This document shows, in pieces, positions 1-64,000 of a stretch of 64,000 nt of DNA. The stretch comes from Paramyrothecium sp. XJ0827 (lineage: Eukaryota > Ascomycota > Sordariomycetes > Hypocreales > Stachybotryaceae). The translations under genes were made by a program, and so were the position numbers. The stretch spans positions 124,001 through 188,000 of the forward strand of contig JAJFPB010000007.1 in NCBI GenBank assembly GCA_020881915.1, written 5' to 3'. Position 1 is the stretch's first letter; each line of letters starts with the position of its first letter. The notes under the pieces are model-generated. The model was not told the origin of the DNA, ran no database searches, and was given only the letters and a program-made list of their open reading frames with translations.

Positions 1-28
1 TTTGGCTTTTCTCAATTTGCAAATGAGG

Positions 29-166
29 TAAGTCAAAGGGGGGGACGCTGACATCCCCTGTCAAATGTCACGTATTTTGCACGTACCTACCCTATAGCTT
101 CGAAATTTAGAGGAAAAGGCCGGGGGAATGTCAGGTTCTAGGGGATGTTAGCCCCCCTTTGACTTA
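29..166. repeat. MITE-like terminal inverted repeat element
   Basis: Two arms of about 25-30 bp face each other. The left arm (31-59) begins AGTCAAAGGGGGG and ends CATCCCCT. The right arm (140-164) is its reverse complement with a few small differences. Both arms are bordered by the dinucleotide TA (29-30 and 165-166), as expected of a TA target duplication of Tc1/mariner-type non-autonomous elements. The roughly 80-bp interior has no ORF. The arms could alternatively form a long hairpin in an RNA. No second copy was noticed in this window. Confidence 0.55.
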
Positions 167-771
167 TTACCGGCTCCTTATCCTAACCTTGAACAAATAT
201 TACGTCAAGTGCCATGTCGCGCTTGACCCACAATAATAGAACACTACCTTAACTTGGAATCGTCATTCGCAGAAGATACGTACTAGTAGAAAGCTCCCAT
301 TTCGTTTATTCTTGATAAACCTTCCAGCGACTTTGGTTGGAACCATTAAATGAAAAGAGCCAATATGCAAGTCAAAGTAACTGCTATCAGATTAATCCCT
401 AAACGTAAGGAGCTTGTTAACTCAGAAAGAAACAATTTATTGATAGGTTCCATTACATCTCACCGCATAAATTCTAACTTCTGCGTGTTTAGAGTGGAGC
501 CTGACTTTGTGTCTATAGCATTCATGCTAGTGTATGCCATTGTTTTTTCTACCTCGGAGGACATTGATTCTTTCTGTAAAGTGTGCATAGAATAAAGGTA
601 AAGACATTCACGTACGATGCCGTTGTGAGTTCCTCTATCGACATTGTCGGGACAGCACCCCATCTTTCTGTTTGTCAAAGTGAGTTGAGATATTAGGACT
701 TGTCGAGAATTTCCCTTTGTTGAGTGGTTAACCAAATATACCACAGCCGGCTTCCAGCAAGTTTCCACGTC
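167..771. other. Spacer, no recognised gene
   Basis: Open frames on both strands are short and overlap each other antiparallel (about 350-595 plus, 460-768 minus). Neither shows a recognisable domain, signal peptide or splice structure. I see nothing else here. Confidence 0.5.
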
Positions 772-2315
772 TTACAAGGCAAACCGGTAATTAGGTCGTT
801 CCCTCCCACCACTGACATGGACAATCTCTCCACTATCTAGCTTCTTATTCAGCCTCCTGAAATGTTCTCTTAAGCCGAGACAAATAACCATGAACACAGC
901 TTGGCAGCATGCCACAGTGATCAGCGCAGGCTTGTACACAGGCGCATCTTGAGCTCGGAACACAGAGGAGCTTATGATACCCGCCAAGTTCTGCGCCATG
1001 AAATTGAGGCCCAGCCGGAATGCGCGCCCTGTTGTGGTGGTTGTATTGGAGGCTACCCATACGGGGATGAGAATCCCTGGTGTAAAGGTTCCGAACGTGA
1101 TGAGGTAGGTGAAAAAGTAGCCTACTTCAACGTGCTTGACCAAATTGAGGGTTTCCAAGAGAATCCAGGCAATAAAGAAACGAAGAGCGTTCCTACTGCG
1201 ATGAATGCTCGTTGCTGCAGCCGATCGGATACCCAAGTCGTGGTGAGCTGAATAGCGGCTGCGGTTAAGTTTGGCCCGACAGTGTATAAATTTGCCTTGG
1301 CTGGCTTGATGGCAATGCGTTTGACGATAGTCTGTCCGTTGTTAGCAGGGACTCATTGGTAAATTGTATAGAGCCCCACGTACTGGCAGGAAATTTGAGC
1401 TGCTAGCTACACCAACGCCGTAGAACAGAGGCATCAGGGTAAAGACCCAAGTGGTCCAGTCCTTGGTCTCTTTCAATGCATCATACCACCGGAAGCTTTT
1501 ATCAATATCTTGGGAGTCCTGCTCAAGGCGCCGGCGAGCAAGAGCTTTCTCCTCCTGAGTGAACCAACGAGATTTCTCTACACTTCGTGGGAGAACGAAG
1601 TAAAGCAGAACCCCAACTCCAACGGTCAGGGCCCCTTCAATCAAGAACAAGTATTGCCAGCCGCTCAACGCTTTGTCCCATTGAAACACTGACCAAGCTA
1701 TCAATCCGGAGACGGCGCCGGCAATGAAGCCCATCATGCCGAACACACTTGTCCTGAAGCTGAGCTCGTGCCGGGTGTAGAACGTGCTGCAGTAACGGAT
1801 GGCGCAAGGGAAGAACGCTGCCTCGACGCAACTCATCAGAATTCTCGTAGCGAGAAGGCCTCCGAAGTTTTTCGATGCGGCTGCACACATTGCCATGGAA
1901 CCCCAGCCAATCATGATTGTGGGGATCACAATGGAGGGATTGAAACGCTTGGCGAGAAGAGTGAACGGAATGTTCATGAGAGAATACGGGATGTAGAAGA
2001 GGATCAGCAAAAGTGAAAACTGATTGCCAACCAGGTTCAGATCTTTCTCCAATGTGTCTGTCTTTGCATTCCCGAGGTTCGCTCGGTCTAGGGTGTGGGT
2101 GAGATATGCCAGCGCTGGTGAACTATTGTCAGCTCGTGAACAACGTTGCCATCTTTTCGACATTTCTTACCTAACGAAGGCATTAGAATCAAATCCTGCT
2201 TCCACACAAGGCTCCTCTCCATCGCCTTGTTCGTCGGTGAATCATCAATTTCCGAGCCACGGAGAGACGCAACGTTGCTCTCTACGTTCTTCTCAGATTC
2301 TGGTAGACCAGCCAT
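772..2315 (-). CDS. MFS transporter, ACS (anion:cation symporter, Dal5/Tna1-like) family
   Basis: A plasma-membrane permease of the kind that imports organic anions such as allantoate, nicotinate, small acids or dipeptides. Exon 1 starts at 2315. Intron 2115-2170 has donor GTAAG and acceptor CCAG, and joining across it gives the family hallmark LDRANLGNA after the first membrane segment. Intron 1332-1383 has donor GTACGT and branch CTAAC. Exon 2 carries six clear transmembrane stretches, including GWGSMAMCAA and the RILMSCVEAAFFP segment typical of ACS carriers. Near 1190-1210 the reading frame changes: WVSDRLQQR is in one frame, while the last four helices and the stop at 772 are in another. 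Either a one-base indel has broken the gene, or a weak 62-nt intron (1135-1196) removes about 20 residues of a helix. It is divergent from the dipeptidase gene, so peptides or their products are possible cargo (inference). Confidence 0.75.
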
Positions 2316-3369
2316 AGTTTCTGCTCAAAGACGCTGGATGCAGCGGTTAATGGAGTAAGGGAACTGTTAGATGAGGATGCATCAAGCAATTAAATGCTTT
2401 GCAGATTCCAATCGGCCAGGCTTAAGACCGCCGATGAATTCGCCACATTTGATTCTGCCTTCCACGCTCCAATGTTTTGAAGTCATAGAATCACACTATC
2501 CCATGATTACGTGCTGAGGTTTATTCTATGACTCGTAGAGACCAGGAGTCACCAGCTGCACGGCTTGATGATTGATTGCCCTGATCCGAGTTACCAGTCC
2601 CGTTTCGTTTCCGACTCCACTCAGACATTTGATCTTTGTAATCTTTCAGCACTCAAAAACCCGAGGGATTGGTGACCAGGTAACTCTCAAAGCATATGAT
2701 TCTTTAGCGGAACTTGGTCGCACGCCATTGCTCACCGTCGGCATCATTTCCGATGTTGCGCTTTACATGCAATCCTTTCAAGTGCATGGCTAGGGGGCTG
2801 TAGCGGGGTTCAGATGAGACGAGAAACATTCCAGAGTCTTATCTTCTCCTTAACATTCAAGCATGTTCCATATCACGATCAAAGTAAGCTGGTAGATAAG
2901 ACCCCGGAACTATCTACAACACCATAGTGGAGTGGTACGCCTTCGATTACAGGTTTGCGCGGTAAGCGACACGGAACCTAGAGTAATATCCTGCTCAGAG
3001 GATATAAATGGGGCTAGCGGAGCTTGAGGCCATTCCCTTTAGAGCGGAACCCATTCACAGGTGTATTACTGGGTCAACAATCCGGGCTAAGAGGCTATTG
3101 TACATGGATGTGGATTTAAGTGTTTCCTGCGCTTGAAATCACAAAATACGAGACTAAACTTGCGTCATTCACGAACCCATAACGAAGGTGGGTTCGGCTC
3201 CTTGATTCGTGGGTCTGTGTTGAAGCGGGTGATGGAAATAACACGCCGGTAATACGATACTAGTTGGAGAGCCTCAAGTTGACAGGCATGGTATTCTTGT
3301 AACATTCAGTTTCTGCAATCAGCTGATCTCTCACACGTTACCGAACCCACCACGCCCAAGGAAATTGAG
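2316..3369. promoter_or_regulatory. Divergent intergenic region between transporter and dipeptidase
   Basis: This 1,054-bp gap separates two genes that point away from each other, so it should hold both promoters. A TATAAAT-like stretch lies at about 3002-3009. No convincing coding frame is present. Confidence 0.4.
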
Positions 3370-4952
3370 ATGGCAGACAGGCAGGCGGCACATGCTTTAT
3401 TGCCGAGCGCACAGAGTGATGACCCTCTCAATGTTCGGGCTACCTCTGCCACGGACAATGACGGTTCACTAATCTTGCATCCCGAGCGTCGAGGGGAGGC
3501 CTGGTGGTCGCGTTTCCGAAGTCCCTTCTTTGCTGCAGGGCTTGCTTTGCTCCTAAGCCCCTTCGCCTACTTTTGGAGTAGGGAGAGCTCGATAGACCCC
3601 ACGAACTATGCAGAGCGAACAAAACGAGTTCTCAGAACAACTCCGTAAGCTCTGATCCCGTACGCACAGTAACCTTCATGGGAGCTGACTTCTCAAAAGG
3701 TTGATCGACGGACACAACGATTTGCCATGGCAGCTACGAATTGAGCTCAACAATCGTATTTATGATGACCGCGTCGACTTCACTAACAAGCTCCTGGGCC
3801 ACACTGACCTACAAAGAATGAGGCAAGGTATGGTTGGAGGTCAGTTTTGGAGCGTCTATGTGGATTGTGATATCAACCAGAAGCATTTTGAGGATCCATC
3901 AGTGAGTTTTCCCTCTACACCCGTTGAGTTGGACGTTATTTATTGACAACCGTGTGAAGTGGATTGTGAGAGACACGCTGGAGCAGATTGATGTCACTCG
4001 ACGCTTCATCCAAGAGCATCCTCAAGATCTCGAGTATTGTGTCACGGCCGCTTGCGCTCGCAAGGCTTTCAAGGCCGGTCGGATCTCGAGCATGATTGGT
4101 ATCGAGGGCGGGCATCAGGTTGGGGGCAGTATTGCCAGCATCCGTCAAATGTTTCGACTTGGAGCACGGTACATCACTCTGACGCACAATTGTGACAACG
4201 CTTTCGCAACGGCGGCCTCGACTGTCGCGGCTGGTGGTGCAGACGATGGGCTTTCCGTCTTGGGCAGAGATGCGATCAAGGAGATGAACCGACTTGGTAT
4301 GATCGTCGACTTGTCTCACGTCTCTCATCGGACAATGCGCGAGGTCCTCAGCATCGCGAGTGCGCCAGTCATTTTCTCTCATTCGGGCGCCTACAGCGTT
4401 GAGCCGCATCTACGGAATGTTCCCGATGATGTGCTCCGCTCAGTGAAGCGGAACGGCGGTCTTGTCATGGCCGTCTTTGTGAATCGCTTCTTGAAGATGA
4501 AGAATCCTGATCATGCAACGATACACGACGTAGTCGATCACATACTGCATATTGCACAAGTATGCGGTTGGGACTGCGTTGGCATAGGTAGTGACTTCTC
4601 GGGAACCCCTTATGTGCCAATTGGTCTTGAGGATGTGTCCAAGTTTCCTAACCTGATTGAGCTGCTGATGCAGCGAGGGGCAACGGATGGGCAAATTCGG
4701 CTTCTGGCTGGAGAAAACATCTTACGAGTCTGGGGTAACATTGAGGACCGTGCAAGGCAAATTCAAGCGTCAGGAGAGAAGCCGTCAGAAGTGGAACACG
4801 AAGGGCGTCAGTGGCACAAGGGCTTGGTGGATTCTCCCTGGATGTTGAGGAACAGCAGAGAGGCGGCCGCGGCGAATGGGGCAGCTAAAAAGCCGCATAT
4901 GTTCAACGTCGATGGACAAGGCCGGCATAACCCCGAGGTGAAGCAGGTATAG
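3370..4952 (+). CDS. Membrane dipeptidase, peptidase family M19 (renal dipeptidase-like)
   Basis: A zinc dipeptidase that hydrolyses dipeptides (in this family also some D-residue and beta-lactam substrates). Exons are 3370-3644, 3700-3901 and 3960-4952; introns are 55 and 58 nt with GTAAGC and GTGAGT donors. The N-terminal 75 residues are cytosolic and charged, followed by one hydrophobic signal-anchor ([13 protein letters not shown]), so a type II membrane protein is expected. All M19 metal-site motifs are present: [10 protein letters not shown] (His and Asp ligands), the Glu of [20 protein letters not shown] and GSDFSGTP. The conserved LEQIDVTRR is also there. The C-terminus has a polar tail of about 60 residues with no GPI signal. 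The protein is about 489 residues, a normal length for fungal members. Confidence 0.92.
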
Positions 4953-5786
4953 ATTATGTACGCGGTGTCTCCACGGAATTGGAATCATCCACAAACACAC
5001 TACAATGTTCCGGAGGTTCTTCTTCAGGGGATAAAACCATATCGTTAGGACCTGTATCGGCCCAGCCCCTGTTGACGCTCCCGTTGGTGTGTCGTGGGCT
5101 TGAAGGAATGAGATGCTTGTAGTTGTACCCATAAATGAGGGTACAAAACGTGTCTAGCGGGAATCAAATAGTTCGACATTAACCAAGATGCTGTCCGTTG
5201 ATGTACAGGCTTGGCAAAATGCCATATTTGGGAATTCGGGGTCATCTTAACCCACAATGGCGTGCTCGATTGCGTATAGGAGATTCAGTTCTTGTTCCAA
5301 ACCGTCGAGATCGTCCCAATAACCGATCGGCTAATTGCCATTGGATAATCATGAACAAAGCCCCTGAGTGGGTTTTGAGGCTTGCCTGTTTCGATTTACG
5401 TCGCATGTTCCATGGTCGGTCAACCATGCCGCCGCTTCCGCAAGCAAACTCAATATTCTATCTCATCTTGTGGGCTGAGAGTCACGCAATAGAGCCCCTC
5501 CTTTTCTGGACGCCTTCACCTTGGTTACCTTGAGCTAATTGCCGGTGGTATTACAAATCTGTGCAGCCGTAATCGGCCTTGTTGGTTTCAACGCTAAGGC
5601 CGCAACATGGCATTGACTGTCAGAGCAAGCCTATTACCATGATACAACACACTAAGCTCTTGAGATCCGATTTTATGTTTGGTGACTGACCTGACTTAGA
5701 AATTGCCACTTCACTCGATTCACCCAGTTCCCAGTACTCGCTACATTTGCCTTCTGCTGGTGAAAATCTCGAGCCTTCCAGCAGAA
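4953..5786. other. Spacer, no recognised gene
   Basis: There are only short overlapping frames without domains. The P450 promoter must lie in the right half of this interval. Confidence 0.4.
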
Positions 5787-7571
5787 ATGTCATTGGACTC
5801 GCTTGCCGCAGAGCTTTTGTCTTTGGCAATTACAGGATTGAAATACGGAAGCCTGCTCCTAGCTCTGGTACTCGTGATTTATACGTCTTACAACGAGACT
5901 ATTCGCTATCAGGCTCGGATCAAGAATTTGTCTGGTCCGCCAGGCTGGCCAGTCGTCGGGAATCTTTTCCAGGTATTGTTTCTATTCCATCTTCCATGTA
6001 CTCAAGCTAACTAATGGAAAGCATCCTGAAGAAGTTCCGGCAGAAACGTATAGGAAGTGGTCCAAGACCTATGGCCCCGTCTTTCAGATACAGCTTGGCA
6101 ACACGACAGCTGTCATCATCAACTCTGTTGCTGCTGCGAAGGAGCTTTTTATTGGTCAGCGCACTGCCATCAATTCTCGACCAACATTCTACGTCTTTCA
6201 TAGAAAAGTGTCAAAGGCCGTCACGAGCATAGGCACCAGCCCATGGGATGAATCGTGTAAGCGTCGAAGAAAGCTTGCTGCAGCGGCTTTAAATCGTCCT
6301 AAGGTCGAGAGCTACGCGCCCATCCTGTCGCTTGAATCTCGCGAGTTCGTTCGAGACATCTATGACGCATGCAAGGATGGTTCCGTCGAGATTGATTTCA
6401 GAGCCGCTGTTCAGCGCTTCGCACTCAATCTCAGCCTCACACTCAACTATGGCACAAGGGTGTCGAGCGTTAAGTCATTACAGGATGACCCCTTGCTCGC
6501 TGAGATCATCTACGTTGAATCTGAGATCAGCAAGTTCCGTGATACTTCTAAGAACTATGCCAACTACATTCCGTTCTTACGCTACTGGGATCCAGTTGCT
6601 AGCTTCCTAAGGCTAAGCGCTACCCCCAACAATCATGCAACAGATATCGGAAGGCGGAGACTTGAGTACAATAACATTCTTCTCGACAAGCTCAGAGATG
6701 AGGTTGCAAGAGGGGTTGACAGTCCTTGCATTCAGGGTGTTGTTGTCAGGGACCCAGAGTCGGCATCTTTAACACGAGAAGAGCTCATCAGCGTCAGCCT
6801 GAGCATGATGGCAGTACGTTTTACGCGAATTCTTCACTGAGAATATGATTCTGATTTTGGCTACAGGGCGCTGACTCCAATCAACCGACCTTGGCGTGGG
6901 CGATCTTGCTTCTGGCCCATCGACCAGATGTACAGAAAAAAGCATACCAAGCTATCATAGAAGCAGGTGTCCTTGACTTACCCTCTAACTCGTACGCGTC
7001 AACCAAGGTTGATTACATTGATGCCCTGACGAAGGAGGTCTCTCGGTACTTTGTAGTCTTAAAACTAGCCATACCCAGAGCCACGTATACAGATGTGAAC
7101 TGGGGCAATGCAACGATTCCAGCAAATACGCTGGTATTTCTCAACAGCTGGATGTATGGCATCGGCTGTCTCACCATCGGCTGGCAAGACATGAAATCGA
7201 GCGATCAGATGCAGAAAAACAGTATACAGTGCGTTATGCGCCAAGAGGGAAGCGACACACATACGACCGCCAATACCAAACGCAAATTGATGAGCGTGCT
7301 GATCCGAAGAATGACTCAACCATCGTTCCGGCGCAAATACATCGGGCTGGGTAAAGATAGTGGGATCTGTACGAGATCAACCTCTGTGATCAACATGGGA
7401 TGGGAAATGATGAATAATGAGAGACTTACCTCTGTTGCAGGCCCATTGGCAGGTCTAAAGGGACGTACTTTTGTCTCAGCACCAAAGGGATTTCGCGCAA
7501 GGTTTGTACCAAGGGATGGTCAGAAGCTGGAGCGATGGCTAGATAGGCCGGGCAGTTCATTGGGGTTGTAG
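5787..7571 (+). pseudogene. Cytochrome P450 (CYP504-like) disrupted by an internal inversion
   Basis: A microsomal P450. The closest family by motif is the phenylacetate hydroxylase group CYP504 (inference from the DxPCIQG and DPES stretch before helix I). It starts at 5787 with an N-terminal membrane anchor, then the PPGWPVVGN proline hinge. Introns are 5973-6021 and 6814-6866. Helix I reads GADSN and the K-helix ExxR is KEVSR. On the plus strand the reading stops making P450 sense after SW at 7150, and the C-terminal strand resumes at 7444 (PKGFRARFVPRDG). The missing part (PERW motif, heme-thiolate FGIGGRMC, L-helix and one intron) lies between on the opposite strand. The plus frame stays open across the inverted DNA, so a gene finder would call a normal-length protein without the heme cysteine, which should be inactive. 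Confidence 0.88.
7151..7443 (-). other. Inverted segment carrying the P450 heme-binding exon
   Basis: Read on the minus strand, this 293-bp segment starts with codons for ACNR, has an intron at 7429-7367 (GTAAGT...CAG) and continues with DPTIF, APERW, FGIGGRMC and FHVLPADGE. Flipping it back restores both codon phases with the flanking plus-strand exons. The ends carry a 3-bp inverted match (TGG at 7149-7151, CCA at 7443-7445). No substitution or indel that would break the frame is seen inside, so the inversion appears recent, or is an assembly error. Confidence 0.88.
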
Positions 7572-7877
7572 ATACCGCTATTAAACAAAACGGTAATGGT
7601 CGTCACGAGCAATCTAAGCAATAAACACGATGTGCAAGTAATATCACTCTGGCTCAGTTTACAGACAGGCTTTTGAATCATGCTCGTGAATTAAGGTGAC
7701 CTATAGCGACCAACCGCTCGGCTTTCAAGGTGCAGGAAAAAGAAGCGTCAAAAATCCAATCACCTAACCAGCAGTGGCGGCACAAATAGTATTGAAGCTT
7801 ATCACTTTGAACCAGCCTGAAGGTGTCGTCATTCTTGAAGCGGGGTTTCGGGCTGATTGGGCTCCACTGGTCCTGTC

Positions 7878-7883
7878 TATAAA
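7878..7883 (+). promoter_or_regulatory. TATA-box candidate of the SDR gene
   Basis: TATAAA occurs 60 bp upstream of the ATG at 7943, within the 370-bp gap after the P450. This is a plausible position for a short fungal 5' leader. Confidence 0.4.
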
Positions 7884-7942
7884 GAGCAGCTTTAACCCAT
7901 ACATGAATGAGCCGCTCAAGACAATCTCATGTTCGACAAAAT

Positions 7943-9072
7943 ATGGCTAGTCAATCACTCGATATCACCGACCTCTTTGGAGTTAAAGGCTTGGTTGCAG
8001 TCGTGACGGGAGGTGGGAGCGGTAAGAAGCCATCAAAAGTCATCTAACGCCTGTTCAGCCTACTCATTACTGTGCAGGTATTGGCTTGATGATTGCTCAG
8101 GCGTTAGAAGCAAATGGCGCTATTGTATATATCATTGGTCGCCGCGAGGACGCTTTGCAGAAAGCGGCGCTCACAGCAGTCAGTGAATCCATGCCAACCT
8201 AATCTTCCAGCACTAGATGCTTTAGTGCCTGCTTGTTCTAAGCACACATCTTCAAAACACGTCTGGACGTCCATCAGCATACCTCTGACACTTCGCAGAC
8301 GCAGAAGAACATCCGCCCAATCCAGGGAGACGTGACGAAAAAGTCGGATTTGGAACGAGCAGTGGCCCAGGTGCTTTCGGAGCAGGGCTATGTTAATGTA
8401 GTTGTGGCCAACGCCGGCATTACTGGGCCGACCTTACAGGATCTATCCCCGAACCCCAGTCTGCAGGACTTCCGCCGCTACATCTGGACCTGGGACACCG
8501 ATGCTTTCACTAATACTTTCGCGGTCAATGCGACGGCTGTGTTTAACACTGTTGCCGCGTTCCTTGAGCTTCTAGACGAGGGCAACAAAAGAGGAACTTT
8601 GAAACAGAAAAGTCAAGTCATCACCACGAGCAGTATTGGTGCTTTCAACAGGAATCCTCTACTGGGTTTTGCATATGGCGGTTCAAAGGCTGCCGTGGTG
8701 CACATCACTAAACAACTCTCCACATACCTTGCGCCGTTCGGAGTCCGTGCAAATGTACTTGCGCCAGGCTGTAAGTGTTTGTGTTCATTCTTTCCAAGAC
8801 CGTCTTGCCATTCCACTGCGATTTAGCGAGTAACGAAAGGCCAAATAATTAGTCATGTGGCAGTCTATCCGAGTGACATGACCGAGACTGTAGTGGCCAA
8901 GCACAAAGACACTGGATGGCCAGCTACCATGATACCAGAACGTAGGCCAGGAGATGAACAGGATATCGGTGGCGCCATACTCTTTCTTGTCAGCAAAGCG
9001 GGTGCCTATATCAACGGAAATGTGCTGGTGACGGATGGCGGACGCTTAAGCATAATGCCAGCAACGTACTAA
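7943..9072 (+). CDS. Short-chain dehydrogenase/reductase (SDR)
   Basis: A classical NAD(P)-dependent SDR that oxidises an alcohol or reduces a ketone, presumably in the cytosol. Four exons: 7943-8021, 8078-8178, 8299-8770 and 8864-9072. The introns are 56, 120 and 93 nt. The last acceptor is CAG at 8861-8863, because the earlier TAG gives a stop. Motifs in order: cofactor loop TGGGSGIG (split by intron 1), NAGITG, active-site TTSSIGAF and YGGSK (Tyr/Lys), APGFYPSDMT and the C-terminal GNVLVTDGG. It follows the P450 on the same strand with its own promoter. Co-function with the P450 is only suggested by adjacency. Confidence 0.88.
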
Positions 9073-9335
9073 GAATTTGTACATTCCTTTGGGAATGGGA
9101 TGCACCACCCTCAGGATGATTTCAACTCCGTTGGGAGTTGCCCTGTGATCTGTAATGAGGCTTGGATCAGACGCATAGCTAGACTTCTCGGTGCTAAGGA
9201 GCTTGTTACCCCACGACTCTTCATGCCTCGAAACTGTGACACTGCTGGAAGCCATCAATAACACTTCTTGAGGAGTATCTTTAGTAAAAGAATTGATGCA
9301 TTTCATCAATTAACTTAACCCAAGTTTACAATACA

Positions 9336-9600
9336 TCAGTAATGGACAAGGCAGGCCCGTGTTAGTCTAGGCTCCCCTTTGGCTCGCTTCTTCCTGGTGA
9401 ACGTCTGTGCGCACAGGGTGCAGGGAACGCCTGGACGCTCCGCCACAAGCGTCATGGTGATCCCCTTCTCGGGTAAGCCAGTTTTACCGGCTAGGCGACT
9501 GAAAAACTGGCCGCTAGGATTATGCGCCGCGACGGAGAAGCTGAATTCGCTTGTGGTAGACAGAATAGCTGACACTCGTACCCAGTCACAGTATCGCCTT
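9336..9600 (-). other. Coding-like fragment, unidentified
   Basis: The minus frame encodes a serine/alanine-rich stretch with FSFSVAAHNPSGQFF and PGVPCTL. A second minus frame just upstream (9491-9682) has CLCNGPPDMFESNFNTPNNK. They appear to continue each other only through a frame change near 9545-9560, for which no intron is visible. This may be a relic of, or a 3' extension to, the gene at 9636-10080. I do not recognise the family. Confidence 0.25.
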
Positions 9601-9635
9601 TATTGTTCGGTGTATTGAAGTTGCTCTCAAACATG

Positions 9636-10080
9636 TCAGGCGGCCCGTTGCACAAACACTTGCCATTTTGGCTTCGGATCACTCGGCGAAGGACATGTTG
9701 AAAACACAGAATTAGTCCGGACCACCAGTGAATCCAAACCTGGTTGGAATGATCTCAGTGTCAGACTGAGGCTTGTCGGCATCGGGATCCGGGATCACGT
9801 CAATATCGTAGCTCTTGTTATTCCTGGCATTTATCTGGAAAGCAAAACTCGTGGTCTTGCGTATCTGGGTAGGCGTGATGGTGTAGTCGAGGAGAGTCGA
9901 CGGAGGATCATCAATCTTCTTGAGCCACCCGTCGTCCCCCCTCATCTTGTCCACAAACCCCCCGTGGGGTGTCTTCTCTGGTTGCGGTTGACTATGGAAG
10001 ATGAGAAATATCGATACGACTAGTGCAAACACCATACATACCTGACCAATGACCAGGATGAGGGCACGTGGAGAAAGCAT
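9636..10080 (-). CDS. Small uncharacterised protein with one membrane segment
   Basis: Not recognised. ATG at 10080 opens a frame with an N-terminal hydrophobic segment (MVFALVVSIFLIFH), then a soluble part with DDPPSTLLDYTITPTQIRK and NARNNKSYDIDVIPDP. The frame can stop at 9712. Alternatively it uses an intron 9682-9739 (weak donor GTTTGG, branch CTAAT, acceptor GAG) and ends at 9636. Low confidence in the 3' structure. Confidence 0.35.
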
Positions 10081-10727
10081 GCCTATGATTACGCATATAA
10101 TCGCCACTGATTAGAAACGATTTGCAGGACAAATCACGTAGTTCCTGCGCCCAAAAGTTGTTCTCACTACTTCTAAAAATCTCAGATGAGGAATGCAACG
10201 ACCGCAACTCCTAGGACGATGTCGAACCAGCGCGCAGCTCTTGTCGAAACGGAGAAGCGTTTCTTCATTCTCCCCCAAAACGTGGCCTTCTGCTTGGCTG
10301 CTTCTAAACGTCTAGCCGCCGTAGGCGGCAGACGGTGTCAGCGAAATTATAGAGATCGGCTACGGTGGAGCCCAACATACCACCTGCCTGTGAATGTGAG
10401 TCTTTTGTTACCGTAAACACGGCTTCTGCCGCCAAGAGTCAGCACAAACATCAACGTCGAACACGAATTTGAAGTAGTAATCGACGCTACAAAAGGGGGG
10501 GGGTAATATCACCTCGAAGTTTTGATTTGTGCCCGTCTCGGCTGCCCCGGCCACCAATTCCGATTGCCATTCACACCTCAACATATATTATTTCTGTGGC
10601 CAAAGTCGGTGGTACGAAGAGGATATCAGGCAGTACACTCGAGTCTCTAGTTGTTGCCTGGACAAGCTTACAATAACGTGCAGAGAAATGATTAATGACT
10701 GGCTCAAAGAACACAAAAAGATACAAG
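10081..10727. other. Spacer with a G-homopolymer
   Basis: No recognised gene. A run of ten G follows AAAA at about 10495-10504. It is the 3' flank of the GH12 gene. Confidence 0.4.
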
Positions 10728-11702
10728 CTAGATACATTGCGAATACCACTGGTTGGAGGCGGTGCATTGGCCTGCGGTGCAGCATGTCGGACCAGTCCAG
10801 CCCTGACCGCCACATTGTGCCCATTGTGCTGCACAATTACCACCGCCGCCGCCACCTCCTCCTCCTCCACTACCACTGGCAGACAGGGAAGCACTATAGC
10901 CACTTGTGGTAAACTTGGCATTGCTGCCGGTGAAGGGTTCTGTGCCGGCGCCAATAGAGTAAACGCACTGCGAGCTGGGATAGCCCTGAGATGAGACCAG
11001 GTACTTGATGAAGTTGTTGAGGTCTCCGTTGAAGTTCTGCTGCTGAGAAGATGCAACGAAGCTAAAGACAGTCATTTGGCCGTTAGGGCCCTTGTATAGT
11101 TTCCAGGAAGTGCCGCCAATGCTGGGGGTCGCGATGGGCGAGCCAGAGGAGCTGATGGGGCCGGCACCGCCAAGAGCACCAAGCCAGATCATAATCTCGT
11201 ACTGAGGAGTGGAACCACAGTCACTGTTGCTGAACAGGTCATAGGCCACATTAGCAACCAGGCTGGATCCGGAGTAGCTGTAAAAGTCAGATTGAGTTCT
11301 TCCCAAATAAAACAGAAATCACCAGGTGAAACCTTACCTCCATTGCCACTTGGAGGGGATGGATGAGATGGTAGATACTCTGGCAGCTGGGGCCTGCAGG
11401 ACAGCATTGGGGTATGACTTGACATTGTATTGTCCACCGCTCCAGGACCAAGTAGTAGACCACTTCAGGAGGCCGCTTGAAATGCCGTCGACAGTGAGAC
11501 ACTGGGAGCCGGTTCCACTGTCCTTGCCCCAGAGGTTGTTGTACACGGTGTAGCCGCCAGTTTGGACCGAGTCCCACTGGCCACAAAGAGTCGTTGCTCG
11601 CTTGTCCAAGGGCTGCGTTTTGGTCGGCTCGTTGTCCTGTACCTTGTAAGGCGCCGCGATTGCCAACCCACCAAAAATACCGAGGAAGATTAAAAGCTTC
11701 AT
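10728..11702 (-). CDS. GH12 endo-beta-1,4-glucanase with C-terminal CBM1
   Basis: A secreted endoglucanase or xyloglucanase that cuts internal beta-1,4-glucan links in plant cell walls. The start at 11702 gives a signal peptide ([18 protein letters not shown]) and a short propeptide ending DKR, a likely Kex2 site. The single intron 11278-11337 joins SKWQW to SYSGSS in phase. GH12 landmarks: [24 protein letters not shown] (nucleophile Glu) and [11 protein letters not shown] (acid/base Glu). After a Ser/Gly-rich linker with ten consecutive Gly comes a CBM1 with [12 protein letters not shown] and NQWYSQC, so all cysteines and the flat aromatic face are kept. Total about 304 residues, complete. 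Part of a local CAZyme block. Confidence 0.93.
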
Positions 11703-13563
11703 CTTCTTTTCAGGCGATGTGTGAGTTGCGTCTTGACATACAAGGCCCAAAGATGGATAATACCAACGCATCTGGAGAACCTCAGACCTTAATATGCTGC
11801 CGGGACGTCGGCAACACACGCTAGCTTCGGAACTCGAGCTGCAATCTCTGGAAAAACTCAGGCCACCGGCATATTACACTCCAGGTGGCCTAATCTGGAA
11901 GGCATGTCCCTCATTAGTGGAAATGCTTGGCCGTAGGTCATGGAGTTGTCGCAACCCTACATTTATCCATGTATCAATCTTAGCATACTCCAAACTTTGG
12001 GTCGGTCAATGGCAATCTTCCGTATTACGTATCCGTTTCACAAGCGAACATATCTCCGTCTTAACCGCTGACACAACTGCCGAGTCTCTAAACCAGCCTC
12101 GTGCTGTTGTGGGGTTAGCCATAGAAACCTGGGCTAGCTTGGCCCGCCTCCACTTCCGCGCCGAAATCTGTCTAGCAGCCACCCTGTAGCAAAGATAAGA
12201 CTCGCAATAAGATAATCATGTATGCCCTTTATCATGCTTGGGCTCTGCCTTCATAATCTGAATTGATTCAACACCCGCTCCTCAGGTTGTTTTAACTACG
12301 AGCTTGTTGCAACAATTATTCTCCATGTCCAACGTCATGCATAGACATGTGTGCTTGTCCCTCGTACCCACATCTTCTACTGTGAATCTCAGACTATTCT
12401 GTGCTATTTGCGTTTCTTTGGACTTGAGATGTGAGCTGAGCGCGAACTCCGGAGGAGCCGAAGATTTATATGGGTGCTAGACGCTACGTGGAGGAGACAA
12501 GGACAAGATGAAGTATTGCGCCGGTCAGATCTTTCTGGATCAGGGTCATGGCAACTAATACATGTGTGCACCATTCTGTTTTGCATCATAATTCGCATGG
12601 GCTTCGATTTGGGGAGAGCTGAGGTAGGTGCGAGTGAGCTACACCGGCGGCGCGCTGTTTTCGTTCTACTGATGCGCTCTAACCTTCAAATTTTGGACTA
12701 AAAGAGGTCAGCACCGGCGCAGACTGTTCAACAAGGACATAATCACTAAACGCTTGTAAGACGATTCACTCAGTAAATTAAGAATTTCTTCAATCTGAAT
12801 TCTCTACAAAGAGAACTTGTTTTCTTAAGTCATGTTGTTGTCTTCACACAGTTCTCGGTGTTCAAGACAGCCTTCATTAAAGGAACTAAATCACAAATAT
12901 AAAGTCTTCCAATACCTCCAATCTCAATGACAGCTCACTTGGTCATAAATCAGACACAAAATTTGTGCCCAGTCACATGAGAAACTTGGAAATTCGTATC
13001 CAGCATTGCTTACATGAGAGAGACATGGAAACCAGCTAAAGACAGCCCAAGTAAGATGGTGTCTGTTATGCAGCAATTGATCATTCCTCCGATGTACGCA
13101 CCAGAACGCCACCAATACGAAAAATTCGCAAGCTTGGCTTCATACCAGAATTGGTATTGAGTTCGTGCCTCGTGAATAGCCGCCTGATGGCGAGTTGCCG
13201 GGTAAACAACACGGCACTCTGTTTGGGGCGCCTAATACTACTCTGTATCTTGCTCGGAACTGAGCATCCGACAGTGGAAGACGCAGGACGATCGTTTCTT
13301 CTCTTGGCAATAAAAGCCATGCGCCAACCTCCAAGCTTCCAATGCAGAACCTTACACCAGTTCTATTGGTGCGCAAGCCACAGCGTGCCTCTCAAACAAG
13401 CAAACATTCGGTAGTTGGGCCCTACGCCAGATCCGTGGTGTAAACAAATATTCCTCTCAGATACTTAAACCGGTTGATATTCTGCGTTTGTTGGAGTGGG
13501 ATTCGGTGACCAGAAAGAGCGAGACAAACAGCTTCAATACTCTATCGATCCTACTTCAGCATC
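11703..13563. other. Long spacer between GH12 and GH43 genes
   Basis: This 1.9-kb divergent interval shows only short frames without domains. It should contain promoters of both CAZyme genes. Confidence 0.4.
12115..12120 (-). promoter_or_regulatory. Candidate XlnR/Xyr1 site
   Basis: GGCTAA on the GH12 gene strand, about 410 bp upstream of its ATG. GGCTAA is the known core bound by the (hemi)cellulase activator XlnR/Xyr1. A six-base match is weak evidence alone. Confidence 0.2.
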
Positions 13564-14904
13564 ATGCGGTTCTCCGTTGGCATACTTTTCTCAGGGCTAC
13601 TCATGAGCAGCGTCGTTAATGCGGACAATCCTATTGTGCAGACCAAGTACACAGCTGACCCTGCACCGATCATCTATAATGATACGATCTACCTGTTCAC
13701 ATCGCACGATGAGGATGGTAGCACCAATTTCAACATGAAGGACTGGCGTCTGTACACTTCAAGAGATCTGGTCAATTGGCAGGACCGTGGCTCCCCAGCG
13801 GGCTTGAGCACCTTCTCCTGGGCTGACTACAATGCCTGGGCAGGTCAAGTAATTGCTCGCAATAACAAGTTTTATTTTTACGTGCCGATTCATCGCCGCG
13901 GGGGTCAAATGGCCATTGGAGTCGCCGTCGCGGACAACATCGAAGGCCCATACAGGGACGCAATTGGAAAGCCGCTTGTTGAAAACGCTGAAATCGACCC
14001 TACTGTTTTCATCGATGATGATGGGCAGGCCTATCTATACTGGGGCAATCCAGGTCTGTGGTATGTCAGGCTGAATCAGGATATGGTGTCATACAGCGGC
14101 GGCGTCAACCAGGTGCAGTTAACCAGTCAGAGCTTTGGTCCGCGGCGATCCAACACGAACAGCCGACCCACGGCTTATGAGGAAGGCCCTTGGCTGTATA
14201 AACGTGGCTCAACATACTACATGATCTACGCCGCCAACTGCTGTTCTGAGGATATCCGCTATGCCACTGGCCCATCCGCTACCGGTCCATGGACCTACCG
14301 TGGTTTGATCATGGCTACACAGGGTGCTAGTTTTACGAATCACCCCGCCGTGATCGACTACAAAGGCAACTCATATTTCTTCTATCATAACGGTGCCCTT
14401 CCCGGAGGTAGTGGCTACACTCGATCCGTTGCCGTGGAGCGTTTTACTTATGGGTCGGATGGCACCATCCCACAGATGAGCATGACGGGCCAAGGCGCCC
14501 CACAAATTGGGACGCTGAATCCCTATGTTCGGGTCGAGGCTGAGACAATTGCCTTTTCTCAAGGGGTGGGCACTGAGACATGCAGTGAGGGCGGACAGAA
14601 TGTTGCCAACATCCACAACGGCGATTATATTAAGGTTGCCGGCGTTGCCTTTGGGAGCGGCGCAACGAGCTTTACTGCGCGTGTGGCGTCGGCGACGAGC
14701 GGCGGCAAGCTTGAAATTCGGGTCGGAAGCATCAGTGGCATTGTTCTCGGCACTTGCAACGTGCCAGGTACTGGGGGCTGGCAAACATGGACGACTGTGA
14801 GCTGTAATGTATCTGGCGCGACTGGAACCCAAAATGTGTTTTTCCGTTTTACTGGTGGTTCAGGATTTCTCTTCAACGTTAATTGGTGGCAATTCAAAGA
14901 ATGA
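13564..14904 (+). CDS. GH43 arabinofuranosidase/xylosidase-type enzyme with CBM6
   Basis: A secreted hemicellulase acting on arabinose/xylose side chains or ends. Intronless, 446 residues, signal peptide of about 20 residues. Five-bladed propeller landmarks with the three catalytic acids: YTADPAPI (base Asp), EIDPTVF (pKa-modulating Asp) and TAYEEGPWLY (acid Glu). From about residue 320 a CBM6-type beta-sandwich follows (RVEAETIAFSQGV, HNGDYIKV, FNVNWWQF), probably binding xylan or beta-glucan. Exact specificity within GH43 cannot be read by eye. Confidence 0.9.
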   Translation: MRFSVGILFSGLLMSSVVNADNPIVQTKYTADPAPIIYNDTIYLFTSHDEDGSTNFNMKDWRLYTSRDLVNWQDRGSPAGLSTFSWADYNAWAGQVIARNNKFYFYVPIHRRGGQMAIGVAVADNIEGPYRDAIGKPLVENAEIDPTVFIDDDGQAYLYWGNPGLWYVRLNQDMVSYSGGVNQVQLTSQSFGPRRSNTNSRPTAYEEGPWLYKRGSTYYMIYAANCCSEDIRYATGPSATGPWTYRGLIMATQGASFTNHPAVIDYKGNSYFFYHNGALPGGSGYTRSVAVERFTYGSDGTIPQMSMTGQGAPQIGTLNPYVRVEAETIAFSQGVGTETCSEGGQNVANIHNGDYIKVAGVAFGSGATSFTARVASATSGGKLEIRVGSISGIVLGTCNVPGTGGWQTWTTVSCNVSGATGTQNVFFRFTGGSGFLFNVNWWQFKE

Positions 14905-16368
14905 GATGTCCTTATAGCTTTCAGTGTATAGCACATGCTGAATATTGATCGTCGTCAGGATTTGTTGTGTGCTCCCAACCTCTGTTATGCTAATCCTTGG
15001 TTACAAAGTTACTTTCGCCTGCTTGAATTACAACGTTTACTAATCTTCATGCTTCTAGTGATTTCATTCAGGCCACTGGACATGGTGAATGGTCTACATC
15101 CAACTCGTGTGAGGCGACGTGCACCATGTGTGGAGACTCTTTCTCCACTCGCCTGATCGATACGTGCAGGGAAGGTGACAGTTTATCCTCACGATCGGCA
15201 AACAGGAGCAGCAACTCCTCGTACTTGGTCCTGCTCAGGCACTACACAAAACGGGTGCCCAGACTGTCTGACTAGCATGTAATGAGAAGCGCACCCACTC
15301 TCAACTTCGGTCTTAAAACGCTGAGAGGCTGTGAATTGAGCGAGTTCGCGGAGAAGCTCAAGTTTTGGATTGGACAGAATTCAGGATACACAAGGCAGAC
15401 ACTCCACTTGAAACTAAATTTAAACAAGTCGGGGATGTGGCTTGGCCGCGTGATAGGGTGACTGAGACGGTAATCCTTAACTCTGTGGTGGAAACATGCT
15501 ATCTGCGCACGTCAGCGGCGGTGGTATGAGGAGTAAATAACGCCAGGCCGTTGAGAGGGAGACCTATGATCTTTTCGCTCTTACTTAATTTTGTTTCCAG
15601 AATTTTAAGACAACAGGAGCAGTGACTGGCAGTTAAACTATCATGGCTCCAAATCAATCAGTGCTGATTACTGTACGCCGTCACGAGACAGCTTCTTACA
15701 TGAAGTACTTCTTCTCTTCAAATGATTTGACACCGAGTGCTCCATAGAATAGAAATGTCATCCCCAGCGTTTGCCACTGTTCGAAAACGACACGCAGCCA
15801 ATTTTTCCTGCACTTGAATGGACTGAGAGGCTTGTGACTTCGCCAGTGTCTCCCTTCTGCAGGGACGTGCGCCAGAACAGCCAGTAATAAGAATTTTCGC
15901 GCTGGATTTTTTGAAGGTGGTTGGATACAAGAACAATGGGAGGAGCCGGATATGGTGGTTGCTGGCCCCCCGGACAAGTGAAGCCCTGACTTCTCCGTGT
16001 TAAAGTGTCTGGTTAAGCAAATTGACTGGCCTGTCTCTCTTTTTCGAAGATCACTGCATAGACCAATGGCAATTACCGAGTTCGTTCATGAGTTGCGCCA
16101 GGCCGTATGAGCGGGTTGAAGTCGATCACCAGTTGCCTCTTTTGGGTCCTTCGCCTACTGCGTCTGCTGTCCCGCTACCATCCAATTAAGATAATTTGTA
16201 TTTGCTGAGGCATGAAATGAGTCCATAGGAGCAAGTATTACGAGCGTGAATGAGACTCGCTGTCCCTCTTCTTCGCGTTCAGATTCCAAGGTATAATGAT
16301 GAACTCTCAGCCTTTGCTTGTCTAGGTGCTATGTCTAGGTGCTATATCTCGAGACTATTTACGTAGCC
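14905..16368. other. Spacer, no recognised gene
   Basis: About 1.5 kb between convergent CAZyme genes. The longest minus frame (15696-15977) lacks domain features. Nothing else seen. Confidence 0.4.
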
Positions 16369-17842
16369 CTACTGATAAGCCTTCAGAATCTCGTTGTAGT
16401 ACTTATAGCCAGTACCTGTCTCTGGCTCGAAGCTGTACATATAAGAGCCCCACCAGGGACCAGCAGCCCACCAGCTCGCACCCAGCCAAACATCGCTATT
16501 TTCCTGAAGGTAGTCGAGGAGACCAATAACGGCCTCCTTGCAAACCTCGTTGGCCCCGCCGGCGAATTCGCCAAGCATACCGACCTTGCCGTTGGTCCGA
16601 AGCCACTCAGTCGCATCCTTGACGCGTTCGACCCCAACCGTCGCAGATGTGCAGGTCTCAGACGTGCCGCTTGAATCACCGTCAAGGTACTGGTGCATCT
16701 CATAAACAGTTTTGTCAAGAGGGTCGGTCAGACTCTTCATGTTATCATTGATGCTGATCCAGCTGTGCGCACCGGTCCAGGAGTTTCCCTCAGCCCATAT
16801 CCAGTTCTTCGCATCAGTGCTGCGAATGCCGTCAATAGCAGCTTGGTTCAGCTTCAAAACGAGATCCTGATCCATCGAATTGTACTCGTTGTTCGTGTCA
16901 AAAATGACTTTGTCGTTAGATTTGAACTCATTGGCGAAGTTGGCGAAAAAGGTCTTGAAGGCGGCCGTGTCGGTGATGATGTTTCCGGAAAAGCGACCGT
17001 AGTTGTGTGGGTCGAGAGCGACACTGGCGCCGGCCGAGGTGATATGGTTGGCGATGCTTTTGAGACTTGAGAGATATTCGGTGTTGAATTTGCCGCTCAG
17101 GCCATCGGGGGCGACGCGCTCCATGCGGAAGCTGAGACGGAACGTGTTGTAGCCTTCTTTGATCAGGACCTGGATTGAATCAGCTTCTATCTTGCTTGGA
17201 TCTCCCAGCTTATTGTCTTACATCGATCTTGGCGGGGTCCGGGAAGGTATAATCTTTGTCAAAAGTACCCGGTAGATTACCCTCCCCGAATTCGGCGCCA
17301 GACTGGTTGATGCCAAACCACTTGAACTTGCCGGACTTGCCTGGGATGTTGGAAATAGAGGTGGCTGGGGCGGACTTCGATTTCGTGGAAGTAGCCAGAG
17401 CCACCGCGAGGGTGGATGGCGCGGCGCTAGACTGAGAAATGGTGTGAGCTTGGCTGCTAGCAGCAGCAACAGCGGCAGTCGGCTTTGTGGGTTGAGCGTT
17501 GAGGGGCTTGTCAGAGGACTCGAGTTTGTTGAGTGAAGAGGTTGGCTTGACAGCAGCTGCGGTCGTAGAAGCTCGGATTAGAGCGGTGCTGGCATGGTGT
17601 GTCTGCGACTTGCAACTCTTTCTGGTCGATGTTCTTAGAGTAGTGGAATGCTCCCCGACAGCGCTTGCAACATTTACAGAACCTGCTACGCACTGGCTGT
17701 GCCAGTCGTTTTGAGCGGTGCAATTGTATCCAGACACGCACGTCGTCTCGCCGGTCCAGCCCTTACGGCCGCACCGCTGGTAGGGACCAACTTGGGCAAT
17801 AGCTCCGCCAAGGAGAGTAGCGGAAAGGATGAGGCCTTTCAT
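16369..17842 (-). CDS. GH5 (subfamily 5-like) endoglucanase with N-terminal CBM1
   Basis: A secreted cellulase of the Trichoderma EG2/Cel5A type. The start at 17842 gives a signal peptide ([16 protein letters not shown]), CBM1 (about residues 17-51), a Ser/Thr/Ala linker of about 115 residues, then the GH5 barrel. Intron 17170-17221 (52 nt) joins AKID to VLIKEGYN in phase 0. Barrel landmarks: [32 protein letters not shown] (acid/base Glu), [11 protein letters not shown] and MLGEFAGG (nucleophile Glu), ending in the aromatic [10 protein letters not shown]. About 473 residues, complete. The CBM1 is unusual: CGRKGW replaces CGG.GW and the last aromatic pair reads WHSQC, with His in place of Tyr/Trp. 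A TATAAAA at 18028-18034 on this strand is a possible promoter element. Confidence 0.92.
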
Positions 17843-20728
17843 GATGAATGCCAGATTCAGATATGAAAGAGATGGTATTGTACGGAAAACAAATTGACCA
17901 AGTCAAAAAGAGTGGATGGCATTAAGCCCGTAAGGAATGACTCAAGTGAAAACGGAAACGAAGGTGAGAAACAGCGCACGAACGTACTGGATCAAAGCAA
18001 TGTTGGGATTGAACCATGGCATTGAGGTTTTATATCTGGATGATTTCCCAAATCTAGACTGCCCCTTCATCTCTTGGCTTCCGACTAACGTCCTAGCATG
18101 GCTTGAAACGGGTATGCCGACTCCCGAGAACTCGTGTAGTATAGATGGGTCCCCACTTGGGCTGCGGGCTCCAAGCTGAAGTGGAGACATGACAAGGCGG
18201 AGTGTCGACGCGCGGTCCTGGATGATGCGGCGAGGCTAGAGATTGCTCGATGCACCTTGTCTCGCTTCTTCACTTTCCATCTATATAATGCCATTATCAT
18301 GCTCTTTGATAGGGAATACATCGGGAATTCGAGCCATCATTAGGATAATGCAGTCAATCGATTTTAGTTCTGCCGCAGAAGGAGCAAGTTAATTGAAGCA
18401 TTCGGTATTTCTCTAAGAGGTCCCAGCAGATAGCTTTGTCTATCCGGCAGTACCTTCTCAGTATCACACATAACGTCAGGTCTAAAGGAAATGAGATTAC
18501 ACGTCTGTCTCTTCATTTCTTGTGACCGCCAATCCGCTGCATCAGTTACCCGTGGTGTGCATCACGAAGTTGCCAGCGTGCCGATTCCGACATATAAAAG
18601 TGGAGATTCAGCGATTCAACTGTTTCGGCCAAGACGGATTTGTTTTAGCGTATCTTCACGTCATCAATACTCGCCAATAATGTCTCGTCCTTCACCGGGT
18701 GAAGCAGGGTCACCCTTGGCTGTTGATGCTAATGAACTTTCAAGTATCCGGCTATCTTGCCGTGGACCGAACTGCGTTATTCGTTAGAGAATACAGATTA
18801 GGAAAGTTGCCCAATTCTTCCGCGGTCTCTGCAACTTTGATGGGTGTGCAACGACACGCACCCCGCATAGTGTGCAGAGTCTTGTACGCGGGAAAACGTT
18901 CAACTCCTTGTTCAACTTACACACCTAATGTCTTGAATTACAGGAAGGAGTCAGGTGGAGCGGACTTACGAGAGTAATATAATGACTTATCCATAAATCC
19001 AGGACCCAGTTCAGATATCGTTTCCGTTGTTGTATACGGCAGTGAGATCCACCCAGTTAGGCAGGGTCGTGGTAGTAGGGTCTTACGGCATGCTACTCTG
19101 CGAACTAGATTGGGGTCACGGCAACCCAAGGAAACACCGTAGATGGTGTTGGAGCTCGGTCAGCATCAGTGGTATGCTAAGGAGCAAATGCAACAATGGG
19201 TGGCACTATTGATCCTTGAGACCAGGGTCACTACCTACCGGTATTGAATCGGAAGAAGCCTTTTACGATAGCCCAACTTCATCAATCATACGGAATAGCC
19301 AACTATACCAAGAACTCCGCGTAACCCTCTGTTGCAGTGTAAATGCTGTATTATACTGAGTACATTAATCGGGAAGGGTGCATTATCGAGTGGTGTCATG
19401 GACCCTCAACGATGCATTGAATTTGTAAAAGGGTAAAAGATTGCAACAGGAGTTGCTTACCGAGATAGGTCAGTCACACAGCATCCAAATATACAATACC
19501 CGAGATCCCTCGATCACGCAACATATTTGATATTGACCTGCACCTAAGCTTGCCCTTGGTCCTTGCCCAAGCGTATTCACACCAATAGCCTCGAGGCAGC
19601 ACTGAATTGCCCACCGACGAACGGCACAGCAGCTTCAGTGCCCATTCTGCGCGGATGATCAAACTGAAATTCGTCTCATGCTTTAAAACATTTTTCTGGA
19701 GGTCGATGAACCATGACAAGGTCCTGGGATGGCGCAGTCTTACCACTTGCCTGGGTAGCTCAGAAGCCGTTTCATATGGCACTTCTTACGAGTAAGAATA
19801 ACTGCCAGGGACTACTCGTTAGTATTTGATCTAGGAGATGTATTTTATCCACATCTATTACTGGTGCTACGTCAACCTATTAAAGAACATATTGGTAAGT
19901 TGGCGCCTTGTAAGTATGCATATACGCCTTTGTTCACATAAACATATGGTTTGATCGGAAGTGCTTTTATTCAATAATTCAGGTATATACTGCCGTCAAT
20001 ACAGATAGTATAAGTAGTCCTTGGTTATTTTCGGGCTCGGTCTGGTGGTTTGGCATTGTATCTCTGTGTGGACAGGCAACCCTTTTCCGTTAATCCCAAT
20101 ATCTATCCGAATCGAGCGACTGTATTGACATTTTGCAACTGATAAGTCAATCCATTGTTACTGGTACAAAATCATGATCTTAGGCAGGTCTCTGCGCATT
20201 CCCTACCCTATAGAAAGCAAACCTTAGATTATTGATTCTGAGAAGCTGAAGATAATCAACAAATCTTCCGGACAACTGTTCTTTCTCTACGCCCACACAT
20301 TTTGGCAGTTTGGCCACATCAGCTTGCCTGGTCCTCAAAAGATGCGGCCTTGACTTCGCATTGTAGAAAGCTGGCGGGAGATCGTAATAGCAAAGTCTTC
20401 CCAACGGCGCATAGGATTTTGGGAGTCGGTGCACGAAAAGTACGTATGGTCAGTGAAGAGGGGTAGACGAAGGCTTAATGAGGAGAAAAGAAGCTCAGAG
20501 AGGCCATACTAATTAAGCCAGCCACGGATACCTCTCTGCCGGATCTTCGTAATAGGACTCTACCATACATAGTGGCACCGTTTCAAAAGAAGGCTTATCC
20601 AGATGATTGAGTAATGGTCATATGATGGTATCAAGGCCTATCCGAGTACCTGCGCAACTCGTTGAACGATATTACACACGGGATCAGAACTGTCTGGAGT
20701 AAGGCGTTGCATCAAGGTTTTCTCAGGT
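17843..20728. other. 2.9-kb gene-poor stretch
   Basis: No frame shows a recognisable domain. Isolated longer minus frames (for example 19474-19782) look non-coding. The only structural hint is promoter-like sequence upstream of GH5 near 18030 and 18280. Confidence 0.4.
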
Positions 20729-21705
20729 CTAGAGACATTGGGAGTACCATTCGTTCGAGACTTTGCAACTGCCCTGGATACAGCACTTCGGCCCGGCCCA
20801 GCCACTTCCACCACATTGTCCGTACAGAGTTGCACATGTTCCCCCTGTTGGTTGTGGCAGATTTGAAGTGGCGCTTGTCCTTAAGGTGGTCGATGCTGGT
20901 GGATTGGCTGTGCCGCCTCGAACGTCTTTGATGAATTGGATCAGTTTGGGGCCGATCTGTTGAGCAAGAAACTGATCGCCCTGGCTGTTGGGATGAACAC
21001 CATCAGTCTCTAGCATGGAATTGGTAAAGCCGGCAGCTCGTGAACAATCTGCAACAACAATGGGGGATTGTGACGTGCTTCGCTGTTGCGCCCATCCCGG
21101 AATAGCGCTATTAACAGACTCGATGGTTGTGTCGCTCCAGCTCGTAGGAATAATTTTATCAACCTAAACGAGTTTAGTTACGTTCATGGTAGAAAGGCCC
21201 TTCAGTGCTGCTTACGATGATCTTAGCCTTCGGGTTAGCGGCACGGATAGCATTAACAATAGTAGAATATGAGTCAAGAATCGTTTGAACATTGCGCTTG
21301 CCAATGTTGACGTCGTTCGTGCCAAGCATAAATTGGACAATATCGGGTTTGGTGTTCTGAACCCAGCCAACAATGTTGTTTCTGGCGATATCGTACGCCT
21401 GCCACCCTGAGTGGCCCTCGTGATTAGAATCAAAGCCTGCTGGCCTTGAGCATTTACTTTGGAGGTTGCTCATGGTTCCAACGAAGTCAATAGAGCTCGC
21501 TAGCCCTGCAGATGTGATCTGGTTCCAAACAAGAGGCCTCCAGCAGCTTATCTCAGTGATTGAGTCTCCGAGCAGCACTATGACCCTCTCGAGTCAGTTC
21601 GGTCACCAGGTTTGCAGGCATTTCGATAGACAGCTACTCACTGACTTTGACTGTTTGGGCGGATACCACAGCCACAAGGCCGGCAGCGATCATTTGGAGT
21701 TTCAT
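20729..21705 (-). CDS. CE3-type acetyl xylan esterase (SGNH fold) with C-terminal CBM1
   Basis: A secreted esterase that removes acetyl groups from xylan. Exons 21705-21642, 21585-21216 and 21163-20729; introns are 56 and 52 nt with GTGAGT and GTAAGC donors. Signal peptide [21 protein letters not shown] blocks in order: [14 protein letters not shown] (catalytic Ser), [25 protein letters not shown] (oxyanion Asn) and [13 protein letters not shown] (Asp/His). After a short Thr/Ser/Pro linker comes a canonical CBM1 ([22 protein letters not shown]). About 289 residues, complete. Confidence 0.92.
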
Positions 21706-22539
21706 AGTCACAGGTAAGGTTGATCATCAATTCGACTTACAGACGAAAGCAGTAGAAGTATTGAAGCGGCCTCCCTGCCTGGCTATGCTACCTTTTATCT
21801 TAAAATTCTGTGTCGGCTTTGCGGAAGTTCTTCGTAGCTAGTGCCGGATGGTCACTCCGAACATTCCAGATCTGGTTGACGGTAAAATGTAGCCACGAGG
21901 AGGCGGATAAGCGCACCTATGTCATGCTGCAGAAGGAGATTCTTCCGATGGGGCGGGGTTTTTTCAGTTATTAGGATAAAATCATCGTGGAAATGCTGGC
22001 GACCCACTGGTGGAGAATATTGAACCGCAAGTGGGAAGTTGGCTTGTTGGTTATAATCATGACAGTTCAGATCCACAGCTAGCATTCTGTTCAAAGACTG
22101 CCATTTAATGAAATCAATTATAGTCGCATCGAACTTAAGCCAATAGTTTAATACTTGCAACTTAGAGGATGTTTCGACTGGATTCATTGACCAGCGTATG
22201 CATGCACAGCAGGCGCCTGAATGTCGAGTATTTATCACCGTCAAAAGCTTGATCGTATGTAATCTCAACCTCTACCAGACCAGTACATTCTAATTCATGC
22301 ATTAATTGAAATCTTCTCTCCTCATTTCCTTAGTAGGTAAGCCATCAAATTAGGGAGTTTTAGGGTAATTCATCTCTTTACTTTAATGAAGGGCAAGCCG
22401 GATCTTCGGCAATCTTGGAAGATTGTCTAATGCTCTCGGGATGTGTATGCTATATGGACATATTGGCGACGCGCTACCAAATGGCAGCGCCCGGATGATA
22501 AGCTACAATCTTCAACTACAGCTCGATAACAACAAGTTC
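21706..22539. other. Spacer, no recognised gene
   Basis: Frames are short and without domain features. The CE3 promoter lies at the left. Confidence 0.4.
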
Positions 22540-23852
22540 TTACTTGTCAGAGATGATGAGCTCGACTTGGGTTGTCTTCCTAATACCCTGGTCTTCCATC
22601 GGTCGATCAGACAGTATTTCTTCTTTCGAATCACCTGAGAACGAGCCCTTGTACACCTGGGCGTGGTTGCTGTCGCTCATATCCCGCAGATCGATATCGC
22701 CATTCACCTGCCTCTGTGTTGGCATGCTGCCGTTGTTGGTTTTGATCCAGCCAGACTTCTTGTGGTCTTGCCCGTATGTGTGCCCACCATAGTTGGGTGT
22801 TCTCGATCCACCTCCGAATCGAGTAGATATCAAAGGCCAAATTCCCGGTGCAGAGGCGGTGACGATGGCGAGGTTGACCTCGATAGCGCTGAAAGTAAAG
22901 GTAATAGATGTAGCATCGTCGGGGTTGCTGCTGTGGAATGTTTGATAGAGGAAGTAGAGCCGAATGCAGCTAAAAGCCGTGGTACTGTTTGCAGACAATT
23001 AGCCCCTCTCCAACACGCTTTTCATGCTTCCACCCAATAGAGTTGTAGGAAAGGTCATTGTTCGGGAGTACTCACAGTATACCAAAGCCGAAGACGACCA
23101 TCAAGCCCCACTTCTTCCTTTTACTCATGTTCAAGCCCGCCAGGATATAGAGAGGTAGTGCGATGCACACGATATCTGTGATGATGGTGATGATACTCGT
23201 CGCGATGGTAAATGCCCAAGTATCGACACATCGACCGTCGAGAAGGCCGTTCCAGTTCTTTGCGAAAGGAATGCACTGGAACACCACGACTGTGAACATG
23301 GCAATCATTTGAAGCGTGTTGAAGGCGACGATGCCCCAGGTGAGATGGCGAATCCCTCGTACTACGCCAGAGAAACGAAGCAGAAACATCAGGACAGACA
23401 ACTTGGTAAGGGCCAGGATGGGGTTGTAGACGACTCCCATCGCGTAGCCCCATTTGAACGCTGTCTCAAAGTCTCGAACGAGTGGGACATCTTTCGCCGG
23501 AAGTCCAATGAACATGTATCGGATGCCTAGAGACATGAAGTCAGTAAGCTCGTTCCTACGAGGCATCTTAACACTTTGAGACGCTGAGAGAAACTTACAG
23601 AAGATACAGGTGACGCAAAAGGCTATGCTGAGGACCGTTGCAACGCAAATAAGCGCATCGTCTGTGAATACCAGTATGTTAGTGGTAGTATCACACGGAC
23701 GAAATAACAGGCGTACCGGAGCCGAGAGTCTTTGTCTTCTGCCTGGAATAGATCCTCAGTGCGGTAAGGGTGATCGCCATCATACAGAAGATGAGCTCGA
23801 TGGCGATCGCCCCCTTCTGGGCCCCATTCGTGGGGAGATCGTAGACGGACAT
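22540..23852 (-). CDS. Pth11-like integral membrane protein (fungal rhodopsin domain)
   Basis: A seven-helix membrane protein of the fungal rhodopsin-like/Pth11 group, whose best known member senses surfaces during infection in Magnaporthe. Exons 23852-23717, 23661-23599, 23526-23076 and 22984-22540. Introns are 55, 72 and 91 nt; each junction keeps phase (for example LGS|DDALIC). Seven hydrophobic segments run from IELIFCMMAITLTALR to the helix with AIEVNLAIVTASAPGIWPL. Typical features are a Cys pair around CIPFAKNWNGLLDGRC and the FSAIEVNLAI...PLI signature. The cytosolic tail of about 100 residues is polar. There is no CFEM domain at the N-terminus. The ligand is unknown. Confidence 0.85.
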
Positions 23853-26173
23853 GCTTCCCCAGCTCTGCAGGGCTTAGCAATGTTGAGAAGTTGGTAGATT
23901 CAAGGCAGCAAAAGGCTGGTTCACCAAAAGATGGGCGGCCCAAGACGTTAGCTACATAATATGGACTCGGGGTGGTTTTTCAAAAGGGGAGCAGACAAGT
24001 TTCCATAGCCCATGGCCAGTGGTCGAGTGATCATCGCCTCTAACAAATGTGCTTCCGTGTGCAGAAAACTCCGGGGACTAGGATGTTGTGTGTGTGACTG
24101 ATGGAAACCGCTCAGGGGTCACTTGGTGCAGTGCGCGGAACGTCTTCGGCAAGAAGGACCTAATATGGGTAGCGTATAGAAACCTGCAGGTACCGGGGAG
24201 GGACCCTGAGCCATTGCTGCTACGTAGAATTTTGTCAGGGCTTGGCACGACTAACAAACCCTGGGACGAAAGAGGAGTATCGCGCTGGGTTGCCACACGC
24301 TGGATCCCAACCAGCCGGTAATAACGGTTTCCCAAAGGGCGGCTCCGCCGCTGGCTACCCTAACACGAAACGAAGGATTCTATGCCTATCCTTCAGGACA
24401 TGGGTATATATTCGTCACTTGTAGTCTTGTCAAGCCAGGTTCGGAAATTCCGACGATTCTGCTGCTTCGAAGGCGAATCCAAGTACGAATGGTGAATCGC
24501 CATCTGTGTGTCGAACATAGCAAACAGCTCTACAGATACTCTGCACAGACATAGATAGACCGTACTCCAGCATGTAACCACGTGGAGCTCGGGCTGATCT
24601 ACATCTCACGATGCCTTGCAACACAATCAGTGCTCGGTACGCGTCAAATCATCCGCGGTACTTGCGCAGCACTATGATTTGAACTTATGTAGGTCCACGA
24701 AAGCATCCATCGACTACCGGCAAACCCATTCAGCTATCCTGGCATTCCAGCGTCCGAAAGCGCCACACAAATTACTACTGCCAGTGACTGGGGACTTCAT
24801 GGATCCACTATCATGTACGGAGTACGCATAAGTGAACCATGCATGCCTTCCTAGGAGTGGAGGAGCACCATCTTGTACTCTCTCCACTTTGCTACTTGAC
24901 TAAATTCCGGTCCTCGGTACTTGCTATTGCTCGAATATCACTCGAACATCTAAGTATCGATGGCTTATAGCCGTCTTATCCCCATACAAAGCTTGATAAT
25001 TAGTCGGTTACATATCATCCATGCTGATCTGCTCCGATACAGCCCATGTGCCATTTACATGCACCGTACCCTAATTCCATTCTAGTACAGATATCCCTTT
25101 AAAGTTCTCAAAGCCCTCTTCTAAACATCAATAGTAAATCGTTCATATTGGCGGGCCAATCACCACAGTGAGATGTCTTGCCTGGTGATTCCAAGGGCGT
25201 GGTTCTGTGCTCCAACTCAGCACGGTACCGTATTTTATGTTAGCTGCACCCGGCAGCCTGAAACTGTTACGCGACACCCGATGGCTAATATAAATGCCAG
25301 TCTTTTTATCCTTATGAGGAGTCTGCCCCATACCTGTTTATCTGACGCCCTCGGAATTCGCTTCCATGGCTCGGGTCTATCATATTCTCCGGGCAGCTAA
25401 GCAAGGATGACAGTGGAGTCTCTCTGGATAGAACCCGCAATTGTTTGCGAGAGATTTTGAACAGAAATTGTTTGTAGGAATGCGTTAGTGGAGACTACTG
25501 TGCTATGTACTATATAGTGGAGGGGATTATGGAGAGTTATGGAGAACTATGGAGAGTTGTGGAGAGCTGTGGATAGCTGTGGAGGCATACTACTGTACAG
25601 GACGGCATGGAGTGCAATCCTTCGACTAGAACACCATCATGGCATGAGACAAAATTCGGGTCTTTTCTACCAGGTAGAGTTTTATGTCTATATTTCCATG
25701 GTCTCTAGATGCTTCGGTATCGGGCCAACTTTCAAGGGTCACAATATCACCGCTCCAAGATTACACATGATCACAAGCGGATGTAAACACTTAGGACGAG
25801 TGGGCTAATGGCCGGGAAAATGCGGCCTGCGGTTTGTGCTAAGGCCCATGGTGCGTGGTCCAACGCTGTCGACATATCCCCTGCGAAGGAAGATTGCCAC
25901 CCCCGGAAAGGGGTGCTCAGCTGCGTCGCTAGCGACAATGAATTGCTAAGCCTCGCCAACACTCCACCACGGCGAACTGATTAGCATGGTGGATACGTGT
26001 GAAGAGCGATTGCTTGGCTCTGGGAAGCCCACGGAGCCGCTTGGGTATGGAACCGAAGAACAAAAGCTCATATAACATCGTTGTCCGTGTCCATGCTCCT
26101 ATGTGTGGTACGTTCGGGATCATCCTGCTCATTCGTTCTTTCCAAAGATTTTCCCTTCGTTTAACCAGGCAGG
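23853..26173. other. 2.3-kb spacer
   Basis: Contains a 10-bp minisatellite (25527-25586, listed separately). Otherwise only short frames without domains. Confidence 0.4.
25527..25586. repeat. 10-bp minisatellite, six units
   Basis: Six tandem 10-mers of consensus YTRTGGAGAG, with the last two diverged. The unit drifts from TTATGGAGAG through TTGTGGAGAG to CTGTGGATAG. Confidence 0.85.
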
Positions 26174-28493
26174 ATGCATCGTCAGGGGCTCTACGCGGGT
26201 CTCTCGCTTGCGGCTGCAGCCACGTCGCTTGCGTCTGCCGAGGGTGTGTCTAGTGCATTTCCCGGTAAGAAAAACGTGGCAACCGGCATGAGCGGCATGG
26301 GGCATACATGCTCCTATCCACACGTGATAATCGTACTGTGCTGACACGCCCTATGACCTTCAGTGAACGAACCCGTGGCAGAACAGGTTGCGGCCAACTC
26401 GGCGGCATCAGGCGTTGACTATTTCGGCTTCGAAGCAGAACAACTCACTGACGATGTTATCTCGAACTTGTCGACTTCTATTCAAAACATCACCAACGCG
26501 GATATCTTCAGCTTCGGTGACTCGGACGGCGAGGCCTTGCAAAGACGCACCTTCTCCTCGTGCAAGCTCCACCCAAGCGATCGCCTATGGCCATCTAAGA
26601 TTATCTGGAAGCTGTTCAACCTCGTGCTGGGTGGCAGGCTGATTGAAGCCGTCCCGCTCTCGGCCGTTTGCTATCCAGATTGGCCTCAGTATGACGAAGC
26701 CAAATGTGCAGTGGTGACAGCGAACTGGAATGACCCTTCATACCTGTATGTCCTTTAATCTTCCCTCACAACCGCTGACCTAGCTAAATCGAAAAAGAGC
26801 ATCTGACCCCACTGCAATTGACTGGCCTGTCAACGAAGGTGTTACCTGTATCCCGCCGGCCTTCGCTAGGCCCAATGCAACTTGTACCGGTGGCGGCATG
26901 CCTGCGTACGTTGTCAACGTTACAAATGGTAAGTTAAGGACCCATCTCTTATCTCATGTTGCTTTTGCCGGCTCTGGAAAGATTCTTCCGGGTTAGCCAA
27001 ACCACAGACTGTCTCTTGCATCTGGCTGACTATACGACATAGTTGCCCAGATCCAACTCGCAGTGAACTTTGCCCGCAACCTTAACCTGCGTCTCAACAT
27101 CAAGAACAGCGGACATGACTTCAATGCCAAGTCCACTGGTGGCGGATCCCTCTCCATCTGGACGCACTATTTGAGGGATATCCAATACCTCGGCGACCGT
27201 AACAAGTATGGTGGTCCTGCTTTCAAGATTGGCTCTGGTGTGAGCACCGAGCAACTGTTCAAGGCGGCTGAGGCCCGTGGGCTGCAGGTCGTCGGAGGCC
27301 TTGCCCGGGTAAGTTCACAACTCCCTTTTCCTTTCACCACAACATGTGGCCGGAAAAACGCGCTGCCGAAAGCATAGACTAATGACGGGATTTAGACTGT
27401 CGGTATTGCCGGTGGCTTCTTCCTGGGCGGTGGCAACTCTCCCTTGATGCCGAAGTACGGCATGGGTGCTGACCAGGTCCTCGCCATGGAAGTTGTTCTT
27501 CCAGATGGAAGATTTGTCTCTGTTGACGAGAAGTCCAACCCAGACCTGTTCTTCGCGTTGCGTGGTGCCGGTCCATCCACCTACGGTATCGTTACATCCG
27601 TCGTGTACCGCGCATGGCCCAAGACCCCAATCACCCGCCTGACGTACACCTTCTCGAGAGGAAACGCCACAGCCGATGCTTTCTGGAAAGCCATGGATTC
27701 CTTCCATGCTCTGGCCCCTGCATGGACCGAGGCTGGAATCTTCACTTACTGGTCCGTTGCCTGCACCAACACAATCGACTGCACTCTGTCAATGGCTCCC
27801 CAGATCGCCCCTGATTTGAGCATTGAGGAACTCCAGGCCATCAACGCACCCCACTTCAGAGCCCTTCACTGCCTTGGAATCACTGTCGAAAACCTCAACT
27901 ACACCACATTTGATGGTTATCTTGCCGCTTACGAAGATACCTGGACACCCGAAACCAACACTGCCGGATTCTGGTTCTTCCATACCACCTCCCGTATCTT
28001 CCCCGAGGAGAACTGGAAGGACGCCAAGAAGCTTGCTGCCCAGAATGCCGTGCTGCGGGACACCGCCGAGGCCGGCGGCATGGTCACAATTTACTACGTC
28101 AAGCCCCCTGTTAACCCAGCCTTGAACCAGACCAACGCTGTTCTCCCAGCATGGCGCAAGGGACTCGCATTTGCCATGTCCAATGTTGTCTATGGTCCGG
28201 ACTTCACCGGCGAGCAGATTGCCGAGGCCAACAAGGCGGCGGTCGAGGCTCTGCAGCCGTGGCGCGACGTGAGCCCCGGCTCTGGCACCTACCTCAACGA
28301 ATGCGACATCAATGAGCCCAACTTCCAGCAGGCCCTTTACGGTGACAACTACGCCTACCTGTACAAACTGAAGAAGAAGTACGACCCTTGGGGTCTCTTG
28401 TACGCTGCTCAAGCTGTAGGTTCTGAGGACTGGTACGTGACGGACCAGATTGAGTACTACCCAACCCAGAACGGCCGATTGTGCCGTGCTTAA
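26174..28493 (+). CDS. Secreted FAD-linked oxidase, berberine-bridge-like (AA7 type)
   Basis: A flavoprotein oxidase with an N-terminal FAD-binding type 4 (PCMH) domain and a C-terminal BBE segment. Such enzymes oxidise sugars, alcohols or secondary metabolites and release H2O2. Five exons: 26174-26264, 26364-26745, 26798-26928, 27043-27308 and 27396-28493. Introns are 99, 52, 114 and 87 nt, all preserving frame. A signal peptide (GLSLAAAATSLASA) implies secretion. The FAD site shows IKNSGHDFNAKS (His for 8-alpha attachment) and FLGGGNSPLMPKYGMGADQ. The BBE segment includes YGDNYAYLYKLKKKYDP. The second flavin-linking Cys of doubly tethered members was not found. About 655 residues. No biosynthetic neighbours, so an oligosaccharide-oxidase role beside the CAZymes is possible but unproven. 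Confidence 0.88.
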
Positions 28494-29193
28494 TGTGCGG
28501 TAGGAGACTTAGCAGAACATTATATTTAATATTTTTAAGAATAATAAACCAAGCGTTGCCTACTATGGCCTAATTAGAGGTGTTATACTTGCTGTACAGA
28601 ACTCTGCCATACAACACCGCGTAACCGTCACAACATCAGATAGTCTCTACCAACCTCATTCAGCCCATGATCCGCGCTGGTGTTTTGAGGGGAAATGGAC
28701 TCCTGGATGAGATCCGCTTATCACTGTGAGCTAGATATCTAGAATGTTCCCGTTGATGAAGCAGCGACTCGGTTTTTCGCCGAATTGATGCATTAACTTG
28801 TTCAATCCTGATTCAAATCACACAACAAGCCTTTCCACTTCAGAGTCTGTTTCGGCAAAGACAGCCCATTCATCGACCCTGCTATGTATTCGAAGTGAGA
28901 TTACTGCCACATAAGTCACACACATCCAGCATTCCTGTGAGATTGTCAACAGGAGTGGCACGTCTCCCAATGAGTCTACTCTGTACCCTATACCGGCGAT
29001 TTTCTTAGGTGGGGCCGTGGAGTAGCCGAGGTACGTACCTCACCCTGCCATGCTGCTTACTAAAACACCCCCAGCCTCCATCTTTCCAATGAGGTCACTG
29101 GTGGGTAATACTCCGTGGTAGGGGCTCAAGCTAAGCTCCCCGTCGATCTTACTCTGTACACCTCGTCACCATCCTCCTACTGGAGCTTTCAGC
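28494..29193. other. Spacer, no recognised gene
   Basis: 700 bp between two plus-strand genes. It probably holds the terminator of the oxidase (AATAAT/AATAAA-like tract near 28540) and the promoter of the metalloprotease. Confidence 0.35.
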
Positions 29194-31597
29194 ATGAAAC
29201 CCAACATGGAGAAGAACGCGGCCGCAGTGCCGCTGCAGCCATATATCCAGCCTGTTCCTGGAACACGTTCAATTCGCCGCCGCGTACTCACAGCGGCCAT
29301 TGGCGCTGCCGCCCTGGGATATTGGGGCCTCGCGAGCATACGTTATCCCAGGCTACCGGAAGCGGCCCAGCCAGCCACGACGGCCCAGCACGACGTCTGC
29401 CTGACCCCAGCCTGTGTCCACGCCGCTTCCGAAATCCTCTACAACCTCTCGCCAGACTACCAGAGCCTCGACCCATGCACCGACTTCGAGGAGCTTGTCT
29501 GCGGGGGCTGGCGCGATCGCCATGACCTGCGCCCGGACCAGGGTGATGCCTTTACCGGGACTATCATGGTGGAGAACTCGCAATTACTGCTCCGGCATAT
29601 ACTCGAGGCGCCTTACCCGGGAAAAGCCATGGTACGGCGCTGCCTGGATCTCGTAGTTGTCGCAGCTTCAGCTAATGAGTGGTGCATAGGCCGGGGTTGA
29701 CCGGGAGAATTTCGACAAGCTGAAATCCGCTTACGACGCCTGCCTCGATGAGAACGCGATCAAAGAATCTGGGTTGGCTCCACTGAAACAAGTCTTGGAT
29801 GAGCTTAGCCAAAGGTGGGCCAAGGGGTCAGCTCAGGCTGACTCGATCAAAGATGCTACCCTTTTCCTCGCCCGCCACGGCATCAATCCGTTCATCGCAC
29901 CCGGCACGGGGGCAGACGACCGCGATCCAGACACCGTCGTGGTGTCCATCTCGCCGCCTTGGTCGTTCGGGCTTCCTTCCAAAGAGCGTTACGACGACGA
30001 CAAAGTGCTGGACACATACCGCAGCGTGGCTGTCGACGTGCTTCACCGCATCTTCCCGGACGAAGAAGAGCAGAAGTTCGAGAGGGTAATTGCTCTGGAG
30101 AAAAGGCTTGCGGCCGCCTCCCCGAGCACGGAGGAACGCGAGGATGTCACGGTCTGCCCCGAATATAAATTACCTGAAGTAGTCTCATCTGCTTACTTGC
30201 ATGCTTCTAGAAAACATACAATCCCATGGACCTCGACGAGGCGGCAGCGCTGGCCCCTGAGGTTGGACTCGATCATCTTATCAGCGACCTTGCGCCATCC
30301 GACACCAACGTCAAGCGCGTCATAGTAACGTCGCCTAGCTACCTCAAGGCTCTCTCGGGTATCATTTCGGATGCCAATGAGGATGTTGTTCAAGCCTATT
30401 TCGCTTGGAAGGTCATTCAATCATTTGCCTCCTCCATTGAGTCAGACGAGCTCAAACCCTACAAACGCTTCAGGAACCAGTTGGCAGGCAAGGTGAGACA
30501 ATATTCACAGAAATCTCGCGGACTGATAAGCTGAGGCCGCATAGGACCCCGACTCGACACCCGAACGCTGGCGCGTATGCGTCAGCCACGTTGACGATGG
30601 GCTCAGCTGGCTGCTGAGTCGCTTCTACGTCGAGAAAGCATTCTCGGCAGAGGCCAAGAAGTTTGGCGACACCATCATTAATGACATCAAGCTGGAGTTC
30701 GTCAAGAAACTGAAGGCTACGAAGTGGATGGACAAGGAGACGACGGGGAGGGCCATCAGCAAGGTGCATAATATCATCCAGAAGATTGGGTACCCTACCG
30801 CTAGTCCCGACATCACCAACGCAACGGAGCTTCACGACTACTACGCAACAGTCAATGTGTCGTCATCCGACTTCTTCGCCAACCAGCTCTCGTTGCGGAC
30901 TTTTGAAGTTGCCCGTGAGTGGGCTGCGCTCGGGAAGCCAGTCGACCGTGATCAATGGGACATGTCCGTGCCCACTGTCAACGCATATTACAATCCGCCG
31001 GGCAACGAAATCGTTTTCCCTGCCGGTATCATGCAGTTCCCTGTCTTCGATGTCCAAGTCCCCGCCTATGTCTCGTATGGCGCGTTCGGGTCCGTTGCGG
31101 GCCACGAGCTCAGCCATGCTTTCGACTCGACCGGCCGGCATTATGATGAGAACGGGAACCAGACGGAATGGTGGACAGACGGCACCGTCAAAGCTTTCGA
31201 GAAGCGCACCCAGTGTTTCGTCAACCAGTACGCTAACTACACGGTCGAGGGGCCCGACGGAAAGCCCCTCCATGTGAACGGACGGCTGACGCTGGGCGAA
31301 AACATTGCCGACGCGGGGGGCCTGTCCGCTGGGTTCCAGGCCTGGCAGCGCCGCGCAAGGGAGACGCCGAACGATCATCTTCCCGGGCTCGAGTTCTTTT
31401 CGCAAGAGCAGCTTTTCTTCGTCTCGTACGCCAACTGGTGGTGCGGCAAGTCGAGGAAGGACGCGGCAATTGGTAGAATTTACACTGACCCTCACGCGCC
31501 CAAGTGGGCACGCATCCTTGGCACTATGGCAAATAGCCGGGAATTCCGCGAGTCGTTCCAGTGTAAGGTCAAGAAGCCGACGTGTGAACTGTGGTGA
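29194..31597 (+). CDS. M13 family zinc metalloprotease (neprilysin/endothelin-converting-enzyme-like)
   Basis: A type II membrane or secreted zinc endopeptidase that cuts small peptides. Exons 29194-29631, 29690-30151, 30211-30492 and 30545-31597. Introns are 58, 59 and 52 nt; the second uses an atypical GTCTGC donor. The N-terminus has basic residues (RSIRRR) before a hydrophobic anchor. The M13_N domain starts around LDPCTDFEELVCGGW. The M13 catalytic domain has NAYYNPPGNEIVFPAGI (substrate binding), VAGHELSHAFD (HExxH zinc site), GENIADAGG (third ligand Glu; Asn of the usual ENIADNGG is Ala) and the family C-terminus CELW. About 744 residues, complete. Confidence 0.92.
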
Positions 31598-32911
31598 GGC
31601 GAATAAGGTATGTGTAAGACTACAGACAGATGTAACACGCTTTAAATTGTGTACTTGCTACTATGGTATAATTACCGGCTTGCTATTCCCTTTTGTGTTT
31701 GGCTGTATCACAACTTCCAATGACGTACTTCTCCTCGAGAATTAACAAAATTCCACTATCCTATACCCAAAGCTCAGATCCATTCGTTAATGGTGTTCCT
31801 TTCCGTAAAAGCGATATTCATACCTTAAGTATCATGTACTGAATATATCGTAGAGCACACGAAAGTACTCTTTAGAATTTTTTTTTAGGTTTGCTCTCTA
31901 CAGTAATTGTGCGCTGACATCCGCAACGTTTGAGTTAGACTTCTGGTCGACAGTTATTTTCTAATGTACCCATGTTCCTTAGGAACGATTTAGACAAGGT
32001 ACATTAGGCGAATTAGATAGCGAAGGTATTCCACGGTTTCGTGTACCGTGCATGGCTTAGTGGATGATTCGCAAGAGCTCCGGATAGAAATCTCGAGACG
32101 ATGACTCCATCTTGTCTTCAACATTATCGGGATCATGAGGATTCCAGCAAACCCTACCGTACCCTCGCTTGCCGTTTCTCGTCACGTTATGTTAAATCCC
32201 CTTCAGAGACTCAATCAAAGGAAATGACCGGTTCTAGACCACAGTTTAGTTACCTTCGTTACATATTGCTACATTGCCAACAACACCCTTCTGTGCCCAT
32301 TGCCTTGGACAAACATATTCTAAACAGCCTCGGAAGACGATTTACTAATTTTTTCAACATCTCTAGGGTGATGCAAAAAGGCTATAAGCAATTCGCGGAC
32401 AGGATACCGGGCCTTGGCACGAGTAAAGGTGTGCCGCTCGTCCTCCAAGATATTTCGATGAGCTCAAGAGTCATCCCCCGGATAATTTCGTGGATTCAAT
32501 TAGTCGGCATGTTTTCATCGAGCACAAGTGAATCGGAGGACCGGACGCGCCATTGGTGCATGCATTATTGAATGGCGAGGTTTGCCAAACTACGCGCCGG
32601 ACTTTTTGGTATCCTTAACTATAACCTGGCACTGGCGTTTCCGCCCTATCACTTGTGGTCCAAGTTTCGTGTTGATGGCAGATTGGGAAGAGGAACTGCC
32701 TTAAATACCTCCTCTCAAGAATATTGATTACAGACAGCGATTACTACTTCGACACAATTCATCGCCGTTGTCTTCATGTATGCTAATAGGCAGTTGCGAG
32801 CGGCAGTGTTACCCGGGCCACTACTTAATACGTAAGAAAAAGCGTTTAGTCTATAAAACTTGAAATGGATAAAGCGGAGTCTCTACAGAAGCACCCATCC
32901 GAACACTCTGC
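31598..32911. other. Spacer, no recognised gene
   Basis: A 156-codon plus frame (32101-32571) lacks any recognisable domain or splice context. Probably non-coding. Confidence 0.35.
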
Positions 32912-35900
32912 TTATTTCAGATCATCAGTAAGACCAAAGTCAGCGCAGAGGTATTTCGGCTTGTTCCCCTCACACAGCCGAGGGTTGCTATGATAACACC
33001 CATTGGCATATTGGCACTTGGTACCAGGCCAAAGCTTGCCAGCCTGGCCATCCTGACCAGCAAAATCACCAGCGAGCCAGATGGAACCCTTTTGAATGTA
33101 GCTGTAGTTGCCTTTGAGCACAGGCATGGCAAAGAAGCAAGCAGGTGGATCGCCGTTCGCCCACAATGAATTCTCCTTAGGAGTTGCTTTTCCAATCTTA
33201 CCGCCGTTGCTCTCCCAGCACTCGACCGCGTTTTGAAGAACGGCAAGCTTGTTCATGCCCCACAACGACCAAATATCCTCGATGTCCTTGGAACCGCCAA
33301 GAGTATTATCCGTCTCCTTGGGGTACCAGGCAAGGACATCGAGGCAACGTCCCTTGCTTGCGTCCCATGCGTTATTGGGATTGTTGCATTTAGGGTATGG
33401 CGGATCATCTCGGACAACAACATAGAGTCCACTGCCAATGTCCTTGCTTGCCAAAACAAGCAGCAACAATCATCCTGATATGCTCAAATCCTGCTTCTGC
33501 AGCATCGGAGACGACGCCAAAGAATGTATCGGTGGCTTCCACAGCTTCGTTGCTGCCACCACTGTGAGAACATTAGCATCCGGTCGTTCCATAAATAGAC
33601 CAGTACTCACGTGCTCCCTGTTGTCGAGGACAGCAAATAGGCAAGACCACTAATGCCTGCAAGAGGCCCTCCTACAGCAGGAACAGTTGTTCCGGCAGCA
33701 CTCAGGATGCTGAAGGCTGCACCCATAATGGAGCCTATATCGAGCTGGGATTGGGGCCCACCACTGTCGATGTCCAAAATTTGCCTCGTTCTGCCAACCT
33801 GGCCCAAGGTGATGGCAACGTTCTGATCGAACCGGAGGGCCATGTTTGACATGAATGAGTGGAAAGCAGCCATAGATTCGAAGAGATAGTACAAACCGCC
33901 CAGGCCCATATCATTGTACTCCTCTGGGAAACGTTAGTCTTATGGTATTATGATACGAAGCAGGGAATGACTTGCTGCAACTTGGCTCAGGGGTGCAAGG
34001 TGAGCCAGGCTCTTGGCAAGAGAACCTTGAGTGCTGGCGCTCGGGGAATAATTGTCGGTAAAGGTTCTGTGCCCAGTTGGAATGATCCTTTTGCGAGTTG
34101 ATATACTCGTCGGCCCATTGCTTAGCGCCAGTGTCGTACCAGAACTTGCCCATGTCCGCGATGTTGTCGTAGGACATGCCGGTCCTGCAGTTTGGCAGCT
34201 TCTTGTTGTAGAGCTCGTCGGGAATCTTTCCAATGCCATCTTCGGAGGGAAGAGAAGGTACATCACCCCCGTTGCCACCACCGGTGCCACTAATGGACCT
34301 GTTAGACTCCAAAAGATTGATCAAGGTCAAGACTTAATACTTACGTTCCGCTCTCACTGCCTTGGAAATTGATGCTCCAGATCATGGTGCCCCCGAAACA
34401 CTGACAATCGGCCAAAGCCTTCTTGGCGGCAAACGTTTCTTCGTCTGTTTGATGTAAGGAAGACGAAGTTAAAAGTCAGATGAAGAGGCAAACTAACCTT
34501 CGTAGCCAATCCACTGCTCATCCCATGTAATTTGCTTCATCATGGACTCCTTGTGGTATGTTGACTTATAGCCCTTATTCTTGATAAGGTTCTTAATCTC
34601 TCCAAGAGACATGACATCATCAGAGTCAGTGCACTCACCCTCCTTGCTAGGGCCAACAAAAGAGCAGAGAAGGGAGTTGCAGTTCTTATCAGCAAGAGTA
34701 TAACCACGATCATATAGAGCAAGACCAAAGTTAATCTTCTTTGGATCAAGACCGGCAAACCACAGAGGCACAGTATTATTGGCGATTTCCCGGATATCAG
34801 CCTGGCCACGGGCGAGCTTGCCGAGAGTCTCAACATCCTCATCCCAGTAGCCATGGAGATCTAAAGATTGTAAGTATTTTTTCAAGAAGATAGAACGATG
34901 GATTCTTACCGTATGTCATGAACCCGAAAAAGTCAACATGAGGCTCCATAGCCTTAGCGTCAAACCATCGGAGATACCAGTAATCAGGAGCAAAAGTTAC
35001 GATGATACCATACTTGCTGCCATAGGCAGCGCACATCTCGCGGAGTAGCATCGAAAAGTTTCTAGTATCAGAAAGCTTTCGACCCCCTCGCTTAGGCTCA
35101 CCCGGGTATTCCCAGTCGAGATCAACGCCTGTGAATCCATACTCATCCATGTAGTCCCGTCAAGAAGCGGTAAAGGCTGCGCGGTTCTCCTTAGTCGATA
35201 CCATGTCACTCCATGTTGTACGCATCGCCGTATCCTCATTACTAAAATCGAAGCCGCCAATAGCAATCCAAGTCTTAAGATTACTATTCTTAGATAGCCC
35301 AGTAAACTCTCGCATTTGGGAGGGTCATCACCGTGGGCTGGGACGACCTTGAAAGAAACTGGGTCGATAAAGGCGAAGGAGCAGAATAGATGAGTATAGC
35401 CGTCAGTGTCCAGTTGCTTGGGAGTCTTGGTATCACACTTTCGAGCTCGTACATTCCAAGACTGGTAATATCTAACTGTTCGCCCATTGGTGCTTCCGCC
35501 GCCCTTGACACACGATGGAGATGAGGCAATCTGGCAAGACCAGTAGCCAGCCTGGCAAGGGAGAGTGTTGTGGATGGGATCAGCGTTATGGCAAAAGACC
35601 TCTGTTGTCCCGCACCAGCCTGAAGTTGAACAGCAAAGGTTCATACCGCAAGGCATGTCGGCATTTTCGCTATGCTCACCACACATGGCGGTGGCATCAC
35701 ATTGAGATTGACATCCCTCCCCGCAATAGTCTGGGCCATATCCACAGATCGAGTCAGGGCCGCAACAACTATAAAATGATTAAGAATGCTGTTTGAGTTG
35801 GACAAATGCTAACTCACCTTCCATCGATGCAGGGACCGTCCTTGCCAGTACAAAGGACCACGCTTCTCGAGAGAACGAGTGCTCAGGCGCCTGAGAGTAT

Positions 35901-36280
35901 CAGCCGAGGAAGTACCGTTGGCTGAATCCTCGTAGTATTGTTGAAGATTGGCAGCGGTGTCCTCAGAAAGCTCAAGGTCCTCAGTGGGTATGGCAGATGC
36001 CTGGGCAGGGTCCTGGTGGCCGATACCAAACGTGATATTCTTAGCCCACTTTGGTGCCATCGCTGGTAGATTAGGACAATCTGTAGTGTCTCATTAGGTG
36101 TATTCGAAGTGCTCCCTTACTGATCACGTTGCCACGGCGGGAAAATGTGCCTGCATCATTGAGGCGACGGCCGGGAGGGTTGTAGGCTCCATTAGCGTTA
36201 ACAGAGTAATTGCAGTTGCCCAAAGGGCAAGAGTCATGAGCTTCGGTTCCATTGCGCCTCAGATTATGGTATCGACGTTG
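32912..36280 (-). pseudogene. Decaying killer-toxin-like chitinase (CBM18-GH18, subgroup C)
   Basis: Family: large secreted chitinases whose GH18 and C-terminal regions resemble the zymocin alpha subunit. Recognisable parts in minus order: a Cys-containing N-terminal piece (36280-36131), a spacer with APKWAKNITFG, CBM18 modules (CCGPDSICGYGPDYCG; CGMNLCCSTSGWCG), GH18 start TVRYYQSWNV, catalytic GVDLDWEYP (DxDxE kept), GFMTYG, SINFQGSESGT, then a long Cys-poor tail ending at 32912. Introns with good signals occur, for example at 35818-35770 and 36130-36091. Lesions: a frame break near 35853, another near 35310, an in-frame TGA at 35160-35162 just before the catalytic motif, a probable break or bad splice near 33920-33960, another near 33430-33480, and no in-frame start codon at the 5' end. 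A TATAAAA lies near 36353 on this strand. Transcript data could still rescue part of the model, but a functional enzyme is unlikely. Confidence 0.8.
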
Positions 36281-39222
36281 CCGATGTGAGTGAGGACCTT
36301 AGTAGACTTATCTCACGACGACATCGAGGTATTTTAGTTTCTATGCGAGCTTTTATAGCTATAGCTCTACAATAATGCCTTTAGCATTATCGGCTTAATT
36401 GTTTTTTCAACGTGAACTAGAGTGTAATCCACTGCAAGCGGAGATACAGTACAAGGATATCAATTTTGAAGGCCCGCAGCCCTTGATCCGACATTGCTCC
36501 CCAGGGCAAGGCATGGGTTAGGGCTAGGATTTGAACCTTAACGCCGCGCTAGGTTCGACCGCATTGTACCCCGGAGGGTACTGTGCACGCGCCGCAGGAC
36601 CCACTGATGTGTATATATCTTGGCTAATACTGGAGCATCGAGATGCAGCCAGTGATATACAATAAGCGGCCGACAGTTGAGGCGGATAAGCTACTCGGCC
36701 ACCTGCAAAGGCGTGTTATAGCATAAAGATACTGATATTTGCACTCGCCTAAGACTTGAGGGAAGTTAGCAGTTGCTGAAGTAGTACCAGCTTCCTCTTC
36801 TATCTTGAATTGATGTACTAGGAGAGGATACATACGTCTCACAGAAAGAGCTACTATCGGGTTTTGGCCGACATGATTTGTTACGAGTTCTCAGGATCAA
36901 AGGCTCGTATAGGCGGCTCGTCATGGGATCAAGTCAGGAGCTAATGTTAATGTAGGGCTTTTCTCTGGACGCTATCCAGGAGGATTAAAAATTAGCTCTG
37001 CCAAGTCAACTAGTCCGAGAAAAAGTTCCCCTAACAACCATTCTGCGATTAAGAAGCTTAAGAGACAAAAAGAAGCTATCCAGTGCCTACATGTTTACAT
37101 ATGATACTTAGGGAAATCCGAAAATTGCTTGCCTTCCTTCATATTATATTCATGACTGCAGGAGGAGCTTCAGAGTGAGCAGATGGAATCATCGTAAAAC
37201 ACCTTACTAGATACGTAGCACTTGCCAAGCAGAGTCTAGCGTAGGATTGCAATGCTGTCCTTCTCCTTTGTATGCAATGGGTTAGGGTACTTAATTAGCA
37301 GCTCCTCAAGCGTTAATTTTCTCTATGGAACCACAAATCATTTATCTCTATGAGCCGAGACCTTCAAAAGGATCGACTTCCCGGCCAGACGCTCAGGAAA
37401 TTGTCGGCTTCAGACCTGTAAAAGGCTACGGGTACGAAGTGCTTCCAAGGGGTACGAGATATTTCAAGGGTTACGAGACATGCGAGTCACATGTCGGAAG
37501 CTACAAATCCCACAGACACGGTTCTCCAATAGCAGAAGATTGGGCTCCTCCGAGAAGAAACTTCACAGGCCCGCTACGCATTGAATAGGTTTGCTAGTTA
37601 TAGGCCATTATCATCGACGGTGCAATAGATGGTGTTTACTACTGCAATCATGGCCATCATTCTTACTGGGTTCGCTTAGTACTACGACTGCCGCCGCCTC
37701 CTGGATTTTGTTCGCTAGGAAAGAAGCCAATGATGTGTTATTTGTAGCTATGGCCGTTGGCGGGTCAGGCATTCTCGTTAGTCCAGTCAGGTAGTCACCC
37801 TGACACGGCTGGTGCTAGCGTTGACTAGTCTCTGCCTCATTGATGCCAACAAATCTTTGTGCTGGCTCATAATGCAGCGTCCCTATGGTTTTGACTACTG
37901 TCGTTTCTTGCATTATCTTCTAATACTGGATGCTTCGGGATTCTCGGCTAATGTGGGCTTCCCTTGAGTCAGGTGTTGTGAGCGACGAGGCTTGGGTGGG
38001 GGCTTGAAGTCTTAAAGTGAATAGGCTCGGAACTGGCTTCAGGAGTTGTCTGTTGATCGTTTTTACGCGGTCTTAGTTCCCCAATTAGCGCCCAGACAGC
38101 ACTGTCGTGAACAATTTCTTTTAATGTAAACATGCTCGTCATGATTCCAATTATCACCACTTCCGTGGCATCAGCGTGACAATAACCATGAGATAACAAT
38201 AGGCAGACAGAACCATGAATGGTCCCTTCTTATTGACATACAGAGCGATATTCAAGATTCCTCTGGCGCTCCGTTACGTAGATGTATCTTTTGACTGCTC
38301 ATTCCAAATGCCTGGCTTCAGTTATAATACATGTAGCCATCCTCGGTAGTATTTATTCAATCGCTGATAGGTAGATATTATGCATAAGTGTGAGCCATTT
38401 GTTGGCTGCTTGTGTGCACGCATGTGGATCGCTGTGGTCTCCCGGCGAGGCAGAATCCACGGGTAGGCAAGAATCGAGGCAATCTTGCTTATGATACAAA
38501 GCTATTACGAGTAAGTAGCTGTCTATATCTAACATGGCTATACCAGCTAATGATTCTTGGGCAGACGCGTACATAAATAAATACCGACCTAGTACATACA
38601 CGTCTATGTTAGGCATTGACGTCCTGACTATGTATTCCTGTCCAAATCTTTACCATTCCTAGGGCGACATTTAGCCAGTAACTGCCATGGGAACAATTCT
38701 ACGCACTGCGATTATACTTATTCCCTACAAAGTAGCTAATGACTCAGGTTGTATTCTTTAGAGATGTATGACAGTCTTGTTCAAGTCTATCTTGGCCAAG
38801 AGCAGGGGCGAGCCGAGACTAAGAGAAGGGTGCCCATGGCTTATAAGGCCGGTATGTGGCGCGGCGCAACTGGAGCAGCCCAGTCTACAATGCTGCAGCA
38901 GTAGCAGATATCATAGCAAAGGTTATAGTGGTAAGTAGAAAGGACTTAGAGGATTTCAGAATTCAAGAAGATTGCTTCTTGATTAATTGGCATGTATAGT
39001 AAGCAGAAACGGCCGAGAGGGAGCCTAGCAAGGTTACATATCTGATCCCGAGGAGGGTAACACTGTCCAATGTCATTTCCCCGAGTGCGCTGGATCACCC
39101 TCTGCACTTTGTGACTATGTGTCAGTATCAGCCGCATACACACGGCTGGGTTATTTGAAGCATATCCATGTAGATAGGGTTACGAAAATGTAACCCGCCC
39201 CTCTCTCAGCCTCAATCACCAA
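36281..39222. other. 2.9-kb gene-poor stretch
   Basis: No recognised gene. A plus frame at 37325-37588 encodes 87 residues rich in Tyr/Gly/Arg with no known domain. Other frames are short. Confidence 0.35.
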
Positions 39223-39314
39223 GACTCGTAATCCGAGTCAGCAGATCGGGCCTTGTTCTCGGCACCTTTTTCTGCCCCTTTTCCTGCCACATGAGGAGTT
39301 TGCAGATTCTCGTG
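39223..39314 (-). repeat. 92-bp copy of an MFS gene fragment
   Basis: Matches 59329-59420 over 92 bp without gaps and with six mismatches (about 93% identity). The source is the loop-coding part of the MFS transporter gene. The copy has the same orientation and ends three bases beyond the stop codon of the gene at 39317-40285. Confidence 0.95.
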
Positions 39315-39316
39315 AA

Positions 39317-40285
39317 CTAAAACCAATTGACTGTGGGGAGACAGCATGGAGCGATAACCCCGGCTGGACCATCATGGCCGGCGTCTATCTGTATAGATGC
39401 ATCGGAATCCTTCCTCTTTGATTCCACCTCATCTTTGGAGGCAAGGTATGGCAGCGCCTGCGTCGTTCCCGGCCGCCCGGCAAACCAATCCCAAAGGCAC
39501 TCTGGGAGCGGTGTTGTCCCGTGGCTCACCAAGCTGCGCTGGAAGCCACAGCCACGTAGTCCGTGATTCTTGAGAACAACATCTAGGCGTCCTTCGTATG
39601 TGTGAATTGTTCCGGGATGCGATCTGTCGTGCAGAACTAAGGCCCATGGATGTCTCAACGAAGGAGGTCCCTGGCACGACCACGGAATCGAGACGTAATG
39701 CAGCAAGACCGGAGTGAATACCCCGGAAAGCCTGTCGCGAATAACGTGAACAGCGTCATCCGGTAGACAGACGTATGAAATCTCGCGATCAGCTTCCAAC
39801 CTGCCCTGAAACTTGGTGTATTCAACGTACAATCTCTTGTATTCCGGAAGGTGTCGTCTTTGTGCTGGAAACCCTGTTGCCGTTGCACAACCGCGATGAA
39901 AATGACGGATTGTGTGTATCTTGAAGGGATGCGACGGCTGGAGAATCGCTTCGAGGAGTTCTACTGTGTTCACGGGTGCTTCGATGATCCAAGGTGACAT
40001 GGGGACATTGATTGGCCCAGGGACATGTGTCGTCGGGATTTCGGCCGCATCTATCCGTTCGAAAGCTAGAATATAACGGCCGTATGCCCACGTGAGGTCG
40101 TGGAGGGTTTGCAATGGGAGATCTCCGTCGGCTACCTCACGCCCCGCGGGGCCATCGCGCGGTTTGGTTTCTGCGTCCTGGCTGCCCGTCAGCGCTGCCG
40201 CATTCTGAGCAGCCCTTTGTTGTAGGCGCTTGCTCCTGCGCGGAGCGGCTGTTGTCTCAGATATTCTTTTCTTATAGCTGGCCAT
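39317..40285 (-). CDS. Uncharacterised protein
   Basis: I do not recognise the family. The ATG at 40285 gives 322 residues in one exon. The frame is open upstream to 40483, but that part reads like non-coding DNA. The N-terminus is basic and low-complexity (RRSKRLQQRAAQNAAA), a possible nuclear signal, followed by a folded-looking region with TWAYGRYILAFERI, FHRGCATATG and HYVSIPWSCQGP. The last 40 residues are polar and the stop TAG at 39317-39319 sits directly against the duplicated MFS fragment. It is divergent from the amidoligase gene across 380 bp, so the two may be co-regulated. Confidence 0.6.
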   Translation of the reverse strand: MASYKKRISETTAAPRRSKRLQQRAAQNAAALTGSQDAETKPRDGPAGREVADGDLPLQTLHDLTWAYGRYILAFERIDAAEIPTTHVPGPINVPMSPWIIEAPVNTVELLEAILQPSHPFKIHTIRHFHRGCATATGFPAQRRHLPEYKRLYVEYTKFQGRLEADREISYVCLPDDAVHVIRDRLSGVFTPVLLHYVSIPWSCQGPPSLRHPWALVLHDRSHPGTIHTYEGRLDVVLKNHGLRGCGFQRSLVSHGTTPLPECLWDWFAGRPGTTQALPYLASKDEVESKRKDSDASIQIDAGHDGPAGVIAPCCLPTVNWF

Positions 40286-40665
40286 GATGTAAAGGATTAG
40301 GAGTAGATTGGGGTCAGAATGAGCAAGTAGGCAGGCCGCTAGTAGCCCAGGTAGGCAGGCTCTGGGGGTTTTATACACGAATTGCCTTGGAGAAAATAAG
40401 GTAAAGAGGCTAGCAAAGGTAACGCAGCATGGGAAGTAATTAAAGTGAAGCGAGAATTCAAATGGCTGACGTAGTTCCTGCACCCCCTTCCCCCGTTTAT
40501 TAAGCCTCGAGATGCCTCAGGCCGGACGACTGGTCTACGTAAGGTACCTTACAGGTAGCTACAGCGCCGTACCTTATACTCTAACCTGTCGTTCTCTGCC
40601 TACACTCCATCAATTCAACAAGCCAGAGCCATATTCGAAAGAAACGCGACGAAGAACGGTTCATC
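40286..40665. promoter_or_regulatory. Shared divergent promoter region
   Basis: 380 bp between the unknown minus-strand gene and the plus-strand amidoligase. No competing ORF. No specific operator recognised. Confidence 0.45.
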
Positions 40666-41565
40666 ATGCCCACACAGCTGCAGTTCGGTGTCGAGCTGGA
40701 GATGGCCATCAGGCCAAACGCGCCTTGCCTCGAGGTTCTCCAAGAATACTTTGGATTTATGCTAACAGGCGGTCCATCACAGGAGTACAAAGAAGTCAGG
40801 TCCAATAACCTTCGCGCCATTCTAGACTTTCTTCGCGCCTTTTTCGGACAAGAGGGCATTTTGGTGAACGACCACCTCGTCGGCGAATCGAAGAAACTTC
40901 GAGACACGGACGACGCGACCGATACGACCGATACGACCGATTATACGCGGTGGAGTGTCATTTCCGATCCGTCGATCAAGACGTCTGGCCTGGACTACGG
41001 CATCGAGGTGGTTTCCCCCATCTTCTTGTCCAATGCCGGGCATTGGCAACACGAGTCTACAGGCCCCTGGCAAGCCGAGATTGCCAAAGTGTGGATCATT
41101 ATTGGAAAGTATTTCGATGTTGTCACGGAGAAACGACACAGATGTGGCACACATATCCACGTCAGCCCTGTTGGCGGTTTCGCGGTTGCCCAGGTCAGGC
41201 ACATGGCTCGTTTCTTGGTCAAGTCGCATCGGACAATCACAAGATCCATCCCGGAGAATCGTCGGGATTCTTCGTACGCTAGATCCAATTTCCTTCTCCG
41301 AAGTGCAGTACCTTGTCTCGAGACATTGACAGCAGGCCTGTCACTTGAAGATCTGGTCGAAAGGATGATGCCCGAGCCGCAGGATGCGCAGAACTAGATA
41401 CTCGGCGATCCGAAGTATGCGGCATGGAATTTCTTCCCACTCTTGAGCGACAAAGGAACTATCGAGTTTCGACAGCCTCCGCATGTCAACAATTATGAGG
41501 AGATGGAGCATTGGGTCCAGTGGACCTTGAATCTCTTCTTCCGTGGCATGAGATACGACGGATAA
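40666..41565 (+). pseudogene. Amidoligase-type COOH-NH2 ligase with in-frame TAG
   Basis: The fold joins a carboxylate and an amine using ATP. Start at 40666. FGVELEMAI carries the metal-binding Glu pair, GLDYGIEVVSPI follows, and RCGTHIHVSP holds the His pair. A 9-bp repeat (GATACGACC) encodes DTTDTT near residue 87. TAG at 41395-41397 ends the frame after 243 codons, but the same frame continues 55 codons to TAA at 41563 and encodes the conserved tail YAAWNFFPLL and TIEFRQPPHV. The truncated protein lacks the catalytic EFR motif. Alternatives: readthrough, or a 42-nt in-frame intron with poor signals (GTCGAA...CTAG) that would remove the stop. The mutation looks recent because the tail is otherwise intact. 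Confidence 0.7.
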
Positions 41566-43183
41566 CATGACAATCTGGGTCTGTGCGTCGTGAAGAGACG
41601 GAGGAATGGGTTTTCTGGTCGCAGGCCAAAATTAGGCTGCTGGCTGATCCTATGTACCAACTTAGTCTCGTACGCCCTGTTCCTGCTTGCCATCTGATAA
41701 AGAGGGCCAGGACACTGAGACAGCCTTGAGCTGATCTCGGGGGCTGTGGTTATGTCTTCGTGTCATCCCAAATGGGCCGCCACATATTGATGGATATGCT
41801 AGAAGCTGCCACATTTTTTCTCCCTCGTTTGGAGTTTTTTTCACCCGGTCACTGTTTGTTCTTTATGACACCAGGACACCAGGACAGTGTTGATACTGAT
41901 CCTAGGCATATGGGTAGTGGTAATGTTTCTCGTCACCCCATATGGGTCGCCTCATTGAGACGAAGACGAAAGAAACTTCCACACTTGATGAATATAATGT
42001 CGTACACGCACAAGGCTTCCGATGAAAATTGCACATGTCTCCCAAGCAAAGCCCATCTTCCAGGCACTCTTAAGCTTCCTTGATTATTGCATATGGCCTC
42101 GCCCCGCGTCACTGTAACAGTGTTAAATCCCAGCATTTGTAAGGAATGCCAAGGGCCATATCACGCATCGTATAATTCTTCCAAGTCTGCGTACCTCGCC
42201 GGGCGCCCTGAGTATTTAGATGGCCCTAAACTCGGCTGCTGATGTCATCTGCATGCAGCTAATCCAGCGGTTCAACATGGCGTCCGCTTTTCGATCCTTA
42301 ACAAGTTCGGGTTCTTATGCCCACCGGCATATATTACCTTGAATCTGTTCCTGTTGCTGTGGGCTTGACTGGGACCCGTTCGGTAGGCCCAATGGTAGGG
42401 CCGGCAGCACTGTTATCTTCATCCATTATCGAACAGCTACCTACGGTAACACTATGGTGGAAGCAGCGGTAAATCAGTCAAATAGTATTTTAGCTGCGTG
42501 GGCTGATTTCTTTATTCCTCATTAACATTGATGATAAGGGTAGTGTGGAGAGGACTACATACAATAAGTCTCAAGACTGTCAAGGATATAAATAGTATCA
42601 GCCCATTTCCCACCTTGTATTTCATGTGTAATAAATTTTCCTGCTTCGATCAAGCTTTTCGGGTGTTGGTCCACCGATAGCGGCTCATGGAAGCCAATCT
42701 CAAGAAAAGGGGCAGCATTAAGTTGACGTTCTCACTTGAGAATTTGTAGAGGAAAAGATCTGCCAGTCCATTAGCACCGCACTTCTCTTGCATCTGTCTG
42801 CAGAACAGAAACAACGACTGACATTGCGGTTTGCAATCCCAACATGGACACATGAAAGAAGACACGCTTAGTCCTATCATCCACAAGCAGTGGCGGTGCT
42901 TTGTGGCTGTCCATGAAACGAATCGTGATGGTCGCGCATTCATCTGTTCTCAAAATAGTGAGATCCGTCAATAGCCTAAAACTTTTGTCAGTCATAGTGC
43001 GGTTGGCAATGGTCTATTAGCAACGCTTGATCACTGCCCTTTTCGTTTCTCAGTCTACACATTGATGGAAGACTGCTTTGGCGATAGATGCAATTGGCAC
43101 TGCACATTGCGAGTCGGAAAAGCCACGTCAATCGACCAAAAAAAAACTGAATTGAGTGAAGTGATAAGAATATAAACCATAGC
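41566..43183. other. Spacer, no firm gene
   Basis: A minus frame from 42995 (74 codons) begins with ATG and looks mildly coding, but has no recognisable domain. Nothing else seen. Confidence 0.35.
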
Positions 43184-45416
43184 TCATGTCTCTAGATCCA
43201 GGTTAGTGTTGATTGGATAAGCATCTTCAAATAAGACATGCTTGCCATTCTGCTGCTCCTGGCCCTGCTCAACGCTTTGATTAGCTGACGGGACATTGCT
43301 AACAGATCTTTCAGGCGGTCAGACGAAGGGTACATACCCAATCTGCGAGTTTAAACGATCTTGACAGCATGCGTAAGCAGGCAATGAATGAAGTGGAAAG
43401 GAGGAACTGCTTACAAGCCTGCTGAAGCCAGCACCGCCCACCGCCGTTATCTTTCGTTATCTGTAGACATGATTAACTCACCTATAGGTTTTCTCATCAG
43501 AATTGTTGTGTGAAACTTACGGCATGTTTCATTCGGCCAGCTAAATAAGGTATTGGCATCAGTAAATTTTCAGCACAAGTCACATATGACTTCGTGCAAA
43601 CGTACAAATCGTTCATACGTTGCCTGGCACCAAATGTTAGTAAGTCTCTGGCGGTAAGATGTGATTGAGCTACCGTAGTGGCATTGTTGTTGGTCTGTCC
43701 GATGGTGTATGTTAGCAGGGACGTTCGATTATAACATCACAGCCGGGAGGTTTCTTACGGCGCCAGATGCCTCGGCGGCCTTATATTGGAAGTCAGTACT
43801 CTCCATACATCCATGCATGTATTGACTTACCACGGCCTTCTTCTCCGCGTTCTGAAGGCATGAAATATTAGGCACAGCTTAGCTTAAGTTTAGACTTGAA
43901 GGACTTACTGCAGCCTCTTTGCATAGTTTCTGAGATTTGTGAGTCATAGGATAGCATTTATAGCATTTTGCTAAAGTGGGACATTGGCTGTAGAGAAGAA
44001 CTTACCTCATGCTCGGCCTGGAGTGCCTGGCAAGAGGCTAGCATCTTCCCGAATAGCCCTCAAGTCCACGCTTTTTCAGTACATACCGAAATCTGCGCCA
44101 GTTTCGCCTGAAACCTGTCAGCCATCAAATTCTCGGCCAGTAGCTAAAAATGCATAGGATAACTCACATTCGCTGCCGCCAGGTAATTCTATAGGCTATC
44201 AGTTCAAAAAGTCTTGAGAATAACATCACACGGATGGGGGATACTAACGTCGCGCTTATTGCGCCAGAACTATAGCAAAAAGACATCATTAATGATACGT
44301 TATAATGAAGTTCAGCCACAGAAAACCTACCTGAGGAGATTCCTAAGGCACGGTCAGCATCAGTGATCTTGCTTCTTCATTCTGGATATTGGTTCATACC
44401 TCAGCTACAGGAGTCTAGATTTTTGCAAACCGTAGGTCAGCATGTCTAAGTCAATTGTAGAATGCGGGCGGTGGTAAGCTGAGATACTTACTCCTCCCTC
44501 GGTCTATTTTGCAGTCAGTAAACCATGAAAAGATGCTTGCAGAGCTATGCTCCGATTGTTACACGTACCGGTGGCCGGAGCCAACACTTGGGGCCATGAT
44601 GGCCGGGCTTGCCGCAATGCGGGCACTACCTTGACGTGTCACCGAATCATCCCATAGTGAACTTGGCAAAGTAAGCCAATTACCGTCTTCGCGGCTATGG
44701 AATTGGATTAGTATCAAAGTCTGGCCAGGTAACGATACATGTGCTCACGCTTCTTAACCCGATTGTCGGCTGTGGTGAGCATCTGATGTCAGGATATGTG
44801 ATACCCAAAGGCCTGTTCGAACCATACTCACCATTGACCTTTGGGTTCTCTACGTGCATCCTTGTCAACGTACGGTCCCAAATTTGCAAACAGGAAAAGG
44901 CAGGTAGACTGACTCTGCTTTTGTGCTTTCTCTTCGATGGGAATTGATGCGTTAGTAAACATGATTGTGCATGGCTGAGTGCTTTGAAATGGCCTACCTG
45001 GCTTAGTTGGAGCCACTTCAGACAGTGAAGTTCAGGTCAAATCGTGTTCCAAGCATCGGGCGAGGAGAAAGGGACGAGGCTTACTTGTGCAATTCCGGTA
45101 CTAATCATGCGATCCATTATTAATTTTTGTTTGATGCCTTGGATTTCGGGTTCACGTACCAGATTGATTGATGAAATTGGTAGATTTCTAGACACCTTGT
45201 CAGCCGTGCTTCACGAACACCGATGCGATATGGAGGCACCCGAACAGGGGTCAAACTTACTCGTTGCGACTTTGCTGCCTGTATTAGTGTATCGCACGTT
45301 AATTCCCCCACTCGCCAGCCAGGAAGGGAACGCTGCATCGAACTTACAGAGCCAAGGGATGGATTGTGCACAAGTCTAGAAGTGGGATTGATGTCCGGCA
45401 GCACTTTTGACAACAT
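43184..45416 (-). CDS. Micro-exon gene: about 25 exons, mostly 5-39 nt, unknown protein
   Basis: Not a known family to me. Exons (5'-3'): 45416-45348, 45278-45261, 45187-45156, 45100-45085, 45015-44998, 44931-44914, 44847-44832, 44694-44684, 44586-44569 (or from 44607), 44503-44492, 44414-44400, 44342-44331, then eight of exactly 21 nt (44269-44249, 44188-44168, 44107-44087, 44026-44006, 43929-43909, 43851-43831, 43779-43759, 43694-43674), then 43623-43619, 43540-43521, 43450-43415, 43359-43338 and 43298-43184 (stop). Nearly every exon is followed by GTAAGT/GTGAGT/GTATGT-like donors and preceded by CTAAC/CTGAC-type branch sites and YAG. Introns are mostly 50-78 nt. Spliced CDS is about 207-214 codons without a stop. 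The 21-nt exons give Ala/Lys/Glu-rich heptads (for example AKLAQIS, ALQAEHE), suggesting helix or coiled coil. The C-terminal exon is Gln/Asn-rich. No signal peptide. Individual boundaries (exons 3, 9, 21, 23, 25) are uncertain. Confidence 0.72.
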
Positions 45417-45600
45417 CTTAGACAAGCAAGACGGGCAGTCACGACGCCGGGGCGGTCCTTACCGCCCCCGCTAAACATCATCTTATTCCCGTCCCCCACT
45501 AGGCTACCTCCTTAAGGCCCGTAAATGCTGGAGTTCCAGCAGCACTTTGGCCTATACATTGCTGAACTTCCAGCGGTTTAAAGATCAGGGCCTGAGCGGC

Positions 45601-46430
45601 AAGTGCCTGCCCGCCAGCGTGATGTTTCTGACAGCTAACTTAGCCACCGACATGGGCAGCGTCTCGGGAATGTTCAGGTCGATTCCGATCCCCCAAGCGA
45701 TGATTAAAGCTGAAAGGTCTTGAACACATGGTCCCTCAAGGTTTGTGGCGCGCGAGGGTGCAATTCGTATCCCTCGCGCGGCCCGTTCACGCCCTGGGGG
45801 CCCTTGCTCACAGTTCCCACGAATGGCTCCTGAACAAAGGTGAGTGTGGCTGAGAGGCTATTGATGAAGTCTTTTGGGGAATCTGTAAGCTTTCCTCCGG
45901 ACATTTCAGCACTGGCCAGGAGCGGGTGGCCTAGGTCAGCCCAGGAGCGGTGCAGGATGCCAGCAAGGGGTAATGTGAGCGGTCCGCCGCGCCTCATGGT
46001 GCTGGGGGATGGCACAGTGTCGTAGAACTGATTCACCGCGGCTTCATAGCTGGGGAGAGTATATGATGGACGATAGCATATGTTCTTGGGGTCTACTTTT
46101 ATAGCCTCTCGTATTTTTCCTTCGAGTTGTAGTTGGACCCAATCGGCATCGATGGCTATAACGAGCATGTTGTTCCTGTTGGGAGCCCTGGGTTTAGAGG
46201 AGAAGGGAAATGCCTGTTCACTGAGGAGAGAATGTACCCTTGCTGAAATTCCAAGCACATGTCGGCCAAGCCTAAGAAGATTTATCTGTTCAGCAAACTG
46301 ACCATTTCCGGCTTGAGTTGCTTCTTGAGGTGAGCAAGAGCTGCCTCCACCCTACCCCAGCCTAGATTGTACTTTGAGTCATTCTTGAGGTGGTCGATTA
46401 GGAGCTATTGTGGCGTGACGCCACTAGGGC
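45601..46430 (-). pseudogene. Broken unidentified gene
   Basis: Three coding-like minus segments follow one another in different frames. About 46415-46290 encodes KYNLGWGRVEAALAHLKKQ. 46330-45704 encodes the main part with MLVIAIDADWVQLQ and LTFVQEPFVGTVSKGP. About 45721-45601 encodes WGIGIDLNIPETLPMSVAKL and a stop. Frame changes near 46275 and 45722 have no splice sites, so two indels are likely. The family is not recognised. It lies just upstream of the micro-exon gene on the same strand. Confidence 0.4.
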
Positions 46431-47701
46431 TTGCTGGCCTGAGGGACAACGACCTTGAAACGGGCGCGGAAAAGAAAGACTGGGCAAGCCGAGACGAATT
46501 CAAGGCCTGGGCACGGGAAACCCCCCCTAACGAGTATCAGATCGCTCAGCACCTTTATGACCCAGTTGCTTATATCCTCCAGCACGATTACAATATTCCA
46601 GAGCCCCATTGTACCTGCATTCACGTCCATGAAGGTTCCACAAGTCACTGCATATGTGATTAATGAAGCTAAATGATAGCTTTGTGGGTACATGGATGTG
46701 AACATCACTGCCCAAGTATATGTTGGCAATTCTTTCTACCTTCAGGTCTCTTATAGTTTAGTTATCGTTATAGTCACTCTTTTATCTTTTTTTTCAGGTA
46801 TTGACCACAAATTGAATATGTTCTGAGCTACCAACAATTCCATTTCATATAGCTGAAGGGAGAGTAAAATAGCGGAGACGAGCAAATATACCTTGATACC
46901 AACTCAAATATCAGAAACAAAGAACTATGTAATCTCCAACCTAGGTAAGAGGCCTTTGGCAACCCGATATCGAATGACAGCGTTGAGGTGCCCAATAAAA
47001 GAGATGCTCAGAAGACTTGGGACGGGGGACTAGGGGTAACATGGAACAAGGTTACCAGCTCTTGAACAAATGGGCTATTCTGGAGTACCACCTCATAGCC
47101 CCTGAATTGGTTGACGTGCAGATAGTCTCATCTTACGATTTGGGGTTTGGCACGCGTGTTATCGAGTGCCGGGACAAGGGTCATATGCCAGCTTAAAGTA
47201 GTCCGCATCTCTATCACTAAGGCTCCGTATTCAACTCGTGTTCAGCCATCAGTGATGTATAGTGTCTTTGCGGGTCATTTTAGCTACGGATTTTTGCCTA
47301 ATATCTTCAATTAGTCCACAGACATGGTTACAAGGACGGCATGTGGCGATAAGGGGCCGTTCAATATCTACGAACGCTTAGTTGTGTAGAGTTGCAAGTC
47401 GTATTGAGGCTGTCACTAATTATCAAGCAGGGGCTAATGGCACAGATGTATGCGGCATTGTGCTGATCGAGGAGATCCAACCTTAACATTGATAGGCAGA
47501 GGATTGTAGAATTATGTGCTGTTTTCAGAGGTCTGGAAAGTTTCGATAGATATAAAAAGCTCTCTTTGTTGTGATTTTGTATTGCCATCGCAAGGCTTAT
47601 CAGTTGGTAGTTTATGGACGGCGAGAGGGAACTTGCACCCAAGTTTGTCAAATGTCAGGCCCTCAAACTCCTCCAAGGACAGCGCGCTCTGGGTAGTGCT
47701 A
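46431..47701. other. Spacer, no firm gene
   Basis: Overlapping opposite frames at 46367-46729 look partly coding, but neither has a domain or start context that decides the strand. The rest shows nothing. Confidence 0.3.
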
Positions 47702-49587
47702 CTATAGCTGCGACCCAATCACATTCTCCAGATCTCGAAGGACCTCCTTGGCAGCTCGCTCACCACTCCTGACAGCACCCTCCATGTACCCCTTCCATTC
47801 TGCTGCAGTCTCGGTACCTGCGAAATGTAGATTCCCCAGGGGTTGCCTCAACGACCCGGAATCAAGCGAGTCAAGCGCACCTGGCGGGAGACTGGCGCAT
47901 GGGCATCCACCACCAGTCCACTGATCTTGCGACCAGTCATGAGAGATCATCTCTACAAATTCCTGGCTGACCTTACTCTCATCTTGAAAGACAGATACGA
48001 GCTGATAAATGAGCCTCTCCTTCTGTTCTTCCTGCGGTAGAGAGACCCACTCTTCAGCCAGACGACCGACCATGAAGCAAGTCAGTGCGTGCTTGTCATC
48101 GGAAGGGCTGCTTGTGTCTCTAATGACACTAGCTGGACCAACGAAGGACTGTACCAGACCACAAAAACCCTTATCTACCCAGAATGGGGTCTTGAAAATC
48201 ACAATCGCCTTGACATACGTGCCGTAACCTGCAGCTGATGACCATGCTTGCTTCACTGGGTGTAGCCTAGGCTGGAAGTTGATATGAGCCAGGGCCGGGC
48301 TGGGTACTGTAGTAATCACTTTTCGAGCCAGAAACTTTGAGCCGTCAGCCCCGTCCACCTTGACGAAGTTGGGGCCATCCTGGAGGACATCCGTTGCAGG
48401 GCAGTTGAGCCGGATACTGCCTGAAGGGAGCTCAGCGGCCATTCTCTTGGCAACTGCTTGTGTTCCATAACGAAGGCGGAGGTGTTGGCCGCCACCCTTT
48501 CTGTCGGATCGCATGTTTAGTAAGCCCCCGCCTGACTTGCAATAGTTGAGGAAGTATAGTGCTGAAATCTCTGAAGGCTCAACACCAAGCATTGCGCGCG
48601 TCCAGACAGAAGCTGTGGCTATGCTAGTTTCGCAGGCGTTAAGTGACCGGAGATATGCTTCGAAGGTCAGGCTGTCGAGGATTTTGTTTTGAGGCCGTGC
48701 CGTATCCAACGCTTGGCAGTCGGCTTCGCACGTGTCACGAATTCGAGCCACGTCTTCCGCTGTAGCTGGATCGAACTAACGAGCTTGGTCAGCACTGTCG
48801 TAATTAATTAATTCGAGGCCGGGCTTACCTTGGGTAGTTCTCCGTAGGGGAATTGAGAAACGAGTCCTTCCTGGTCTTGAAGAATGCAGTTGCCGTTGGT
48901 GTTCTGCTCGATAAGCTCAAGTCCGTACCGCCTCACCAGGCCGATCATCTTGGTCTGGTTGACATCATTGATCCATGCCGCGCCAAACTCGACTGTACCT
49001 TTACCATCTGACGTGGGCTGAGACCACAGCCTCCCACCCACGCGATCGCGAGCTTCAAGGACTACGCACGATGAACCCCCACGGAGCACCTCGTGCGCTG
49101 CGGAGAGACCAGCCAGCCCTGAACCGATGATGACCACATCGACTGTTTTGTAGCTTGTTTCGCCTTTCAAGACGCGAGGCACAGACTGTCGCTTTTCCTG
49201 GTAGGCTATGACTGCATCCACCTCGAAGAGCCAGCCCGGGACAGCCAGCTGTGTCACAGGAACCAGTGTGATTGCTGGTCGATGACCCCGCAAGAAGCGT
49301 TGCACAAGTCTGGTGTGTTTTCTATGGGCGGGATCGTAGTTGACGATGTACAGTGTCAGCTTCGCAATGTCATTAATGGTCGCACCGGCTGCGACAATGA
49401 CTTTGCGGAGATTGAACAGTGCTAGGTGGATCTGGGACTCATAGTCGGCTGGTACATGACCATCCTTGGTGGCACCGACTTGTCCTGAGACGTGAACGAC
49501 GCCAGAGCCGCTATGTGTAACTGTGGCTGGCGCAAAGTAGGCTTTTCCAGTATTGTGCAAGTCTAGCGTCTCAACAAGGGGGGCCAT
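47702..49587 (-). CDS. RidA/YjgF domain fused to flavin amine oxidase
   Basis: A two-domain enzyme. Residues of about 1-130 are a RidA-type imine/enamine deaminase domain (VHVSGQVGA, AAGATINDIAKLTLYIV, VPGWLFEVDAVIA). From about residue 148 a monoamine-oxidase-type FAD domain follows (VVIIGSGLAGLSAAHEV dinucleotide fold, EARDRVGGR, C-terminal LHFAGTETAAEWKGYMEGA). One intron, 48776-48828, joins GELPK to FDPATAE in phase 0. ATG at 49587; an upstream GTG is ignored. The oxidase turns an amine into an imine plus H2O2, and RidA speeds hydrolysis of the imine to carbonyl and ammonia, so the fusion is chemically sensible (inference). Neighbours: the divergent aldehyde dehydrogenase would oxidise the resulting aldehyde. 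About 610 residues, intact. Confidence 0.92.
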
Positions 49588-50195
49588 CGTGTCCACTGTG
49601 TTGCCCGACCAAGGATTGCTGTAGGGAATCGTGTACGGGAGAGTTTGTCAAAGGACACAAAGAACAAACTTCAATGTCACAAGGGAATTCGGTCATCGGT
49701 TAATGGGAATGACACGAATTTCAATATTCATCCCTTATCTATGACTTACATATCATTATCGCGTGTGCTCTGATGCTCTGACTTGAATGCTTTCTCAAGT
49801 GTGACAGGCTCACGCCATTCCCGATGCGCCGATTGAGGCCCACTTCTGATGGGAACAGAGAAGGGAAGGTCTTAGCGATAGGTGCGGAGAAGCTGGTGGA
49901 GAAGGTCCGTTCCATAAGCTACTACTGAGCTCGAAGAGGATCACCCGAGTCCGTTTACCCTAGATTGGGGAAGAGCTGGCGATAGTATGAGTTGGCTCAC
50001 TGGTTTCTTTTGTATACGTACGCTGTACACTGGAGCACAATTGGAGTGTTTGAGTGAGTGAGGTGTCAACAAGATTTGCATTTCTGCGACAATATCTAAG
50101 CGTGCTTCTGACAGCTTTCTCTGCTCGCAATTCTATCGTTTTCTTCCCGATCACAAGTCGAAAAGAAACCTCCACCTTTTGCCTTCTATTTCATC
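49588..50195. promoter_or_regulatory. Divergent promoter between RidA-MAO and ALDH
   Basis: 608 bp between head-to-head genes whose products plausibly act in sequence, so shared control is likely. No operator can be named. Confidence 0.45.
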
Positions 50196-51914
50196 ATGGC
50201 GAAAAATCGTAGTCTGAAAGAGTCATCGTTACTCATCGGCAAGAATTTGATTGACGGAAATTGGATTGATTCACTTTCGGGGAAGCGGTTCAATGTCTAC
50301 GGTACGTGAACTAGACGGCAATACTACATTGACATTATCTAACATACTTATTACTTCTAGATCCGGCAACTGATCAATTGATTGGCTCGTGTCCTGAGTC
50401 AGATGAACAGGACGCCCTACAAGCCATCAACGCAGCAGCGAAAGCTTTTCCGGCTTGGCGAAGCCACACTGGCCGCGAGCGGTCCCGAGTATTGCGACGC
50501 TGGTATGAACTCATCTTGGAGAATCGCGAGGACCTTGCGACTTTGATCAGCTGGGAGAATGGGAAGGCCCAGGCTGATGCGATGGGCGAGGTGGCATTTG
50601 CGGCCAGTTTTCTGGAATGGTTCGCGGAAGAAGCATCGCGAACATACGGAGATACAATTCCTCACAGCTCCCCTGGCTTCCGCGTAGCCGTTGTGAAGGA
50701 ACCTGTTGGAGTGTGCGGTCTCATTACGCCGTAGGTGATGATTTGAAACTGATCGTATCCTTAAGCTAACGCAATGCCTTCTATAGCTGGAACTTCCCTG
50801 GGGCGATGGTCACCCGCAAGCTCGGCCCAGCTCTGGCTGCGGGCTGCACAGTCGTAGTCAAGACAGCAGGCGAAACACCGTTCACAGCAAACGCTTTGGC
50901 ATATCTTGCGGAGAAGGCAGGCGTGCCTAGAGGTGTAATTAACATTGTGACTGCACTGGAAAACACGCCCCAGATTGGCCAGTTCCTTTGCTCATCTCCA
51001 ATTGTCCGCAAGATCTCATTTACTGGATCGACCAGGGTTGGTCGTCTCCTCATGAATCAGTCCAGTAACACAGTGAAGAAGTTGAGTCTTGAACTTGGCG
51101 GTAACGCACCGTTCATTGTGTTCAACGATGCAGACATTGACCTAGCCGTCAAAGGCGCCACCATTGCCAAGTTCAAGGTCACCGGACAAACGTGTGTCTG
51201 CGCAAACCGGATATATGTCCACAGCGACGTATACGACGAGTTCGTCCAAAAAATGGCTGCCACCGTGTCGACGTTCAAAGTTGGCAATGCAGCCAACAGC
51301 GCTGTCACACACGGACCTTTGATTAGTGAAAAGGCTGCGACGAGAGTCAGTGAGTTGGTCGAGGATGCAGTCCGCAAGGGCGCCAAAGTGATTGTCGGTG
51401 GGAAGAAAATTCCAGAGCTAGGTAGGCTCGACTGGCATAGTGAGATGGTGTATATGAGTAGCTGACAATGACCAGGCCCAAGCTTTTACGAACCAACGAT
51501 CTTGACTGATATTCGCAATGACATGAACATTGTCAATGAGGAAATCTTTGGCCCTGTGGCTGCGATTCAAAGATTTGAATCCGAAGATGAAGTCATCGAT
51601 GCCGCCAATGACTGCGAGTACGGTCTTGCATCGTACTTGTATACCGAGAACTTCGGGCGAGTTGCCCGTGTAACAGAGACTCTGCATTCTGGCATGGTCG
51701 CGGTAAACACGGGTGTCATATCTGACGCAGCTTCTCCGTAAGTGCCACGATCGAATCTCGAATGCAATGATATGGTGTTGACTTTTACAGCTTCGGCGGC
51801 ATCAATCAATCTGGAATTGGACGAGAGGGAAGTAAGTATGGGTTGGATGATTATATGCAAACCAAGACGGTTGTAATGGGAAATATCAATGTGGTTCACC
51901 GGGCGTTGCTTTGA
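50196..51914 (+). CDS. Aldehyde dehydrogenase, succinate-semialdehyde dehydrogenase type
   Basis: An NAD(P)-dependent aldehyde oxidation enzyme of the SSADH/GabD clade, which converts succinate semialdehyde (end of GABA breakdown) to succinate. Five exons: 50196-50301, 50361-50730, 50787-51421, 51476-51737 and 51791-51914. Introns are 53-59 nt and all junctions restore conserved words ([17 protein letters not shown]). Active site: ELGGNAPF (Glu), GQTCVCANR (catalytic Cys, SSADH signature), EEIFGPV and the C-terminal [16 protein letters not shown]. About 498 residues, complete, no targeting peptide obvious. The SSADH assignment rests on motif similarity; related semialdehydes are possible substrates. 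Confidence 0.9.
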
Positions 51915-52866
51915 GAAGACTACTAGAAATTGAAGGTCAAATAGTATGATAACACAAGACGTTTGCATGCAGAAGAGTTGTCCCACCAACGAAACCATTT
52001 TACCGGTTACTGCCATTGAAATACTCAAAACACCAGGATCAAAACCCGTGATACGTGAGACATAAACTTTTGGGCCTTAAACCCGTAATGCAGACCATCT
52101 CACAGGAACTAGGTGACCAACAGACCTTGATGGCTCTTAGCATCCCTTAGCGCCTCAGAATGTTACCTGCCAACACAGACGCACGGTATTTCCGGTGACC
52201 AAAGCCTGCTGTCATCCAAGCCGCGCCATTGAGCCCGCAATGTAGCCTAAATGCTCAATGTTTGTTCGTAGGAAAGGGATAAATGCTTTTGCCCCATTAT
52301 CGCTCAATCGCCTCGCTCGGATATACTCAAATAGATACTGGGAATTCGCTCTTTGATCTGAAGAACGGCCCGCTGGGAGGCAATCCATAGCGAACAAGCC
52401 CTGAGGCCAAAGCGCCTCGTAATATCCACTTCCCTATCTTATCTTTGAAAGGTTGCCAAAAGGCTTCTGATACGAGCCAGTGTCTTATCACCAATGACGT
52501 CCCGCTCTTTTGCAATACCAATCACAGTTAATTGTGCCGAAGCCTTGATTGTAGCTGCTCCGACAACGGCGACTAGCGGTCATGGTCCGGCTTCGCAGCG
52601 CGCACCAGGGGTACTGGGCTCACTGCAATACCTGACCGACACAGCAATTGCATGCGAGTGTTTGTCGAAACGGCCTTGAATTGATGGAATGATCGTACGT
52701 TCGAAATTAAGCTATTGTAAATGAGACCACTTATAGCATGACTGGTTGTACTTATTCGGTTGTGCTATTCTCTTGTTAGGGGGCGAGTTCGCCTTGATTG
52801 AAGTGCAGAGACATCGTTTTGTACGATTCAGGTATCAACCGCGTCATCGAGCCTTGAGCAGTCGAA
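51915..52866. other. Spacer, no recognised gene
   Basis: About 950 bp with short frames only. The promoter of the FMN oxidase lies at the right end. Confidence 0.4.
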
Positions 52867-54154
52867 ATGAATCCTCTTACTTTGCGGGAGATTGAGGCTG
52901 CAGCCAAGGACAAGCTTCCGAAGCACATTTACGACTTCTACGCGGATGGGTCAGACGAGCAGCAAGCTCTTGCTAGAAATCGAAATGCCTTTGCTAGGTA
53001 CAGCCAGCTGTGTTCGAAGCTTGAGAACCAATCACTAACGTCTTGTAAAGGCTTTACATTCGGCCTCGCGTCATGGTCAACGTCTCCCAAGTGGACACAT
53101 CCACTACCATCTTTGGCTCTCCTACCCCATTGCCGATTGGCATCGCACCCAGCGCCATGCAGAGGCTTGCTGGCGGCGATGGCGAAATTGATGTGGCCAA
53201 GGCTGCTGCAGCCATGAACCTCAACCTGACGCTGTCCTCGCAGTCGACTACTTCGTTGGAGGATGTGATGTTGGTAAAAAAGGACATTCAGAAAGGCACT
53301 TCTTCGCCTCCGCTCTGGATGCAAATTTATCTACATGAGGATATGCAAAAAAGTGTGCCATTGATTAAGCGGGCACAAGGTACGATCCCACAGATGCGAT
53401 AATTGCTAGCATCTGCTAATGTGACATGCACACGCCAACAGCTGCCGGATACCAGGCCTTGGTGGTGACAGTAGATACGCCTGTCTTGGGAAATCGATTA
53501 GGAGAACGGAAAACACCAGTGGTTCTGCCACGTGGTATGAGTATTCCCAACATAAATCAGACTGTGCAGACTGGTAAACCGCAACCGAGCATCAATAGGC
53601 AGCTCATGAACGTCCGGTCCGCAGCCGAGGCACAGGCTCTCCGCGCAGAGTTCGGAACCTCCATGCATAGTTCAAGCCTCACATGGACGGATACGATCAA
53701 ATTTCTGCGTGAAGTGTCTGACATGAAAATTATTTTGAAGGGAATCATGACCGGAGAGGATGCTGCGCTTGCAGTTGAGCATGGGGTGGATGCAATCATC
53801 GTATCTAACCATGGCGGTCGGCAACTGGACGACGCCTGTTCCACCATCGAGGCGTTGCCCGAAATCGTCGCTGCCGTACATGGTGCCATACCTGTCCTTC
53901 TGGATGGTGGCATACGCACTGGCTCAGACGTATTCAAGGCGTTGGCCCTGGGTGCTGACTTTGTGCTGGTGGGACGCCCAGCTCTCTGGGGTCTCGCTTA
54001 TGACGGTCGAGAGGGTGTTGAGGCGGTGATGAATATTCTGGAGCGTGAGCTCAGCAGAACAATGGCGCTTGCTGGTGTGACGAGCTTGAAGTCCTTATCC
54101 AGGGATAATCTAGGCGTTTCTTCTCCGACAGGATTTGGAATAGCAAAGCTTTAG
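52867..54154 (+). CDS. FMN-dependent 2-hydroxyacid oxidase/dehydrogenase
   Basis: A TIM-barrel flavoenzyme of the glycolate oxidase/lactate oxidase family, oxidising an L-2-hydroxyacid to a 2-oxoacid. Exons 52867-52997, 53051-53379 and 53442-54154; introns are 53 and 62 nt. Motifs: HIYDFYADGSDEQ at the N-terminus, IGIAPSAMQRLA, LWMQIYLH, ALVVTVDTPVLGNR, ILKGI (FMN-contact Lys), VSNHGGRQLDD (catalytic His/Arg) and LLDGGIRTGSDVFKALALGA (phosphate site). About 390 residues with no cytochrome b5 domain, so oxidase-like rather than cytochrome b2. Likely cytosolic or peroxisomal; the C-terminal AKL is close to a PTS1 tripeptide. Confidence 0.9.
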
Positions 54155-54454
54155 ATACTTAGTGAATGTGTACGTCACTATGCCTTAATAATCAATATTA
54201 TATTGATAGGTTAATTGGAAATTTTCGAAACCCATTAACCGTTTTCAAGTTTTCTTCAAGCGAACGAATATGAACAATACGATATACAGATTCCTGTTCC
54301 TCAGTGCACATGTGCACACACCGCAATGACGCCATATACTCATCACAATAGTCATAGGTGAGAGGTGAAATTGTTTCTAAAGCTCATCTACCAGAATAAG
54401 TCTGTCCACGAAACCCAAGTTGCACTATACATCATAAATCAACTAGAATTTTCA

Positions 54455-55452
54455 TTAGATACCCTTGCTTAGTTCACCTCGCGACTTCCACACCTCATAC
54501 TCAAAGTCGGGTTGAAATTCGGCATATAGTGTTTCCTATCAGGGAGTCAGCCACATCAAACTTGAAATAACTCCGCAGGTGACATACCGGGTCGGCGTTC
54601 ACTTTCGCAGTATACTGTGCCTCATCGTCGCCAATGAACTTTTTCTCCAGCCTTGCACTCTCGACCAAGAGCTGGACTTCGCAAGACCGCTCCGCAAGGG
54701 TGAATAGATACGCAGCCTCGTCCACAGAACTGCCAGCGGTCAAAAGCCCGTGATTCTGCAGAATGGCTACTCGACCTTCCTTGCCGAGCACGGCAGCAAC
54801 TCGTTCTCCTTCCTCCGCTTCGAGGACTACTCCACCGAAAGACTCGTATACGGACTGGATACCAAAGAAGACGCAACTGTCCTGGTTGATGATGTCCAAC
54901 GGCTTGCCGAAGGTAGACCAAGCCTTGCCAGCCACAGAGTGAGCATGACAGGCAGCATTGATATCTGGGCGAGCTTTATGGATAGCGCTATGAATCATAA
55001 AGCCAGCGGAATTGACCGCCACCTTATTGCCACCAATAACTTGGCCTTGTTCATTTATGTGAACCATGTCACTGGCCTTGAGCATACCGAAGTGAACTCC
55101 AAGACTAATCAAGTCAGCTGATTTCAACCTGGGCTAGGCCGGGCAGTAGTACGTACGGGTTGATCCAGAACGTATTAGGGTCTATGGGATCGCGCACGCT
55201 AATGTGTCCAGCAGTTCCCTCTGTGAATCCTTTGCGAGCAAAAACTCTGAACGCACCAGCCATGTGCTCCAACTGCCATTGACGTTGCTTGTACGGGTCG
55301 TCAAACTTGGGCATGGGGGTAACTGGATAGCCGCCTGTACCACAGGCATCGAGAGTAGAAGTGGAAGCATTGGCTTCTGGACCTGTGGGAACGTCCGCAC
55401 TGGTTGCCCGAAGGGAGATCGTCTCCAAGGGAGCAGTGACAGTTGATGACAT
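54455..55452 (-). CDS. Class II aldolase/adducin-domain protein
   Basis: A zinc-dependent aldolase-fold enzyme (L-fuculose-phosphate aldolase superfamily), which in fungi often cleaves or decarboxylates hydroxy/keto acids in catabolic clusters. Exons 55452-55157, 55104-54588 and 54535-54455; two 52-nt introns with GTACGT and GTATGT donors. Ligand region: GHISVRDP, ACHAHSVAGKAWS (His pair) and ILQNHGLLTAG (third His). The last exon adds LYAEFQPDFEYEVWKSRGE. The frame would also run on past 54588 to a nearby stop if the last intron were retained. About 297 residues. Convergent with the FMN oxidase, divergent from the regulator. Confidence 0.88.
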
Positions 55453-55998
55453 GGTGAAAAGTGAGTTTTGTTGCCTTGAAGCGATTAACGGCAGTGAGGA
55501 TTGAGTAGCAGAGTGTGTTCTCGTTCAAGCGTCGCATATATGTGTTGCTTCTCCATTGAGTATTGCCACGACCCACAGAAAGGAAGCAATTGTTATGAAC
55601 ATGAGCTTAGTCATTACAACATGAACCTATTCAATTGATTTAGGACGGCCGTACTTTTACAGTCTATTCAAGAAGGAAAGGTAGGCGACATCAGGGATTA
55701 GGCTAATGCTGGGGTCTACGATAAGACCATGTGGGACCTGGCTCCAAGTTAGTGGAGATTAGAGCTAAATAAATGGGAACTGAAGATAAGGATGTGGGAA
55801 TCAAGAATTCCACTTTATCTCTTAGTTGTGTCTCACTTATCTTGTCGCTTCCGACTTCCTTCTGTCTACACACTGTCAGCGCATCGACGAGACGACTCTG
55901 CTTTATCCAACAAACCCTCCAATTGCCCTGCTTGGCCCCCGGATGACATAGGAGAGACCGAGATATCGCACCGTCGATCAAGGGCCCTCTGAGGAGTA
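55453..55998. promoter_or_regulatory. Divergent promoter between aldolase and Zn2Cys6 regulator
   Basis: 546 bp. ACGGCCGT at 55645-55652 contains inverted CGG half-sites without spacer, the kind of triplet bound by Zn2Cys6 proteins. The same octamer occurs at 63288-63295 upstream of the amidase. Confidence 0.3.
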
Positions 55999-58210
55999 AT
56001 GGCCACCAGGCCGCCCCCGGCTGTTGGTGGACCCCGAAAACACCGTAAGACATTCACAGGCTGTTGGACATGCCGCTCTCGTAAAGTCAAGTGTGACGAG
56101 GCGAAGCCAGTTTGTTTGCAGTGCAGCTCGAAGGGTCTTTACTGCCAGGGCTATTTCGTGCGGCTCCAGTGGATGCCATTAGATCAGAGCATGAGCAATC
56201 GCGACGTGCCTCGAATAAAAGTGCAAAGAAGCCTAATCGCTGCAGGTAAGCTAGATAATGAGAGGTCCCAAGTAAGGAACGTCACTGAGCCTTTCGCAGA
56301 ACCTGTTTCTCTAGCTCTAGAACCCTCCGAGATTGATGGCATTCTGGACACTGTTGACGCGTACGAATCGAACCCGTCATCGTGCGCTGCCAACAAGTGT
56401 CTGTTCGTCCACGGCTTTGGTGTATTTGATCCTGGTCCGCAATCAAAACAGAGCTCATGGGATACCCACTTGGCCAACACTGAAGAGACCCATTCTAGCA
56501 GTCCCTGCTCGGATCCAGCGTTTGCGACTGTTGATGAGAGTCACATTGACTTGGATGATTTTTACTCCAGTCCACGCACCGCACCCCTACTTCTAGATCC
56601 TGTGCACCCACATATATTCCCGTCCCTTGATGATGCTTTACTACCAGACGAAATGAGTAACACTGGCGAAATCGGGGAGCTCATTTCCTCGTTGTTCAAT
56701 GTTCCAGACTTGTTTCCACCGCAGTCTCGAGAGCTTGACACCCAGCACGAAGCTACAATACATGCAATTTCACAACGCTCAAGGCGGGCACCTAGTGATG
56801 CAATCGTCAGGAACCCCCCATCGTCATCTCTTCCGGAGCAGGAACAATTCTTGATGCATCATTACAGCCACCGCGCCGTGAATCTCTTTTGCGTCATCGA
56901 CAACAGAAAGAGTCCTTGGAAAACCATTCACCTGCCGCGAGCCGTTCAAAGCATCGGCCAACTAAGCATATCGGGTTCAAGCTCGACCATTCGGAACGCA
57001 CTGAGAAACGCCCTGCTTTCCATAAGCGGGTTCTATCTGTCAAATGATAGCAAAGCCCGTGGATGTGAGGACGAGGCCGTAAAATGGGCTCGAAAGGCAA
57101 CTTTGCTTCGCGGACGGGCAATCGAGCTCCTCAACAACGCTGTCAACAACGACTTCAAGGGCAAGTCAGTCCCAAAGTATAAGGAGTTCCTTGCTACTAT
57201 GCTATCCATGATCACGATCAATGTAAGACACTTCGTGCAATGGTTCGTGCTTCACTGAGCTAATAACCAGTCTCTAGGTCATGTCTGGGGACACCGGCAC
57301 GTGCGGTTTGCATCTAGATGGCGCGCTTCGATTCATGACACAAGCAAGAACGTGGAAGACCAAGTTCTCGTCCAAAGCTCGAGCACTTCATCGCATTTAT
57401 TTCTATCTGCAGGTCATATTTGACAGCACAGCGGTGAATCGACAAGCAATGACCTCGAATGAGTATCAAGCCCCGGTATTTGATGACCCGAAACCATCAT
57501 TGGCATTGCCGTCTTACATTGAAAGCTTGGCTGGTGTAGGCAACTCAGCCACAGATCCAGACGTCCCTGGTTCTCGTCTCGAGATGAGTACCTACGAGTG
57601 CATCTATGGAGTGCCACAGAATTTGCTCTTGCTCCTATCCCAGATCACTAAACTCATCCGGGAGGTCACATCATTCCGGGAAAGAAAAGGAACATCAATG
57701 TTACCCGTGGATCTTACCAGTCGCTGCGATAGCCTAGAACAAACCATCATGGACTGTCCAATCGAGCTAGAGCTTGAAAGATGCTGCCTTGATGATGTGT
57801 CAGCGAGTTCAAATATCATTCGGCAAACAACTTTCGCGTTCCATAACGCCCTCATCATTTACTTTGCACAGAACATCCGACTTCTTAGTTATCGTTATCT
57901 GCAGTCATATGTCCAGACCGTCCTCGAATGCATTGAGGCTATAGAGAAGATCAAGGCCGAGTCCGGCATCCTGGCAGCTCCCTTATACTGGCCGGCCTTT
58001 ATCGCAGCGAGTGAAGCGTTTAGCGACCCCCTGCAGCGTCGATTCAAAAGATGGTATGAAGAAGGCAAGGTGTATGGCATTGAAGCTGTAAGGTCTGGAA
58101 CTAGTGTGCTTTCGGAGGTTTGGGCACGTGGTCCGATAACGAGTGGTGACACCACGAGTCGCTGGCGTACTGTTGTTCAAGACATGGATTCTCATTTGAT
58201 GTTGAGCTAG
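55999..58210 (+). CDS. Zn2Cys6 transcription factor
   Basis: A nuclear regulator. The N-terminal binuclear cluster is GCWTCRSRKVKCDE...C..C......C with the canonical spacing Cx2Cx6Cx6Cx2Cx6C (residues about 22-49). A long acidic, Ser-rich middle follows, and the C-terminal half fits the fungal-specific transcription factor domain 2 (helical, LFCVIDNRKSPW onward). One intron, 57223-57277 (55 nt, GTAAGA...CTAG), joins SMITIN to VMSGDTG. About 718 residues, complete. It sits in the middle of the catabolic genes, so a pathway-specific role is likely. Confidence 0.92.
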
Positions 58211-58424
58211 ATATGGATAATTTGGAGGCCAAAGCTCGCGACATCCAAGATCATCAATGACATACACATAACCATCTAATCCACGATGAAATCAGTACAT
58301 AGTTGATGTTGTACTGTTACTGACACTTAGCAATTCAAGGATAAAGAGAGTACGCTAGCCTGTAGAAGTGAAAATCAAAACACCCATCGTGTACCGCCGG
58401 AACGCAGTTATCGTCAATCTTGGT

Positions 58425-60241
58425 TCAGTGAGATAACCCCTTGGACTTGGCATAGTCAACGTCCTTCCAGTATCGGTTTCCACTCTTCTCTCTTAAAGTG
58501 CGTCCATATCGTACCATGAAAAACAAGCTCGCATTCCACAAAAAGCCAATGGCTCCGACAATGCAGTAGACCCTGAGGTACCCACTCGCCTGCAGCCAGG
58601 GAGTAATGCCCCAATTGATCGCGAAAGAGAGCGTGTTTCGGATGATGACACAAGTCGTAACCATCTGACCCGACAGTTCTGGATAACTGGAGATGGCGTA
58701 GTTGAGGGCCGCAGCAACGCAGAGGGATGAATTGACCGCGAGAATGGCTTGGGTGATTACAAGCGCGAACCAATGAAGGTGGTATGTGACGGCAAGTCCG
58801 TAAAGAATCATGCCGAATGGGACAAGGAAGCAGCCGGCAATGAACAGCCACAAAGTATGCTCGGGTTCAGAAATGCCGCCGTTGCGACGGGCCAGTTTGA
58901 GGGTAAGCATTTGGCCAACCTTTCCGCAGTAAATTCCACTAAAAGACCCTGTCAGCTTCCAGTCATGTTAACTTGTTGTTAGCAGAACTTACCCAATAAT
59001 CGTACCAACAATACCTCCGGCGTACCCACCAGCGACGCCAGCTGTGCTGAAACCGTATTCAGTGGTGTATATAGTGCCAATCGTAGCATTCTGCACCCCG
59101 GTCCACACAAGGTTGTTTGCGCCGTACATCAATCTATGTCCATGTAAGTATTCATAAAGCGAATCGTCAGGTGGCCAGAACCGAGAGACTTACCCGGCAT
59201 AGACAACTGGTGCATATGTAAAACCCTTGAACGGAGCAATGACCATGTCGAGGAAGCGATCGGGGCGTTTCTTGTCCTTGATGCTGAGTTTGTCCCAGTA
59301 TGTTTTTCTAGGCCATTGCACCTCACCCGACTCGTAATCCGAGTCAGCAGATCGAGCCTTGTCTTCGGCACCTTTTTCTGCCCCTTTTTCAGCCACGTGA
59401 GGAGTTTGCAGATTCTCGTGCGCTGTCGAAGTATGGAGATGCGGGTGCTTTCGGTCATAGTTGGTTTCCTCCATGAGGAAGAAGCAGTAGAAAAAGGCCA
59501 TGGCGTTGAAAATGGCACACCACCAAAGTGTCCACTTCCACCCCATGCCAATGTTGATAAAACCAGACATCATAGGGGCTAGCTTGCCTGCCAGGGCCAG
59601 CGCCCAGCCGTACCAGGCCAGGTACTGAGGGCGCTGGTGGACGAACCACACATCCGTGATGGAGATTTCGCAAAGGGATTCCACTGGGGCGCCAAAGAAT
59701 CCAAGAAGGATGCGATTGGCCAGATAGGGTCCGGAGGTTGTGCAGAGAGGAGCCACTGCAAGAATAATGGTGTTTGCAATGCATGAAAAGAGGTATACCG
59801 GTCTCTTTCCATACTGAAGGGCGATTGGTTGCCATATGACACAGCCCCAGCCGTAGAATAGGAACTATTCAGAGAGTCAGCATATCTCGATATGCCTAGC
59901 TGCAGTTTCTGACATACCATAATACCCGTGCCATTGTTGATATCCGCCAAGCTCAGCGATGTATGTTGACGAATTGGGGTAACAACGGAGTAGACTGCGC
60001 TCGACGGAATGGCAATCATAATAGTGTATACCACCACGCAACTGGTTGCCAGTAGCTTGCGCCTGAAGGTCCAGTTGAGAGGGTCTTCGGGATCCTCACT
60101 TGGCTGGGGGACAAGCATGATGTCATTCTGTCCGTTGCCATCGGCGTGCGATCCTACCAAAGTGCCATCTGTGTCGATGAGGCGGACTGTCCCCGGCGGG
60201 AACCGCACTTCAGTCTCTTCTCGGGAGCCGTTGCTCGACAT
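58425..60241 (-). CDS. MFS transporter (DHA1/HOL1-like)
   Basis: A twelve-helix plasma-membrane carrier. Exons 60241-59918, 59864-59194, 59133-58993 and 58938-58425; introns are 53, 60 and 54 nt. The N-terminal PEDPLNWTFRRK before helix 1, YGKRPVYLFS in loop 2-3, FGAPVESLCEISITDVWFV and the MEETNYDR word before the central loop match fungal DHA1/HOL1-type carriers. The central cytosolic loop is low-complexity and charged (EKGAEKGAEDKARS). The DNA encoding it (59329-59420) is the source of the 92-bp fragment found at 39223-39314. Probably imports the substrate of the neighbouring enzymes (inference). Confidence 0.9.
59329..59420 (-). repeat. Source copy of the duplicated 92-bp segment
   Basis: Inside the MFS coding exon; see the copy at 39223-39314. 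This copy is in frame and intact. Confidence 0.95.
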
Positions 60242-61232
60242 TGAGGCGATGGAACTAGCCCGTCAGATAAAACCAATGAAGCGCAGTCTTCAAGTCTAGG
60301 TGGTATGGAAGCGACGTGTTGCAGACTCGAAGCTCTTGAGGTAGGACAGGTTATGCGGAACAAGGAGTGAGGTCGTGACTTTTTGTATCATTGAGGTCCA
60401 AGGCGCGTCATGACCAATTCTACCACTTTCCTGTCTGGCCTCAATCAATGATTGATCGGGGACAAAAACCATGCAAGAGATATGGGTGCCTCTAGCCAGC
60501 GTTGTTATCTGTCTATCTCAACACATTGTTTAGGCTCTACTACCCCGGGCTGATGGTCATCCCCGTATCAATGGGTGTGGGGAAAGATCAAGCCCGGCAT
60601 TGCGCTGGTCTTTCTCGACAATGTCTGTAGGGGACATGTTGCTCAGAGACTCGGCCTGTTGGGTCCACAGATAATATCCACACTGATGATAAGATAAAAT
60701 GCATGTCACACGGTAGACTGAGCGATTGGCTACGGTTCTTTCGCTCACAATTGCCCGTTTCTAAATCCACGTAGCATTGCGCTAAGAGCGATATCAGTCT
60801 CCACCCAGCTCCACCTCAATCCTAGGGCGACGAGGAACTACCCAACTACAACGAGTCAGACGATTTGTCTGTATCTGCATTGGCTGGCCTTTCGTCCTGC
60901 GCCATGTGCGAGAACCGTTCAGAGTCTACCTACCCTAGAAGAAATCGCAAATAACAATAACTGAACAGAACCCTTCTTGTTTGTTTTCACAACTAGGAGG
61001 ACAAAGGTTCATCCTTACCAGCAGTTCAAATTTCTCTGTTCAACTTTGTTTCGTAGCGATTAAAGCGTAAGATTTGGGGGCATAATGCGCAATGCAGGCT
61101 AAGTTGAGTTGTTGTGAGGCCAACTCGAATGAAAGATTCACAGAAACAATAACTTTTGTCAAAGTGAGAAGAATGAGCACTAATGGTGAGTGGCTTGATC
61201 GCTAAAAGTCATACTGAATCATGATATTATTA
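60242..61232. other. Spacer, no recognised gene
   Basis: About 1 kb between two minus-strand genes. It holds the MFS promoter and the amidase 3' flank. No coding frame of note. Confidence 0.4.
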
Positions 61233-63082
61233 TCATCTGCCAAGAGCTCGTTCAATCTCCTCCAACGCTGCAAGCACTTTCTCATCATGTTGCCTTCTGC
61301 CCACTATCTGCAAGCTGACAGGTGCACCAGCGAATACCTCAGGGCTATACATGTCGTACACAAACTTGTCTTGTTCGTTCTTGGGGCTGTAGCTTGTGTC
61401 CTTCTTATCCTTGACAGGGTCAACTGATGTGACAGGGAAAACAGCAGCAGGGTAATCCAAGAGATTCCACATCGCCGTGTAGCCCCAATAGCGTGACTGG
61501 CCGTGAGGTGTTGCGGCGCCGAACGATGGGGGGCAAAGGATGACATCCACTTCTTGTCCATCTTCTTTCCCAGAGTCCGCCCAGGCCCGCGCATATTTAG
61601 CGCGGTAGTCATCCCGCTCCGCGCATAGCTTAGCGACATTAGCATACGCAGTCTTTCCGGGTGTGGGGAAGGGGGAGCGAAGGCTTCATATGCTCACCTT
61701 CCAGAGTTCGCCCTGAGTAATACCGTTCGTCTTCCCTTGCTCATGGAGAATAAAACTTGTAAGTGGTAGAATGGGCTCACCAGCCTCTTCTAAAAGGCCC
61801 AGAACTTCCTCCCCACCATCAGACCAATACAGGCCCGAGAGAATTTCCCAACCCTTCTGGTGATCTAGCGACTCACTGTCCCAGTTCACTACTTGCATGT
61901 TTGCTTTGCGGCATGCATCTGCCACTTCACGAAGTGCCCTCGTCATGGGAGGGTGGGGCTGAACAACTCCATCCCACCACTGGATTGCAATTTTGAGAGG
62001 CCTCTCAAACTTGTAGGGCGTCCATTCCTTTACGGTCAGGGACGGGTCTATACGCCATGGCTTTGCTCCGAGAGCGACTTTCATAAAAATTTCAAGACCA
62101 TCACGGTCCACGGACATGGGCCCTGCGCAACCGGAAATGGTCTCTCGTCCCACCATTGGAGATCTTGAGCCAGCTGTAGATATTGTCTTGGTAGTTGGCC
62201 TGGGAAATTTAGCCATATTGAATATAATACGAATGGCCCATGGGTGACTAACTTGAATCCATAAATCCCAACGTGTGCGGCTGGACAGCGGATACTGCCA
62301 CCAATGTCACTTCCAACACCCTAACATTGTTAGAACAACCCTTCTACAGAGATGGGATTCCTACCAGGATGCTTCCGCGCATTCCTATTAACGCAGATTC
62401 GCCTCCACTGCTCCCACCGGGTGTCAAGTTGCGATTGTACGGATTGTCTGTTCGCCCGTAGACTACACTTTCGGTTTCCAAATGCATGATGAGCTGGGGT
62501 TGCGTTGTTCTGGCGAAGAATACGCATCCTTCTTCGTAGAAACTGTCATATAGGAGGTTTGAGCCATGCTCCTTGCCTATCCAAGCCACGTAGGACGCTG
62601 ATGTCGTAACGTTTGGGCCCACCATGCCTTGGTGCTCCTTAGTTGAAATGGGCAAGCCGAACAGCGCTCCCTTGGATTCTGGCAAACCGTCAAGATACTT
62701 GGCCCGAGCAATTGCTTGATCCCAAAGGAGCTCCACAAGACAGTTCGTCTACAAAAGTCAGCGTTTAGTTTCCAACTTTCTAGCGGGATCTTCATACAGC
62801 ATTGTGTGCCAATGCCGCCCGTCGCAGAAATGCTCTAGTCACTTCTTCCACTGAGATTTCTCGACTGCGAAGCTTCGAGAGAAGTACTGTAATAGAGTAC
62901 TTTTCCGTTATCTCAATCTCTCGTGGCGTCAGAACAGACGCTGGTAGGCCCTGGCAGTTGACTGGCAGATCATCGGGAAGGTGATGGAGCCTGGGCTCAA
63001 CCTTGGCAACAGATGCATCGCGTTTGGCCCTGGCCCAGCTTACCTTCTCATCGCAAGTCTTCAGGTCACTAATATCAGTCAT
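61233..63082 (-). CDS. Amidase (amidase-signature family)
   Basis: Hydrolyses a carboxamide to acid and ammonia/amine. Exons 63082-62798, 62748-62365, 62320-62253, 62199-61698 and 61628-61233. Introns are 49, 44, 53 and 69 nt, the 44-nt one among the shortest in the window. The Ser-cisSer-Lys triad is present: PISTKEHQG (Lys), GSDIGGSIRC (cis-Ser) and LTPGGSSGGESA (surrounding Gly/Ser motif with catalytic Ser). N-terminal LTPREIEITEK and EVTRAFLRRA are typical of fungal acetamidase-like enzymes. About 544 residues, complete. Divergent from the ketopantoate-reductase-like gene. Confidence 0.92.
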
Positions 63083-63642
63083 AATGGATGTCTTGATTGC
63101 TGTGGTAAAAGATGGTAGTGATTACAAATGTCTCAAGACGTGCTCTGGCGGTCAACTTTAACACAGGAGGAAGTGATATCTTGGGGTAGCGATTGTGCCA
63201 CCAATGCCACATTACGTATAGTAATCGCTTTTATTACCTTGTTGCCGACCTGAGATAGTGTGGAGGCCCACCTGATAGTAGTCCGAGAACGGCCGTCATT
63301 TTTTCTGGCTTATCATAGCGACAAGCAGACTCACTAACGTAGCGCACCCACTTTTCAGCCACCCCTAACTCCACTTCCGTGTCTGGAGTCAAGATAGAAG
63401 CCCAACCACGGAAATTGACATTTGAAGATGCAATGGTGCTTAGAGATAAAGGAGCCACGATGGAGTTGCCACATACCCAGGTGATAATCTTTGTTAATCC
63501 ATTGGGTACAAAGCATCAAATGCTCCTTCTTAGCAGCTGAGCAAGATACAGGACCAGGCCATCATCTCATGCAGTGATAGCCTTGGCCTCTATGATACCA
63601 TAACTCTCTCTTTATTTTTGCAAATTAGGCTAGCCAGATAAA
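63083..63642. promoter_or_regulatory. Divergent promoter between amidase and ketopantoate-reductase-like gene
   Basis: 560 bp. It includes ACGGCCGT at 63288-63295. A 74-codon minus frame (63234-63458) overlaps it but has no recognisable domain. Confidence 0.3.
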
Positions 63643-64000
63643 ATGACCCAGACAAAGGCGAGAGTGTTGATTGTCGGCACTGGTGGTATTGGCACAATGG
63701 CGGCCTATGCTTTGCAAACAGGGGGCAAGGCTGAAGTGACTGCAGTTCTGCGTTCCAACTACGCTGCCGTCTCAACTCATGGTATCGACATTGATTCTAT
63801 GGATCATGGACGCAAAATAAAAGGTTGGAGGATAGACAAAAGTATGCAAGATCCGAGTTCGCGAGATAAATAGGCTTTGTTGGCAATGCACTGACTGATC
63901 GACCACAGTACGTCAAACCATCCCCCACGTTGTCAAAGAGGGCTTGCCTAGCTACCATTTCATTCTCGTCACCACCAAGAACATCCCCGATGTGTCTCCA
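63643..64000 (+). CDS. Ketopantoate reductase-like (ApbA/PanE) protein, 5' part
   Basis: An NADPH-dependent 2-oxoacid reductase fold. ATG at 63643, then the nucleotide-binding RVLIVGTGGIGTMAAYAL. Intron 63842-63908 (donor GTATGC, acceptor CAG) leads to HVVKEGLPSY and VTTKNIPDV, matching the family (the TKN motif contacts cofactor/substrate). The window ends within the gene, so length and C-terminal domain are unknown. Confidence 0.85.

Follow-up and report, generated by a model that had tools for sequence, protein, structure and literature searches.

A predicted micro-exon gene with consecutive 21-nt exons in the filamentous ascomycete Paramyrothecium sp. XJ0827

Introduction

Can a protein-coding gene of a filamentous ascomycete be assembled from more than twenty exons, most of them only a few codons long? 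The question is raised by the minus strand of a 64,000-nt stretch of the Paramyrothecium sp. XJ0827 genome (hereafter the window), which spans positions 124001-188000 of a 4.19-Mb contig in a genome of 51.8 Mb and 15 contigs. The footprint of two adjacent splice-site complexes is presumed to be longer than exons of this size, and with exons below that footprint it must be asked in what order the fungal spliceosome proceeds. In Fusarium species, members of the same order, genes contain on average ~1.8-1.9 introns according to the available text of PMC5677156; the locus described here has ~22 introns within 1.9 kb. The accessible part of a 2024 Trichoderma study (PMC11121469) states that functional microexons were previously undescribed in filamentous fungi and that experimental tests in fungi had been made only in fission yeast. 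Judged by title and abstract opening, the open-access literature yielded no ascomycete gene with such an architecture. We assessed the locus by a combination of splice-chain scoring, sequence searches and comparison with a related species.

Results

Splice signals at the locus

We searched for the best local run of exons of 4-60 nt that share one open frame and are separated by introns of 45-100 nt, each run being scored on donor, branch site and acceptor, with hand-set frequencies in the main run. The best open chain in 2.4 kb of the minus strand scored 41.8 and comprised 25 micro-exons. When the same 2.4 kb was dinucleotide-shuffled 1000 times, the mean score was 2.1 (sd 1.76), the maximum was 7.98, and no chain exceeded 3 exons. 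The runner-up among 44 overlapping segments of the window scored 10.9 and overlapped the 5' end of the micro-exon gene itself. The genome was also sampled in 18 ten-kb stretches, of which one has 6 kb in common with the window; their best score was 9.5. The scoring was repeated with Fusarium splice frequencies from the available text of PMC5677156 in place of the hand-set ones. Under these conditions the target scored 29.3 with 20 exons, the path ending after exon 20; 1000 shuffles reached at most 9.13 and 140 segments drawn from 174 kb of other sequence at most 8.5, while the best of the other window segments (12.2, in 45001-49000) overlapped the 5' end of the gene. The original prediction of a dense chain of donors and acceptors in an open frame on this strand is thereby upheld, and a chance alignment of splice-like sites is ruled out by the shuffles and the other genomic stretches.

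A simple pattern, AG-N21-GTRNG, which is blind to frame and branch sites, matched 62 times in the window against 55 expected, a total that 14 of 100 shuffles reach and that is unremarkable. Six of these units, however, follow one another in tandem on the minus strand within 437 bases (43754-44190). At the level of the sequence, the micro-exon gene is genuine.

Exon and intron structure

The adopted model follows the 41.8 chain with the exception of exon 1, which is taken from the ATG, and exon 15, which is given 21 nt instead of 5; on the same scale it scores 35.9 (Table 1). It has ~23 exons, a number that differs from the ~25 first proposed. The internal exons (2-22) measure 11-57 nt, not 5-39 nt as first proposed: 20 of the 21 have 11-28 nt and one has 57 nt, in keeping with a micro-exon gene, in which exons of ~51 nt or less make up most of the coding sequence. 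As in such genes, most internal exons (17/21) are multiples of three. The starting phase is 1 for exons 5-9 and 0 for exons 10-23, and exons 14-21 form a series of eight consecutive 21-nt exons, six of which are detected by the pattern alone.

The 22 introns are 50-77 nt long (mean 63 nt), with a GC content of 0.44 as compared to 0.54 in the exons. The donor is GTRNG in 18 of them, and the acceptors are TAG (11), CAG (8) and AAG (3). A CTRAY branch site lies within 40 nt of the acceptor in 15 of the 22 introns, compared to a mean of 2.7 and a maximum of 9 in 2000 random draws, although the chain search itself gave credit for branch sites. Introns 9, 16 and 17 are without a YTRAY branch site.

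Table 1. Features of the micro-exon locus and its surroundings, in positions of the window
Feature	Position	Strand	Length	Remarks
Exon 1	45348..45416	-	69 nt	plausible candidate ATG at 45416; chain search used a 28-nt internal-exon version, 45375-45348
Exon 2	45261..45274	-	14 nt	acceptor picked by branch site and downstream frame
Exon 3	45160..45187	-	28 nt	
Exon 4	45085..45100	-	16 nt	acceptor score weak
Exon 5	44998..45015	-	18 nt	phase 1; (M)APTKP; AAG acceptor, weak score
Exon 6	44914..44931	-	18 nt	acceptor AAG, donor GTCAGT
Exon 7	44832..44849	-	18 nt	
Exon 8	44749..44769	-	21 nt	
Exon 9	44684..44694	-	11 nt	phase 1 to phase 0
Exon 10	44569..44625	-	57 nt	predicted CCHC zinc knuckle CPHCGKPGHHGPKC, then WLRPP; upstream intron without YTRAY
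Exon 11	44492..44503	-	12 nt	TEGG
Exon 12	44400..44414	-	15 nt	TPVAE; 5-nt version in Fusarium-frequency path
Exon 13	44331..44342	-	12 nt	ESPQ
Exon 14	44249..44269	-	21 nt	FWRNKRD
Exon 15	44168..44188	-	21 nt	NYLAAAN; 5-nt version (44172-44168) in both chain-search paths
Exon 16	44087..44107	-	21 nt	AKLAQIS
Exon 17	44006..44026	-	21 nt	ALQAEHE; 32-nt version in Fusarium-frequency path
Exon 18	43909..43929	-	21 nt	KLCKEAA
Exon 19	43831..43851	-	21 nt	NAEKKAV
Exon 20	43759..43779	-	21 nt	AAEASGA; acceptor AAG
Exon 21	43674..43694	-	21 nt	TNNNATT; weak donor GTAGCT, then 50-nt intron
Exon 22	43606..43623	-	18 nt	ATYERF
Exon 23	43521..43540	-	20 nt	phase 0; LAE and stop TGA (43531-43529), strong donor GTAAGT after
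3' part	43184..43520	-		more good splice sites; open terminal stretch ending in TGA at 43184
Neighbour ORF	39317-40516	-		relatives: Xylaria curta, Epichloe bromicola, Clonostachys rosea, Bionectria ochroleuca and nameless records
ORF with Amidoligase_2 match	40585-41397	+		PF12224, E 1.3e-10
Upstream open frame	45704-46351	-	215 codons	~290 bases upstream of the candidate ATG

A counterpart in Paramyrothecium foliicola

A search for relatives with the predicted protein had been proposed, and of 70 candidates examined with the spliced protein a single one passed E≤1, the 220-aa P. foliicola record HJFPF1_07464 (E 8.6e-7). BLASTP aligned the two with 33 identities in 41 residues. The record contains TCTSCGKPGHSGTECWLQPP followed immediately by LKLTQISALQAEHEKLCKEAA, and carries the knuckle together with LKLTQIS-ALQAEHE-KLCKEAA: the peptides of exons 17 and 18 are identical, the counterpart of exon 16 is LKLTQIS against AKLAQIS, and APTK, encoded by exon 5, occurs in the record as well. 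A 27-residue gap in the alignment corresponds exactly to exons 11-15 (81 nt), which are missing from HJFPF1_07464; the match runs to the final codon of exon 18 and no further, and the knuckle exon 10 has the same 3' exon end. The exon-bounded gap and the end of the match therefore indicate that the P. foliicola gene model is cut at the same places. Together with splice signals beyond chance, these peptides with matching exon ends favour the proposed protein-coding gene made of micro-exons.

Residues 142-201 of HJFPF1_07464 match the neighbour gene of the window at 68%, and the record is probably a chimeric conceptual model in which a few micro-exons are fused to the neighbouring gene. The expectation that gene finders would call the region empty was thus nearly right, with the qualification that the P. 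foliicola model holds a few exons joined to the next gene. A further protein search gave no matches and also missed HJFPF1_07464, which scores 44.9 bits locally, so that the absence of other relatives from that search means little. A search with the fused query gave 11 matches, which were read as the neighbour gene from coverage and length, without alignments. DNA and protein searches found no paralogue in the genome, although micro-exons are nearly invisible to a six-frame search. A pattern search for ALQAEHE flanked by splice dinucleotides hit 1 viral contig, which was taken for chance because its matched frame stays open past both ends and shows no likeness to the neighbouring exons.

An alternative to the adopted model would be a gene with fewer or partly different exons, some of the 23 being rarely used, placed at other edges or due to chance. 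We consider this rather unlikely, although it overlaps with the preferred reading, so that the odds of the two are not exclusive. It would agree with the P. foliicola model, which has exons 10, 16, 17 and 18 and not 11-15, with the other edges taken by the chain searches at exons 12, 15 and 17, and with the negative acceptor scores of exons 4, 5, 10 and 17. However, the skipped exons 11-15 are all multiples of three, each with YTRAY upstream (CTRAY in 4) and a GTRNG donor in 4/5, and the pattern alone recovers the six tandem 21-nt units.

Predicted protein

The joined exons encode, in order, a basic linker, a CCHC zinc knuckle and an alanine- and charge-rich stretch, with seven residues per 21-nt exon. 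The CX2CX4HX4C spacing of the knuckle is exact both in exon 10 and in HJFPF1_07464, where it reads CTSCGKPGHSGTEC. In Pfam, the protein of the window gave no PF00098 row at E≤1 and two zinc-ribbon rows, both below cut-off, and HJFPF1_07464 matched the PF00098 zinc knuckle with 16.4 bits, under the cut-off of 20.8. The Pfam scores sit below cut-off, and the knuckle is a putative nucleic-acid binder of the RNA/DNA-binding type. Among solved structures the knuckle matches were weak (best E 1.4).

Zinc-knuckle stretches are found elsewhere in the genome, 111 of them at E≤10. One score (17.5 bits) is shared by 40, of which 23 lie in 131-codon frames, and these 40 look like copies of one repeated element.

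Coiled-coil heptads, which would be expected from 21-nt exons as in chicken BG, were considered and are not supported. The hydrophobic a/d stripe is no better than that of within-exon shuffles, which reached the observed value in 6818/20000 cases for exons 15-20 and in 10323/20000 for exons 14-21.

Frame choice and the 3' end

The length of exon 15 sets the frame from exon 16 onward. The highest-scoring chains under both scorings favour the 5-nt version, which puts the 21-nt exons into a different frame; in the 41.8 chain that frame avoids the stop in exon 23. Exon 15 was taken as 21 nt because only that frame yields the P. foliicola peptides. In the adopted frame, exons 1-22 join into 165 open codons, after which exon 23 adds LAE and a TGA, even though strong donors follow; the single frame of 207-214 codons with a 41-codon last exon was not confirmed. 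The gene may end in exon 23; alternatively, it may employ a different site, or its 3' end may have been damaged.

Damage of this kind would suit a decaying gene, one that worked in an ancestor and has become a pseudogene in this strain. Decay is suggested by the stop in exon 23 and by the state of the 3' end, and from exon 20 the best 12 listed paths in the adopted frame to the TGA at 43184 all keep the 50-nt intron 21 unspliced in place of separate exons 21 and 22. Nevertheless, 22 exons retain their sites and an open frame, and ALQAEHEKLCKEAA is identical in P. foliicola, as compared to 68% over the matched 60 residues of the neighbour gene. We regard decay as improbable.

The crowding of many similar-sized introns brings to mind a recent burst of intron gain, by introner-like mobile introns or by copying of a tandem exon-intron unit. 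The introns of this gene, compared with one another, are no more alike than shuffles (best local score 22, against 19-25 in 20 shuffled sets), and exon-exon scores do not exceed 16, with no shuffle control for the exons. Recent introners were therefore rejected, as the introns lack the similarity such elements would have; the intron test bears on recent gain only and not on an old burst whose similarity has been lost. A recent burst is very improbable. The locus is known here from sequence alone, which would accommodate a spliced non-coding RNA with exons open by accident, but the in-frame peptides common to P. foliicola, including the CX2CX4HX4C knuckle, leave that explanation scarcely credible.

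Genomic context

The ORF with the Amidoligase_2 match separates the micro-exon gene from the neighbour ORF, its fusion partner in HJFPF1_07464. Neither this neighbour ORF nor the open frame upstream of the candidate ATG has a Pfam match at E≤1. Just past the stop of the neighbour ORF lies a 92-base stretch (39223-39314) that is 93% identical to 59329-59420, part of an open frame (59190-59864) representing a putative transporter gene; the 92-base stretch looks like a transplanted gene fragment.

Discussion

The best reading of the locus, to which we assign a probability of about 0.8, is a hypocrealean protein-coding gene with ~22 short, ordinary spliceosomal introns. Judged from the sequence and its P. 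foliicola counterpart, it is a genuine micro-exon gene of a filamentous ascomycete, shared with P. foliicola and very probably coding. Because the introns are short and carry full signals, recognition across the introns is suggested: each would most likely be defined across itself (intron definition), one at a time, and exons of 11-28 nt would be tolerable if adjacent introns leave one after another. The resulting mRNA, if transcribed as we infer, would encode a small protein with a basic linker, a CCHC knuckle and seven-residue units.

Since the length of 17 of the 21 internal exons is divisible by three and each block has a single phase, exon skipping would keep the frame and could yield length variants. 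Failed splicing, by comparison, would leave the cell without the full protein. An in-frame stop follows from the retention of 14 of the 22 introns and a frame shift from that of 6 more, which leaves introns 5 and 19 retainable in frame. Transcription, the order of splicing, the isoforms and RNA binding are accordingly predicted features of the gene. More tentatively, and with considerable doubt on our part, these elements might be joined into one picture, in which a gene with much of its coding sequence cut into seven-codon exons has converged with bird BG and schistosome MEGs, produces length variants of a zinc-knuckle protein by skipping, and, through its heavy splicing load, has an output that reads out spliceosome capacity.

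The P. foliicola record suggests that catalogues of fungal genes would overlook or garble genes of this kind, and a compact fungal example would make sequential micro-exon splicing directly testable.

Among the known systems, the Trichoderma gene Xlr2 provides a functional micro-exon in a filamentous ascomycete (PMC11121469); as far as the available text of that paper describes it, the switch is a single micro-exon within a Zn(II)2Cys6 factor and not a gene made up of micro-exons. Aphid bicycle genes have many unusually small internal exons of one phase (PMC9168663), but are described in the accessible part of that source as an insect family whose members are putative gall effectors, carry CYC motifs and have exons of phase 2; the comparison is one of architecture. 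Schistosome MEGs contain 10-20 very short exons, whose lengths are for the most part divisible by three, and are hard to annotate (PMC10526429). They differ, in the portion of that report available, in having introns of 100 to almost 5000 bp, in encoding secreted proteins and in forming a superfamily, whereas the fungal gene has introns of 50-77 nt and a predicted zinc knuckle, and a second copy was not found in the genome searches. The nearest architecture found is that of the chicken BG tails (butyrophilin family), which the available text of PMC5938342 and PMC4046983 describes as strings of 21-nt exons with a few of 18 or 24 nt. BG genes likewise have one seven-residue unit per 21-nt exon, and intron read-through alters the BG tail. 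They encode bird immunoglobulin-type membrane proteins with 27-37 such exons, split codons and a hydrophobic stripe on the helical wheel, whereas exons 10-22 of the fungal gene have phase 0 and show no significant heptad pattern. The likeness to chicken BG would be one of architecture: in both, a 21-nt exon specifies a seven-residue unit.
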